Assembly: GCF_000264995.1 (NCBI RefSeq)
Contig: NW_006767443.1
Span: 708,330-772,329 of the forward strand
Reading direction: 5' to 3'
Length of the DNA: 64,000 bases
Origin: Punctularia strigosozonata HHB-11173 SS5
Taxonomy: Eukaryota; Basidiomycota; Agaricomycetes; Corticiales; Punctulariaceae
Under the pieces are notes generated by a model. It ran no database searches. It saw only the letters and a list, made by a program, of their open reading frames with translations, and was not told where the DNA came from. This document shows positions 1 to 64,000 of this stretch, piece after piece. Position numbers and translations under genes: made by a program. The stretch's first letter is position 1, and each line of letters opens with the position of its first letter.

Positions 1-110
1 TCTACACAGGCTGTCAAAGGACTTATTTAAACAGTCCCATCCTCACTGCACATTTTGGCAGGGCCCACAGAGCATTACTTGAAACACCCGTCTCATCTTC
101 CCACCTCTGG

Positions 111-671
111 ATGATTCTGCAACCACAGCACGATCTGATCCAGCTACCTAGCCTCGGAAAGCTCCCACCACCATTAGCCCCAGGGATCAGCTACAACATG
201 CTACCGGTGTATCAAGGGACAAGGCCTTCACAGCATCTTCCTACCTCCCCCAGGAAGAGGTGGAAGAAGTTGGATCACCCAGATCCAGAAGATGATGGTC
301 AAGACTCCGACTCTGACACTCCCGAGCTGAGCCGCTTACCAGTTCCCCACCCCCTTGGTTTATCCTTTTTTGTCCCAAGGGAGATCACTGTGGACACACA
401 GCAGCACATGTCTGCTGCAGACATATCTCAACTGTTGTCAAGGCCCATACGTCCAACCCTGGAGCCCTCAGTCACCACAGACTCCAGCGGTGATCCAAGA
501 TTGCCCGGTCATAGTGAATTCAAGCGAGAAGCTGAGGGTTATGAGCATGAGGGTCTCTTGATTGGGGATGGTCTATGGCCAGAAGAGAGGCAAGGAAGTG
601 ATGCTCAGCATGACGAAGGAGACTATGATGAATTTGAGCTTGTATTGGAGGATGCCATGGACAGCAACTGA
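111..671 (+). CDS. Unrecognised acidic protein ORF
   Basis: This is an open frame of 186 codons from an ATG, ending in TGA. I do not recognise the protein. It is proline-rich near the N-terminus, has an Asp/Ser/Glu patch around residues 58-72 and a strongly acidic tail (runs such as DEGDYDEFELVLEDAMD). No signal peptide or membrane segment is visible. It lies at the window edge, so it may be the last exon of a longer gene that starts outside. It is tail-to-tail with pyruvate carboxylase, whose stop is about 200 bp downstream on the other strand. Its codon use is less GC-rich than that of the following genes, which would also suit a fragment of a mobile element. Confidence 0.3.
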   Translation: MILQPQHDLIQLPSLGKLPPPLAPGISYNMLPVYQGTRPSQHLPTSPRKRWKKLDHPDPEDDGQDSDSDTPELSRLPVPHPLGLSFFVPREITVDTQQHMSAADISQLLSRPIRPTLEPSVTTDSSGDPRLPGHSEFKREAEGYEHEGLLIGDGLWPEERQGSDAQHDEGDYDEFELVLEDAMDSN

Positions 672-870
672 CCACAATACCCTAGTTTACACAATCGAAC
701 ATAATCCTATCATTCACTTAAAGAGTCGTGCATCTCAGGCAAGCAGCTGGCATGCACTGTGTTCATGTTTCTGCAAAACCGAACATAAAATAGTCATCAT
801 GGAAACAGATACATCATGCTGGTCTACATCTTGTTTGCTGGCATACAGTTCATTCATATGGTACAACGGA

Positions 871-3800
871 ATCAGTGGACGATCTCCACGGTGAGATCGC
901 CTTGGTTGATGGAGTCACCTGCAGGAAAGTCAGCAATGATGCACCCGCAGACCTGGTAATGGTCTGATTTCTCACCTTCTTGTACAACGACGCGCTTGAC
1001 GTGGCCAGACACCGGCGCAGTAATGGCAGATTCCATCTAACGGCCCAGTCAGTACTCGCGCGAACATCAACTTGTAACGAACTGACCTTCATCGCGCTCA
1101 TGACGCACAGCGGGTCACCCTTCTTGATCTCCTGACCCTCCTTGACGCGCACCTCGACGACGACACCGGACATCGGGGCGCCAACTGAGCCGGGATCGGA
1201 TGTCGCCTTCTCGCGCGAGACGGTCTCGACGGCAGAGTTCTTGTCCTCTACGGAGACGGCGCGAACCTTCGAGCAGTCGTAAGTACATCGCCCTTGCCAC
1301 GACGACAAACGCTGACCTCGCCGTTTACTTCGAACCAGACGTCGCGCTGCGCCTTACCCTCGACCACAGGGCCGACGGCCATCAACCGGATGATCAACGT
1401 CTTGCCCTTCTCGATGGAGATATGCATCTCCTCGCCGATCTCAGGACGTCCGAGGAAGTAGCGGGTCGGGATCACGCTGGAGGACCTCTAGTCAGCGAAG
1501 TGTCGTTAACGCGCGGGCGTCGAGATATACCTGAGATCACCGTACTTCTGGACGAAGTTCTGATACTCTTCGAAGACCTATCGCGTCGGAGGTTCATTAA
1601 CGTTCGTCCGTGACTATACACGTGAAGTCGCTCACCTTTGGATACATGACATACGACGTCACATCACTGTCTGAAATGTGCTTGCCAAACTTGCTGCGCA
1701 GCTCCGCCTTGATCTTCTTGAAGTCGAGGGGCTCCATGGTCGCGCCGGGGCGCCCGTCGATCCTCGGCTTGTCCCTAATGATACGCGAACGGAGGGGCTC
1801 TGGGAATCCGCCGACGGGCTGCCCGAGGTAGCCCTGGAAGAACTCGACGACCGACGACGGGAAGTCGAGCGTCTCGGCACGGTCGATGACGTCCTGCTTC
1901 GACAGCTTGTTCGAAGTCATCCACTGAGCGAAGTCGCCGACGACCTTCGACGACGGCGTGACCTATGGGGGATGTGAGGACGGGATGTCAATGTACGGTG
2001 AAAAGGGGCAATCACCTTGATGATGTCTCCGCACTGAACGTGAACATGCACTTGAGCGTTGCTAATGAGCTGTGAAGAAGCCGACACGCACCAATTCGTT
2101 AGCTTCGATGTACTTCCTTTTGATTTCTGCGCGCCAGTCATGAGCCCAAGTAATCGAGGCTTCAAGTAATTACTTACCGGTCCACTGGGTACCGAGGCCA
2201 AGCTGCGAGGCTTGGAACTGAACAACGTTAAGTGGCGTGTCACAGAAGATGAGAACGCCGAGGACGTACCATGAGATTGGTGTATTGACCACCAGGCATC
2301 TCGTGGTCGAAGACAGACGAATCCGACGCGCGGACGTTCGCCTCGAAGCACTGGTAAAGGATGCGAGCCTGGCTCCAGTACAAGTTCAAGGCTTGGATAT
2401 CGGCGTAGCGGATGCCCGTGCCGAGGCCAGTCTGCTCGAGCGCGGCGCAAACAGCGCCCATGGGCGGCTGCGAGGTCAGGCCGGACATGCCTGGGAGGAT
2501 ATGAGCAAAATCCCTTCCAAGCGAAAACGGAATACCGACTGTCGATGGCGACGTCCACGACGTCGGCACCGGCGGCGGCGGCAGCGATCATGCTGGCCGT
2601 CGCAATACCGGCGGTGTCGTGCGAGTGGACGTGGATGGGGAGGTCGGGGTACTTCTTGCGGATTGCGCTTATAAGCCTGTATGCACGTATGAGCGAAACC
2701 TCCGCAGTGGGGCCTATCGAGACGTACATGGTCGCAGCCTGGGGCTTCAGGAGACCGGCCATGTCCTTGATACCCAAAACGTGAATGCCCTCATTCACAA
2801 GCTGGTCGACGAAGTCAAGGTAGTACTGGAGGGTGTACTTCGTCTTCTTCGGGTCGGCGATATCACCGCTGTAGCAGACGACGGCTTCGCAAACACCGCC
2901 AGCCTTCTTCGCGGCGTCGATACCGAGTTTGAGCTAGATAGACGGTTAGCCGAGATTCCAGGCCTAGAATATCAGCCACCCACGTTCTCTACGTGCGACG
3001 TCAGTAAACTGGGGAAACGAGGATAGGTGCGGATTACTGACCGATGTAGTTCAACGAGTCGAACACCCTGAAGATGTCCAGACCATTCTCGACAGCCTTC
3101 TTGGAGAAATCGTAGATGGCGTTGTCACTATGAGCCTTATCAGGCAGCTGGATACCTGGCAAAGGGGAAGTTCACTTACGGGTAGCTGGTGTAACCGACA
3201 CCGTTCGCGCCACGGACGAGCGCCTGTAACGGCACGTTCGGGACAAGCTTGCGGAGCGTGCGCTGAAAGGCGGCCTTAGCACATCCGACTGATACGGAAG
3301 CCAGCACAATATGAACCCACCAGGCGCTCCCACGGGTCCTCGTACAAGAACCGCATCGCGACGTCGAACGTCGCACCGCCCCAGCACTCGATCGAGTACG
3401 CGTTCGCGAGCGCATAGCTCGTATGCTTCGCGATGTTCGCGATGTCGACCGTGCGCACACGCGTGGCGAGGAGAGATTGGTGCGCGTCGCGCCACGTCGT
3501 GTCCATAATTAGGCAGCCGGGGTACTCGCGGACAGCCTTGGCAAACGCTTCCGGACCCTTCTCGACGATGATGTTGCGCCAGCCCTGCTCGCAGGGGAGG
3601 GTGGCGTCGAGAGGAGGTCCGTTGGGGTCCTCACGATTTTGGAAGGGAGGGATAACGATCTCGTCCTTGAGGCCGGGCTCGCCCTATCAACAACGGTTTC
3701 AGCCTCTCAGAATCCAACTTGCATTTGAATGAGCGTACAGTTTGTCCTTTAATCGAGCTGCCGTTAACGGCAACATCTCCGAGATAAGCGAGCAGCTTCT

Positions 3801-5816
3801 GTGCACGGTTCTGAGTCTGCACGAGCCTGAAGAGCTCCGGAGTGTCGTCGATGAACTGCGAAGCAACATGAGCAACCGCATGACGACGACGAGAGTGATG
3901 CTCACTGTAGTCCAGGTTTTTCCTGACACGAAGGTGTCGTTTGTCAGCAGACGGAGCAAGAACGGAATGTTCGTCTTCACGCCCCGAATTCGGAACTCCA
4001 CGAGCGCACGAAGCATCTTGCGCCTCGCAACCTCGTACGTGGTGCCGGTGACGGAAACCTTCACGAGCAGACTGTCGTAGTGGGGCTGAAGAGCGCGTAA
4101 GCAAGCTTGTCCCGTAGGTAACAACAGGGTCTATGATGACTTACCGTGATCTGAGCGCCAGCAAAACCGGAGCTCGCGTCGAGACGAACGCCGTTACCAC
4201 CAGCACTGCGGTACACCTCGATCTTGCCGGTGTCGGGCTGGAAGTTGTGCGCCGCATCTTCGGTGGTGACACGGCACTGGATGGCAAAGCCGCGCTTCGT
4301 GATCGCCTCCTGGGTCAGACCGAGCTGCGGGAGCGTCGCGCCGGCCGCGATCTGGATCTGGGCGGCGACGATATCGAGACCGGTGATCTCCTCTGCACCC
4401 GGAGTTCGTCAGCATCGTATTCGCTCGAAAAGAGGAGATGAATGAAGCCTAACCAGTGATAGTGTGCTCGACCTGGATGCGGGGGTTGATCTCGATGAAG
4501 TAGTGGCGGCCCATCTGGTCGACCAAGAATTCGGCCGTGCCGGCGTTCCTGTACCCGACGCTCTTCGCGAGCTTGATCGCGTCGTTCCAGATCGCCTGGC
4601 GGACCTCCTCGGGCAGGTGCAGCGCGGGCGCGACCTCGACGACCTTCTGGTGCCGGCGCTGGACGGAGCAGTCGCGCTCGAAGAGGTGGATCGTGTTCCC
4701 GACCGCGTCCGCGAGTATCTGGACCTCGATATGGCGGGGGCGCTCGAGGAAGCGCTCGATGAAGACGGTGCCGTCGCCGAACGCAGCCTTGGCCTCGCTC
4801 ACGGCGCGCTCGAACGAGACCTTGGCCTCGGACTCCTCGCGGACGACGCGCATGCCGCGCCCCCCGCCGCCCATCGCGGCCTTGATGATGACTGCCGGCA
4901 CAAACGTAAGTCGAGGAAGAGAGGACAGGAAAAAGCGGTGCAGACACCTGGGAAGCCGTATTCCTTGATGAAGGCTTCGGCGTCCTGCCAGGACTCCACG
5001 GGGCCGGGGGTACCAGGGACGACGGGGACACCAACGTTCATAGCTGGAAAGCGATGACGTCAGTGCGCGGGCGTACAATAACGGGAAGTGTAGGGCGTAC
5101 CAAGAGTACGGGCCTTGGTCTTGTCGCCGAGTCCGTCGATGACCTCAGGAGTAGGCCCGACGAACGCAATGCCAGCTTGCTCGACCTTGCGTGCAAACTC
5201 GGCATTCTCGGACAAGAAGCCGTATCTTGAGACATCCGTTAAGTTAAGGAGAAAATGAACACAACGAGGTCTATGCATGACGTACCCAGGGTGAATCATG
5301 TCGACGCCATGTTCCAGAGCGATCCTGATGATGTCGTCCTGGGCGAGATAAGCAGCGACGGGCGTCAAGCCCTCGCCGACGCGGTACGCTTCGTCTGCCT
5401 AAACAAAAGAAATGCAAAACGCGTCATCGTTGGCGGATCGCGTCGAATAAGGCAATCGGCCCACCTTCTGGCGATGGGCACTCAGCCGGTCCTCATAGGA
5501 GTAGATAGCGACGGTGTGCATCGCGAGCTCGTGGGCTGTCCTGAACACACGAATCGCGATTTCCTGTAACGTTCGATGAGCATATATGCGTGCGGGATCA
5601 TGAAACCGCGATGCGGTGAGGAGAGCGATGGATGGGATGGCTTACCCCGCGATTGGCGACGAGGATCTTGGTGAGCGGACCGCTGTGCCCAGCGGCCTTG
5701 CGCCTCATCGTCTGGATCGAGTGCACCGGCGTTCCGGGCGCACTGGGCGAGCCAGCGAATATGTGCGCGAGGCGCGGGGGGTGCAAGCCCGCCGTGGCTT
5801 TCGGAGGCGCCGCCAT
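871..5816 (-). CDS. PYC: Pyruvate carboxylase (multi-exon)
   Basis: Biotin-dependent, ATP-driven carboxylation of pyruvate to oxaloacetate, an anaplerotic step feeding the TCA cycle and gluconeogenesis; cytosolic in many fungi. All three modules are readable on the minus strand. The N-terminal biotin carboxylase begins after ILVANRG and includes the ATP-grasp stretch [23 protein letters not shown] and [11 protein letters not shown]. The carboxyltransferase includes [18 protein letters not shown] and [22 protein letters not shown]-terminal biotinyl domain carries the SAMK acceptor lysine. The start is the ATG at 5816 ([10 protein letters not shown]...); exon 1 ends at 5646 before a GTAAG donor. 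Many introns of about 50-60 nt follow. The last exons read [18 protein letters not shown] and then stop. No clear mitochondrial presequence is seen. Confidence 0.95.
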
Positions 5817-6329
5817 GGTTGCGGTTCAAGTGTTTATCGAACGGAAGCGAGAGAGGGAGGAAGAGCTCGCGATCGCTGTGAGGAACGGCGAGCGGCCGTG
5901 GAGGTGGGTGGATGGAGAGCGAAAGATTGGAAACGAGATGAGATGGGCTCGCGCGTTTCGCTGAGGGCAGGCGCGAGGAAGGGATGTGGCGGGCGGCAAC
6001 AGAAGAGGCTTAAAGATAGCAGGGGCTGATAACCGATGAGCGGGACTAGATCGGGGTCCGGTCGGTCTTAGGCATTTGATTTCATGCGGGTTCCCGCTTT
6101 ATTGCCAGAGCCAAGTCCTCAGGGAAGTGAAGCCTCAGAACAGCAATGTCTCGCTAGCGTCCGTCGAATACCATCGACCACATTGTACAACGCACACCCA
6201 CGTTGGCCGTGCGCGTTCTCCCGCATCCGCTCATGAGACCCGATCCCGCCCTAGGGGCATCTAAATAAACAACTACGCGGACAATCTAGGAGACAAGCGT
6301 CATCGTCGCGGTTCACCTTAGCGAAACAA
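5817..6329. other. Intergenic, PYC 5' side / GMT 3' side
   Basis: These 513 bp lie between the pyruvate carboxylase start and the transporter stop, both genes being on the minus strand. They must hold the PYC promoter and the transporter 3' UTR. I see no convincing gene, repeat or RNA here. Confidence 0.5.
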
Positions 6330-8024
6330 TCAATCCTTCGATCTGTTCGAGAGAGGGATGATGCCCTTATCCCGGCCCGCTGCGCTCTCCGCCTTCTTTT
6401 GGTTGTTCTTCGCGACCGCGTAGAGTAGCCCGGCGAAAAAGCCCACGCCTATCGCCGACACGCTTCCGAGCGTGACCGCATCGCCAAAGAAGATCATGCC
6501 CGATGCGGCGACGGGCAGCTTGTTCAGAGCGCCGACCATGCTGTCGTTCGAGGCACCCGTCGTCAGCATCGATCCGCAACGACTCGTCATCTCCTGCCTC
6601 GCGGCCGGAGGCAAGAGGTATCGGTTTGAATTGCGAGTGCGAGAGCTCACCTGTACGTCGTACTACTCGTCTCGCGAATACACCACGCTGTGGTATACGA
6701 GATCCCCACTGCGGCCGCACCGGAAAAGGCGATCGCAAACAGTAGGATATTGCGACTTTCGGGCGGGCTGCAAATAGAAGGAAAAAAAAACGCGGGATTC
6801 GATGAGCGCTCCGAGCTAAACGGTATTCGAAGGTGAAGCGGGCGTACAAGTTCCTGATCAAGTTCTCCGTGCCCCAATCCTCAGCGATGATGGAGAACAC
6901 CGCAAGGACGGGGATCGAGAGCAAATTGTTGTAGAACATCGAGTCCCAGTCGGAGAACCCTGTCGCCTTGATGCGTTTCCGCATGATGAGGACCTGTAAG
7001 AACAAAAGCAGGCTTCAGTGGGTGTCAGATTGGTATGACCGAGTTCCACGTACATATCCCGCAGAGGAGATGCAGTTGAGCAGCATCCAGAAGTAGCCGA
7101 CGTTCAGGTTGCGGATGACGCTGGCGTATGTCGCGCCCTGGAAGAGCTTCTCAGATTCCAGGAGCGCCTCGCTCGCACTATCCGCAGAGGCTGTAGTCAC
7201 GTCTGACCATGCTGCTATCACTGATGAGAACACCTACGCAGAAACGTCAGATCGTCGAGGGTGGCTGATGCATTTGACGTACCATGAAAATGAAGGATAC
7301 GAAGGTCAAGGCAGTGACTCGGCCGCCGAACCACAGGACCTCGCCATAGGCCTATAGGAGGCTTAGATCAAACGCCTCTAATGCAGCCACGAGACACTCA
7401 CGATGAGGATGATGGTCAAGTTCTTGAAGATAGTATAGACAGGTATGTTGAGGTATTGCTACGGATAGGTTCTGCATCAGCACAGAAGTCCCTCATTGTA
7501 GACCATTCCGACGATCTGCTCACCAAGCTCTTCGATCCGGTATATATCACACTGACGAGCAAAAAACTAACGGGAAACCACGCCTTCGCGTCCTGCGTCG
7601 AAAAGTCGCGGAAGGAGATGATACCCGCCCTCTTCACCGCGAACACGCATGCGCAGCACACCGACGACTGTATCGCAAGGAGCAGAAAGTTCATGTTGAA
7701 CTGCCGTCCGGATACCACATACTATCGCGGTGACAGTTCGTCTTAGAAGACAGGACGAGCAGAGGCAGCTTATGGAACTCACTTTATTCACGACCGTCAT
7801 GAGGATCGATGCGACGCAGTAGCACGCTATCGAAGCAACTGAAACGCGATGGTGTTGGTACGGTACGTCTTGTGTTACACAGAGCTAATGAACTCACTGC
7901 CGGTGGGCGCTATATGCTCCTTCGACGGAGTAGTCGCGAGCGCTTTCTTGATCTCCACCACGTCCTGCTCCTTCTCCTCCCCGGGCACTCGCTCATACTG
8001 AGCGCTCTTCCTGTCGGCGGACAT
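6330..8024 (-). CDS. Golgi GDP-mannose transporter (Vrg4-like)
   Basis: Nucleotide-sugar antiporter that brings GDP-mannose into the Golgi lumen for protein and lipid mannosylation, exchanging it for GMP. The spliced product starts [18 protein letters not shown], a short cytosolic tail, and is followed by about ten hydrophobic segments. The diagnostic GALNK nucleotide-binding motif is present ([14 protein letters not shown]), preceded by [13 protein letters not shown] as in Vrg4, and the terminal region reads [21 protein letters not shown]. The C-terminal tail is hydrophilic (NNQKKAES...NRSKD), in keeping with Golgi retrieval. Seven or more exons are separated by short introns. The upstream neighbour, an ataxin-10-like gene, is divergent, leaving about 600 bp of shared upstream DNA. 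Confidence 0.93.
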
Positions 8025-8621
8025 AGCTCTCTTGAATCAAGGAAAGGAAGGGAACGGCGCGGTTCGGTATTAACCAGTCGAGGGGTCCAGAAGGGGGGAT
8101 ATCCAATGTTGAGGCGGTTTATCAGGTAGCTCTGCGGCAAAACGCAGGGTTCAGCACCAAGTATATGGAAGCAAAAGGAGCGGCTGGCGCGCGCAGCAGC
8201 ATACTCACTGGTCGGCCGGCGGTCGGCGCCCAAGCAACGGGGGAAGGTGGTGGCAATGGAAGGCGTAGCATCACGTGCGCAGCGCCTTTGGATTGCCCCA
8301 GTGGCGGTGCTCATAATGAGTTCCCTTCTGTTTTCGCGTCCGGACGGCTCAGGAGCCCAGGATAGATCTCCCTGCTTGGTCTTGCATCTTCCTTTCATAT
8401 CCGTGAAATGGACGTAAGGAATTCCCATGAAAATGCCGCGAAGATCGTTGAAGAACGCATCAATGCATTCGTGCGAGGCGTGTCTGCGTCCCCAACTCAC
8501 GATTGGTCGAACGTGGATAAGATCTCACAGCGATTAGCAACGGACGCAGGCATGAGGTGCATACACCCGCGATATTTGTTGCTCCGAGAGTCAAATATTG
8601 TCATGAACCAACAGATCAGAC
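8025..8621. promoter_or_regulatory. Shared upstream region, transporter / ataxin-10-like
   Basis: These 597 bp separate two divergently transcribed genes and so should hold both promoters and 5' UTRs. Short open frames are present but none has recognisable protein character. No defined motif can be assigned by eye. Confidence 0.4.
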
Positions 8622-10488
8622 ATGACCCAATACCATTTACAAATATGGCAACCTCTCCGTCATTTCTGGCAACTTCTAGCCGCGGAGGAAGTTGGACGCG
8701 ACGTCGACGATGACCGGCCCTGGGACGCGATACTGTCTGTGGCGAGACTGACACGCAACCTAATTGCGGCCGTTTCCGAAAATCAGAAGCTGGCATAGTG
8801 CGTCTCCCATCCCCGCAAAGGTCTCTCAGAAGTGGTGGTTGATAATCCTCGTTCAGTGAATATGAACCAGCAATACGAGAGCTCCTGTTCCAATACACCA
8901 CGTTCACTCTCGCGAAGGACGCAGATTGTGAGCCCGTCTGCTTGTGGTCCGTAAACCTACTTACGCCATGAACAGCATATCCTGCCGTCCGAATGCTCGT
9001 CCAAACGATCTCGAATATCATCACCAGCAACGACGAACTGTCCGCGAAACTGTGGATCACCTACATGTCGCTCCCTCATGAGAAAAGCATAGTATTGTGA
9101 GAGCAGCTCGTTTCCTGTTCGTCATTCCTTTTTTTTCTGAACTGGCGTATATTCAAGCTAGGCGTTTGCTCACCCACCCGGATACCCGAACTCGGGAGTC
9201 GTGCATGGTGCTGGTCCTGAACTGCATCAGCGGCAGCGAGGCGAGGATGTACGCATAGGTCCTCCCACGTAGAGTCATACCCTGACGCGACGCACTCCTC
9301 CAGCCAGTCTCTTATTGAGACGTCCTCTGGCGTTCGTATATGCGTTACATTGCTGGACCAAATCGCCGCGGCCTCTGATTCTGACGACGGCGAAGAGTCG
9401 AGGATCTTCGACATCGGGTACTTAATCGGACAGCTCCCTCCGTCCCGCCGGTGCTGACGGCGATATAGTTACACAATTCTCTCGCAGGTGATAGCCGCAG
9501 GTCTTTTCCCCTCGTTATACGTCTCGTGCTCCGTGTACGTTCCCCCCTCCTCTCATGGTCGTGTACGTGCTGACTTCGCTATTGGTTCAGAGCAGGCGAG
9601 ACAGTCTCGCCGCACCAAGCCGTCCTCCTGAAACTCCTCGACTCGTACCTACACGCCAATCAGAGCTCCAAGACGCCGACTATACACGCCGACGCCTGCG
9701 ATTCTCTACTCGCCATTTTCGACAAGCTCGGCGTCGCGGCACGGGCGTCCATTACTCGGTCTCTCGGAGCCGTGGCAGAGAGCGCTGGCGATGCCGAGCT
9801 GAAGGGAGTGGACCTCGACCTGCCCAAGGTCTGCGAGGCGCTCGTACTCGCCACGCAATGCTTGACCACGATCGTACTCGCATGGGAAGACGGTCAAATC
9901 CCCAGCAGGGCGTTTAACCCAAGAAAGCTCTTAGAGGAGGCCAGAAACAAAGCGAACGAAGGATTCGCCGAAGGTCTCGTAGGTACGTCCATTTCCGAAA
10001 TCTGTCTCGAAGGCACTGAATCTGTCGTATCGCAGACCTCTTGCGGCAGCTGGATAGGTTCATTCCTAAGCTCCAGTTTGGTAAACCCATAGGCGCGGCG
10101 CCTAACGCCAACGCGACCGCCGCCAGTACCGGTGAAGTCGGCTTCTTCTACCTGAAGCGTGACCTTGTACGGTTACTCGGCGTACTTGCGTGGTCAAGTA
10201 GATCGATCCAGGATCGCGTCAGGGCCTGCGATGGTATCCCCGTGGTCATGAACCTCTGTGTCGTGGACGAACGCAATCCATGTACGTCACTTCATCTTCT
10301 TGCGTCGGGATTGAGGACAGGAGGTTGACGATCAACATACAGTCATGAGAGAGCACGCATTATTTGCCCTACGGAATTTGCTGCATAGTAACGAGCAAAA
10401 CCAGGCGATAGTAGACCAGATACGGCCGTCAGCGAAGTGGGATGAGGACGGCGTCCTAAGGGAGACGGCAGGAACTGTTTGGCGATGA
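8622..10488 (+). CDS. Ataxin-10 C-terminal domain protein (armadillo-like)
   Basis: A fungal relative of ataxin-10 and yeast Ctr86, a helical-repeat scaffold; its molecular role in fungi is poorly defined. The start is the ATG at 8622 (MTQYHLQIWQPLRHFWQLLA). Following exons read TRNLIAAVSENQKLA, EYEPAIRELLFQYTTFTLA, VRMLVQTISNIITSNDEL and LLDQIAAASDSDDGEES. The diagnostic C-terminal domain reads KRDLVRLLGVLAWSSRSIQD, then VRACDGIPVVMNLCVVDERNP, then MREHALFALRNLLHSNEQNQ. The stop TGA is at 10486-10488, right after the domain, as in family members. At least seven exons with short introns. Cytochrome c1 begins only 223 bp downstream on the same strand. Confidence 0.82.
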
Positions 10489-10711
10489 TCCCTACTTCTC
10501 TCGTAGTTCAAATATGTGAATGTATACGAAAAGCGAAGATATAACATCGGAACGGGAACTTCGCGATGCACGCGGCCGGTGTTGAAAAAGTCGCGGCGTG
10601 ATTGGCCTCGCCTTCGTGACGCCACAGTCGGGTCACACCGGTCACATCCTTGCTCGACGCATCCCGGACGTCTCCTACCCACCGCTCCATTTCCTTGCCC
10701 CCCTGCACAAA

Positions 10712-12087
10712 ATGTTGACGAGGTTGCCGGCGAGCTCCCTCAAACAAGCGCTCGCCGCCGCGCGAGCCCCCGCCGCGCGTAATGCCCAGGTCCGTTCACC
10801 CCTTTACCAGGCCGAAATCGCATTTTGACGAACCCGCGTTGTGTTGGCAGGCGCGGTTCGCTTCGACGTCTTCCGCTTCGGGTTCCGCGTTCCAGGTGCG
10901 TGAGGCGCTCCGAATGGATATGGACACAGGGTTGACGGGGCGTCATGGATGATGCAGACGTTTGTGAACTCGCGGGCGACCCTGGCTGGCGCGACTATGT
11001 TCTCTGTCGGTTCCATCGCCTGGTACACCCACCTTTACGGCAGCCTCCCGTTCATCGGCGAAGTTCACGCGAGCTCGCTCGCTGAAGAGGGTCTGCACCC
11101 GGCCACTTACCCCTGGTCGCACAAGGGCTGGTTAGACAGCTTCGACCACGCGAGGTGCGCATCCTACAACCCCTCCGCCCTCCTATCTGTCCCCATTACC
11201 TCGAAATCGACTAACATCGGCATCATCTTGCCCTATTATGCTCCAGTATTCGTCGCGGCTACCAGGTGTACCGCGAAGTTTGCTCGTCCTGCCACTCGCT
11301 CGACCGCATCGCATGGCGCAATCTTGTGGGCGTTTCGCACACCGTCGACGAGGTCAAGGCGATGGCCGAGGAGGTCGAGTACACCGACGGTCCCGACGAC
11401 CAGGGCGAGATGTTCCAGCGTCCCGGCAAGCTGTCCGACTACATGCCCGCGCCGTACCCGAACGAGGAGGCCGCCCGCGCCGCCAACGGCAACGCGCTTC
11501 CTCCGGATCTGAGTCTGATGGCCAAGGCCCGCCATGGCGGCATCGTGAGCAGCTCTGTATCCGTCTGGCTCAAACCCCCGTGTTCACGACAAGGTTCCTC
11601 GATCAGGACTACATTTTCTCCCTCCTTACCGGCTACCAGGACCCCCCGGCGGGCGTTGAGCTCCCCGAAAACATGAACTACAACCCTTACTTCCCGAACG
11701 GAGCCATCGCCATGGCCCGTGTCCTCTTTGACGGTCTCGTCGAGTACGAGGATGGTCAGTCCTCACACACCATCCTTTGAAGGCGGTTTTTGATGCTGCT
11801 CGATGCAGGCACCCCTGCCACCACCTCTCAAATGGCCAAGGACGTCTGCACTTTCCTCAACTGGGCCGCCGAGCCCGAGCACGACGAGCGCAAGAAGTCC
11901 GGCCTCAAGGCCGTCATCCTCTTCTCCGCGCTGACCGTGATCTCGCTCTACGCCAAGCGCTTTAGGTGGGCGACCATCAAGACCAGGAAGATCTGTGAGT
12001 TCTCTCTCTCTTTTCCTCCAGAGACGGAAGCATGGCTAATATCGCCTTGGCTCAGCTTACAATCCTCCCGCGGACAAGACGCACTAA
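10712..12087 (+). CDS. CYT1: Cytochrome c1, heme protein of complex III
   Basis: Membrane-anchored c-type heme protein of the mitochondrial cytochrome bc1 complex, which passes electrons from the Rieske protein to cytochrome c. Exon 1 (10712-10789) encodes an Arg/Ala-rich targeting peptide ([19 protein letters not shown]), continued by [16 protein letters not shown] hydrophobic sorting segment follows ([17 protein letters not shown]), fitting a bipartite presequence. The heme-binding CXXCH is in [14 protein letters not shown], and the Met-ligand region is [15 protein letters not shown]. The C-terminal membrane anchor is [20 protein letters not shown], then [11 protein letters not shown] last small exon gives [10 protein letters not shown] and stop. 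Length and order match the family. Confidence 0.96.
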
Positions 12088-12474
12088 GACCTAGTGTAGA
12101 TCATTATGTGACCTGCCGGCGAGATAGAGCCCCTTGGGATGTAATACAGGTTGAGAGTAATTGCAGATTGTGTGGACTGAAAGACTGCCTATTGCTGAGC
12201 TATCGAGATGGTTCGGTTAGGGGCTCTGCTCTCCAAATCAGGAGACTCGCCTTCTCGACAATGACATCTCGGTCTCGCTCGCGGCGACGTCGCAGGTTGT
12301 TGCTGCATTAATCTATGGTCTGTAAGGCTAAGGAGACCGAGTCGAAGCTGCTATAAATTGCCACGAAGGACGGAGCTTTCCGCGCGCCTTTGGCTTCCCA
12401 AGCATCGTCGTGCATTCTGCGGTCCGCGAGTATCCAAATAAGTGGGTATATACACACATGTAGGCCTGGACCCC
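12088..12474. other. Convergent intergenic, CYT1 / dynein IC
   Basis: 387 bp between two converging stop codons. They should contain both 3' UTRs and polyadenylation signals. I see no other gene. Confidence 0.5.
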
Positions 12475-15052
12475 TCAACGCCCCAAGACCGAGTCTCCAA
12501 GCCCGTTCGCGGTTCCCTGCGCGCTTCCGCTCATGTTCGCAATGCACTTCTGCAAATCCGTCCACTCGCTCTCGCGCGGGATCGCGAGGTCGCCGATGTC
12601 GTAGATGTACAGTTTGCCGTCGCTTCCGCCCAGCGCCGCGCGCCTGCCGTCCTTGCGGTCCCATTCGAGCTTGTTGAGCGCGCGCTCGTTGCCCACCGGA
12701 GTGGATACGATGGGAACCTGAGCGAATAATCCGAATGAGCACGCATATACGCGTGAGGAAACGTACCCGGGCGGACGTACCTCGGTGTCAGCATTGAGGT
12801 TCCACAAGTCGAACCTGCCTGACCCGTCCACGGAACCGAAGAGCGCAGGATGCGTAGGATGCCACTTTACGTCGTAGACGTAGTCGTCTGCCTCCTCGAA
12901 TGAGTACACCGGCGCAACGTTGGTCGGCGCTTGGTTCGCCCCCTTCGCGCCGCCGCTGCCCAAGTTCGCGCCCGTACCCCGCGTTCGCCACAGCTTGCAC
13001 GTCCAGTCCACGCTGCAGCTTAGCATCAGGTCGCCGAAGTCGACCGGCCCGGCGCTGGGGTGGAAGGAAAGACCGGTGATCGGTCCGGAGTGCGCGCGGT
13101 AGATGTCGTGCGCGTTGAGGCCAGCCTTTGAGCCAGCGCGGTCGTAGCGGTTGGCCTGGTAGATGTTGCCTTCCTCAGTGCCAACGAAGAAGGTAGTCGT
13201 CTCGGTGTCTGGAAAGACGAGGGACGTGATGGAAACTTCGTTCGTCTTATTGTGCCCGCTATGTACCAGTTCAAGAGTTTCCTGTTCGGCACGCGTGAGT
13301 GCACAGTCCGTGGGATGGGAGATGGGTCCAGCCTACCTGGGGTTGTGCCAGCATGTCCACCAGCCAGCTGCATACAGTGCCATCGGTGCTGCTGGTGATC
13401 AGGTTGTGCGCGTTCTGCGTGCCCACCATCTGCATCGCATACACTGGATGCGTATGCCCCGCAGCTGATAATGGCGTTTTGAGGACAGGGAGATGCTTAG
13501 ATCGTGTGTCCCAAAGCAATATCTGCCCCGAGTATGTTCCACCAAAGACCAGGTTTGAATGGAAAGGGGAGAAGGTGACAGAGAGGACATCGGACTATGC
13601 TCTGAGAGTGAGCATGGAGCGGACATGATAGAATAGAATATACCTACCTGAGAGTGGAAGACAAATTCGGGTCGCTCGAGTAAATGCAGGTTCCATACAG
13701 CAGCTATGCCATCGGGTTCGTTCAACGCAGCAGGGTTCTTATTGTACGATGCTACGCTCAATTCGGGATACTTTATCACACGAGAATTCAGTACAGACGA
13801 ACAGCACGTAGCACAGGACTCACTCGTGGCGACCAATCCACGTCCGTGATTGAACGGTTCTTCAATACTCGCTCGTCGTGGAATGCACAGATACGTTTAA
13901 CGCGCTTGCCCTCAGTATCGTCTCTAATGTCGGATTAGCAGGATATCCATGGACCACCACGATGAAACAGAGACAACTAAGAGGCCGCGAACACTCACCC
14001 TCCGGTCTCAGTGCCAGTGGTGTAGTCACGAATATAATCGTAATTGTCGTTTAGCGCCCGTTGCACGATCTTGGACGACTGCTCAACGAAGTCAAGGAAT
14101 TCAGGGGCGCTGAGGATGGAGGCCTTCTCCTCCTCAGTCAGCTCTAGAAACACGCGTGTGAAGATAGCAATCAAGAGCGGTCGAGGAACGTGAACGGACC
14201 ACGCAGTTCTTGTTCGATCTCCCTGTCCAGTTGTACCGACTCCTCTTCGAGCTCTCTGTCTCGTTGGGCTGCACGCTCTGCCTCGAGATCTTGCTCCTGC
14301 TCACGTAGTACCCGCTGGGAGGAGTCTTCGTCGGGTGTAACGTCTGTTTCCACAGATGCTGTTTGAATCTCTTTATTGTACATAACTTTCTCCTACTCCA
14401 TGCCGTTTCAGCCATCGGCAACACCAGATCGCGAACCCTGCATAAAAGCATACCTTCTGAGGAAGCTCAAATAGCTCTTGCTCGATGTCAATGAGATCCG
14501 GGACGAATCTCGGCATCATTGCCCTTTTATGCGTTTCGTGAGCTCGCGACTAGCTGCTAGTATCGGCACCAACCTTTCCATTAAGTTGTCGGTCCCGCTT
14601 GTGGTGCCCGCTAGGGTGGTGCCGGGGCTCATCCTCCCGTTCGTACTGATGGCACTTCCAAAGTCGCTCTGTCTGCTTCTCCTTCCGCTTCCGAGTCTTG
14701 TGGGCGTTCCCATAAGTCCCAGGGCGTCACCACCAACATTGAGGTCGCGAAGTTGGGGTGTACCAGGTATCGACCCTGGCGTCATATCTCCGTCCGAGGC
14801 GTGACGAGGTTGGCCGATTAATGCATTCACGAGGTCATCGACATCTCGACGAGGGGCTGACGAGCTGGACGCATGCTGGCCAAGATCTAGCATGTCAGAT
14901 ATTTGTGTTCCGGGTAACTGGTGTGCGGACATACGCACCTCTGACTGACGACGTTCCTGCTCTGCTCGTTGCCGTTGTTCGCGGGCTCGACGCAGCTCAG
15001 CGAGCCTTTCGCGCTTCGCTTCGATCTCGGCGCGACGTCGTGAGTCTGCCAT
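12475..15052 (-). CDS. Cytoplasmic dynein intermediate chain (WD40)
   Basis: Dynein intermediate chain: a scaffold linking dynein heavy chain to light chains and dynactin for minus-end microtubule transport. The start is the ATG at 15052. The N-terminus is a charged single helix ([20 protein letters not shown]...), the known dynactin/NudE-binding part, followed by a Ser/Thr-rich linker with GTQISDM, which could serve light-chain binding. An [20 protein letters not shown]-type segment precedes the propeller. WD40 blades include [73 protein letters not shown] and [17 protein letters not shown]. The protein ends [10 protein letters not shown]. Several short introns interrupt it. It is divergent from SEN2 with a 192 bp gap. 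Confidence 0.94.
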
Positions 15053-15244
15053 AGTGGATTATAGACCAGATATGCCAATGTATGTAGGGGACGAGAACAA
15101 GTACGGCAAGGTGTAGTGATCGAAGAGGGACGGAGGACGCGACTTCAACGCGACGCGTCGACTCGAAGAGTCAAGACATCCTGCGCCCCCACCATCAGAA
15201 TCAAGTACAGAGATCTGTCTTGCAGAGCGCCCGACGCCCTGCTC
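15053..15244. promoter_or_regulatory. Putative bidirectional promoter, dynein IC / Sen2
   Basis: Only 192 bp separate the two start codons of divergently transcribed genes, so both core promoters must lie here or overlap the opposite 5' UTR. This is inferred from geometry; no clear TATA box was assigned. Confidence 0.45.
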
Positions 15245-16661
15245 ATGTCCGGAAGAAAACCCAACAGACAAAACCGCGGGAAAGGCGGGGCCCAGCGAGC
15301 CAACAACAACAAAATCTATGCATATCCCTTGCCCCTCGTTTTCGCTCCGGTAGAGTCCCCGAGTCAGCGCCTTCTCGCGTTCCTTGGTCTTTCCTCTGGC
15401 ATCCGCGTCCTGAACCCACACTGCACCGGAGTCTTCGATAGAGATACGAAGAGCGTATGGGTAATTGATACTGCCGATGCGCAGAAGCTTTGGAGAGGAG
15501 GATTCTTCGGAAAGGGCAATCTGAGCAGGAGTGAACCGAGTTGGTTAGCTAGGCAAATCAACGCACGAAAACTCGCAGGGAAAGGTATGTACGTCGCCGT
15601 TACATCTACCTTGGCGTGTGCGATCGTTAACTTCAGACACGTTCAGGATTGACCTCCGAACAAGTGACTGCGAAGCGCAGAGCTGAGCGTCAGCAATTCA
15701 AAATTGATCGCGCGAAGGCAATGGCAGCCGTTGCTGCTGAGGCAGAGAAGGCATTCGAGGAGGGTCGAGAGTACGACCTGGAGGCTGCCAAAGCTTCCAT
15801 CCCGTCTGCAGCAACGTGGAAACCTTCAACGAACGCCGTGGGCTCGAGTGACGCGGATGCAGCTCCTGTGCTTGCTGAAGCGATGGAGACGGGCATAAAA
15901 GAAAGTCCCGAGGAATCAGTAATTGATGACGAGCCCATAGAAGATCTAGAGCACCTTCAACTCACCCTTCCCGAGGCTTTCTTCCTCTCCTGGGCCCTCG
16001 ATTGCCTCACCATCATCGACTCCACCAAACTCGAGCCTCTCTCCCTTTCGGATATCTACATGTCCTTTCACGAAGCGCACATCGATGTCCCTTCACCACC
16101 CGACACGAAGCCGCCACTGCGGCCAGATAATCCGTTTCTGCTTCACTATGTCCTGTACCACCACTATCGCTCTCTCGGCTGGGTCGTCAAAGGAGGAATC
16201 AAGTTTTGTGTCGACTACCTGCTTTACAAGCGCGGCCCAGTCTTTCATCATGCCGAGTACGTATCCACCGTTACGTTGTGGCCAATTACTCATCCTGACA
16301 TTGACACATTCGCGCTTCAGGTTCGCACTGGTTTTGTGTCCCGTATACGAAGCTCCGGCGGATCGCTCGTCTTCGCCCTTCACCCTGCAGAACGTTGATC
16401 CGTTCGAATGGTCTTGGCTCAGCACTATCAACCGTGTCAACTCTCAGGTCCACAAGGTGAGCACCTTCAGTTTCCGACTACTGTCTACAAGCTGAACGTG
16501 GGTTTGCTCCGTCGCTTCAGACGCTGATTTTGGTATATGTCACTATCCCCGCCTTAAGTCGGCTCGACCCGGAAGTGTTGCGTAGTCCGGCCGTGCTCGC
16601 GCACTACTCTATCAGAGAAGTCACTATCAGGCGGTTCATACCGGCGAGGATGCGCGATTAG
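15245..16661 (+). CDS. SEN2: tRNA-splicing endonuclease catalytic subunit Sen2
   Basis: Catalytic subunit of the tRNA-splicing endonuclease that cuts the 5' splice site of intron-containing pre-tRNAs. The protein starts MSGRKPNRQNRGKGG, a basic leader. It has the conserved N-terminal segment VWVIDTADAQKLWRGGFFGK and GNLSRSEPSWLARQ, then a Lys/Glu-rich helix, then the nuclease fold: LTLPEAFFLSWALDCLTI, and the core GGIKFCVDYLLYKRGPVFHH. The core holds the expected catalytic Tyr and His; the catalytic Lys is in NSQVHKTLILVYVTIP across an exon junction. The C-terminus reads HYSIREVTIRRFIPARMRD. Introns interrupt after LAGK and within the nuclease domain. Start and stop agree with the family. Confidence 0.93.
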
Positions 16662-17199
16662 GGCTTTTCGACATCAGCTCCGTGCCCACCTCAATCAAGC
16701 CATTTTTCGGGGATATGCGAGACGCACTTAGGGTCTGTCAGCCTGCCGCGAGATCCTATCGCTCGCATGTGGGCACAGGCTCAAAGGCTGATAGTTAACG
16801 ACAGACAGATCTATGTACCACCAAACTCTGGTTAGATGGGAGGTGCTGAGGATGTTGCCCCGAACATGATTGCGGAGCCGCGGATCGAACGTTCACTTGG
16901 GGCTATAGCAGCCGCCTATTTGAACTTCAACGCTAGGCTGCCAGAATCGCTCGTTGGTAAAGACGGCCAGAGTCCAACGTGATGCAGAAGGCTCATCGCG
17001 AAAGGGTGACAGAAGATACGACCTGGCTGACAGTCGCGGAGAGTGCTTTCCTCGAGGGCCGCATATATTGTGTGGTCGTCAGTTCACGATAGCACTTGAC
17101 ATACTACGGAATGAGCAAAAATGAAGAATAATGCGTAGACGAGGTTCATGGTAAACAGTATCTGGAAGTACTCGGAGACATCGCTCTATCGCGCTACCA
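16662..17199. other. Intergenic region downstream of SEN2
   Basis: 538 bp. A 48-codon open frame from the ATG near 16834 (MGGAEDVAPNMIAEPRIERS...) ends near 16981. It has no recognised homology and could be a remnant. I otherwise see no gene. Confidence 0.35.
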
Positions 17200-17470
17200 T
17201 TAGGTATTCAGCATCACAAGTGAGAGACGTTCAGCATACCCATCAAGCGTGAGCCGACATCTCAGACGCCACAGAGCTAGGTAGGTAGGTAGTATTAACC
17301 GGCGCGGTCCGTGAGGCCGAGGATGATGCTGTCCATCACGAGCGGCGCGATCCACATAACGGAGAAGAAGTTGCTTCGACCGGTAATCACGCAGCCCCAG
17401 GTACAGCAGCAGTAACGTGAGAGCAACGAGGCCAGTGTGCGATGATGATGCGCTAAGGATTAATGCACAA
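17200..17470 (-). pseudogene. DUF6533-family fragment
   Basis: On the minus strand a stretch reads GRSNFFSVMWIAPLVMDSII and then LGLT. It closely matches the internal motif GRTSFFSVTWLAPLVMDSV of the gene at 18550-20134. A following piece, ALWRLRCRLTLDGYAERL, matches the next part of that gene (TLWRLRDYLRRKSVNGY). The two pieces are separated by only about 23 nt ending in TAG, too short for a normal intron here. No complete N-terminal half could be read upstream on the minus strand up to about 18.2 kb. It is therefore best read as a decayed or partial paralogue in inverted orientation next to its relative. Confidence 0.5.
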
Positions 17471-18549
17471 GGTGGAAGATGACGAGCCTCAAGGCCGCAG
17501 AAGACGCTCACGAAGCCTTGAACATGTCATGAATACCCTTGGCCGTTTTCGACTGCACGAGTGCAGGTGTTAGTGACCTTCCCTCCTCGTGTCACCGGCG
17601 GAAAAGCTAACGCTTCACGCTAGTTGCACCTACGAACAAGGTGGTCGCTATCAGCGGTCACGGCAGAGCACGCTCTATCCAGCTCGAAATCCACATGTGA
17701 TGGGGAGAGGACAGTACGGATATACTGCAATTGCTCCCGCCGGAAACGGGTTTTGATGCGGCAGCAGGCTGGATCCCTCCTGCGTGTAGACAGGCGTAGA
17801 CACGGTCCAAGCCACAATCATATTCAAGATCTGGATCGCGGAAAGACGGCAGTCCATGAGCGCTCATGTTCATATTGAATTTGACACTTGACGAAGCGTG
17901 TGAGGGCGCCCATGGAAGATTGTAACGAGGGATCCGGATGCTTCGTGCTGCCTGCGTAAGATTATCATAACATCTTGAGCGCCTTTGAGAGCCACTCATT
18001 CGAAAGAGAAGCAATGAAGCTGCTCGCGAAGTCAATTGCAATCGATCGTTGTGCAAAGCAGGACGAAGCAAGAGAGCATATAAGTATGGCTTCCTAAAGC
18101 TGGGTCGATGTTGCGAAGTGGAGAAGCCCTGAGATGGCAACCCTTGTTGATCGGGGTCAGATTGGGACAGAAAGCGTGGGAGCGCTTCCACCTTATGCGT
18201 CACCTTCGCCTTTCAGACCTCTTCCGCACATCGTCGCTGGCCTCTCTGTCTCTGATTTCTGCACTGCCGAAATGTATATGCATAACACCGAACGCCAGAG
18301 CTGTGCGATACCGCTCATTCAAAGCGCACCGAGGACCTCGAAAAGGACGTACGAGCGCGCTAAGCCGCCAGAGAAGCACAACGGCGGCATCACTCCAGAT
18401 CTCGACGAGCTGATCCGGCTCGCCTTCTCTACGTTTGCGGACAGCATACGTTTCGGGGCTTAAGCTGCTTGCGGAAGAGCACTGCGTGGCTGGCCCTCGC
18501 TGGAGCTGCGTTTTCTACCCCGGCCTTCCTGCTGGACCTTTGACCAGCG
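17471..18549. other. Intergenic region before DUF6533 gene 1
   Basis: About 1.1 kb with only unconvincing open frames on both strands. It should contain the upstream region of the gene at 18550 and perhaps decayed 5' exons of the minus-strand fragment. At 17477 on the plus strand a short frame, MTSLKAAEDAHEALNMS, resembles the first exon of the second DUF6533 gene (MAVSVPIKAAEQADEAL), so pieces of more than one copy may be scrambled here. Confidence 0.35.
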
Positions 18550-20134
18550 ATGGACGGACCGCCTTCGCCTGCCGCTAAAGCCGCGATAGCGGACGCAGTG
18601 AGCGATTTGTGAGTGAAGCTGCTACGATTGTACGGAGTCACAATCAACGAGATATCACGTAGGAGGTTGGAGCATGCGATTGCGATCTCGATGGTCGCAC
18701 TCTTCATGTACGACTACTGTGAGTGCCCTAGTTAGTATGCCACGTTCAATGACGAGCGATAAATGCTATTCCTGCCAGTAATAACCATCGAAGAAGAGGT
18801 CGATCCCCGTGGTTCTCAGAGAAGTCCTGTACTGACTTTCGCATCCCTAGGTCGACGCCATTTGGAAGCAACCACGAAGCCTGGCATCTATCCTGTTCTT
18901 CATCAACCGTTACTACTCCTTATTGGAAATATTTGCCGTGGCCCTGATATCCTTCAACTCCGCATGGAGCGGCAAGGTATGTCCAAGGAATACATGATGA
19001 TTCAGTCGTCACTGATGCGTAGCCAGGTGTAAGTGAACACGAAGCCAGTACATGAGGCCAACAAACTGAGAAGATACGGACAGATGTTCCCACTTCGTGC
19101 GATTTCAAGGGGCAGGTTCGTTGGCAGGTGTCATAGTTGGCGAAGGTACGACGTGTCTCCACCTCCATGTCCGTATCAAAGGCTGATAGGTCGTTGCACA
19201 GCTCTCATGATACTTCGCGTATACGCGCTATACGGGAGCTGCTATTGGATCCTACTCCCCCTATCGCTCTTCCTTTGCGTTCAATTAGCACTAACAAGCG
19301 CCGCGCTGGCGCAAGGCATTCGTGAGTCCATCTTGTCATTGCGCGAGGCAGCCATATATTCATCCAGTCTTAATCCGTCAGCGACGCCCGTGCCTATGGG
19401 GTGCTATTTGTCGGGCAGGACCAGCTTCTTCTCCGTGACTTGGCTTGCGCCGTTGGTGATGGACAGCGTCATATTCGCCCTCACTTTGTGGCGTCTGAGA
19501 GATTATCTTCGCAGGAAGTCGGTTAATGGGTACGTTTGTCACCAGATGTCCGCTTCCTCCAAGCAGCACTCATCGGCCATGTGCGACAGCGCGATCGCAC
19601 TCTGCCTACGAGACGGGCTAGGGTATTTTCTCATCGTCTTTGCCATCAACCTCGTCAACACGGTGCTCTTCCTTGTGGGTACCCTGTTCCTTCCCCACAC
19701 CCTCCATTTCGTGTTGATGGCATCTTGGGGACAGCACGCCCGACCTTCGAGGAAGGCGTTGTTTGCGCCTGTTAGTCAGATCATCACTTCCATCGTCGTC
19801 TCTCGGTACGCCTTCTCCCTTCAGGCATCGCGACGTTATCGCTGACAACCCTAATCTCCTCGACAGCTTGGTTCTCAACCTCAAGCAACTGGACGTTACG
19901 AGCGAGCACCGACACAGTATCTCCGGGACCCGTTCTGCCTCTTCCGCACTCGTCTTCGGGAAGACGGTGCTGGACACGATGCCGTCCCTCGGCACTTCCT
20001 CTGAAGACGCCCCCATGTCGCCGAACGACATTGATACGGTCGCGGCACCCGCCTTCGGTCCCTATCAGCATAGCGCATCGATACCGCTCGGTGATCTCGA
20101 AGGTGGACGCGAACATAGGGTTCGGTTCCGATGA
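18550..20134 (+). CDS. DUF6533-domain multi-pass membrane protein 1
   Basis: Member of a large Agaricomycete family of seven-helix-like membrane proteins of unknown function. Exon 1 gives MDGPPSPAAKAAIADAVSDL. Exon 2 gives RLEHAIAISMVALFMYDY, leading into the hallmark YDYLITIEEEVD of DUF6533, then AIWKQPRSLASILFFINRYY. Later exons give VCTALMILRVYALYGSCYWI, SFFSVTWLAPLVMDSVIFAL, LTLWRLRDYLRR and GLGYFLIVFAINLVNTVLFL. The C-terminal cytosolic tail has FGKTVLDTMPSLGTSSEDAP and then SIPLGDLEGGRE, ending RVRFR. Eight or so exons with short introns. One donor, after EEE, is weak (GTCGAT). The same tail is found at the second copy near 30.5 kb. Confidence 0.8.
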
Positions 20135-20948
20135 CGACGGGACTCTGCGTGATATAGTACATCGTGTGCTATCCGATCCGGCAGAAAACAAGAATGAACG
20201 ACTGTATATTATTCGTGGCCTTGCGCTGCTCGCGAGCTGTATCTGTAGCAATCTGATTCTACCTTCGGGACAGGAGCGATAGACAGGGAGTCCGCTCGCT
20301 GCGTTGATGCACTCGGCCCAGGGGTGTGGCGCCAAATCTGCGCAAAGGTCGACAGGAGCCAGCACAGCGCGAGAATTTTGCAAGCGACCCTCTTGCAAAC
20401 TCGTCCACGATCGCGAAATCTCTCAATAACACGTCAGGCTCTATGCCAATCGCCCATTCGCGTTGTCAATTGTGCAAAAATTCACGCCCACCGCATGGAC
20501 ATCCTAGTCCACCCTCCTGTTGATTTGCACACGTAGAGTACATCCCACGTGAACATACTGGGCACACCAAATCCTCGTACATACCGCGTTCGTATCCCTC
20601 CCCGCATTCATATTCCTCCCACAGACTAATCGGTGATTGATGCCGGCCTCGCCCGTCGAGCCACGATGGATCGCCTAGCGCAAACGCGAGCCCTGCCAGT
20701 GTCGCGAGAGGGCGGACAGAAGTCAAAGTAGCGCCCTATACCGCTGCGCCCTGCGCATCCTAATAGCGAAAGCTCGAACCCATCCTCCACCGGTTCGTAG
20801 TGACGGCCGTCCGCGAGGCGAACGCCGACAATGGGGGAATTGCCAGAGTGCGTCGGCGGCTCCGGGAGATGAAACCTACGAACCGGAACGCGGGGTGTGG
20901 GATGCGCTCAAGCGCCTCAGAGGAGCCGAGGAAAGCTATTCGTCGTGG
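20135..20948. other. Convergent intergenic, DUF6533-1 / zinc-finger gene
   Basis: 814 bp between two converging genes. It holds 3' UTRs; no supported gene, repeat or RNA was seen. Confidence 0.45.
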
Positions 20949-23706
20949 CTAACCCTTCAGCGGGGCCTCCTGTGACGCAGGCAGCACGCCCTTCTCCTTC
21001 TCCTCCTCCTCCTGCTCCGGCTGACCCTTGTCCTTGTCCTTATCTTTGTCCTTGTCCTTGCCCTTCTTCCGGTGCACGCTCTGGTGCCGCGCGAGCTGGT
21101 CCGGTCTGGCAAACGCCTTGTCGCAGCCAGGTTCGGCGCACTTGTACGGCCGCGCGCCGGTATGCGTGCGAAGCTACAAACGAACAACAAGGGCGGAAAA
21201 AATAGTGAAAAACGGCCGTCTTCAGCATCCGTGGGCAGCATGGCGGCGGTGGGGTGCCAATGATGGGGGCGCACTTACGTGTTTGGAAAGATTGGACGAC
21301 TCGGAGAAGGCCCTGCAACGAAACGGAATGGGCCCCGGTTCAGCGCGAGCGGTCTGGGGGTTCATGGGGGTCGGCAGCGCTTTGCTTACCGGTCGCAGAA
21401 CGTGCACTTGAACGGCTTCTGGCCGTTATGCGTCCGCTTATGGATCGTGAGCGCGCCGGTGACCGTGAACGCCTTCCCGCACCCGGGAAAATCGCACACG
21501 TACGGCTCTTTCGACGTCAAACCAAAAAAAAAAAAAAACGCAAGCCAAATCAGTGTCCTCCTCTGTTTATAATTTTATTTTTTTATCGTGATTGTCATGG
21601 AGAGAGAGAGGAGAGGAGGAGGGAAAGAAACCCACTGGTCTGATTATGCCGCCTGACGTGCTGTCCTAGCGTCGCGGCCTCGCTGAACCCGGCCCCGCAC
21701 AGATCGCACGTGTACGGCCTGTGCCCGGTGTGGCTCTGCACGTGCCGGAGCACCTTTTGCTTCGAGGTGAAGCCCCGCGCCGAGTGCCGGTCGCAGCCCG
21801 CCCAGAGACACTCGTAGCGCGCGCGGCCGGCGCCGACGTGCGCGTCGGCGATGTGGGCCGTCAGGAGCGCCGCGGAGGGGAAGGAGGCGGTGCAGGATTG
21901 CCAGCGGCAGATGTGCGTCGTGATGGTGGAGGTGGAGGTGGAGGAGGAGGAGGACGTGACGAAGGGCGAGGGCGAGGGCGAGGGCGCGCAGTCCGTGATC
22001 GGGAACGCGTCGGGCGGCGTCGTCGGCCCCGGCGTGCGGCTCGGCGTCGACGCCCCAGACGGGGACGCGCTGGTGGACGGACCCGGCCCCGACCCGGCCT
22101 CCGACCCGCGCCACGGGTTGTGCGCGCTCTCCGGGTCGTCCTTGAACTTGTCGCGGAGGAAGGCCTCGAACTTGGCGAGGTTGGTGGCGCGGGCGACGTC
22201 TTCGAGGGAGACGTCGCCGAGGGGCGCCATCGCCGCGAGGAGGTCTTTGTTCATGCACGGGTGCGCGTGACGTTGAGGCTGTTGTGGTTGATGTGGGTGG
22301 GAGGAGGCGGAGGGGTAAGGCGCGGCCGGGGGCGAGGAGGGGGTGGGCGGAGGAGGCATGTGCCGGTGCTTGGCGGTTGCGGGGTACGGCGGACCCCATC
22401 CCGGCGTCTGCTGCTGCTGCTGTTGTGCGGGTTGCGGGTATCCCTGCATAGGGAAAGGCAGGCCCAGATGGTCTTGCATGAGATGGCTCGCGAGCAGCGA
22501 GAGCGAGTCCTGGGCGTAGCCCGGGCCGGAATAAGGCGACGCGTCGGCGAACGACGGAGACGTTTGCGGCGTGGGCAGCTGGCAGTCGCCCCAGGGGCAG
22601 TGGAGGCTGCCGCCGTCGCTCGTGCCCTGGTTTTGGTGTTCGGTCGGCGCCTGGGCCTGCGTGACGCGGAGGTGCTCGAGGTTGACGTGCCCGACGAGCT
22701 CCGCGAGAGACGGGAAGGATTTGTGGCACTGATCCCACATGCAGGGATGGCCCGGGTGCGCGTCGGGCGCGGTCGAAGGCGTAGACAGCGGGAGCATCAG
22801 CGGGCTCGCGGCGACGCTGGTGTGCGACGAGGCGGCGGAGAACGCTGGGCTGGGCAGAGGCGGGTGGTGGTGGTGCGGCTGGTGCGGGTGGTGGACGAAG
22901 TGCCCCGGCGGGTGCCCGCGGTTGCAGTGTCCGTCAATGGGGGCGGCGGCGGACGGCGCGGAGGGCTGCCCGCACGCGCAGAGGAATTCTTCGAGCGTCT
23001 GCTCCCATGAGACGGACGCCGGGGACGACGCAGAGCCGCCCGCGGCCGCGTTAGGCGCGCGGTACGACCCATCGTACGGCGCCGCGCAACATCGCAACTA
23101 CGGGAGGGAGCGTGAGACCCGTCATTCCATCGATCGGATGAAACATTGCCCGACTTCAGGCGAAATGAAGAAGGTTAGACTCACGAAATCGTCGATGCTG
23201 TCGCATTGCGAGCCGCTCTCGCACACGAAGGAGCACTCGGCCGCGTCGTGCGCGGTGTCGCACGTCGGCGCGCCGTGGGTGGGATCGTCGCACGCGACGA
23301 CGACGCATTGGTCGTGGCACTGGTCGGTGCATTCGGGCGTGATCAGCGCATCGCACGCGGGATCGTGGCAGGCGTCGGTCATCAGGCAGTCCGGGCAGTC
23401 CGCGAGGTCAACGACGTGGCTGCTTGTGAACGTCGGCGACTTGTGGGGGACGAGATCGACGAGCGTCGTCGGGGTGAATCGGGGGTCGAGGCTGCTGCTG
23501 TCGTCGTCGACGTCGATGGTGCTCGTCGTCGGGTGCGGCGACGGCATCGTCGTGCGCAGGCTCGAGATGGACGGCTGGGTGGCGGCAGGGGAAAAGGAGC
23601 CGGACCGACGATGGCCGACGGTTTTATTGGCGTGCAGCGACATCTGGGTAGCACGACCGGGGAGGTACCCGTCGCGGCGACTGCGCAGGTCGTCGACGAG
23701 TGCCAT
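20949..23706 (-). CDS. C2H2 zinc-finger transcription factor, Zap1-like
   Basis: Likely DNA-binding regulator of zinc homeostasis, nuclear. Exon 1 ([18 protein letters not shown]...) ends in a Cys-rich stretch with about 12 Cys, including [16 protein letters not shown] long low-complexity exon (His, Pro, Gln, Ser rich) follows. Zinc-finger-like units in order are: [25 protein letters not shown] with its His pair after a long insert ([10 protein letters not shown]); [111 protein letters not shown]. The first two resemble the CxW zinc-sensing fingers ZF1/ZF2 of yeast Zap1, and later ones match its DNA-binding set. The tail is a KD repeat followed by a Glu run. The long antisense frames over this gene are GC-driven shadows. 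Confidence 0.82.
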
Positions 23707-24344
23707 TGGCTGTGTGCACGTGATCGGCAGGTTTAACCTCTTTCCTTCTGCCGAGGACCGTCGCACGAGGGCGACGCATGGTATTCATTACGACGCAAAC
23801 GGCCCTCTTCCAATCCTTCAGGCTGTCGCGGAAGATACACGATGACTGACCCAATCGTGCACGGCGCGGGTCACGAACGCGCCCGCCTTGGCGCGATGTT
23901 CCCACGGTCTCTGCCCGCGTCGTCGTTCACGACGGCGAACGCAAACCACGAACCCCGACGAACGTCTCTAGCGCTTATATACGACACAACAGACACCACT
24001 TTGAGAATGCGATGTACCCATCGCGGTACAAGTGTGTAAAGCTCTATCGGAGCAACAAACAATATTCCGGCTCTAGACGTGAGCATGATCAGCATGGACA
24101 TCTTCAACGTCGCCGGCATGCCTAAATTCCACAATACCTCACTAAATTCCTGGCGACAGCAAACGCTCGTGTCCTTGGGCGACTTCGCTGGCCATCTCTC
24201 GCTCTCACCATGTTCTCCGTGCCTGGCAAGCCTGCCGCCCTCGGTTCCACGCCTGTCCAAGTCCCCAAGCACATCATCCGATCCCGTGCAAAGACAGCAT
24301 AAAATAACGCCAAACGCCTCGCCGTACGCTCGCCGATTCACGCA
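23707..24344. promoter_or_regulatory. Shared upstream region, zinc-finger gene / secreted protein
   Basis: 638 bp between two divergent genes. It should carry both promoters. If the zinc-finger gene is autoregulated as ZAP1 is in yeast, zinc-response sites could lie here, but I could not identify one by eye. Confidence 0.35.
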
Positions 24345-25205
24345 ATGGCGATCATCCCGACGCTCGCCTGCCTCGTCCTCGCGACCCTCTCCCGGGCCGC
24401 CAGCCTCGACTTCGACCTGCCCCAGCTCGTCAACCTCCGCGTCGAAGGCGCGCACAACCGCACGATCTTCGAGGGCCCGATCCTCACCCGCGGGCACGAC
24501 GTCGCGACTCCCTCTGGCGGGACGCACCACTGCGACGGCACGAACCTCGGCGCGAACCCGAAACCGGGCGCGACGTGCACCGCCGCGCTCTCCGACGCCG
24601 CGCACCTCGCCGGCTTCACGTTCGACGGGTGAGCTCCGGACCTCTGCATATATATATACATACGTCGTACTGACGCGCACGTTCTTGTTCTATCGTTCGC
24701 TGTCGTGCTCGCCAGGACGTTCCAAGACGACTTCGACGACTTCTTCATCACCCGCGTCGCGTCGAGCGCACAGACCGCGACGCAGTTCTGGGGGCTGCTG
24801 CTCGACTTCCAATTCACGCCCGTCGGCGGGTGTCAGCAGGAGGTGACGAGCGGCGCGGACGTCCTCTGGGCCTTCGACGCGTTCAGCGCCGCGCACTTCC
24901 TCAAACTCGCCGGTTCCTCGAGCGTGGCGCACGTCGACGAGACCCTGACGTTCACCGTCACGGACGGGACGAGCGGCACACCGGTGGCCGGCGCCGAGAT
25001 GAAGGTGCGGCAGGCTCTATACTCGGTGCGTTCGCGTACTCTTCGCGCTCATGCATCGTTGCAGGATGGGTCGTTCGTGCTCGGAACGTCGGATGCAGCT
25101 GGGCACGTCTCGATCAGGCCAACCGCGCCGGGCACGCTGTCGCTGAAGGCAGCACAGCAGGGATCAATACAGAGCAATCGCGTCGATATCCTTGTCCTTC
25201 CCTGA
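24345..25205 (+). CDS. Secreted DUF4430-like protein
   Basis: A small secreted or cell-surface protein of unknown function. The first 18 or so residues form a classic signal peptide (MAIIPTLACLVLATLSRA). The body resembles fungal DUF4430-type proteins: GPILTRGHDVATPSGGTHHC near the N-terminus, WGLLLDFQFTPVGGCQQEV and then GADVLWAFDAF in the middle. The end is an Ig-like piece with the typical phrase TLSLKAAQQGSIQSNRVDIL. The intron is at 24630-24715 by the join FDG/TFQDDFDDFF. A further 63 nt stretch (25004-25066, GTGCGG...TTGCAG) could be a second intron; removing it keeps frame and gives EMKDGSFVLG. The stop is 93 bp from the stop of the opposite-strand peptidase. Confidence 0.65.
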
Positions 25206-25298
25206 CACTCGCGGCATGCGTTCCGCGGGATAAATATCGACGGGTTTTTTCTTGGTTTCCAAAGATGGCCTGTTTTGATGATATTTCAAGTACAAAAT

Positions 25299-27634
25299 CT
25301 ACAGCTCCGCCTCGTCGACGTTGAGGATCAGCGTCGTAAAGAATCGAATCATCTCCATGAAGGCGTCCACCTCGATGTCTTGAATGTAATCAGCGCCGTG
25401 ACCAAGAAAGAGTAACGAGACGCGAGCAACATACTTTCGTTGACGGTATGCACACCGTTGAGCACCTTGCCCTTCGCGCGATGGTGGTTGTACCGGAAGA
25501 TATGCTTCGACAGCGCCCAGTAGTACCGCGTATCTAGCATGACACCGTCGCTCAGACGAAAGAAGAAGAAAAAAAATGTATCGCGAAAGAGATGCGAACG
25601 ACGTACCGGTGTTACCGGTCATGATACCGGGCGCGATCGTGATCGCGTCCTCCTCGTAGCTGAGGCCGCGGTGCGCCGCGTACGCCGCCTTGATCGTCCC
25701 GCTGAGGACCTTGTACGGCGCCGCGTCGGTGGGCGTGATCGGCGCGGGCTCCAGCGCGGTGCCCCACGCGTCGGTGAGCGTGAGCGTGCCCCACGCGGGC
25801 GCGCCCTCAGCCTCGGTCGAGACCTTCTCGCCGAACGCGGTGTACGAGAGGTTGAACTTGTCCGCAAGGTCGGCGAGGAGCGCCGAATCGTGCTCTTTCA
25901 CGGCATCCACGGAGCTGCGTGAGTCGCGTCAGCGTTATAGTTTTCACTCAGAATATAGAAAGAAAACAAAAAAAAAGATGGGGGGAATGGAGCTTACCTG
26001 TCGGTCGCGATGCGGTGGTTGACGACGGCCCAGGCCTGCTCCGGCAACGCGTTCGTCTTCACGCCGCCGGAGACGAGGTCGATCGCCTGCGTCGTGCCCG
26101 CGAGGCTCTTGAACATCAGATCTTTGAGCAATTCCTCCTCCGCCGCTGCCAGCGCCTTGTCGCACGTCGCGCTCTTTCTAATCGCGCGCTTGAGCCGCTT
26201 GGGTATCTCCGGCGCGTGCGCGGCGAGGCACTGCGTGAGGAGGTAGAGCGGCGTGCCGCGCACGAGGTGCGGCGTGTACGGGTTCGCCTCGTACTTGACG
26301 AGGAGCTGCGAGAGCGCGCCGATGCTCTGTAGACGTGAAAGACGGACGGGGATCAGGCAATCCGTAGCTGCTGCAGGAGGCGCGGCGAGCGACGTACGGT
26401 GTGTTCGGGCGGGATGCTGGAGTGTCCACCGGGCGTGCGGATCTCGACGCGCACGTCGAGGTAGCCCTTCTCGGCGATGCCCGGGCTGGCGAACACGCCC
26501 CCGAACTGCTCGCTGTATCCGCCGCCCTCGTCGACGATCATCGCGAAGTAATCCTCGCCGAACTTCTCCAGGAGGTAGCTGGCGAGCTTTCCGGCGCCCT
26601 GATCGAGGAAGGCCTATGGTGTCGGCGAAAGGAGTGAGGAGGGGCTAGAAGAAGACGTACGCGAGTGCCGCTCACTTCTTCGTCGAAACCGAAGGAGAGC
26701 GTGATGGTGCGGGTGGGGGTGAAACCTTGCGAGAGCAGGGTCTCCACGGTGGTCCTGTCGCATGTCAGGCGAGTGAGTGATGACGCAGAGGAAAAAAATA
26801 ACAGGGCGACGTACAAGATGCCAATGAGACCCGACTTGTCGTCGGAGCTGCCGCGGCCCCAGATGTTCGAGCCGTCGAAGTAGCCGGAGTAAGGTGGGTG
26901 CGTCCACTGGTCAACTGTGGTGGGCTCGACGGGGACAACGTCTGAAACGCAGGTCAGGAATGATCACGACTATTTCTCAAGACTTGCACACCTTGATGAG
27001 CCATGAGCAGGAGCGGCTTGAGTTCCTCCGACGTGCCCTTCCATGTGTAAACGAGGCCATAGGTGTTCACCTTGACCAGGTCAAGCTTCTCGTGGCTAAC
27101 AACCGAAGTCAGTGCCCCAGTACAGGCTGTAGAGAACGGCACGACTCACACGAGTGGGAAAGCCTCTGCCAAATAGTCGTGGAACGGGCCAAACGCCTCC
27201 CAGCGTGGGTCCTCGCCAACCTCATCCATCTTGTCGTAGCTCTCCGTCGGCACCCGCACTGCGCCGCTCAGCCAGTCGATAGACTTGTTCACGAACGCCT
27301 CCGTGCCAATGAGCTGGCTCAGCGTCTCGAACACGTCCGCGTTCTTCGATGGCACGGTCGCCGGGACTTGCGGGCACAGCTCGGCCGTCGACGCGAGGTC
27401 GTGGTGGTGAGGGCGCGCGTGCGGATGTCCCACATCCCGCGCAGGTTGGCTACCCGAGGCCCAGTGGACGAATCCGGGGTTCGTGCTGCGTAGCAAGAAG
27501 ATGGAGAGCAGCGCGAACGCGCCGAGGACGCCAAAGGTGCGTCTGCGGCTCGTCGACGCCGTGGGCGCAGCGGCCGGGGCAGGGCCCTGGTAGAGCGGAA
27601 TCGCCTTCTCGTCACGGCCTAGGTAGGTGGACAT
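25299..27634 (-). CDS. M20 zinc peptidase, Gly-Xaa carboxypeptidase (CPS1-like)
   Basis: Dinuclear-zinc carboxypeptidase of the M20 family, like yeast vacuolar carboxypeptidase S, releasing C-terminal residues from short peptides for nitrogen recycling. The start ATG is at 27634 (MSTYLGRDEKAIPLYQG). A single membrane anchor follows (FGVLGAFALLSIFLL), fitting a type II protein sorted to the vacuole. Active-site motifs are in order: LLLMAHQDVVPVEP (His ligand, Asp; split by an intron after HQ), WGRGSSDDKSGLIGIL (bridging Asp), LSFGFDEEVSGTRG (Glu base and ligand) and IVDEGGGY. The dimerisation domain has RTPGGHSSIPPEHTSIG. C-terminal pieces include GIMTGNT, DTRYYWALSKHIFRYNHHR and HTVNE. At least ten exons. 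Confidence 0.93.
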
Positions 27635-28534
27635 GGTGCAAAGCGAGCAGGGCCGTCGAGTGCTGCGGTTTATATGGTGGGATGACTCTTGCCCAGGCGC
27701 GATGGCGAGAGGATTCGGCCGTCGGGAGCTGGCCACATGCTACGAGATTAGATAGGCAATTGATTCCGGGAGCGTTTGATCGGTTTACCCATCCCTCATC
27801 GCAATATCGTTCTAACGAGACCTGCGAAGGATACCTGCAAGCTATGTAACACATCGGGGACAAGGAAAGGTGAAACGGGAGATGTGTCTTCAAGTCACTG
27901 CAACCAACCTCTGACCAGCGCCAACGCGCCTGCCGCCGCCTGCGAAACTTCTATTGCAATTTATGCTCGTCTTCCGCAATAGTTCATGCCAGTGCAACGT
28001 CCTGTTCGCACTCATCACCGCGTCATTCATCGAGGCTAATCTTGTCGGCGGGCGCGATTACAACAACAACAATAAAGTGCACCTTGCCCTGTTTGCGGCT
28101 CGGGCACATCCATGCGACCCATACCAGTCCGAGCGCTAATACACTTGGCCTCACGCCGGAATACACACCGTAGCCTGGATGTGCCTGCTTCTTTGCGCAC
28201 GGCGCTCGTTGTCGGGACGAATCCATCAGGGTTGGTTCCCGGAAGGGCTTTGTGCGGAGGCACGGGACAACTGTCCTGCGGCAACATAGCCTTACCTGGC
28301 GATACCTTCGTGTATCGCGGGAGAGGCCAAGCTGATGTCCGTGCTCGTTACGCTTCCTTTCTGGCGCGCGAACCGGTGAGTACCACCATGTATGGCTCCA
28401 TTTCACTCCGCGCTGGTTGATGCCAGCTATTGATAGGGAACTTCTCACCTCGCTGATGCGGTTTCGTTTATAACGAGCAACCGCTTCATGCAACCACTGC
28501 CTATCTAAAGCCAGCATAATACTTACTGTGGAAG
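27635..28534. other. Intergenic region, peptidase / DUF6533 gene 2
   Basis: 900 bp between divergent genes. A few short frames lack protein-like character on either strand. It should carry both promoters; nothing else is supported. Confidence 0.4.
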
Positions 28535-30729
28535 ATGGCGGTATCAGTGCCCATCAAGGCTGCAGAACAGGCTGATGAAGCCTTGTATGTGGTGTCGATA
28601 TCAGCTCGCTTCTCGCAAAACTAACTGTATGGCATAGGCTATTAGAGCATTGGATCACGATATCCGTGATCGCGTTATTTGCCTACGAATATGGTGCGTG
28701 ACATATGGTCTTAACAACTACAGAGTCGCGCTTATGGTATGATTTCGATGGCCTGTTTGCAGTGATCACACTCAGCGATGAGGTACCCGAAGCGCTATCT
28801 TCTGCACAAATTCTGACTGAACACCCTCCGCTCGTCAGATCGATCGAGCCTGGAATAAGAGATGGAGTCTCGCTACCGTCTTGTTCTTCTTGAACAGATA
28901 TTTCTCGATGTTCGAGATATTCTCGGTGGCCATGATATCATTCAACCCTGCCTGGTTTAACGCGGTAGGTAGTCATTTCTACGACTATTCATCACCATGT
29001 GCGCGCGATTGACCCTGTTCGCGATGTCATAGGTGTCAGTGGCATACTCTTTTACCAATTTCGCCGGCAGGAAAGCTCACGCCTCTCGCTAGCTGCACGC
29101 GCTTCGTCAAGTTTCAAGGCGCCGGCTCTTCGGTAGCTGTCGGGATCGGCGAAGGTGTGCTACCAAATCGCTCTGTATACCCTGCCTGTGAGCTCACGCC
29201 TTACAACGGATAGCGTTGATGATTCTTCGCGTCCACGCAATCTATCAGAATCGGCTCGTGGCGATCGTTCTTTCGCTCTGTCTGGCTGGTCAGATCATCC
29301 TGCAGAGCGTCGTGGTGTCGCAGGGATCCGGTACGTCTTTACCTTGAACGTGCACAGCGCAGCGTGTTCATGAGATTAATATGCGATCGACGAGAAGCTC
29401 TCTTCGAGCCGACAGGTGGGTGCGTTCTGGTAACGAAGACCTCAGTCTACTGGATCGCACCGCTCGTCACGGAATGCCTGATCTTTATTCTGACGATGTG
29501 GCGACTGCGCTTCTACTTCAGCGGAGGGGCATCTATGCCGTACGTATTGTCCCTTAGTGGCATCCGCGCCTATCGCTGACCATCATCCAGTGCTATGAGA
29601 TTATTCCTCCGGGTGAGCATGAGCGTTATAACTGAAGGGTTGATTTCAAGGGGCTTGACTCGCGATCGAGTAGGACGGAGTCGCTTACTTCCTCGTGGTT
29701 TTCACGGCGAATCTGATCAACGCCATCGTTTTCCTCGTAAGCCGCATAACGCAGGCTCTCGCGTATCTCTGCTTACAAGTGCGCTCAGACGGCGCAGCCA
29801 TCACGCAAGGAGATATTCGCCGCCGTGAGCCAGGTAGTGACATCCATAACTGTTTCGAGGTAACCAACCTCTCGTCAATGCCCGTCGATACGAGAGCGAC
29901 GTCATTCTAAGCAATGGCCCTGATCCCAGATTATACTTGAATCTGAAGGGCTTCTACTCTCCGCCCCAAGATGTACCAGACGTCTCTCAGGCGACCGAAA
30001 GCGGCCCCATCACCTTTGGGCGACACTCGGAGAAGCAAAACGGACAGGATCCGCGAGATTGGCAAACGTTCAACGACTATTATGATCCGTATGCGGCCAA
30101 CGTCGGTATCGCGTCGGATCCTGGCGAAATTCCACTCACAATCATGCGGCATACCCGCTGTTCGGTGAGCGTTTGAGATGCTCCTTCGCTTGTGTGCACT
30201 TAGCTTGGCGACTCGATGTAGCATGATCCCGAATCTGACTCCCCACATACGGGCTGCGTAGTTTGAGCCCGCCGCTATCGCCGTGCGTTTATTCCTTCTA
30301 TGGCCGGTTTGGCCACCGCTGAATAAAAGCAACACCACTTCACAGGTCGATCGTTTCGGTGACAGCATCACCGTAAACTCCTGGCAGACACGATGGGAGC
30401 GCCATGGACCGCCAACCAGGTCTTGAACATGATTGTTGCTTGCACGTTGCTTGGATGTGTTTCAAGTCTCAAAACAGCTCCACGTCACGAGTGAACAACA
30501 ACGCAGTGTCTCCGAATTCTGTTCCGCTTCCAGCGTGCCCGCGCTGATGTTCGGGAAACCGGTGCTGGACACGATGCCGTCCTTCGGCACCTCCACTGAG
30601 GACGTGCCCCCTTCGCCGGACGACTTCGCTGTAGATGCAGTGCCTGCCTTCCGGCCTTACCAGTGCAGCGCACCAATACCGCTCAGCGACCTCGAAGGCG
30701 GACGTGAGCGCAGAAGCCGGTTTCGATGA
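28535..30729 (+). CDS. DUF6533-domain multi-pass membrane protein 2
   Basis: Paralogue of the gene at 18550. Exon 1 is MAVSVPIKAAEQADEAL. Later exons give LLEHWITISVIALFAYEY, VITLSDE, WNKRWSLATVLFFLNRYFS, MFEIFSVAMISFNPAWFNA, LASCTRFVKFQGAGSS, MILRVHAIYQNRLVAIVLSL, VYWIAPLVTECLIFILTMW, GVAYFLVVFTANLINAIVFL and KEIFAAVSQVVTSITVS. The tail then reads LYLNLKGFYSPPQDVPDVSQ... Two ends are possible: a stop at 30174-30176, or splicing from a good donor (GTGAGC) just before it, across about 310 nt, to an exon at 30478-30729. That exon carries the family tail (FGKPVLDTMPSFGTSTED, IPLSDLEGGRE, RSRFR). I favour the second, in frame at phase 0. Confidence 0.7.
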
Positions 30730-31092
30730 CAAGTGGTTCGACGAAATGAATGGTTATAGCTAGACAATGGTTTCATGTAATTCATAGTCATACACAACCT
30801 TCCAACTTATGTCTAAGGTTATAGCAACTCTGCGACGTAGACAGGTTGTCTTCATTGGGCATCAGAGCTTACCGTAATGACATAACACGCCTCAACCGGT
30901 ACACTACTGGTAGAGAAGTTGCGAGTCGGCATGGTTTGCCATTGGTGTCAAAATGATATTAATTTCAATGATCTAATCGGGTTGATGTGTATGCTGAGAT
31001 CTATTGGCAGGGCGCGGTGGATGGATTCGGTGAACAATACTGGACGGTATCTTCGTCATGAGCATTCAGGATGCACTCCGATAGGCCTTGGA
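30730..31092. other. Convergent intergenic, DUF6533-2 / GatA
   Basis: 363 bp, AT-richer than its neighbours, between converging genes. No supported gene or repeat. Confidence 0.45.
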
Positions 31093-32960
31093 TTAACACA
31101 TCGTCTGTTCCACCATTTTTCCGACATACCACAGCATCTTCTCGCACCCCCACTGTCCCACAATGCTCACGCCCACCGGCCAACCGTCGTCGCCCTCGCC
31201 AGCGGGCACGCTGAGAGCTGGAAGCCCCGCGAGCGACGCCGGTACGGTGAGCACGTCCTGTACGTAAGCGTCCAGCGCATCGGCCGACCCCGATGCACCG
31301 CCTGCCCTTTGTAAGGGAGGCGCCGTTCGAATCGCAGAAGGATGGATCAAGACATCGACTTTGTCCGCGGTATCGGCCGTTTCTCCCGTCCAAGTAAGAG
31401 CGTTGGGCACGGTGAAGACACGGTCGAAATCGTGTTTGATCAACTGCCGCACGCGTTGGGCTTGAAGGAAGTAGTTATCGAAGGCGCTGCCAAGGTGACG
31501 AAATTCAGGGCCGATCGGCCATAAAGTCAATGAATCATGACATACTCGGCGGTTAGAGCGTATGTGCCAAGTAGAATGCGTTTCTTCACTTCCGATCCGA
31601 ACCCTTTAGTGCGTGTATGGGCGTAAACCCTCGAGGTCTTCGTAATATCACTCCCTGGAGGCGGGATCACGCGTAGACCTGATTAAACACACGTGAGTGC
31701 ATGATCGTCGGACACGACCCAGTACAAGGGCTCACCATACTGCACTCCATCGTACCTTGCCAGATTACTGCTCGCCTCCGCACTCGCGATGACATAGTAT
31801 GCACTGAGAGCATAAGCAGTGGAAGGTAGCGACACCGGGACGATCTCGGCGCCCTGCTCTGCTAACGCTTGGAGAACCCGTCGCACGGGCGACACTACCG
31901 ACTGAGAGAGCTCGGAGGGGAAGTATTCCTGTGGGATGCCGATGCGGAGGCCGTGGGCAGGCGTTGGCAGGTCCGAATGAGGCGACATAGTTCGCATCCT
32001 GCGATCACAAAACGCGGAGGCACTGCCCCGGGTGCGCATTGGCAAGGACGTGGGGTCTCCGTGGTCATGACAATTCATGATATCTACGGCAAAGGATGCG
32101 ATCATTAGCGGACAATCTTTGAAGCCCCACTATATAAACTGTACCAAAGGTCCGTTCTACTTCAGATATGTTTTTGGCGAGTATACCCACACAGTCCAAG
32201 CTATCTGCATACGATACGACGCCTCGTCTATAATATGAATCGTCAGCATGAGAATACGCAAGTCGGTAGAATACGCACCTGCTTATTAGGCCATAAGACG
32301 GCTTGAACCCAACGACGCCGCAGTAAGAAGCCGGTAAACGGACAGAACCGCCGGTATCCGTTCCTAGTGCACTATCCTTCAGCTGGCGTCAGACACTGTC
32401 GCCAGACGGTCTTATGGGAAGCTTACACATCACACATTCCCGCACGAACGGCAGCGGCACTACCTCCAGAGCTTCCGCCAGCTGATCTGGGTTCAACGCC
32501 GGTCTGGCGATGTTCAGAACCGAGTTTGTACGGGTTGACGACGGGTCCGTGCGTTGAATGCACGTTTAGCGAGCTGCATCACCCTTGAGCACGAGGGTTG
32601 TATGACTGGGGTAAGATGAACGCACCCCATACCGAACTCGTCGCAGTTAGTCTTCCCGATGATGTGGGCGCCTTGCTCGCGCAGCAACCGGACGCACGTC
32701 GCCTCATATGGAGAGACAAAGTCGGCAAGCATGGCAGAGGAGCACGTCGTAGGCATTGACGCGGTACAGATGTTGTCCTTGACCGCGACGACAACTCCAC
32801 CTCGATTCTCGTCTTCGGTCGGTTCCGCGACGTGGACCATGGCGTTCACGACGCCATTGAATTTTTGGATGGCTGTCCGATGTCCGGAAGGCCTGATAGG
32901 ATAATGCCTTGAGCCATGTAGAAGGGGCCGAAGCTTGGCTACGCGCAGCGACCTCCGCAT
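31093..32960 (-). CDS. HER2: Mitochondrial glutamyl-tRNA(Gln) amidotransferase subunit A
   Basis: GatA-type amidase that releases ammonia from glutamine so that mischarged Glu-tRNA(Gln) is converted to Gln-tRNA(Gln) in mitochondria. The start is the ATG at 32960; the Arg-rich beginning ([20 protein letters not shown]) suits import. The amidase-signature catalytic triad is visible: Lys in VVVAVKDNI, and the Ser pair in [14 protein letters not shown], followed by [20 protein letters not shown]. Other family phrases are [43 protein letters not shown] and [20 protein letters not shown]. The protein ends [10 protein letters not shown]. At least seven exons. It shares an 80 bp upstream gap with ARP2, which runs the other way. 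Confidence 0.92.
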
Positions 32961-33040
32961 TTACGAGGCAGCGGTCGTGGCGGGACGCAACGCGCGAGTG
33001 ACTTCATCTTGTGTTCTGCCGTGATCGACCAGCGTCGAAG
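32961..33040. promoter_or_regulatory. Very short bidirectional promoter, GatA / Arp2
   Basis: The start codons of GatA (minus) and Arp2 (plus) lie only 80 bp apart. Transcription start sites must lie within this gap or inside the opposite gene. This is inferred from geometry alone. Confidence 0.45.
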
Positions 33041-34606
33041 ATGGATCCAACAAAGCCGCTCGTCGTCGACAACGGTACCGGTGTATGCTATATGAAATCC
33101 ATGGACAAAGTGTCTCTATGCTGATTGACACTCGAAGTTCGTCAAAGTGGGCTACGCCGGCTCCAACTTCCCCGAGCATGGTGCGCAGCTATCTCCATCA
33201 ACTGCCCATCGCATTGGCTAAGCGCGGTTCATGGTGAACCACAGTATTCCCATCGCTGGTTGGTCGCCCCATCTTGCGCGCGGAGGAGCGTGTCGGGAGC
33301 GCCGTGATCAAGGACATCATGGTCGGCGACGAGGCTGCCGAGAACCGCAACTACCTCCAGGTTACGCAGCCGATGGAGCATGGCATCGTTCGCAACTGGG
33401 AGGACATGAAGCATCTGTGGGACTACACTTTCTACGAGAAGCTTAAGGTGGACCCTGCAGGCAAGAAGGTTCTGTTGACGGAGCCGCCGATGAACCCCAA
33501 GGTTAACCGGCAACGCATGTGTCAAGTCATGTTCGAGGAATACGGATTCCAGGGAGTTTACGTCGCGATCCAGGCCGTGCTCACCCTCTACGCGCAAGGT
33601 GCGTTCGTCCATGTCATATCATGTAATGCGATCGTCTTATTGTGCCCCCAGGTCTGACGACTGGTGTTGTGGTCGACTCCGGTGATGGCGTGACACACAT
33701 TGTCCCCGTATACGACGGGTTCGCATTACCCCATTTGACTCGTCGTCTGGATATCGCCGGTCGAGATGTTACTCGATACTTGATTAAACTTCTCCTTATG
33801 CGAGGATACGCCTTCAATCGAACCGCCGACTTCGAAACGGTACGAGAGATCAAGGAAAAACTCTGCTATGTCAGGTGCGCTCCAAGTGCCCTTCAAGTGT
33901 GATCATCTGTCTGATCAATGCCGCCAGCTATGACCTTGACCTCGACACTCGCCTGTCGGAAGAGACAACGGTGCTGGTCGAGAGTTATACGGTATGTTGT
34001 CACTTCTCCTTGCAGCCCTTTCATCTATCTGAGGCTTTTCCAGCTTCCCGATGGCCGGACAATCAAAGTCGGCTCAGAGCGCTTTGAGGCCCCTGAATGC
34101 ATGTTCCAACCCCACCTTGTGGACATTGAACAACCGGGTGTGGCAGGTATGCGCATTCTCCACATGCCAATGCAATAGCCAATCACTGACATTTGGTCCG
34201 TTCAGAAATGCTCTTCCAAACCATCCAGGCGGCAGCCGTCGACATTCGCTCCGAGCTTTACAAACACATCGTTCTCTCCGGTGGTTCGAGCATGTATCCC
34301 GGTCTGCCCAGTCGACTTGAGAAAGAGATGAAGCAACTCTACCTGACTCGGGTACTAAACGGGAACCCCGAGCGGCTAAAAGTGAGATTCTGTCTGCATC
34401 TAGTCATCGTTCACTGACGTGACCCCCACGAACAGAACTTCAAGATCCGCATCGAAGACCCGCCGCGTCGGAAGCACATGGTCTTCCTCGGCGGCGCCGT
34501 CCTCGCCGACATCATGAAGAATCGTGAGGAATTCTGGATTTCCCGCGAAGAATGGTACGAACAGGGCGCGCGGGCACTGGATAAGCTGGGACGCGGCGAG
34601 AGCTAG
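33041..34606 (+). CDS. ARP2: Actin-related protein 2 (Arp2/3 complex)
   Basis: Subunit of the Arp2/3 complex, which nucleates branched actin filaments at sites of endocytosis and growth. Exon 1 ([14 protein letters not shown]) carries the actin-fold phosphate-1 loop and is followed by [14 protein letters not shown]. The rest reads [79 protein letters not shown] (phosphate-2), [40 protein letters not shown] and [20 protein letters not shown]. It ends LDKLGRGES. Order and length fit Arp2 rather than actin or Arp3. About seven exons with short introns. Confidence 0.95.
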
Positions 34607-35860
34607 ATGCATCGTGCGAGAAGTAGGGTTACTTATACGTATCGTTGGAAGAGGTGTGCGGTGCTGAGTCTGCAATGTAATGTACGATGGAACACTTGTC
34701 AGCACCCTGTGAGATGTCCGAGTCCGCATTGGGTGAACGGCATCCACGGTACATATGTATCGCTTTACCAGCTTCCATTGTTGAGCGAGCAATAGTTTAA
34801 CAAGAGCACAAGGACACTTATGCTACAGTCGGTAGTCGTTACACAAACTACAATGCTTTGCGAAGTCCTTGCATTGATTACGGCGGTTCTGGATTTGGGT
34901 AGTTCTATGACGATCTTTGTTGGACAAAAATACAACAAACATTAAGCCCGATGCCATTCTGTTACAGCCACTGTGTAGTGCTGAGACAGGGCTAGGCCTA
35001 TCCAATGTATTTAGTGTGCGAGAACTGAGGCAAAATCAGAGGCTGCCGGAATGGGAGGTAGATTGGATGTAGTAAGGATATGTTATGATGGAACTCGTAG
35101 CTAAAACGGGGCGAAAGCGAATGCTAATTGGGATTGCTGCTCCTCGGAACTACGTACGATGGGCCCTTTATATCCCTACGTGTCCGCTGCGTTCACCCAA
35201 TCCTGCTTCACCGATCACATTGCGTATCTTGGAATCCGTCGTGCACCAATCCGCGAGCACCTCGTATTGCGCCAGGGCCGGAGAGTAGGGCGTGGAATGT
35301 TGTCAAAGCTGCCGGGAAGCTCTTGCTCGTTGCCGAGGGTTGTAGTGATCAAAACCGAATGCTCGAGCCCGCGATGATCGAGGTGTTGTCGCGGTCGCTG
35401 TGATGCCCAGGTGCGTGCCGGAGTTGCCGCGGTTGTCATGCCATGAGGGCGTCAGGAACGTGGTGACGTCGTAGGATCAAGCAGTGCGTGTTGCAAGCAC
35501 GTCGGCGGCCGTCGAGAGGGTGATGGTGGTGGTGGTTGAAAGCGGCGACAGCAGTGGCGATGTAACGGGTGGTTTGGGGCATAGATAGTGTGGGCAATGA
35601 GGCGACAGGTCCAACGAGACACGAGATAAAAACCTTGGAAGCCCAATGACAGAACAACACTCGTGTCTGGCCACTGCAGCTTCCTAAGGTTCTGGGCCCC
35701 TTTGACTCAATGTGCTCACATTGGTTGTCAGGACGGCCCAGTCTCGGCCTAGTGGCTTGGTGGTGGGGAGAGGAAAGCGACGGCCACGCGATAACGAAGC
35801 GGCATACTTGTTTGTGGCAGTGCAGACGTCGGCGGGCGTGTTCACGTTGGGCGCGCCACA
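34607..35860. other. Gene-poor stretch at the island edge
   Basis: About 1.25 kb after the Arp2 stop. It should begin with the Arp2 3' UTR. Several frames up to 140 codons exist but none has recognisable domains or consistent coding character. It marks the switch from gene-dense DNA to the AT-richer island. Confidence 0.35.
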
Positions 35861-35869
35861 ACTGCCTGA

Positions 35870-36280
35870 AACTTCCGGGAAGTTCTGCTAACTTTGGCTA
35901 AGTCTGTGTAACTTCATGAACATACATCCAGGTATGGCGACACTCACGTACATTGCTGGACCTTCAGATACTTACCTGAAGGTATGTCTATGTGCATGTA
36001 ACTCCATGACCTGCTTCAAAGTTCGTCGTACTTTGGCTAGACTTGCATGGAATTTGACCAACTTTCTGGGAGTTGCTCGTACTTCAATGGAGCTTCATCG
36101 TAGTCCATGAGACTTTGACAAACTTTGTGGGACTTTGTCCAAAGTACCTCTCAGGAGGTGGCTGTACTTCCATGTAACTTTGCAAAACTTTCACAAAGTT
36201 TGTACAACTTTGGCTCCAAGTTTTACGAAGTTTGACAAACTCTGGTGGTCATTGTTCTGTTCAAATTTGACAGATTTGAT
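35870..36280. repeat. Short-word repeat field (ACTTTG/CAAAGT)
   Basis: About 400 bp are packed with variants of AACTTTG, ACTTTGT and their complements CAAAGT, ACAAAGTT at irregular spacings of roughly 8-25 nt, for example around 36110-36250 (gacaaactttgtg, cttcacaaagtttg-like words). It is not a clean tandem array. It looks like a degenerate satellite or the scaffold of an old inverted-repeat element. Confidence 0.5.
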
Positions 36281-36319
36281 GAACTTCTGGATCTGAAGGC
36301 AAGAGCAATAATTCCCTAA

Positions 36320-36480
36320 TATATGATCCTCAGTCAAAGTATAAGGGAAAAGATGGGGTTACGCATGTAGTACCTAATATATGACTACAGAGGCATCATA
36401 AGTAAGTTAGGACATAAGGGACATGAAGGAACATGGCAGACTCACTCCTCAGTCAAAGTTAAGGGAAAAGACTGAGGAGA
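36320..36480. repeat. Short direct repeats
   Basis: The phrase CTCAGTCAAAGT followed by AAGGGAAAAGA occurs twice, near 36331 and 36453, and the phrase CCTAATATATGA occurs twice, near 36316 and 36372. These are imperfect direct repeats in non-coding AT-rich DNA. Confidence 0.45.
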
Positions 36481-37409
36481 TGCAGAGGGAGAGCTCCTGG
36501 TATATGTGAGGGAGCTCGAGGGAAGCATTTCCACAAAGGGAACAGAAGAATGTGCCTAAAGTGGTAATATCAATCAGGAAAGATATAAGATTGCAAGGAA
36601 GAACACAAGAATAGAACAGGTGAGAGAATATGTACATAATAGGTAATGAGCATGTGATATTTCCATATATATATATACGATATACAAAGTTCAACAAGAT
36701 TATCATCCTCTTGGGGACTTGCCAGAACTTGGTGACATTTGTCAAACTCCCCCATTGAATCCCACTAACTTTGTCAAAGTTCCTTACCATTACCTATTCC
36801 CAACGGCACATCCCACCTCTTCCTCCTCCTTGATTCTACCCAACTTATCTAGCAATATCACCGATGCCCAACTCTACCTGAGCATGGTGTTTGCACAGTA
36901 GATTCATGTAACTGCCCATCATGGCGGTTTGTGAGGGTGTTATCAGGGCAAGACAAGCTATGCCATACAGTATGTGGTTCCTTATCACCCATGTTGCCCC
37001 GCCATTGACCATCGTAGCATCCTAACATCATCGAAGAGCTTGTCACTGCAATCACTCCTGGCTTCAGCATACACCACTCTACCAATCTATCATGGACCGT
37101 CAGTGACCATGAGGGACTTTAGCATCTCATGGGTGTGGGGGATTCTATGCAGTGATTTCATTCTTTTCATCTTTCCAGGAGCTGATACAATCTGGGACAA
37201 TGAAATATAGGGCCCAAATACTTGTTGTATGTGCACCGGGCCATGATCAGCACATGGAATTATACGTAGGTCTGTAATCAAACCCACCCCCAATCTTCCT
37301 CGGCTAATTATAGGTAGCATTCTACCCGCTGCATCTCCACGGACCCATATAGCACCGGTGACTCAAGCACCCCCTATTACCGCCTTTAGTACTACCCCGC
37401 CAGTACATA
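36481..37409. other. AT-rich stretch without supported genes
   Basis: About 930 bp of AT-rich DNA. Frames up to 113 codons on the minus strand are hydrophobic by composition and lack any recognised motif. Nothing else is supported. Confidence 0.35.
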
Positions 37410-37916
37410 CACTGGGTCTGTAACTGCATTCTTAGACCAAAGAATAATGTAAAAATCCTATAAAACCTTTAAAACTTCCCATGATTTTATACAGAGGAAA
37501 TCTTGAACCAGATTAATCATTTTCAACATAGCTAAAAGTTTCAAACAGAAATCTTATAGATGTATCACTATTTCTTCATTGCATTTTAGGCTCTAGAAGT
37601 TTGAAACCATGTATCTCCATAGTTATTTATGATTCTCATTATGAGAAAATTGAAACCTGATTCAATAGTTCTTTAATCTTGTTGCTTGGTTAACAGACTG
37701 GTTCCAGATTTTTATGGCAGGAAATATTTTACAAAAATCTTAAAAGAGACAAAGGAATTTTTTCAACATCTAGATCATACTTTTGTGAGTAAAAGTTCAG
37801 ATGCCAGTTTACCATCTTTACAAAATCCTTTGGGCTAAAAATGTTTTAAAGGTTTTGAAGTTGTATAAGATTTTTTCATCACTTTTAGAACCAAAAATGC
37901 AGTCACAGACCCAGTG
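37410..37916. mobile_element. Inverted-repeat (MITE-like) element, about 507 bp
   Basis: The left end CACTGGGTCTGTAACTGCAT is mirrored by the right end, whose reverse complement reads CACTGGGTCTGTGACTGCAT. Similarity continues inward with gaps for about 80 nt on each side, for example ATAAAACCTTTAAAAC against CAAAACCTTTAAAACA. The interior is very AT-rich with no ORF. A TA precedes the left end (ACATA/CACTGG), but the right flank reads TC, so a TA target duplication is not intact. It is probably an old non-autonomous DNA transposon, possibly Tc1/mariner-like from its CACTG start. Confidence 0.6.
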
Positions 37917-38319
37917 TCAACAATTGTACTTACCACTTGATGTCAGATGGAATGTTCCTATACCATCATCCTCCACATGGTTAGGGTCGGATAACTTATC
38001 CACATCATACCTGTCGGAGTCCTCATTACTATTGGATGCATCATTGGTACCAACAGCACTATTGCCGTCTGATTTCAATATTAGTTATACAATTGCCCGG
38101 TCAGTGTGATCCTATCCTGCCTTGCTCTTTCTCCGTAAGTCTAAGTGACTTCCTCTGAGCTTGCTCTGGTACTCTGAGAAGCTCACATTTTTTTTTCACT
38201 CCCTTTTTCACTTCTTACAGCTTTTGCAGAATCCACAAGTCCTGAGCATGTGGCTTAACAATTGCAAATGGCAGGCCTGTAGAGATACTTGGTGAGACCT
38301 TTCCTGACAGGCAGACAGG

Positions 38320-40515
38320 CTAACTTACTCCCAATGCATATTTTCTTGGAACCCCTTAGGAAACGATAAAGATGCGTGAGTGGAAGATGTGTTGTTATCC
38401 GCTATATCACACCTGCCATTGTTGTCTCTACCTTTGTAACTCCCCTTGCGCTCCTTAAAAGGGAGCGCACCACCGGAACCCAAAGGCTCTGTGGTGACAT
38501 CGGTAACTATTGTGTAAGTTAAATGGCAGAAAAAATTATTTGGGTGATAACTGATCGTGCCCCACCGATTTTGCCAAAAGATGAGAGTTGACAAATGTGG
38601 TAGCAGAAATATAGTCCTTGAGATGTTGAATCTCCTCCTGCCACTCAGCCATCAACATAGATCCAGTTCCTGCAGGCTGGCTGGTGGGAGCATGAGGCCA
38701 GGGCTGGGCTGGGATACAGCTATCTCCGTCACAAATAGATACTGGTCCCAGGAGCTTGTTGGCATTGATCTGGACGTCCCAGTCCTCAGGTAGCCAGTCC
38801 TGAGCCATCTTGGTTGTCTGTATGATGGAGCACCCTACGAGCTCCAGCATAGATCGCTGGTCCATGATGATGAGTTCATGGGATAAGGTACATTGTCGGA
38901 GGCACAGACGAGTTTGTGTGCGCTGAAGGATAATATATGAGAGTCAAATACGTCAAGAGCACACAAAGCTCACCTGTATCCAAGTACAGAAGGATCAATA
39001 TTGAATAACGAGGTGTTTGGCTTGTGGTGTGGAAATAAAATGACTGGAGCAACTCCAAAAGAAATCTTGGGAAGGAGCATAGCTGATGCAGGATTGCCAG
39101 ACCACCATGGGGCTGATCTGCCTCGCATCTTTTACGCATGGTGGAGCAGCTGGAGCTTGACCCCCATGTCTAGTGTTTCCATGGAACAGGGTCGATGAGG
39201 GATAGTCTAAAAGAACAAAGACACCAATACATACGAAGAAAAATAGGACACCACTATACCAAAGATCAAAGGAGGGGCAATCAATGGGAATCGGGTCAAC
39301 CACGTTGGAATGGTTGATTAGAGGAAGATTGGGCTCTTCTCCTTCTCCAAAAGAAGGGTCAGTGATCATGTCTGACAGCATCCAGGACATATCACCCGGG
39401 TCTTTGTGGTTACCCTGGGCTCAGGCCAGAGTATTGGTTTTCTCGTGTGGTTTGGAATCAGGCTCCAGGAGTGGTGTTGGTGTTCCTATGAAGATTTGCG
39501 CCTATGAGAGCCATAACTGGTGGAATGTCTTCCTTGCTTACCGGAGCTGTGCAATACTACAGACAATAGGTTTAGCTGCCAAGATGGGTATAGTATGTTC
39601 TCATATTGGCCAATCTGCAGTATATTCACAAGTCCTATGTTACATTCCACGTTACACTGATACGTGGTAGGAGTTGTCTCGATTGCCAGCATGCTCATCT
39701 CTGCACATATCTGTCAGGATATAGAGGTGAGTTAAAAGATGTGGCAAGAACTTTTTGACATACCCTGATGGTTTTGGCTTGGAAGTTCTTGAACTCCTCC
39801 AGGTTGTTCTGCTTGAGATCGTCCATAGGATTGGACATACCCGGCTGCTTCTGGATGCTAGCTGAGAGGCTATACACTGGTGGCTCCCTGCCCATACATG
39901 TGGGTGGCTGGTTGGGTACCGGTCTAAGGCGCTCAAAATATGTGCCGCCTTCGCCCATATTGTTGGGCTTGCCTTGGGTCAGGAACTCCAGATCACCCAG
40001 CACAGTCTGAGCTTGTGCTTCTTGAATTTTGCTACCTGCTCCAGGGACCATATACCCCTTCATCCAAATGAGAGGATTTCCAGACCAAAGATTTAAACAA
40101 GATGTACTGATCGTAATGTGCAAATAGCATCACATCATCTTTGGGTTCGCAAGACCCATGGATGTTGTGCACATAAAACACACATCCTGGCATAACTATC
40201 TGCCATCCTAATAAACAGGTTTAGATGGTGCCATATTAAGGTGATGTATCATGAACCATCCTGTCATACCACCCCTTCTAGTGTAGGCAGCAGCTGGTCC
40301 TTGGCGGCCAATGCAAGCCGCTGACAGGTTGGCTGGTCTCATCTAAGGACAATGGGTGGACACCGTCATTTCCTATGTACTTGAAAATGGGAAGCATGTA
40401 ATTGGACTGGTTGGGATTGTCAGGCAAGACCTCCAAGTCCGCATCAAGCTCATATTGACCTAGAATGGGATGAACAGGCATGGTGAGTTTGGGGGGTGGG
40501 AGCAAACAGAACAAG
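38320..40515 (-). pseudogene. Unrecognised gene-like region, probably multi-exon or decayed
   Basis: Several minus-strand frames look protein-like, in order from the 5' side: LGQYELDADLEVLPDNPNQS and ICNDGVHPLSLDETSQP-like text near 40300-40480; MKGYMVPGAGSKIQEAQAQT and KPNNMGEGGTYFERLRPVPN near 39780-40070; a piece near 39500-39690; DMSWMLSDMITDPSFGEGEE near 39300-39390; and MLELVGCSIIQTTKMAQDWL with GDSCIPAQPWPHAPT near 38540-38860. Plausible intron joints exist between them, but I cannot establish one continuous product or family. It could be a lineage-specific gene, a decayed gene or the cargo of a DNA transposon. No reverse transcriptase, integrase or transposase motif was recognised. 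Confidence 0.3.
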
Positions 40516-41035
40516 GAGCAGAAGACTTGTATAAGTGACGGCTTGGCCTACGGCAGGCGGTGCAAACATAGAACATGGCAAATGCATTCATTGGGCGCTG
40601 ATGAAATCTTACAGGAATGTAGAAAGAGCATGTACACAAACAAGCCAGCACGTCCTCATGTCACGGTTGGTAGTATCAACCTGAGCATTCAGCTCTGTCA
40701 GCAAATACTGAACCTCTTTACTTGCATTAGCCCCATGGAGTAGTGGTTGAAATTGTCCCTGACTGTTAAGCTGTGTGAATGAGAGTAGATTAATGGTACC
40801 TGGATCTATTCCCCCTGTAGGTAAACATTCTGCAATTAACTGTGGTAGTGCTACTGTGGCAGGCTACCCCTGCCTGGCCCACACCCGTGCTGCTGCCTCT
40901 TGACCTGTAACCATGTCACGGGTCGATCATCACCAACCATTGCCCATCATCACCGACTGTCCTCTGACGTCTCCTCCGCTCTTTGCCGCTGGTCCTCCAA
41001 CAGATCTCCGGCAGACTTTTTGTATCTTTGATTCT
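40516..41035. other. Stretch without supported genes
   Basis: About 520 bp of mixed composition with only short frames. No recognised motif or repeat. Confidence 0.35.
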
Positions 41036-41490
41036 CCCATGTTCCCTTTGTTTGTCCTTGCTCATTTTCACACTGTATTCTTCTCCCTTGTTCCCGGTTT
41101 CCTTGGTACTGATCCCCTTTGTGTTCCACATGTACTTGAGATCTTCTTCCCTGTTCCCTTTGTCTGTCACATGTCGATCCAGACTGATCTACGCCAATCT
41201 GCTCCGCTGATCTTCACCAATCTTCTCCGACTTCTTTGCTGACATCGATCACACCTTCCCATTTCGGCCAAGAGTGGAATACGCTTATCACATGCACCGG
41301 GCCACCGGCGGCTCAACACCCTGGTGGTTCCAGATCTCTGAACGGATTCAACTCTGACTTTCCTGATTCCTGTTCCCTTTGTCTGACATCATAGTTTCCC
41401 TTTGTAGACTTTAGTTTCCTGTCGCTTGCGACGGATCTTTCGGACCGTTCTTTCTGCCTCTTCTCCAGATATGTTCCCTTTGTATTCCAT
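41036..41490. repeat. Dispersed TTCCCTTTGT words
   Basis: The decamer TTCCCTTTGT occurs exactly five times in about 440 bp (41042, 41154, 41373, 41396, 41474), with a near copy (TCCCCTTTGT) near 41113. It recurs at about 43806. Spacing is irregular. It may be a binding-site-like cluster or the residue of a decayed repeat. Confidence 0.45.
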
Positions 41491-42756
41491 ACGTTACCTG
41501 TACCATAGATCTTCAGTTCAAATATCGACTAAGCCTCTCTCTCTCTCTCCCTGCGGACTCAGAGCGCATAGCAGGCTAGCGCATGAGCTTAGGCTTGGTC
41601 CGCATCCGTACTTGACTTCACCGATCTCTCTGGCTTACCAACTCAACGCCGACGCGTTGTCAAACAAGTTTTGTGTTGGTGTCGAAGAGGCGAGAGGAAT
41701 TCTTGAGGCGATGGAGGTGTATCACCGATTCTTCAGCTTCTTCTGCAAAACTCCTGGGGTCCTGGTCTATCTAAGTCGGGGATTGCTCAGTTGGCCGTCA
41801 GTTATTGAACCTGACTTAAATTTGATGAGACAAGCTTCTTGTGAGCTCGTCGGCGATACCTAAAAAAGGTAAGATGTGAGTAGGCCTAAATGGAAGGCTT
41901 GAGGGATCCTGTGTTGAGGTCTTGTGAGACGTGCTGAGCGCCGAAGTTCCTTAAAAAATAAAGAGAGAGGTCAGCTGTTCCTTTGGTCGCGAAGATGATA
42001 GAGCAAGGGAAACAAATTCGAACAGCCTATGGTGGCTGTGTAGAGTCGATAGAGGAGCTGTCCAGGCACTCAAGGCCTGAAAGAGAGGGTTCAGCAGACA
42101 ACTGCCAGGCACGATTAGAGTGGAACTGATTGACTGCTCATTCATGCCGGTTTGGCTACATTTTATACTCCTTAGCTAGGCCAGTTTTCTGAGTCACATT
42201 AGTAATCTTAGCAGTGCTGAGTCAGCTTCTGACTCAGCTGGGTCACGGTTTGTCATATGCTGACTAAGATCAGGTACTGCTTGGTAATCCTTTCCTGATA
42301 TGGTCAGACTTTCCTGGGCTAGTTTTAAGGTACACATTTAGTCTATTCTACTTGAAGTGTATACTACTAAGTGAAATGAAGGCTACAGAATCAATTTAAA
42401 ATGGAGGTATTTGAGCAATTCCACACCTATTCACTTTAGGGGCGGGACAGCATCTCTGACTTATCTCATCTCTATCTTTGAGTTCTCCTTTTTGTTTCTT
42501 CTTATTCTTTGTCTTTACCTTTTGAACTTCGGTCCTCCGACCCTGTTGACCCTTCCGTATTCGTTTTTGACAAAATCCAGGTCAGTTCGCGCTGTCGCGC
42601 ACCAAATCTGTTTGGTGCTCGGACATAGCCAAAACACACAAATTCACAACGTATTGTGATCACGTGATTAGAAAGTTGTGACGCGTAGACGCCATGCCCA
42701 CAACACGTGTTCAGGAATAGGCAACCCCCACTGTACACACCAACTACCCAGTCAGC
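41491..42756. other. AT-richer stretch, weak ORFs
   Basis: A plus-strand frame of 145 codons (41426-41863) covers the left part; it contains phrases such as ALSNKFCVGVEEARGILEAM but has no recognised family. The remainder holds short hydrophobic frames. No supported gene. Confidence 0.3.
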
Positions 42757-43734
42757 ATGCAGGTGTTTAGAGCAATTGCCAAATACATATGGCATAGTCT
42801 AATGAAATGGGCGAAGCCCTTTTCTGTTGATCCTCACCCACCCGAACACACTCTGCTAGCCGATAACGAGACCACTGCACTTCTCACACAGGCCGAGAGG
42901 TCGTCACTCCCTCAGTACATCAGGGTTCTGTTTCTGCAGCGCCCCAAAAAGGTCAACCACATCGAGGTCCACGTCACTACTACTGTCAAATTCATACCAG
43001 AATACCAGACGCGTCGGCCCAGAGCTTCTCCCTACCAGCCTATTGAGGCAGCCAACCTTTTCCTTCGTGCACCTCCTCTATGTTTGCAGTTCTTAGCACT
43101 CAACCCGTGGCTACATGGTCCACAAATCTTCTTCCTACTCGACGGTCCTCCATTTGCTACCAATATCCTGCAGCCCGGCAACGTAATGTGTTAACGTCTT
43201 ATGTTCGGAAACAAGATAATGGCCGCTAGTGCCTGTATCTCTTACATCCTGGAAGAGAAGGTCAGAGACTACATCATCTATGTCACTCGGATGCACAAGA
43301 GATACCGCTCGCACAATAATATCTTTGGGCAAATGGCCGATGCATACTACCATATCGCCGCTTCAAGAAGCCGTATGCCCATCGATTCAGGAGTAGGGTA
43401 CCTCGTCGTTGTCGCCAAGTACAGCGACAATAAGCGCGAACCACAGCTTCCTCCCATCAAGAAGGAATATGGACCCCTCCCCTTCGGCTGTCCTGTCACC
43501 ATCGCAAAACTAGTGGTCGCTACCAATGTCACTCTACATTTACAACGACACTCCCTTCCCCTCCTCCCTCTCAACGATCGACGCCTCCGCCCCAAAAACA
43601 TACCTGTCAATATGACCCGCTCGTCCCTGTTTATGGGTCACCCACACTTATACCCCCTGATAGCTGACTATATCGAGGGGAAGGATAACACTGCTCTCAA
43701 AATCTTGGAGGAAGAGTCCCGCGCCGCCCTTTAA
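42757..43734 (+). CDS. Unrecognised protein in two consecutive same-frame ORFs
   Basis: Two ATG-started ORFs of 145 codons (42757-43194) and 177 codons (43201-43734) lie in the same frame a few bases apart. The first begins MQVFRAIAKYIWHSLMKW and contains AERSSLPQYIRVLFLQRPKK. The second begins MFGNKIMAASACISYILEEK and contains IYVTRMHKRYRSHNNIFGQM and MADAYYHIAASRSRMPIDSG. Both have mixed, protein-like composition with conserved-looking Trp, Pro and Tyr. I do not recognise a family, and no membrane segment or signal peptide is clear. They may be one gene interrupted once, or two small genes. The surroundings are repeat-rich, so an element-borne gene is possible. Confidence 0.4.
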
Positions 43735-43859
43735 ACTAGGCATCCAGATACTGGACATACCTTTCTTGCAAGAATATTTACGGTTACGATAACCGCACGA
43801 TAAGATTTCCCTTTGTATAAGTATATTTCTGATCTTGGACTAGTGTCGTTTCAGATTTG

Positions 43860-44190
43860 TGTATATTGTTGCCCATTTGTATATTGCTCCCTCCACACTT
43901 TGTATATCACCAGGAACTTCATATATCGTCAGGACCCTCGTATATCGTCAGGAAACTCGTATATCGCCATCATCTAGTAGATCGTTAGTCCCTCGTATAT
44001 CGTCATTGTCATCGTGCTTGTATATCATCTTAGGCTGTTTTATGTTTGTGTTTTGTACTAGTACTCAAAGTAGATAGATCACAAGTACCTCGTTTCAATC
44101 TCTCGTATATCGCCTATCGCCACCTCGTTTATCAAGTAGCTCATTCGTTAGAACTAAAGAGTTGTATATGAACTGTCGTATATAGTTCGT
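43860..44190. repeat. CTCGTATATCG repeat cluster
   Basis: The 11-mer CTCGTATATCG occurs four times exactly (three between about 43936 and 44008, one near 44102), among several one- or two-base variants (CATATATCG, TTGTATATCA, GTCGTATATAG). The core is palindromic-like (CGTATATCG). It begins about 125 bp after the stop of the unrecognised ORF pair. Confidence 0.55.
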
Positions 44191-44811
44191 TTCAGAAGTA
44201 ACATAGCCACGACCCAGTAGGTATAAGTACTGTCTTTGTAGTAGTAATGAGCAAGTACTCTTTTCCCCTCGAATCTGCCCCCTATAGTGCTAAGTTGCAC
44301 TATATTTGTCTATCCACTGCAATAGTTGCAGTATCGTCATCTGCTTTATCTTCTCTTACATTCTCTGGAGCTCACTCGCGGAGCCCATCCTAATTTAGTC
44401 TTTGACCTTCCTATTTAGGTCATCTTCTCCACATCTTCTTCGGCTCTAGTACGCAGCCATTCTACACAACACATCCCTCATCCGAACAAATCAGGCAATC
44501 TCCCGAGTCTCTCACAGACCCCGGAAACCTGAGTCTATTGTGTGTCTACACACATTTATAGCACGACAGCGCTACAGCTCCATGAATCTCTTGAGGGACG
44601 TGGATTGAAATGATGCAGGTATGAACAGTGCATCACATGGATTGAGCAGGAGCCCTGAGCAGCATATGGATGGACAGTGGAACCTATGTGTATGGGCGCG
44701 GCGTCAGTCATGACTCATTGGACGCAAATGGTGTCCTCTCTGAAGCTTCAGCATACCCGCTTTATCCAGCCTCTGGGAGTCCGTCGCAACTTCGTAGAAA
44801 GGCCAGAGGGT
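44191..44811. other. Non-coding stretch with internal motif repeats
   Basis: About 620 bp with repeated GCACTATA/TGCAGTAT-like words near 44290-44340 and a pyrimidine-rich stretch to 44560. A 61-codon frame at 44677 is not convincing. No gene is supported. Confidence 0.3.
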
Positions 44812-45030
44812 TACTGTAGTTTTACGACCTTAGGTTCGTCTCCTGTCCCCTGGCAGCCCTAACTGAACCTAATTTCCCGGTCCTGAACTGATTGTGGGAA
44901 TTCTGCTTCTTACTGTGTGAATATTCTAAGCTGACTCCAGTCAGTTTGCGAACTTCCCATGGCCCTGAACTTGCAGCTGTCCCCTGTCCCCCAGGAGGTG
45001 GACCGAACTTAAGGTCATAAAACTACAGTA
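44812..45030. mobile_element. TA-flanked MITE, about 219 bp
   Basis: The left end reads TA-CTGTAGTTTTACGACCTT and continues AGGTTCG. The right end is its reverse complement with few changes (CGAACTTAAGGTCATAAAAC followed by TACAG-TA). The inverted repeats are about 27 nt each and TA sits on both sides, as in Tc1/mariner-type target duplications. There is no ORF inside. It is a non-autonomous element that would need a transposase from elsewhere. Confidence 0.65.
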
Positions 45031-45130
45031 TTGAAATGATAGGCAGTCCGTTTGAGACACCGAACAGACTCGGAAAATAGAGCCCAGTGAAAAGTGCCTC
45101 TATAATACTGAATTGCCTAGAATAGGCTGA

Positions 45131-46147
45131 TGTCATGGCACGCCTCCAGTATTCATCTCTCCCTGTTTCCCCCGCATTCCCCACATGCTCTTTTTACCCT
45201 TTCAGGTTTCCTAGGAGCTCCCAGATGCTCCTTCTATTCTTTCAGGTTTCCTAGGAGCTCCATACATTCTTCTATCCTTCCGGGTCTCCTAGGGCCTCCG
45301 CACATTGGGTGGCTTTCCTAGGCCGTTCCACTGGTCACGTGCCGGGCACCCGAGGAGCCTCCCTCTCTCTCATTGGACCATCCCTTGTGTTTCTGATGGA
45401 TTACTCAGCTACTATATAGTTGCCTGTCGCACCAGGGAGCAACTCAGACTTGTTCTCTCAGTTGCTTCCCTGCCTTGTGCGACAGGTATGTGTATTCATC
45501 TCATATCTCTGTATATATTCTCAGTTGCTTCCCTGCCTTGTGCGACAGCGTCTCCACCGCCATCCTGGAGGATCTGCGCCGCTCCTAGGAGCTCCAGCGC
45601 GTACTCTGACATTCCGCAAGTACCAAGGCCCGCACTGTCAGAGTACGCGCTGGAGCTCCTAGGAGCGGCGCAGATCCTCCAGGATGGCGGTGGAGACGCT
45701 GTCGCACAAGGCAGGGAAGCAACTGAGAATATATACAGAGATATGAGATGAATACACATACCTGTCGCACAAGGCAGGGAGGCAACTGAGAGAACAAGTC
45801 TGGGTTGCTCCCTGGTGCGACAGGCGACTATATAGAAGATGAGTAATCCATCAGCGCAACGAAAGATGGTCCAATGAGAGAAGAGGAGGGTCCTCGGGTG
45901 CCCGACACGTGACCGGTGGAGCGGCCTAGGAAGGCCGCGCGAGTGCGGAGGCCCTAGGAGAGCCGAGCGATGGAACAAAATAGGGGAGATGCCAAAAGGA
46001 GGGCGCGGGAAGCCTAGGAGGGCGCGGGAGAGCGCGACCGAATAGGGAGACAGAAGTATTAGGGGGAATGAACGAAATGGGACAGAAGCGGGAGCAGAAA
46101 AAGAGAACAATGAGACATGAGGCGAGTGTGGGAGCCGTGCCCTGACA
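45131..46147. mobile_element. Fold-back element with large palindrome
   Basis: The core is an inverted repeat: left arm 45423-45611 and right arm 45636-45824, 189 nt each with only two mismatches I can see, around a 24 nt spacer. The inner 75 nt of each arm match perfectly. Weaker inverted similarity extends outward to about 45292/45955, and traces reach the ends (TGTCATGGCACGCCTCC on the left against GGAGCCGTGCCCTGACA on the right). Inside each arm the phrase CAGTTGCTTCCCTGCCTTGT, continued by GCGACAG, occurs twice, and CCTGTCGCAC...GTGCGACAGG forms a smaller nested inverted repeat. I see no transposase and no clear target duplication. Confidence 0.7.
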
Positions 46148-46167
46148 CGCACGATGGCGCCAGCAGC

Positions 46168-46900
46168 ATGGACTTTGGCAATGAGCTCGCCTCGCTTATC
46201 TCCACCTTGCACCGAACACCGGCGCCAACCTGGGTCCGCAGCACCAGTCTTCGCACGAGCGGTCCACGAGCGCCTACGCTGATGGCTACCGGCCCCCGAC
46301 TCACAACATCTTCAACATCTCCGCCACACCAATGCACAACCCGCACCTCACCGGCTCGGCGACCTTGTCTGGTGCGCCATTCTCCAAGTCGCACGCCTTC
46401 TCCCTCCTGCAGACAATCCACCGCCCGCCCGATCTTGGCGGCGCGCCCTCGCTCAGGACCCGTCACCACCACCACCACCACCCTGGCTCGCTGCACGACT
46501 TCTCCACCCCGGCGCACTTCAACTCGACCCTGCCCACGCTCAACTCATCCATGTGCTTCGACCCGCACCCACCGCAACCGCACGAGCAACAGCCGTCCTC
46601 GCTCGTGTCCTCCTCCTCGCACGTGCCCTCGAGTGCTCGCTCAACCAGTTGACCTGCTCACTCATGCCCTTGCCCATCACCTCTAATGGCTCCCGGCTGG
46701 GCACCAGCATCCCCTCGGACTCAGACTCCCGCTCTCGCTCCCGGGCACCCTCCAGCGGCCCCAGCCTGACCCGCACGCAGTCCATATCCCACGCCAAGCG
46801 CAACTCGATGTCCTCCGGCAGCCCCCAGCCCGGCCCGATCATTGTCCCCTGCTCCTCCTCCTCCAAGATTATCTATACAACTGTTGGACAGTGTTGTAGT
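46168..46900 (+). pseudogene. GC-rich gene fragment, frame-broken
   Basis: Protein-like text starts at the ATG at 46168 (MDFGNELASLIS), then continues in a shifted frame (GANLGPQHQSSHERSTSAYA, NIFNISATPMHNPHLTGS, FSKSHAFSLLQTIHRPPDLG, a His run, HDFSTPAHFNSTLPTLNSS) and shifts again after about 46650 into Ser/Pro-rich text. It is far more GC-rich than the island around it. It looks like part of a low-complexity regulatory protein gene, cut off and no longer open, lying directly beside the fold-back element, which may have carried it. I cannot name the source gene. Confidence 0.45.
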
Positions 46901-47746
46901 GTAGCACCGAATAAGAGTGTTTTCTATTCGGATATACCCTAAGGCCCGATAATTGGCCCACAACAGAAATTCGAAGGGATTCAGGGGAATAAGATGTGCA
47001 CCCAATACTACCTTCGTATGTGTTTGAATGTGGTGGAATAACAGCCCCTCGAAGCACTAGCAATACGACCGTATACCGAGTAATTCATGTGGCAGTGTCA
47101 AACAGTGTAAAAATGCACGCATGGCCGAATACCATTGAATAAATTGACGGTACCATCGCGAAAAACACCCTCGTCTGTGCTCTCGCTTAGTCTCGCTTAT
47201 CTTAGCCGGCCGGTCTCACGATTCGAGCAGATTCGAGGACATATATCACATTTTCACCGGGAATAGAGGCCAACATGTATTCCCACGGCACATCTCTCCG
47301 AGCTACAACCCCTCATCAGAAAGAACGCGAGGCATTGCCCTTTCTTAGGTCTGACGATAACAAGTCGTTAGATTGTGAGCTGTAGAGCCGATGGCTAGCC
47401 AAGCGCAGCCAAGCTCACCAACCTGCCAGCAGACGCACATAACCAATGTGCTCCCCTTCTTGGGGCATACCGCGCTTGACGGGTGAGAACAACATATGCC
47501 ATTATCAATGAGTAAATTACGTGCATGTTACCACGTCGTAAAGCAGATCTACGGCAGGCATCTACCGTCTTCGGTATCAGACCGGAGACGTCCGGCAGCA
47601 AGCCGGGCGTGCTGCATTCGGAACCGAAGACATCGCAGTTGCAGGAATAAGAGCCCCGTAACTGGGACGATCACCTTGGACTGTAACAATGCATACAGCG
47701 ATGCGCGAAATTTGCAGCTTTGATGGGCCTCACCCGGCAAGGCAGG
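46901..47746. other. Stretch without supported genes, island edge
   Basis: About 850 bp with only short frames. A short palindromic word pair (CGAATAAGAGTG / TATTCGGATA) is seen near 46910. It leads into the 3' end of the mitochondrial carrier gene. Confidence 0.35.
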
Positions 47747-49074
47747 TTACGAGAGTGCCCGAACCACGCCCTCGAATGTCGCAAACGTGACCATATTAAC
47801 CGGGATGGCCCTGTTCATAGTGATCGGTCAGAGCAAAACCGGGACAGACCAAAGCGGGACGAAATTACCGGATCAGCGTCGGAGCGATGCCTCGGAAGAA
47901 GATTCTGGGTCCGTCATCCCGGTACGAATGAACGATCGTCGACCAGGTATTACGATATTTGCCTCTATACAGATCCCCGCCCTGAGCCTGCGAGGCCTGC
48001 ACTCGGGTCTTGACGACGTCGAAAGGGAAGGTTGATACCCAGCTTGCTATGCCTGCGAGGGCACCAGCGAGAAGCAGCGCGGGCCATGAGTGAGAATTGA
48101 TCTCGGACTCGGCTTGTGAGACGAGGGATGACGCGTCGTAAGGCTGTTCTTGGCGTTCCCTAGACCCTGATGGTGGTGGAGGCGGTGAGGCTGTAGTGCG
48201 TTGAGGCCGAGCAAAGTAACGGCAGGTCGCCTCATACTGAGCATCCGGGAGGAAAACGATAAGGACTGCGAATTCGTGATCGCAGAGGACGGAGGGCTCA
48301 CCGCCGCAAAGTATGCGCCGTAGCCACAATCACGCAAAGCGGTGGACGTGATGCCACGGTAAAGCCCCTTGACACCATGTTGGCGGACAATTTGTCGGGC
48401 TACGTCAAGTGCATTGGGTCGGAAGGCAGGGTCGACGTGATTCTGTTGGTGAATCTTGATGAGCTCCGTTGGGGTCGTAACCAGCCTATCGAGGGTGGGT
48501 CCTGTGTCAGCAGGTCGTCGGAGAGAGGATGCGTAGGAACGTACGCGGAGATAATCCCACTCCCCGCGCCGGCCAGGCCGACCTGCCATAACGTCGGAAC
48601 ATCGTCTTCATGAGAGAGCTGAGCTTTCATGAGAAACCGGTAGGAGGCGAAAACGACGCCATTCAGCAGAGCGCAAGTCGCCTGTCATTGCGAGGATCAG
48701 GCCGCTTAGGCCAAACCTCAGGCGGATGCTTTACAATGCAAGCAGAGAGAATGCGGACCAAAGGTGTCGTTATGCCCTTAAAGAGGCCCGTAAACCGCTC
48801 TTCCCGAGTGATGGTAATGAGTGACTGGAAGGTCGAACGGTACTTCGACGATAATTCGGGGTTCTGGAAGCGGACCTTCACTATGAACGATTAGTTGTGC
48901 ATTCTATGCTGCCCGCGAACCGATCACGTACCTGTGTCAAAGGGATATCCAACGACCAAGCCTGCTGCCCCTATGAGAAACAAACAACGCGTAGGACGTC
49001 AGCTAGTAATCCAGGCCTATGATAGACCACTCACCGGCGACCGTGCCAGCTATGAAATCAGTCGTAGGATCCAT
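47747..49074 (-). CDS. Mitochondrial carrier family (SLC25) transporter
   Basis: Six-helix inner-membrane metabolite carrier. The start is the ATG at 49074 (MDPTTDFIAGTVAG). The three carrier repeats carry the expected signatures: GLVVGYPFDTVKVRFQ in repeat 1, LVTTPTELIKIHQQ in repeat 2 and SWVSTFPFDVVKTRVQ in repeat 3. Other family text is EERFTGLFKGITTPL, HGVKGLYRGITSTALRDCGY and DGPRIFFRGIAPTLIR. The C-terminal exon reads AIPVNMVTFATFEGVVRALS. The TPTELIK form in repeat 2 is seen in carnitine/acylcarnitine and basic-amino-acid carriers (Crc1, Ymc/Ort groups), so a substrate in that range is likely, but I would not fix it. A Pro/Ser/Glu-rich loop in repeat 2-3 is longer than usual. About six exons. 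Confidence 0.88.
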
Positions 49075-51706
49075 GATCTCCGCTTTACGCAATCATCCAC
49101 GAGGTGACAGGTGAGATCAACAATCAACGCGAAGAATACAGGTCCTTGAGAATATCCGTGGTGGAAGGTGTTCGTGAGTAACCTGGTGGGGGAGCCTCTT
49201 TGCGTTGCTGCCACGCATGTCCTTGAGCTCCGACCATGACGGTCATCTCGGATCTTCTGATGCAGGAGGCTGCGATGCCTAGCTAAATCGATACACGGAG
49301 CTGGCGGCTGCTTGCCTAGTCTATTCCGAGTCTCACATACTGGCTTCACGCCCAGAAGGCGCGTTATCCGAACAGGTCTTTCGCCACCAGCGTTGTACTC
49401 GCGGAGTCGCTACCAGTGCTCCGAGGACGGATCGGATTGGTTTGGGAACTCTCGGAGCCAGCTGTGAGTGCCGCACAACCACTCTCGACACGAGTAGGGC
49501 ATTCTCAGGACTCCTACGGAATGGTAAGCTATCATCATCATGCCATACGGGCGTAACGCATATGCGGCGCTATGTTGAAACACGCATATAGAGTTCGAAC
49601 TGTGAAATCCTTGATGAGCAACCACGTCCTCTACGAGAATACCTCGGTCTTAGTGCGGGACGGTCCATCTGGGTTCGTGCGGCGAGCGTTTACTTCACGT
49701 TGTACCGCTGGCACCGCAGTCTGAGCGGCTCGCCCTACAGCATCGATGCCGTTCTGTGGAGCTCCATTGATGTACATGGCTTCAGTGCGCGGGCTTCTTT
49801 CGCAGCTCATTTAACACTTGTTTGGTACAGGCGGCAAGGGTCGTACTTCGATAGCGGCACAGATAGCAATTGAAGCCGCACTTTCCGGAGTCATGCCCTC
49901 TCATCAAATCAGATCGCTCAGCTCATTGCCGTGATACCCTCTCACTCGGAGGAGTACCCCAAGACTTGGTAATCTAGCGGCTTCGAAGCCGATTCATGCT
50001 GTCCTGAGTTCAAGCCCAGTTAGTATTTTGATTCATGTGGACGTCGCTCGTACTCATCCTTCATCTCCGCGGATAACAGATTTCATGAAACAACGCTTCG
50101 CGCGATTCGTGTAGACAACTCGTCATATTGCGCATACGAATCAACCACCTACCGACAGTATCACGTACAGGACTCTCAAGATACGGCGAACAGCCTGGAT
50201 CGCGGGGGTCACCACAGATTGAAGTTATCTGACTATCCAATCGGTGGAGATTCGAAGCTACCAATGACTTGGCCGCATCCTCCCAGCATCCAGCAGGACC
50301 ACGGATCAATCGCCACCTGATACGCAAGGTTCTATGCTGGCGTTCTTGTCGATCATCGCGCGCGAGAAATCTAGGGCGTCGGAGCTCGACTTTCCATGGC
50401 AGGGCACTTCCGGTTTGGAGACCGCTGGATGCTTCATGCACAGGTTGATCTGTTGTGCGATCTTCTCCTTGCCGCCCTGTTCGGTGCCTGATCTTGATGC
50501 AAAAGTACCAGCATTGCGCCGCCGACCTGCATCCTGACGTGTGCTGCGCAAACCCTGGATCATTTGCCGCTCGGTGGCGTTGGCTCACGATAGCTTGGCC
50601 TTGTTCGGTCCGTATGCTGCCATGGCGCAAATTTTTCTTGCCTTGGTGGGCGTCCTTCCGCTAATCGTATCTCCGCCTGAAGATCCCATACATGAGTATG
50701 TTGACGTAAACGCAGATTCTCCGGCCCGACTGTGATCACGACGTGTCTCAGTTACTACCAAAGCCTGCTACATTTTCTCGTCCGTACGCCTTTCATCGTT
50801 CTTTGTATACACGCATTTGCTTTTCGCATATATCGTGAAGCTTTCAGTCCCTCACGAAGGGAACAGCCTCGACCAAGAACCAGGAGGTTGTCTCAGATCT
50901 GGACAGAAGTTTGCCAAATCAACGTAAACGTGTAGGCCTCTTCGCTTCCGCCTCCGCTTCAGCAGTTACCGTGGATGAAACGAAAACTCGTGGCGTCACC
51001 TGGCCTCGCAGCGCATGTTGCTGATGCACGTCATCCGGTCTCATGCAGAAGCGGGTCTTCATTAAATATCACATATGATGGGGCCCTAGATGGTTTCGGC
51101 TACATTCGGCCTTTCAAACTACGAAGACACATACGTGGGTTCAACTGTAGGAACGTTTGAAGGCCGTTATTCTTCATCGTATGTGCGATACTGGCCCGAC
51201 ATGGTGGCGGCCCTATTAGACGACGCGAGTGCCATCGGTAGGTTGAGCAGCGCTCTCGGTCGGCAATGTGTAGATAATGTGACGCCCAGTAATCTCGATT
51301 TGATTGGGCTACAATGGTGATTCGTTACACTGAAGCATCGCCGCGCTTCTTCTAACGTCGTTAACACAGCTGCCGCACTCACGCCATGACTCAAAGGTCG
51401 CGTTCACGGAGCATCGTTAGCGTGTTGAAAGAGGGCACAGGAGTGCTATGAAGGAGCGCACTCAGCCTTATCATTGAGTAAGGGTCGCGGACATTCCTGT
51501 TTGAGATTCGGCAGCTGACGATCGTTTCGCCACCATCGCTTCGCTACCGACTCTTCCGTGAAATCGGAAAATGATATAAATGGGCGACGTGTGTCTTTAG
51601 CGGTCCTTGCCACGAGGCACCGTCGGAGTCCGGGTTTTATAAAGACGCTCCGAGGCGGACGCGACGAAGCGCTCCCTGCATCCACCTTTTGCTGTCCCCA
51701 ACTATC
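49075..51706. other. Long intergenic region, carrier / BCS1-like
   Basis: About 2.6 kb between divergent genes, the longest empty stretch in this arm. Frames up to 189 codons on either strand have no recognised domains and an uneven, non-coding look. A plus-strand frame near 50541-50735 contains a hydrophobic run (ALFGPYAAMAQIFLALVGVL) that could be part of a decayed membrane-protein gene. A tRNA-like box pair lies near 49970-50025. Confidence 0.35.
49968..50026 (+). other. tRNA-like sequence (weak)
   Basis: TGGTAATCTAGCGG resembles a pol III A box and GAGTTCAAGCCC, about 40 nt downstream, resembles a B box. The outer ends do not pair into an acceptor stem and the T arm has a mismatch, so a working tRNA is unlikely. 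It may be the head of an old tRNA-derived SINE. Confidence 0.2.
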
Positions 51707-54700
51707 ATGGATCTGTTCAAGAGCGTTCTTTCCCCTCTCCTTGGTAGTGGAGGCGCACTTCCCGATACCCTCGTGAGCCACCTCCCCGTCCCTGCGCGAG
51801 AACGCTGATGCGATCCTGAATGTCAGAAACTGGTCGTCATCGGTGGCACCGTAGAGACAGCTCGCAGAGTCTCTGCATCTGCTTGGAACGGCTTCGTAGA
51901 CTGTTCGTCACCATATACGAACGGACGAACGTGCATGGATAACCCCTCATCACAGCTTTCTTCTTGACCGCGCATTTCAGTCAGGACGATTATCCTTATG
52001 ACTGGTACGCATTCCATTTGGATGTTCAGCTTCCAGAATGCGTTACTAAAGACTCCTTTAGGCTAATGCATTGGCTTTCGAAGGTGTGCATCTCAATTGA
52101 TGCATGTGGAGGTTTATGGTACTGAACAAGGGCCCCTGTGGCAATGGCGTGCAGCAACCCGCGTGGGGACGAAGCCGCGAATTCGATATCACTACACGGT
52201 CCGCCGGCCGCTTAGCATCGACCTCGACCGGCGACCTTGAAGATGACGACGAGGATGAGCTGCATGGCCGCAAGAAACGGAAGGTGGCGTTCCTCCCGAG
52301 CATGGGTACGCGTTGATCCCAGTCTTGATTACTAAGCACCGACTAATTCCGTCTCAAGACACCAGTCATACCATTTACTACCGCGGTCATTGGCTTCGGG
52401 TATGCATCTGTTTTACGCGGCGCCAAAGTCGATCATTTGGCTCAATTGGCGTGTAGATAACGCGCGCGAAACGCTTCCAGGACTACGGACACTGTGCCGA
52501 GCTGAAGATCAGGTGCGCCAGAGACTCTCACCGGCTACCAGCGCTTTCGGAGCTGACGCCCGCCTCCGGTTCTCTTTCTCAGTGTCGTCGCACGCAATAA
52601 TGATATCCTCAAGAAACTCGTACTGGAAGCGAAGAGGCAGTATGAGAAGGATGCCGAACACCGCGTGCACATATTCATGGCTGATACGTCCGTATACCTT
52701 CCTTTTAGGGAAATTGGCTCCTGACCCGGCCTTCTTAGGACGTACGGCGGCTGGAGGTATAGTGGATCGCGCCAGAAACGTCCCATGAGCTCCATTGTAC
52801 TCGAGCCTGGTGTGAAGGAGATGATCGTGGAAGACTGCAAAGACTTCCTGCGGTCCGAAGACTGGTGAGTCTTAGCTTGCATTCGTTCATATTGGCGAGT
52901 CCTATGACCAACTAATGACCGAATCTCCTTCTCACCGCCGTTAGGTATGCCGAAAGAGGTGAGTTCATTGATGCTTATGTAACGGTTTCGGTCTGACATT
53001 ACGTTCCGCATTCAGGGATGTTAGTAGCCCGCTCGTCGTTTACACACCGGTGGATTGCTAATGTACACACCCAGACCGTTTCGTCGCGGCTATCTCTTAC
53101 ATGGAGTCCCAGGAAGGTTCGTATCATATGTTTCGGACTTGGAAGTACGACTGATAGCTTTCGCCAGTGGGAAGACGTCTTTGATACATTCGTTAGCGGG
53201 CGAGCTTGGTCTGGACATTTACGTCGTCAGCCTGTCTGGGAAGGGGTGCGGACTTCCAATGTCATTCCAGGAACCCGCCATTCATTCACTTCATTAGGAT
53301 GAGTGATAACATGTTGACGACACTCATGGGCCATGTACCTTCTAGGTAATTAATGGCCTCATCTCCATGCCGCGAGTTGCTCACGTTCCTCATAGATGTA
53401 TTGTGTTGCTAGAGGATCTAGATGCCGCATTTACGCGTTCCGTGTCTCGGGACAACGGGTCAACGGGTGCCCCTCCTGCTGCTTCGTCGTCAAGCACGGA
53501 AACGAACGCGAAGAACACAGAGACTAACGACGGATCTACTCTTAGCCTGAGCGGCTTATTGAATAGCCTTGATGGTGTCGCAGCTGCGGAGGGAAGGTGG
53601 GTGCCCGCTCTCGTTTATTCCATCGCACCGGGTTCTCACCATACACCTGGAAACAGATTGCTTTTCGCGACAACGAACCACATCGAGCGACTTGATCCCG
53701 CGCTGAGCCGCCCTGGACGAATGGACGTGTGGATCAATTTCAAGCACGCGACCAAGTGGCAGGCAGAAGGCATCTTCAAGTGCTTCTTCCCCACGAAGAG
53801 CTCCTCCGTGTCGCGGAGCGACTCCTGCTCGTCTTCTCTCGAGTGCTCGCCGACGACGCCTCAAGACCCGTCGCAACAGAACATTCCCGTGCCTAAACGC
53901 AAGTCTGCACACTCAATCCCGCTGCTTGACGACGACGAGCTCTCCGAGCTTGCCAGGAAGTTCGGCGAGGCAATCCCTGAAGACGAATTCAGTGTACGTA
54001 GTGGATAGATTTTCGGTGTTTCCATCTCACCGGCCGTGTAGGTTGCGAGCTTGCAAGGTTACCTTCTGCGCAACAAATCGCGTCCTCGCGAGTGCGTTGA
54101 CGAGGTTCAGACATGGTGAGGAGGTTTTTCGTTCCGATCATCAACAGTTCATTGACCATCCCTCGTAGGATCCAGTCCGAGCGTGAGACGAAGGCGAGGC
54201 TGAAGAAGGAAAAAGAAGAGGTTAGTTCGTTGCCTTCATCGCATTACGGTGCTGACCACCACATCCAGGCCGAGAAGAAAGAGGTTAGTATCACCACCTA
54301 CATGACAGCGTGAACTTGCCTGACTATCGATTAGGCGGAGGAGAAAGCCAAGCGAGAGGTTCGTGCTGCAATCTTGATATTGTGATGGTGTGTTGATAGT
54401 CTCCTCCTCAGAAGGAAGAGAAGGCGGCGAAGGAGGTGATCATCTTCGGCTTTAGAACCGATCAAATTCGTTAACGAATTCGTGTACAGAAAGAGGAGCG
54501 AGAAGCGAAGGAGGCGAAAGAGGTACGCCATCTTGATAATCTAGATAAGGCGCCGGCGGCGTTGACTGTATCTCTCGCAGCGGGAAGAAAAGGAGAAAGA
54601 AGTAAGGCCTCATCTGAGATCTGACAGCCACCGGCGATTGATCTCGCATTATCGTAGAAAACCGAGAAGAAAGAGTCGAGACCCAGACTGAAGAAGTCCT

Positions 54701-55014
54701 CTCGCGGCGAGCTGCACAAGATCGACACGAGCATGAGCAAGCCGGCTCCACCGGCAGAGCTTCCGGCGCCTAAACCTCAGCCGGTCAATCAGGCTACGAC
54801 CTCCGGCTCCAGCTCCAGCTCTGAAGCTGAGTCGAGTTCTAACACCGGCAACGAGGGGGACGAAGAGAGTGTCACGTCAGAGGAAGAATATATATCGAAC
54901 CTCGTCAACGCTTCGACGGAATCCAAGGAATGCGACACCAAGACGAAGGAGAAATGGGTGTCCGTCAAAGGCGAGAGTACGCCCGAGGCTGTACCCGCTG
55001 CTGCTGCTGCTTGA
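51707..55014 (+). CDS. BCS1-like mitochondrial AAA ATPase with charged C-terminal extension
   Basis: AAA ATPase of the Bcs1 family; the founding member moves the folded Rieske protein across the mitochondrial inner membrane. The start is [15 protein letters not shown]. The BCS1 N-domain is seen as [12 protein letters not shown] and similar text. The AAA core has [20 protein letters not shown] (Walker A, with an intron inside the Ser codon of SGKT), [12 protein letters not shown] (Walker B), [17 protein letters not shown] and [20 protein letters not shown] (sensor and arginine region). An insert after sensor 2 is Ser-rich. The C-terminal extension is a Lys/Glu helix built from five phase-0 microexons (54269-54601) and then a Ser/Glu-rich tail ending in alanines. 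Such extended members are common in Agaricomycetes; whether this one serves Rieske assembly is not clear. Confidence 0.88.
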
Positions 55015-55292
55015 TTTCTATCTATCTACTTCCTCGTTACTGTGGTCCTTCGCCTTTTTATGCTTGGGTAACGTCGTCTACTGTGTTTTCTGTCTTTCCC
55101 GCTGTTTGTAGACCTGGATTATATCTGTTCCGTACACGTTCTATAATGATGATAGACCTCAAACCTACCAATAGCTGTTTGCGGTGTTCACTCTGGTCAT
55201 CGCATGCAAACGGTCTGAATAGCGGAGTGCCATGTATTATGTGTAACCGACAACATGATGGATACCAATGCTCTACGAATAGTCCTGAGAAA
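55015..55292. other. Convergent gap, BCS1-like / Dnm1
   Basis: 278 bp between two converging stops, holding both 3' UTRs. Nothing else is seen. Confidence 0.5.
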
Positions 55293-58200
55293 TCATGATG
55301 ACTTGAGGGTGACCTCGGATAGCGTCCGGAACGCCTCCTTATACGCATCGAGGAGCGCCTTCACCCGCGTCCGCTCGGCAACGAGCTCCTCGTCCTCGTT
55401 CAGCAAGTCGCCGAACATATCGGGTTTGTACAAGGATGCCACGAGGCGATTTTGGACGTGCTGCGACGTGTGGTTGACAAGGAAGTGCATGACGGCTTTC
55501 GGGACGAGGTCCTGTATCGTCTGTCGGACGATATTGAAGTACGACGCGAGGAGAGTGCGGATGAGGTTCGTCTCCATCTCTTCGCGCATCGTGACTTGTA
55601 GGTTACCGTCTGTAGGGATCTATCCAAGCGACTCAGTGAAGGACTGTAATAGGTTTGACACAACGCCTCTTACCGCTTCAATGTGTTTGCCAAGGCTCTT
55701 CATATCAAACGCCGCACCGCTTCCGTCTCGCCTTCCAGCCATAATCCCTGAATGCACGCTCGGATCCGGCCCGTTCACGTCGCGTCCAGTGCTGACGATC
55801 GCGCCCGGCGCGTCGTGGGCGGAGATCGTGCGTTCTATGCTCGACGCCGAGATCGGACCAGGCCCGTTTTGCCCGAAGAAGTAGTTGAGGAACGTGTCCT
55901 TCGCGGTGCCCGACCCGCCGGACGTGCCGGACGAGTGCCGCACGGTATGGGAAGAATGGGTGGAATGGTGGTGGCGGGAGACGGTGGCGTTGGCTCCGCG
56001 GACCGTGGACCCTGTCGTTGTCCGTGTCCGATCGTGAATGGTGGATGAAACAGAACGGGCATCGGCATGGCCTCCGAGGCCGTTCACGGCATTCCCATCG
56101 ACGGATTCGTCGTCATCCGTCGGCGACAGCATGCCGTTGATGGGCTCTGTCGACGAAGGCTGACAGGACCTGCGATCAGCCTGGAACACGGGTTATACAA
56201 ACTAAACGCTTACTCGGGCTGGTGAGACGGCCTTTCGAGGTGGCTGATGTGAAGTCGTCGCTTCGCGCGCAGCATTGTCGGAGCTGGCGATAAACGCTGG
56301 GTGGTTTGTGTTGATGTACGCAACTTGAATATCGATCAGACTTTGCGTGTACTCGGACGTAGGGCCGAGTCGTTCCCGCAACAGCTCCGAGACGACGTCC
56401 ACGATCTGCGCATGTAACCGCGGGAAGCGTTGCAGCTCCTGCAAGGAAGGAACCATTGAGTTCATGTAGCGTCACCACACTCCAATCAGTACTCGCACTC
56501 ACCGCACCCGCACAATTGTGGCAGATCTTCACCAACTCCTCGTACACTAGCTCGACGCACCGCAGGGCCGGGGCCTCGAGCAGCTTGATCTGCGGCTTCA
56601 CCAGCAGGTCGAAAGCGACTTCGGGGACGAACAGGCTGGGCCGTGGCCCGGTCGAGTTGCGGATGGCTGTCCGTATGTCCTGATCTTCGAGGTTGGCCGT
56701 GGAGTCGATAGAGGCGAGCGCGTGCCCGAAGACGTCATTGAATATGTAGTAGAGCCGCGCCCCGCCAGAGAGCTCTTTCGTGGATATGTCGGGGTTCGTG
56801 CCTTCGATCGAGGAGACGAAATCCCGCGCGAAGGTGGTCATCAACCGGAGAACGAGGGAACCTTGCTGCAAAAACGCAAAACGCGAAAGAGGGGAACGTC
56901 AGGGCTCCCGGTCCAATGAGAGAAGGATGTTGCCATACTTGATTCGAGTCTCCGAAGACCGCCGAATCTCCAAAGGAATTGAGTTCTTGTTGCGCTTGAC
57001 CCATCAGGGTATTCAATCGCGCTTTCATGTCCGGTAACTTTTCGCGAATATGGTTCATCAAGACCTAGGAAAATAGAAACATCTTCTGTGAGCATCTCCC
57101 GTACATTCCATGTCCCGCTCGGACCACATGAAATGTGAAGGTCACCAGACATGCAGGCAAGTTCACAAGGACGTACATGGTTCAGGGTCTTGGCCAAGTA
57201 CTTCGTTCCATTCTTATGCGCGATGTTCCTGTACGCAGGATGGGTCTTGAAGAACTCCTCCTCGCTCTCCCGTGCTTCAACAAGCTCCTTCCCGACATTA
57301 ATGTCCTGTTGGCTCCGGTTCACAACGCCAATAAAGCCGAGCTTTAGCGGATAGACGCGGCCTGTGAGGATGTCGAGTGCGTTGGTACCGGCATCCATCA
57401 GGTCGAGTTTCGTGAGAACACCGATGGTTCGTCGTGCCTGAGGGTCCACAGAACGAGCGAGCTTCAAGGATTCAGAGTTGGCAAGGTCGACGTTGGCGGC
57501 AGAGACAGCGAGAATGATGCTATGACGGACGTGAGAAGAGCATATGCAGGTCTCTCCTGTAGAACGTACCAGTTCGGTTTCGAGATGTAGTCCAGGACCA
57601 AATTGCGAATCTGCTTCTCGATGTCGCTCGGTTGGTCTCCGACAGGGATCTGGACGCAGCATTGAGAACTGGTTCCGCAGGATAGATATCTCCTTTCTAC
57701 TAACCTTCGTCAAGCCTGGTAGATCCACCAACGTCAAGTCTAACACGTTTGGGCTGTAAATCCTTAGGTTGATCGGCAACTTGCTGATACCCTTGTTCTG
57801 GCCGGCGACCCGAAACGTCTCCTGTTCGATCTCGCGCCGAATCTCGTTGAAGTCGGTGAAGCGCTTGTCGATATGCAAGAATTGGCCCCATTCCGTGAAC
57901 CCGGTCGGCGCGTCGGATGCGGGCTGGTGGATGAGCTGCAGGACTAGCGGCCGGCGGGTCACGATACCGGAGCCGCGAGGCAGGAAGTCGCGACCGACGA
58001 TGCTACAGGGAGAAAACGAGTTCAGTATAGTGGAAAGAGAACCGACAGAAGGACATCGTACGTCTCGAGCACGCTGGACTTGCCCGCAGATTGACTGCCG
58101 ACCTACACCGATCCCGAACATATGCTTCAGTTTCAACGACAATGTGCACCGAGACCACCGCACGCACCACAGCCAACTGGGGCATGTCCAGCTCCCCTCC

Positions 58201-58312
58201 TGTCGTCCATAAATCAGCCGCGCATTCCCTGCGCATAAGTACGCTCTGACATACCGAGATTGCTGAACGTGTCTTGAAGCTTGTTCACGAGCTTAATCAA
58301 ATCCTCGTCCAT
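55293..58312 (-). CDS. DNM1: Dynamin-related GTPase Dnm1 (mitochondrial/peroxisomal fission)
   Basis: Large GTPase that assembles around mitochondria and peroxisomes and constricts them. Exon 1 from the ATG at 58312 reads [20 protein letters not shown]. GTPase motifs are [14 protein letters not shown] (G1, in one small exon), [11 protein letters not shown] (G3) and [19 protein letters not shown] (G4). The switch-linked phrase [20 protein letters not shown] is complete. The middle domain includes [15 protein letters not shown] and [19 protein letters not shown]. Insert B is long and Ser/Gly/His-rich with [13 protein letters not shown], a phrase typical of Dnm1 rather than Vps1. The GED reads [20 protein letters not shown] then [20 protein letters not shown]. 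It ends LSEVTLKSS. About twelve exons. Confidence 0.94.
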
Positions 58313-58754
58313 GGCGGGCGCGTATATCGTCTCAGAGTCAGATTAAGAGGTATATCGCAGCAGTCTCGTCCCGCAGACAGTTATGTAGAGCGCAGCGAGG
58401 CGGATGGGTGAGGCTGGCGCCGGAAGGACACGGACGAAGACGGTATCAATGGCGTTGAAAGGACTTTCGCGTCGCGACGGCTGGGTGCGCCGTGCGTCAC
58501 AGGAGCCACAGACACGTGAAGCCGGACGCGTACGTTTTCTCGAGAATGGACATGCAATAGAATATTTTACTGGACAAAGCTCGGGAGTTACGGAAGGGAC
58601 GTGAGGCCGGACCACGAGGCGCTACGATAGGGTGTCAGGCTCAGGGTTTCGCGCTGGAGAGACCCTGCATCTACAGCCTGCGGACGGGAGGGAGGGCGAG
58701 AAAGCCATAGCATTCCACTCGTCTGTCTACATCACGGCCACAGGCAAGACACGT
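58313..58754. other. Intergenic, DNM1 5' side / ATP4 3' side
   Basis: 442 bp holding the DNM1 upstream region and the ATP4 3' UTR, both genes on the minus strand. No other feature is supported. Confidence 0.45.
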
Positions 58755-59725
58755 CTAGATGGCCTTGCTCTTAACGAGCTCTGTAGAACGGCGTCAGACA
58801 CGGAAGCACGAGCGAAACATGTTTGCAGCAAAGAACCTACGTTCGACCTCTGCGATCGCACCCGCGAGGATCTCCTTCTGCGTCTTCTCGTCCTGGATGC
58901 TCTTGAGCACGTTCTCGATGACGTTCTTCGCCAGGTCCGCCTGCTCGCTCTCCTTCTGCTGCTGCTCATACCGCACCCAGCTGTCGAGCACTGCCTTGAC
59001 CTCCGCCGCGAGCGCGACCTTCTGGTTCTGCACGAACGCCTCGGACTCGAGCTTGGCGGTCTCCTGAGTATAGTAAAGTAGCCGCAACAATAATGATGAG
59101 TCGTGCAAACACGGATCTGCGGCACTCCAGACGTGCCTTGGAGAGCGCGAAAAGACCCTCGGTGATCGACACCACGTCCTTCATCTTCTCCACCGAGCCG
59201 ATGCGGTCCTTCACGGCCTGCGTGTGCTCCGTGCGCGACGCCTCGAGCACGTCCTTGATGCGCTTGATGTGCCCCTCCGCCCAGTTCTTGTACGGCTCCT
59301 TCATGCTCCGCGCGATGAACGTCGCCAGGATCGCGAACCCGACCGCAAGCACCGTCTCCTCGTTGAGCACGTACAGCTCCTGCGAGATGGCGGTCGCGAG
59401 CAGGCCGGTGCCGAGCACGACCGAGCCCGTCTTGGTGACCAGGCCGGGCGACGAGGGCAGGTTGTTGATCAGCTCGGACGCCTTTTCGGCCGGAGGCTTG
59501 GTGGCCATCGTGCGGCTAATCATCAATGGTAAATCTTAGGTACATGTATGGCCTTGACCGGTAGACTGCATGTGCACGTACGCATGGATTGCGCCCGACA
59601 CGGCGGGGACTACCCGGCGAGGAGCTGTGACAAGTCCCAGTCAACGTCGGTGGCTCCCTGAGGAGAGTCTAGTCGGTATACACACCAGCGGCGCGCGCGG
59701 CGCTGAGGGCTATTCTAGAGGCCAT
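58755..59725 (-). CDS. ATP4: ATP synthase subunit 4 (b subunit of F0)
   Basis: Peripheral-stalk b subunit of mitochondrial F1F0 ATP synthase. The first exon is read from the ATG at 59725: MASRIALSAARAA, an Arg/Ala targeting peptide, continued by a small exon giving PRRVVPAVSGAIHA. A third exon gives RTMATKPPAEKASELINNLP. The membrane part is VVLGTGLLATAISQELYVLN and TVLAVGFAILATFIARSMKE; the stalk helix includes ASRTEHTQAVKDRIGSVEKM and ETAKLESEAFVQNQKVALAA. A last splice across 58780-58836 gives EVEQLVKSKAI and stop at 58755, matching the EIEQLLSKLK-type end of yeast Atp4. The 5' exon splits are my reading; the core is certain. A Mutator-like element lies about 180 bp upstream of the start. 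Confidence 0.88.
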
Positions 59726-60125
59726 GAAGTGCTGGCGGACACAGTGAACGGTATGAGTGCGATATTTCCCGAAGTAGAGGAAGAGCTAGGGCAGGCTCGG
59801 CTCTAGCTCCGTGGGAAAGATAGCAGTCACGGTTCACGTAAGCACACAGCCCACATCAATGCTCGGTGCTGTTGTCTACGGGCCTGAACGAGGAAGCTCA
59901 GAAAGTCGCAGGCTCCTTAACCAGCCGCTCGTATCGCGTCGAACTCCCAAATCCTAGGGCGGTAGTCAATGTTGTAACAGAGTAATAGATCATGTGAACT
60001 CAGGGGTAAATAATCATGTGATATTTCCTTTTATATCCTGAGCTTGGGGGAGTACGACGCGATAGAGCGGCTGGCGGATCTCGTATTTCAAATTCTCGGC
60101 TTCGCTCGGCATACCCGCTCAAGAA

Positions 60126-60430
60126 CGAGCATGAGGTTGGAAGAAAGTATGGTGGCTGTGCCACAAATCAAGCCCGTTGTGGGTGCTACTACTGGGGTCC
60201 TAACACGTCCACCAAAGCGGCGTATACTGACTGTGTCTCTAGCAGCACGTGTCAAGGAAGTTCCGAGGTCGTCGAAGTCCTCCTTGGGGATGTTCTGCGC
60301 CTTGCTGATCCGGAAGGAGAGCTCGTTCAGTGCGGAGAGGACCACGCTCGCGTCGAGCGAGGGCCCTGCGGAAGCGCTGGCTGCGGCCGAGGCGCACATT
60401 CTCAATGGGGGTGTTGGACGGGGAAGAACT
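60126..60430 (-). pseudogene. Coding-like fragment inside the MULE
   Basis: On the minus strand an ORF reads MCASAAASASAGPSLDASVV, then LSALNELSFRISKAQNIPKE and DFDDLGTSLTRAARD, and runs on into the terminal repeat. Its GC content and helical, amphipathic text resemble host coding DNA, unlike the AT-richer remainder of the element. It may be a captured host gene piece, as in Pack-MULEs. I do not recognise the source protein. Confidence 0.4.
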
Positions 60431-60508
60431 TGCTGAGGCAGCGACGGAGTGTGGGCAATGTACCTATATAGGCTTGCGTGGAAATAACGATTGAACCACA
60501 ATGACGAA

Positions 60509-60575
60509 GTGGTTATTGCGTAGTGTTTGAGCTCCTGTTTTTGCAGGAAGGCACAGGTTCGATCCCCGGCTGTTG
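60509..60575 (+). other. tRNA-like module 1 inside the MULE
   Basis: A perfect B-box-like GGTTCGATCCCC (60556-60567) follows a hairpin TCCTG-TTTTTG-CAGGA that resembles an anticodon arm. The acceptor ends do not pair, so it is a tRNA relic or SINE piece rather than a working tRNA gene. Confidence 0.35.
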
Positions 60576-60650
60576 CCTCCTGTTGTACATTTGTCCAGTG
60601 CTATACCTATAAACAAGGTCATATACAATTACGCTCCAAACAGCATCGAT

Positions 60651-60730
60651 GCTGTGTTAGCTCAGCGGTTAGGCGTCTTTTACTATTGGTTTTGGTGGCA
60701 GTCCGCCTCGCGCGTTCGAGTCCGCGCATT
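60651..60730 (+). other. tRNA-like module 2 inside the MULE
   Basis: TTAGCTCAGCGG (A box, ends 60668) and GCGTTCGAGTCC (B box, 60712-60723) stand at tRNA-like spacing. Outer bases pair only in part (ATGC with GCAT). A degraded tRNA or tRNA-derived SINE head is likely; a working tRNA is not excluded. Confidence 0.35.
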
Positions 60731-61365
60731 GCATCTCTTTTTAACAACTGTTTCCTCCTGCTTCCCTCCTCACTTTTGCTCAGGCTGCTTGCTCTCGTAC
60801 TTAGGGTGCTTACTCTGCTAAGGGAGTGATTTTTACTGTAATATGCATTGGACCGGCCTGAACTGTCGAAACTTCTTGCAATTAGGCTGCGGCGGGCCTC
60901 GGGGTCCTTGTGGCGGTGCTTTGTATGATGCCGGATTACGCTTTCGGAATAGGCGTGTTTCTTGAGCGGGTATGCCGAGCGAAGCCGAGAATTTGAAATA
61001 CGAGATCCGCCAGCCGCTCTATCGCGTCGTACTCCCCCAAGCTCAGGATATAAAAGGAAATATCACATGATTATTTACCCCTGAGTTCACATGATCTATT
61101 ACTCTGTTACAACATTGACTACCGCCCTAGGATTTGGGAGTTCGACGCGATACGAGCGGCTGGTTAAGGAGCCTGAGAAAGTCGGAACTGAAGCCAAGGG
61201 TCGTAATACATCTACTAATTTAAACAGAACTTGTTTCAGGACGTGTATGTTACACAGCGTCTAGGCTCCCCAACATGCTAAATCTCTTGCCCAAAAACAT
61301 TGCACCGAGCTTGAACACAACCGAGTCGTCCACTTGCACGTCGGCAAGTATCCTCAGCACGTCGT

Positions 61366-62609
61366 CTATCGCAAGGCGAGGAGGCGAGCTCGTTCGTGAC
61401 TGATCCACGAGCTTCTCAAGTTTCGACGGTATGTCGACAGTTGGTGCCCTACGATCGCCAGGTCAATTATCGTCACGGACAACTCGCCGGTGGGTCGAGT
61501 ACCTTCGGACATCGACAGGATCTGCCAGCAGAAATCCAGCGTCCTCTTCGACCTTGACCTCGTGAGAGGGACTCCGAGGCACTGGAGAGTTTTGTCGTAT
61601 GAAAAAGCGGCCACGTCTCCTGGCGCATATCCTCGTGTCGACCACGCTGACCACTTGAGTGACCTTCTGCCTGGTGTGCTTGCGCTTGCGCTTCCGCTCT
61701 GGCCTGGCATCCCGATCCTCGCGATGTCTCCAGCGCTCGTCGAGAGCAGGTGTCAATGTGGTCCTTTCCCCGTGCTCGCCAGCGTCATGTTGTCCCAGTC
61801 CGTGCAACTCCGATTTGATGTTAGCAAGATCGTATTCGACGGGGGCGGAACCGATCAGCGTGCTGCCAGACAAGTCCAGGCTGTTCGACACGTCAGTCCT
61901 TTCTCCTGGATTATGTTCCCTGCTCTGGTGCGTCCAAGTATCATTAGCCATGGCGGAGTTCGGTTGTACTGCGGTAGCTGAGCCAGTTCCAGGCCTTTGA
62001 GCTTGAGCGAAAGAGAGCTGATAGTCCGGCAAATAGCGGGGAAGAACCTCAGTGAACGGCGCACAAGCATCTACGTCGAAGCCGTCTGGGAAACAGTGGT
62101 CCGATGGATCGATAAAACGTGCACTGAGTCCAGATGAGCATACCATCTAGCACAAAGGGAGCCAAGCTAGTCGGAAGGCCATCGTCAAGTGATTTGAGGA
62201 TCCAACCAGCGTGGAATATCTGAAGTATATGCGCCGTGTCAGCCAGCAACGATAAACTCCTCGTGAGTGCGTTTGATACCACGCGCGACGTAGCGGATAG
62301 TCTATGGTAGGCACAAATCAGAGCAAAGATAGGACAAAGTACCTGCTATCGGATATTTACGGCTCACTTTTCTAACCATGGATCTCTGGGACCGTTGCAG
62401 AAGTACCATTCCGCCGTACTTCGCTGCTCAGCAGTCAAAGCTATCGTGCCCCCGTGTTCGACTTGATAACGAATATCCGTAAACGCGAAGATATGCAACT
62501 GGCCCGCTTTCCCTACCCCATGTATGTTTGACGTATGCCGGAACCGAGGTACTGAAGCAGGCTGCATATATGCGTACCGTTTAAGGCCAGCGACATTCAA
62601 ACAGTGCAT
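61366..62609 (-). CDS. Hypothetical multi-exon protein
   Basis: Unrecognised. The longest frame (61463-62146) reads SDHCFPDGFDVDACAPFTEV, LPRYLPDYQLSFAQAQ, then a Ser/Thr/His-rich linker, a basic patch (RPERKRKRKHTRQK) that could act as a nuclear localisation signal, and an end RYSTHRRVVRDDN. Upstream frames (62049-62282, ALTRSLSLLADTAHILQIFH; 62364-62609, GQLHIFAFTDIRYQVEHGGT) may be earlier exons. The true start, exon joints and end are not fixed. It is divergent from the gene at 62753. Function unknown. Confidence 0.35.
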
Positions 62610-62752
62610 CAGATTTTATACCCGAGTCACTGAACATCTTTATCTTGACGAAAAGCCACGAGCGTATTGCGCCGTGCAGCAGCGTGCAGAGAGCTGTGAT
62701 CGAAGTCCGGTACGAAGAGGCGTCAAGGGTCTCCCTGCTTCCAACCACCGCC

Positions 62753-63793
62753 ATGTCTGCCTCCGCAGGGCCCTCTACGTCGCGACCCGTACGACCTCAA
62801 CCTGCTCAAGCGTCTGGAAAAGTATCGCGCTCCAACTCGGGCCAACAATCCGCATCCGCGATGGCCCAAATGCAGACCGTACGCGGACCGTTCCAGCGCG
62901 GGTAGCCCGCACCCACCGATACTTCGATAGGTTTCCGCCGCGATCCCTCGGGCGAACCGGTACAAAGAGAAGTACGCCAGCGTCTCTAAGACTCTAATCA
63001 ACCTTCACGGGAATTCTTCTGACGACCCGCCTTTGGCGCAACGTTCAGATTCCATTCCCTCCGCGAGCGATACGACCAAGTGAACGCGGTACGTATATCA
63101 TGCACCTCAATCACCTATTCGCCTTTAGCCCCCCCACCAAATCAGGAGAAGCTCACACCCACGTCCTCTCCCCATAGCAACATGAAACGTACGTCCGCGA
63201 GCTCGCGACCGCCGACGCCAAAATGAAGCGTCTCCAGGCCGAATGCGAGTGCGTGTGTGCTCTCGCTCCCCTTTGCTCCCGCCCGTTCGGAGCCGGCCGA
63301 GGCGACAATGAAGAGCTGATGTCACCTCCTGCTTCCCTTCCCGTCGTCTCCACAGGCTACTTTTGGACGCCGTCGCGCTCGCGGCCCCTGCGCAGCCCAC
63401 GCTCATGCAGTACCTCCTGCCGCCCGACGAGGCGCTCAACGGGCACGGCCTCGAGCTCCACGCGGACGTCGAATACGGCGCTCCGCCCCCGAATGGCAGC
63501 GCTCCATTCATCCCGGATCCTGAAACCTACCCGCCGCAGCAGTATCTCCCGTGGTCGCGTCGAGACCACGCGCACCATTCGGACCCGTACTCGAACGGGC
63601 GTAACGGGGACACACACCCGGAAGATCGCGCACAGTACCAGACCGCGTCGGGTCAGGTGCGTGTGTCTGTCCTGGAAGCTTCGCGTTCTCGGCATGAGAC
63701 TGATGCCTGTCGCAGATGACGCCAGACGGCGTGCACCCGCCGGGTCGTGAATCGAACGGTAGAGCGCCGTCACAAGACGACGTGCGTCGATAG
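62753..63793 (+). CDS. Possible chromatin-remodelling subunit (INO80 Iec3-like coiled coil)
   Basis: The start is MSASAGPSTSRPVRPQPAQA, a Ser/Pro/Gln-rich disordered leader. Exons then give NRYKEKYASVSKTLINLHGN, FRFHSLRERYDQVN and YVRELATADAKMKRLQAECE, leading to LLDAVALAAPAQPTLMQYLL. This forms a charged helix ending in an RLQxEcxxLLDA phrase, as in small coiled-coil subunits of INO80-type remodelling complexes (Iec3 and INO80F/TFPT groups). The rest is low-complexity, Pro/His/Asp-rich, and ends SQDDVRR at 63793. Four or so introns. Similarity is to a general pattern, so the call is tentative. Confidence 0.45.
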
Positions 63794-64000
63794 CCCCGTC
63801 CACATCAAGTTCCTCCGTCGGAAAATCCCACTGTGCCCCGCCTGTCTCTCGTGCTCTTTGTATTGCCCCTGTAACCTAACTGGCGCCACTCATGCGCAAT
63901 GGATCCATGTCAAGTTCGCGTCGCCCATCGACCCCATTCGGTCATGAATTGTCCATGGCTCAAATGCTGCCAAACTGTACACGACCGCAGGCTCCCACCC
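63794..64000. other. Window end, 3' flank
   Basis: The last 207 bp probably hold the 3' UTR of the preceding gene. No other feature is supported. Confidence 0.4.

Follow-up and report, generated by a model that had tools for sequence, protein, structure and literature searches.

The run of five microexons at the 3' end of the gene for a BCS1-like AAA ATPase is probably the outcome of ordinary intron accumulation within a purine-rich stretch that encodes a charged tail, with the tiny exons that remain being tolerated under intron definition and the protein product being constitutive. The gene as modelled occupies positions 51707-55014 (+ strand) of the window, i.e. the whole 64,000-nucleotide stretch of DNA that was analysed, which lies on contig C11 of a genome of 33.6 Mb in 32 contigs. 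Six phase-0 introns are packed there within some 216 nt that encode the Lys/Glu stretch, and the resultant series of exons is referred to below as the ladder.

Mechanistically, introns would have accumulated in this copy of the gene at AG sites. As the AG of GAG and AAG codons is mostly codon-final, introns at such sites would tend to fall in phase 0, which automatically makes the lengths of the intervening exons divisible by three. Each intron of 48-58 nt would then be recognised as a unit, such that exons of only a few codons could still be joined; the available text of PMC2397502 gives intron definition as the mode of recognition of short fungal introns, and very small exons should present no obstacle because recognition of this type spans the intron. 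The contrast between ladder exons of 90% purine and ladder introns of 46% purine perhaps aids recognition also. The product would be a single constitutive protein, in which an unbroken charged helix follows the AAA domain.

The gene and its predicted structure

The gene model originated in an automatic spliced-ORF search, after which several exons were adjusted by hand to conserved residues. It comprises 24 predicted exons and 23 introns, with a predicted coding sequence of 2016 nt, including the stop codon, specifying a protein of 671 amino acids. Pfam domains were identified in the order BCS1_N (E value of 3.4e-46), AAA (3e-16) and AAA_lid_BCS1 (6.1e-14), each above the curated cut-off, which places the predicted protein among the BCS1-like AAA ATPases and agrees with the identity first proposed for the host of the ladder. 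The features to which reference is made are as follows.

51707-55014, + strand: BCS1-like AAA ATPase gene (gene model; Pfam BCS1_N, AAA, AAA_lid_BCS1)
52945-52958, + strand: exon 10, a 14-nt microexon in the conserved AAA region (gene model; conserved reading aligned with paralogs)
53016-53019, + strand: exon 11, 4 nt, GGAT (gene model; yields the conserved AERGIPFRRG reading)
54169-54220, + strand: exon 18, 52 nt, in which the Lys/Glu tail begins (gene model; aligned with SEREMKVKLKKEKEA of the paralog)
54221-54268, + strand: intron 18, 48 nt, gttagt..cag, phase 0 (gene model)
54269-54283, + strand: microexon 19, 15 nt, AEKKE (gene model and search)
54284-54334, + strand: intron 19, 51 nt, phase 0; retention gives an in-frame stop (gene model)
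54335-54358, + strand: microexon 20, 24 nt, AEEKAKRE (gene model and search)
54359-54411, + strand: intron 20, 53 nt, phase 0 (gene model)
54412-54435, + strand: microexon 21, 24 nt, KEEKAAKE (gene model and search)
54436-54489, + strand: intron 21, 54 nt, phase 0; retention gives an in-frame stop (gene model)
54490-54522, + strand: microexon 22, 33 nt, 11 residues (gene model and search)
54523-54580, + strand: intron 22, 58 nt, phase 0 (gene model)
54581-54601, + strand: microexon 23, 21 nt, REEKEKE (gene model and search)
54602-54657, + strand: intron 23, 56 nt, phase 0 (acceptor picked by likeness to the end of the paralog's tail)
54658-55014, + strand: last exon, end of the Lys/Glu tail followed by a Ser/Glu-rich terminus and stop (gene model)

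The preliminary description had reported five consecutive exons of 15, 24, 24, 33 and 21 nt, all multiples of three and bounded by phase-0 introns, and the gene model reproduces these to the nucleotide. The bounding introns are of the GT..AG type, as had been claimed, but the range of about 50-58 nt given for them needs correction, since the six introns measure 48, 51, 53, 54, 58 and 56 nt. The charged, helix-type composition attributed to the encoded residues is likewise borne out, with 24 acidic, 24 basic and only one hydrophobic among the 60 residues of the tail. Intron 18 alone among the six would leave the frame intact and uninterrupted if retained, its 48 nt being divisible by three and free of in-frame stops. 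The donor of intron 21 (gtgatc) is the weakest in the ladder, and bases 2-3 of microexon 21 form an AG that constitutes an alternative acceptor.

Tiny exons are present elsewhere in the same gene, with lengths of 22, 14 and 4 nt. The 14-nt exon (52945-52958) and the 4-nt exon GGAT (53016-53019) together provide the conserved WYAERGIPFRRG reading in the AAA region. Precedents for exons this small, in the published accounts to the extent available, are a 1-nt exon in a fungal P450 gene and, separately, a 4-bp exon.

Assignment of the gene as the canonical mitochondrial Bcs1 ortholog, i.e. that closest in the genome to solved Bcs1, was considered and rejected. The window gene is probably not canonical Bcs1, because a piece of a gene on contig C9 is far closer to the solved protein (5.9e-28 versus 1.8e-6 for the window gene), a comparison that concerns pieces of 101 and 102 residues only, the C9 gene being incompletely modelled. 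Solved Bcs1 (6uko) aligns with residues 24-414 of a 509-residue query; the Lys/Glu tail was absent from the query used for alignment with the Bcs1 structures (PDB 6uko, 6ukp, 6sh3 and 9gs2). Adjoining the gene on the minus strand (55293-58300) is what appears by eye from the sequence to be a dynamin-like GTPase gene, in which many short introns are apparent in a rough 19-exon model; on account of its roughness this model was set aside as a baseline for introns.

Support for the predicted exons

The spliced-ORF search, which employed hand-set splice weights, was blind to the ladder and recovered all five microexons at intron penalties of 5, 7 and 9. With a per-intron cut-off of 8.5, a value set post hoc from the score of 8.6 of the weakest ladder intron, the + strand of the window contained one chain, of seven introns split by exons of 45 nt or less, in which the acceptor of the first intron differs from that in the gene model; the best chain on the minus strand had four introns. 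Among 60 dinucleotide shuffles of the + strand at the same cut-off, the longest chain was of four introns in 3, three introns in 42 and two introns in 15. At a cut-off of 6 the longest chain was 10 in the window versus 5-8 in 10 shuffles, while at a cut-off of 5 (10 in the window versus 7-13 in shuffles) chain length failed to separate the two. The presence of the ladder pattern in the sequence is thus confirmed, the exon edges themselves being predicted.

It could be argued that the pattern is an artefact of prediction, either because splicing departs from the introns as modelled or because the gene is a pseudogene. Near alternatives can indeed replace single ladder introns at small cost, the penalty for barring any one of them being 0 to 3.6 score units. 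The likelihood of an artefact is nonetheless considered very slight, given that the frame is open through 24 exons with the BCS1_N, AAA and lid domains in place, that the ladder introns score between 8.6 and 13.0 with a positive branch-site score in every one, and that the tail agrees with that of the paralog in kind and position. The least certain edge is the last acceptor, for which the search favoured 54657 at a penalty of 5 and 54686 at penalties of 7, 9 and 11; the former was kept because its frame gives a Ser/Glu-rich end that resembles the paralog's.

Intron positions in paralogous genes

Paralogs were identified by searching the genome with the window protein, followed by construction of gene models, and four were used for comparison (designated by contig as C3, C13, C6 and C14). 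According to these models the two closest paralogs, C3 and C13, have 6 and 2 introns respectively, as opposed to 23 in the window gene. The closest, C3 (7 exons), encodes a Lys/Glu stretch of similar length (WVISEREMKVKLKKEKEAREAKEKAE followed by REKRRKEKAEEEKKK..) with a single phase-0 intron, which argues for the accumulation of introns in the window copy. C13 (C13:310446-312176), also BCS1-like, has both of its introns in the 5' part and a last exon of 1327 nt. The models for C6 (9 introns) and C14 (9 or 10 introns, with one zero-length exon) are faulty around the P-loop, and the tails of C6, C14 and C13 are short and poorly comparable.

Three of the 23 introns in the window gene share both column and phase with an intron in at least one of the four paralogs and a further six lie within two columns of one, leaving 14 that do neither, although two of these (at columns 321 and 442) are only 3-4 columns from a paralog intron. 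So large a proportion of positions unlike those in the paralogs supports intron accumulation, and is as expected of an intron-colonised gene copy of the type represented by Stehi1|78757| of Stereum hirsutum. The gene's additional tiny exons point in the same direction. Two ladder introns lie near paralog introns, one beside the C3 tail intron, of which it may be the counterpart, and the other beside an intron of C6 in poorly alignable sequence.

The converse interpretation is that the common ancestor of the paralogs already had the tail introns, which have been lost elsewhere, for example via recombination of reverse-transcribed copies. The structure is certainly old in part, since the intron at column 93 (phase 1) recurs in three of the four paralogs and that at column 214 (phase 2) in all four. 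Moreover, the confinement of the C13 introns to the 5' part and its long last exon would fit cDNA-mediated loss, and only a single genome was compared, both of which count against accumulation. Set against this, the 14 introns with no paralog intron within two columns of them would require repeated losses at the same places, a comparison limited by the short and poorly comparable tails of C6, C14 and C13. Ancestral intron richness is accordingly rated as possible but somewhat doubtful; its constitutive-splicing component is held in common with the favoured interpretation.

Sequences related to the P-loop region were observed also in IMG/VR and Planctomycetales MAG contigs (L069-L071, L097 and L098), which are 55-58% identical over about 75 residues. 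Relatives were found at 28 loci in viral contigs and at least 11 loci in prokaryote contigs, and were set aside because they are uninformative on intron history.

Phase, composition and intron density

All six ladder introns are in phase 0, compared with 4 of the 17 others in the gene (Fisher 0.002), and five of the six exons upstream of ladder introns end in GAG. Since the introns are in phase 0, divisibility of the exon lengths by three follows and does not represent five further coincidences. The composition of the tail could explain much of this bias, in that cuts at AG fall in phase 0 at 31 of 47 sites in the tail versus 43 of 95 in exons 1-17, which supports accumulation at AG sites. Random AG sites do not fully account for six out of six, however, the probability that five random tail AG sites (five of the junctions being AG-ending) are all in phase 0 being 0.12. 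It is also the case that PMC3584928, in the sections available, found little protosplice signal, no excess of phase 0 and no spatial preference.

Ladder exons have a purine content of 0.90, as against 0.46 in ladder introns and 0.51 in exons 1-17, which is consistent with a role for composition in the favoured interpretation, but the gene's other small exons have a purine content of only 0.47, indicating that the tiny exons of this gene are not purine-rich as a rule. Intron density is 27.8 per kb in the tail versus 11.4 per kb in exons 1-17 (Poisson P 0.04). In terms of the gene model the ladder is a local peak of a gene-wide intron density, albeit one that gene-wide richness slightly under-predicts. 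Folding of the RNA from 54169-54720 revealed no excess of structure over shuffled sequences (z 1.16; an equal or better fold was obtained for 87 of 100).

A single alpha-helix (SAH) domain is characterised by a spacing of opposite charges that goes beyond composition. With an ad hoc score for SAH-type charge spacing, the window tail gave P 0.13, whereas the score of the C3 tail was reached by 0 of 2000 shuffles.

Exon skipping

The suggestion that any of the exons could be skipped without a frame shift stands in principle, as five symmetric phase-0 exons permit 32 frame-preserving combinations. Were microexons skipped singly or together, a charged lever attached to the AAA ring could feasibly be varied in length by splicing, and it is in this manner that schistosome micro-exon genes (MEGs) act according to PMC4350168. 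Published surveys offer some encouragement. The junction analysis of Schizophyllum commune counted 1,527 coding-region skipping events versus 7,851 alternative-site events (PMC5034255), and the cassette-exon fraction in Ustilago maydis is 0.21, a value derived from 8 events (PMC2397502). In the same sources, however, exon skipping makes up 1% of coding-region events in S. commune transcripts (PMC5034255), and the cassette fraction is 0.02 in Cryptococcus neoformans, or 3% when the surveyed fungi and protists are taken together (PMC2397502). The window gene presents a physical difficulty in addition, because a single skip would need an intron of 114-145 nt, and omission of all five exons one of 437 nt, when the introns of the gene range from 48 to 80 nt. 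Skipping in the ladder is judged unlikely because these surveys find it to be uncommon in fungi, and combinatorial control of lever length appears distinctly improbable. One discordant point for constitutive splicing is that the grouping of a C. species in PMC2374712, as far as its available text goes, differs from the picture in PMC2397502 and PMC5034255.

Comparison with known systems

The nearest precedent for the gene as a whole is, by analogy, the alpha-amylase copy Stehi1|78757| of S. hirsutum, which has 21 introns, mostly at private positions and with a narrow size distribution around a median of 56 bp (PMC3584928, as available in part), and which lends support to intron accumulation. 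That source describes massive intron gain in the alpha-amylase genes of Agaricomycotina. The likeness extends to the occurrence in one copy of more than 20 short introns of narrow size range, mostly at positions unlike those in paralogs; the host of the window gene is likewise taken to be a basidiomycete, on the strength of its short introns, intron density and BCS1-like paralogs. The two differ in that the Stereum gene is described there as having neither phase bias nor spatial preference, whereas the window gene crowds six phase-0 introns into the tail.

In architecture, the closest system would appear to be the MEGs of Schistosoma, which similarly have series of tiny symmetric exons that can be skipped without a frame shift (PMC4350168, PMC10526429; both available in part). 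MEGs differ in that most of the coding region consists of microexons, introns reach up to 5 kbp and the products are secreted, according to the accessible part of PMC4350168; the window gene has 117 of 2016 nt in microexons and ladder introns of 48-58 nt, and is predicted to encode an AAA ATPase. Membership of the MEG class, in which most coding sequence resides in tiny symmetric exons, was rejected on the basis of these 117 of 2016 nt and of 11 symmetric exons among the 22 internal ones. That the ladder should represent a fungal counterpart of MEGs, in which combinatorial inclusion sets lever length on a BCS1-like AAA ring, is regarded as highly unlikely.

Among fungi, P450 genes of Phanerochaete chrysosporium resemble the window gene in having microexons (of 2-10 codons) and short introns (frequently 45-55 bp), and their microexons were proposed as candidates for alternative splicing; the available text describes no run of consecutive symmetric microexons of the type seen here, and the protein family is unrelated (PMC1184071). 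The Xlr2 gene of Trichoderma virens likewise has a fungal microexon, reported as alternatively included, but there the microexon stands alone, belongs to a gene for a transcription factor in an ascomycete and has been the subject of functional tests (PMC11121469). Among the titles and abstract openings returned by searches of the open-licence literature, none describes consecutive symmetric microexons in a fungal gene.

The ladder is uncommon and tidy, and is, with moderate confidence, explained well enough by known processes. If splicing is constitutive, the five exons of 15-33 nt and the 4-nt exon would provide a compact natural test of exon-size shrinkage under intron definition, to which the paralog with a similar tail and one intron adds. 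If skipping does occur, it would be a surprising role for cassette exons in a fungal gene. From the standpoint of annotation, tails of this type are easily missed or misread.

Likeness between exon-intron units

The microexons had been thought to look like copies of one another, implying that the helix was lengthened by tandem copying of exon-intron units of about 60-90 nt. The exons and introns were aligned with each other, and the signal on which this idea would depend was absent from the exons and from local alignment of the introns, with a weak excess in global alignment of the introns only. Specifically, exon likeness is that of random cuts made after Glu in the same tail (P 0.36), and the view of the exons as copies is not confirmed, although all five begin with x-Glu (P 0.008; a post hoc value from one of three statistics tried), which is in keeping with duplication. 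Local alignment of the six introns with splice sites stripped gave a mean that was reached by 190 of 500 dinucleotide shuffles and a maximum reached by 97 of 500.

Global alignment of the six introns with splice sites kept was more favourable to duplication, the mean being reached by 1 of 500 shuffles preserving only the ends and by 14 of 500 preserving the branch site as well; the latter result also counts to some degree against accumulation of the introns. The excess is not specific to the ladder, however, since mean global likeness is 0.467 between ladder introns and 0.462 between these and the 14 other introns of 48-60 nt. Sets of six at least as alike numbered 6876 of 38760 when drawn from all 20 introns of 48-60 nt, and 45 of 3003 when drawn from the 14 others alone. 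Adjacent introns 18-19 and 22-23 were the top two of the five adjacent ladder pairs (adjacent mean reached by 44 of 500 shuffles, maximum by 25 of 500).

Repeats at the spacing of the proposed unit were observed also. One, of 18 nt at 83%, has a spacing of 63 and spans the end of the exon plus the donor at introns 18 and 19; another, of 31 nt at 74%, has a spacing of 78 and covers exons 21 and 22 together with the acceptors that precede them. These speak for duplication, and both consist of Lys/Glu code and splice sites. No tandem array with the period of the unit was found in 53800-55100, where the search for tandem repeats returned four rows with periods of 3 to 9, and the paralog tail attained a similar length without a ladder. 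Duplication is therefore weakly supported at best, with an ancient event still conceivable, and growth of the ladder by this route is considered unlikely. Intron accumulation in the tail fits better with intron likeness that is not ladder-specific and exon likeness no greater than tail make-up gives.

A genome search for introner-type copies of the gene's DNA, using a method that skips very common words, returned only its own locus. Within the gene, introns 11 (53020-53074) and 15 (53597-53656) have 15 bases in common in a 16-column alignment near the donor, with a score of 25 that was reached by 9 of 300 shuffles, or by 6 of 200 once the branch sites had been masked. The best five pairs among all 23 introns were jointly matched by 0 of 300 shuffles, and by 20 of 200 when masked. 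The likeness between introns 11 and 15 is a possible trace of within-gene intron copying.

A genome-wide pattern for GAG-ended microexons between GAG|GT donors was tried and set aside, the 121 matches versus 97 for the reversed control indicating that most arise by chance. Overlapping consecutive matches, among the matches listed, were confined to the ladder locus and a minisatellite-like stretch on contig C7. Also among the matches listed was a near-identical sequence, some 73 bp long and containing ACGGTCAGAT repeats, which occurs at nine places on seven contigs (for example C9:204638, C9:228085 and C14:270988) and is probably a dispersed repeat.
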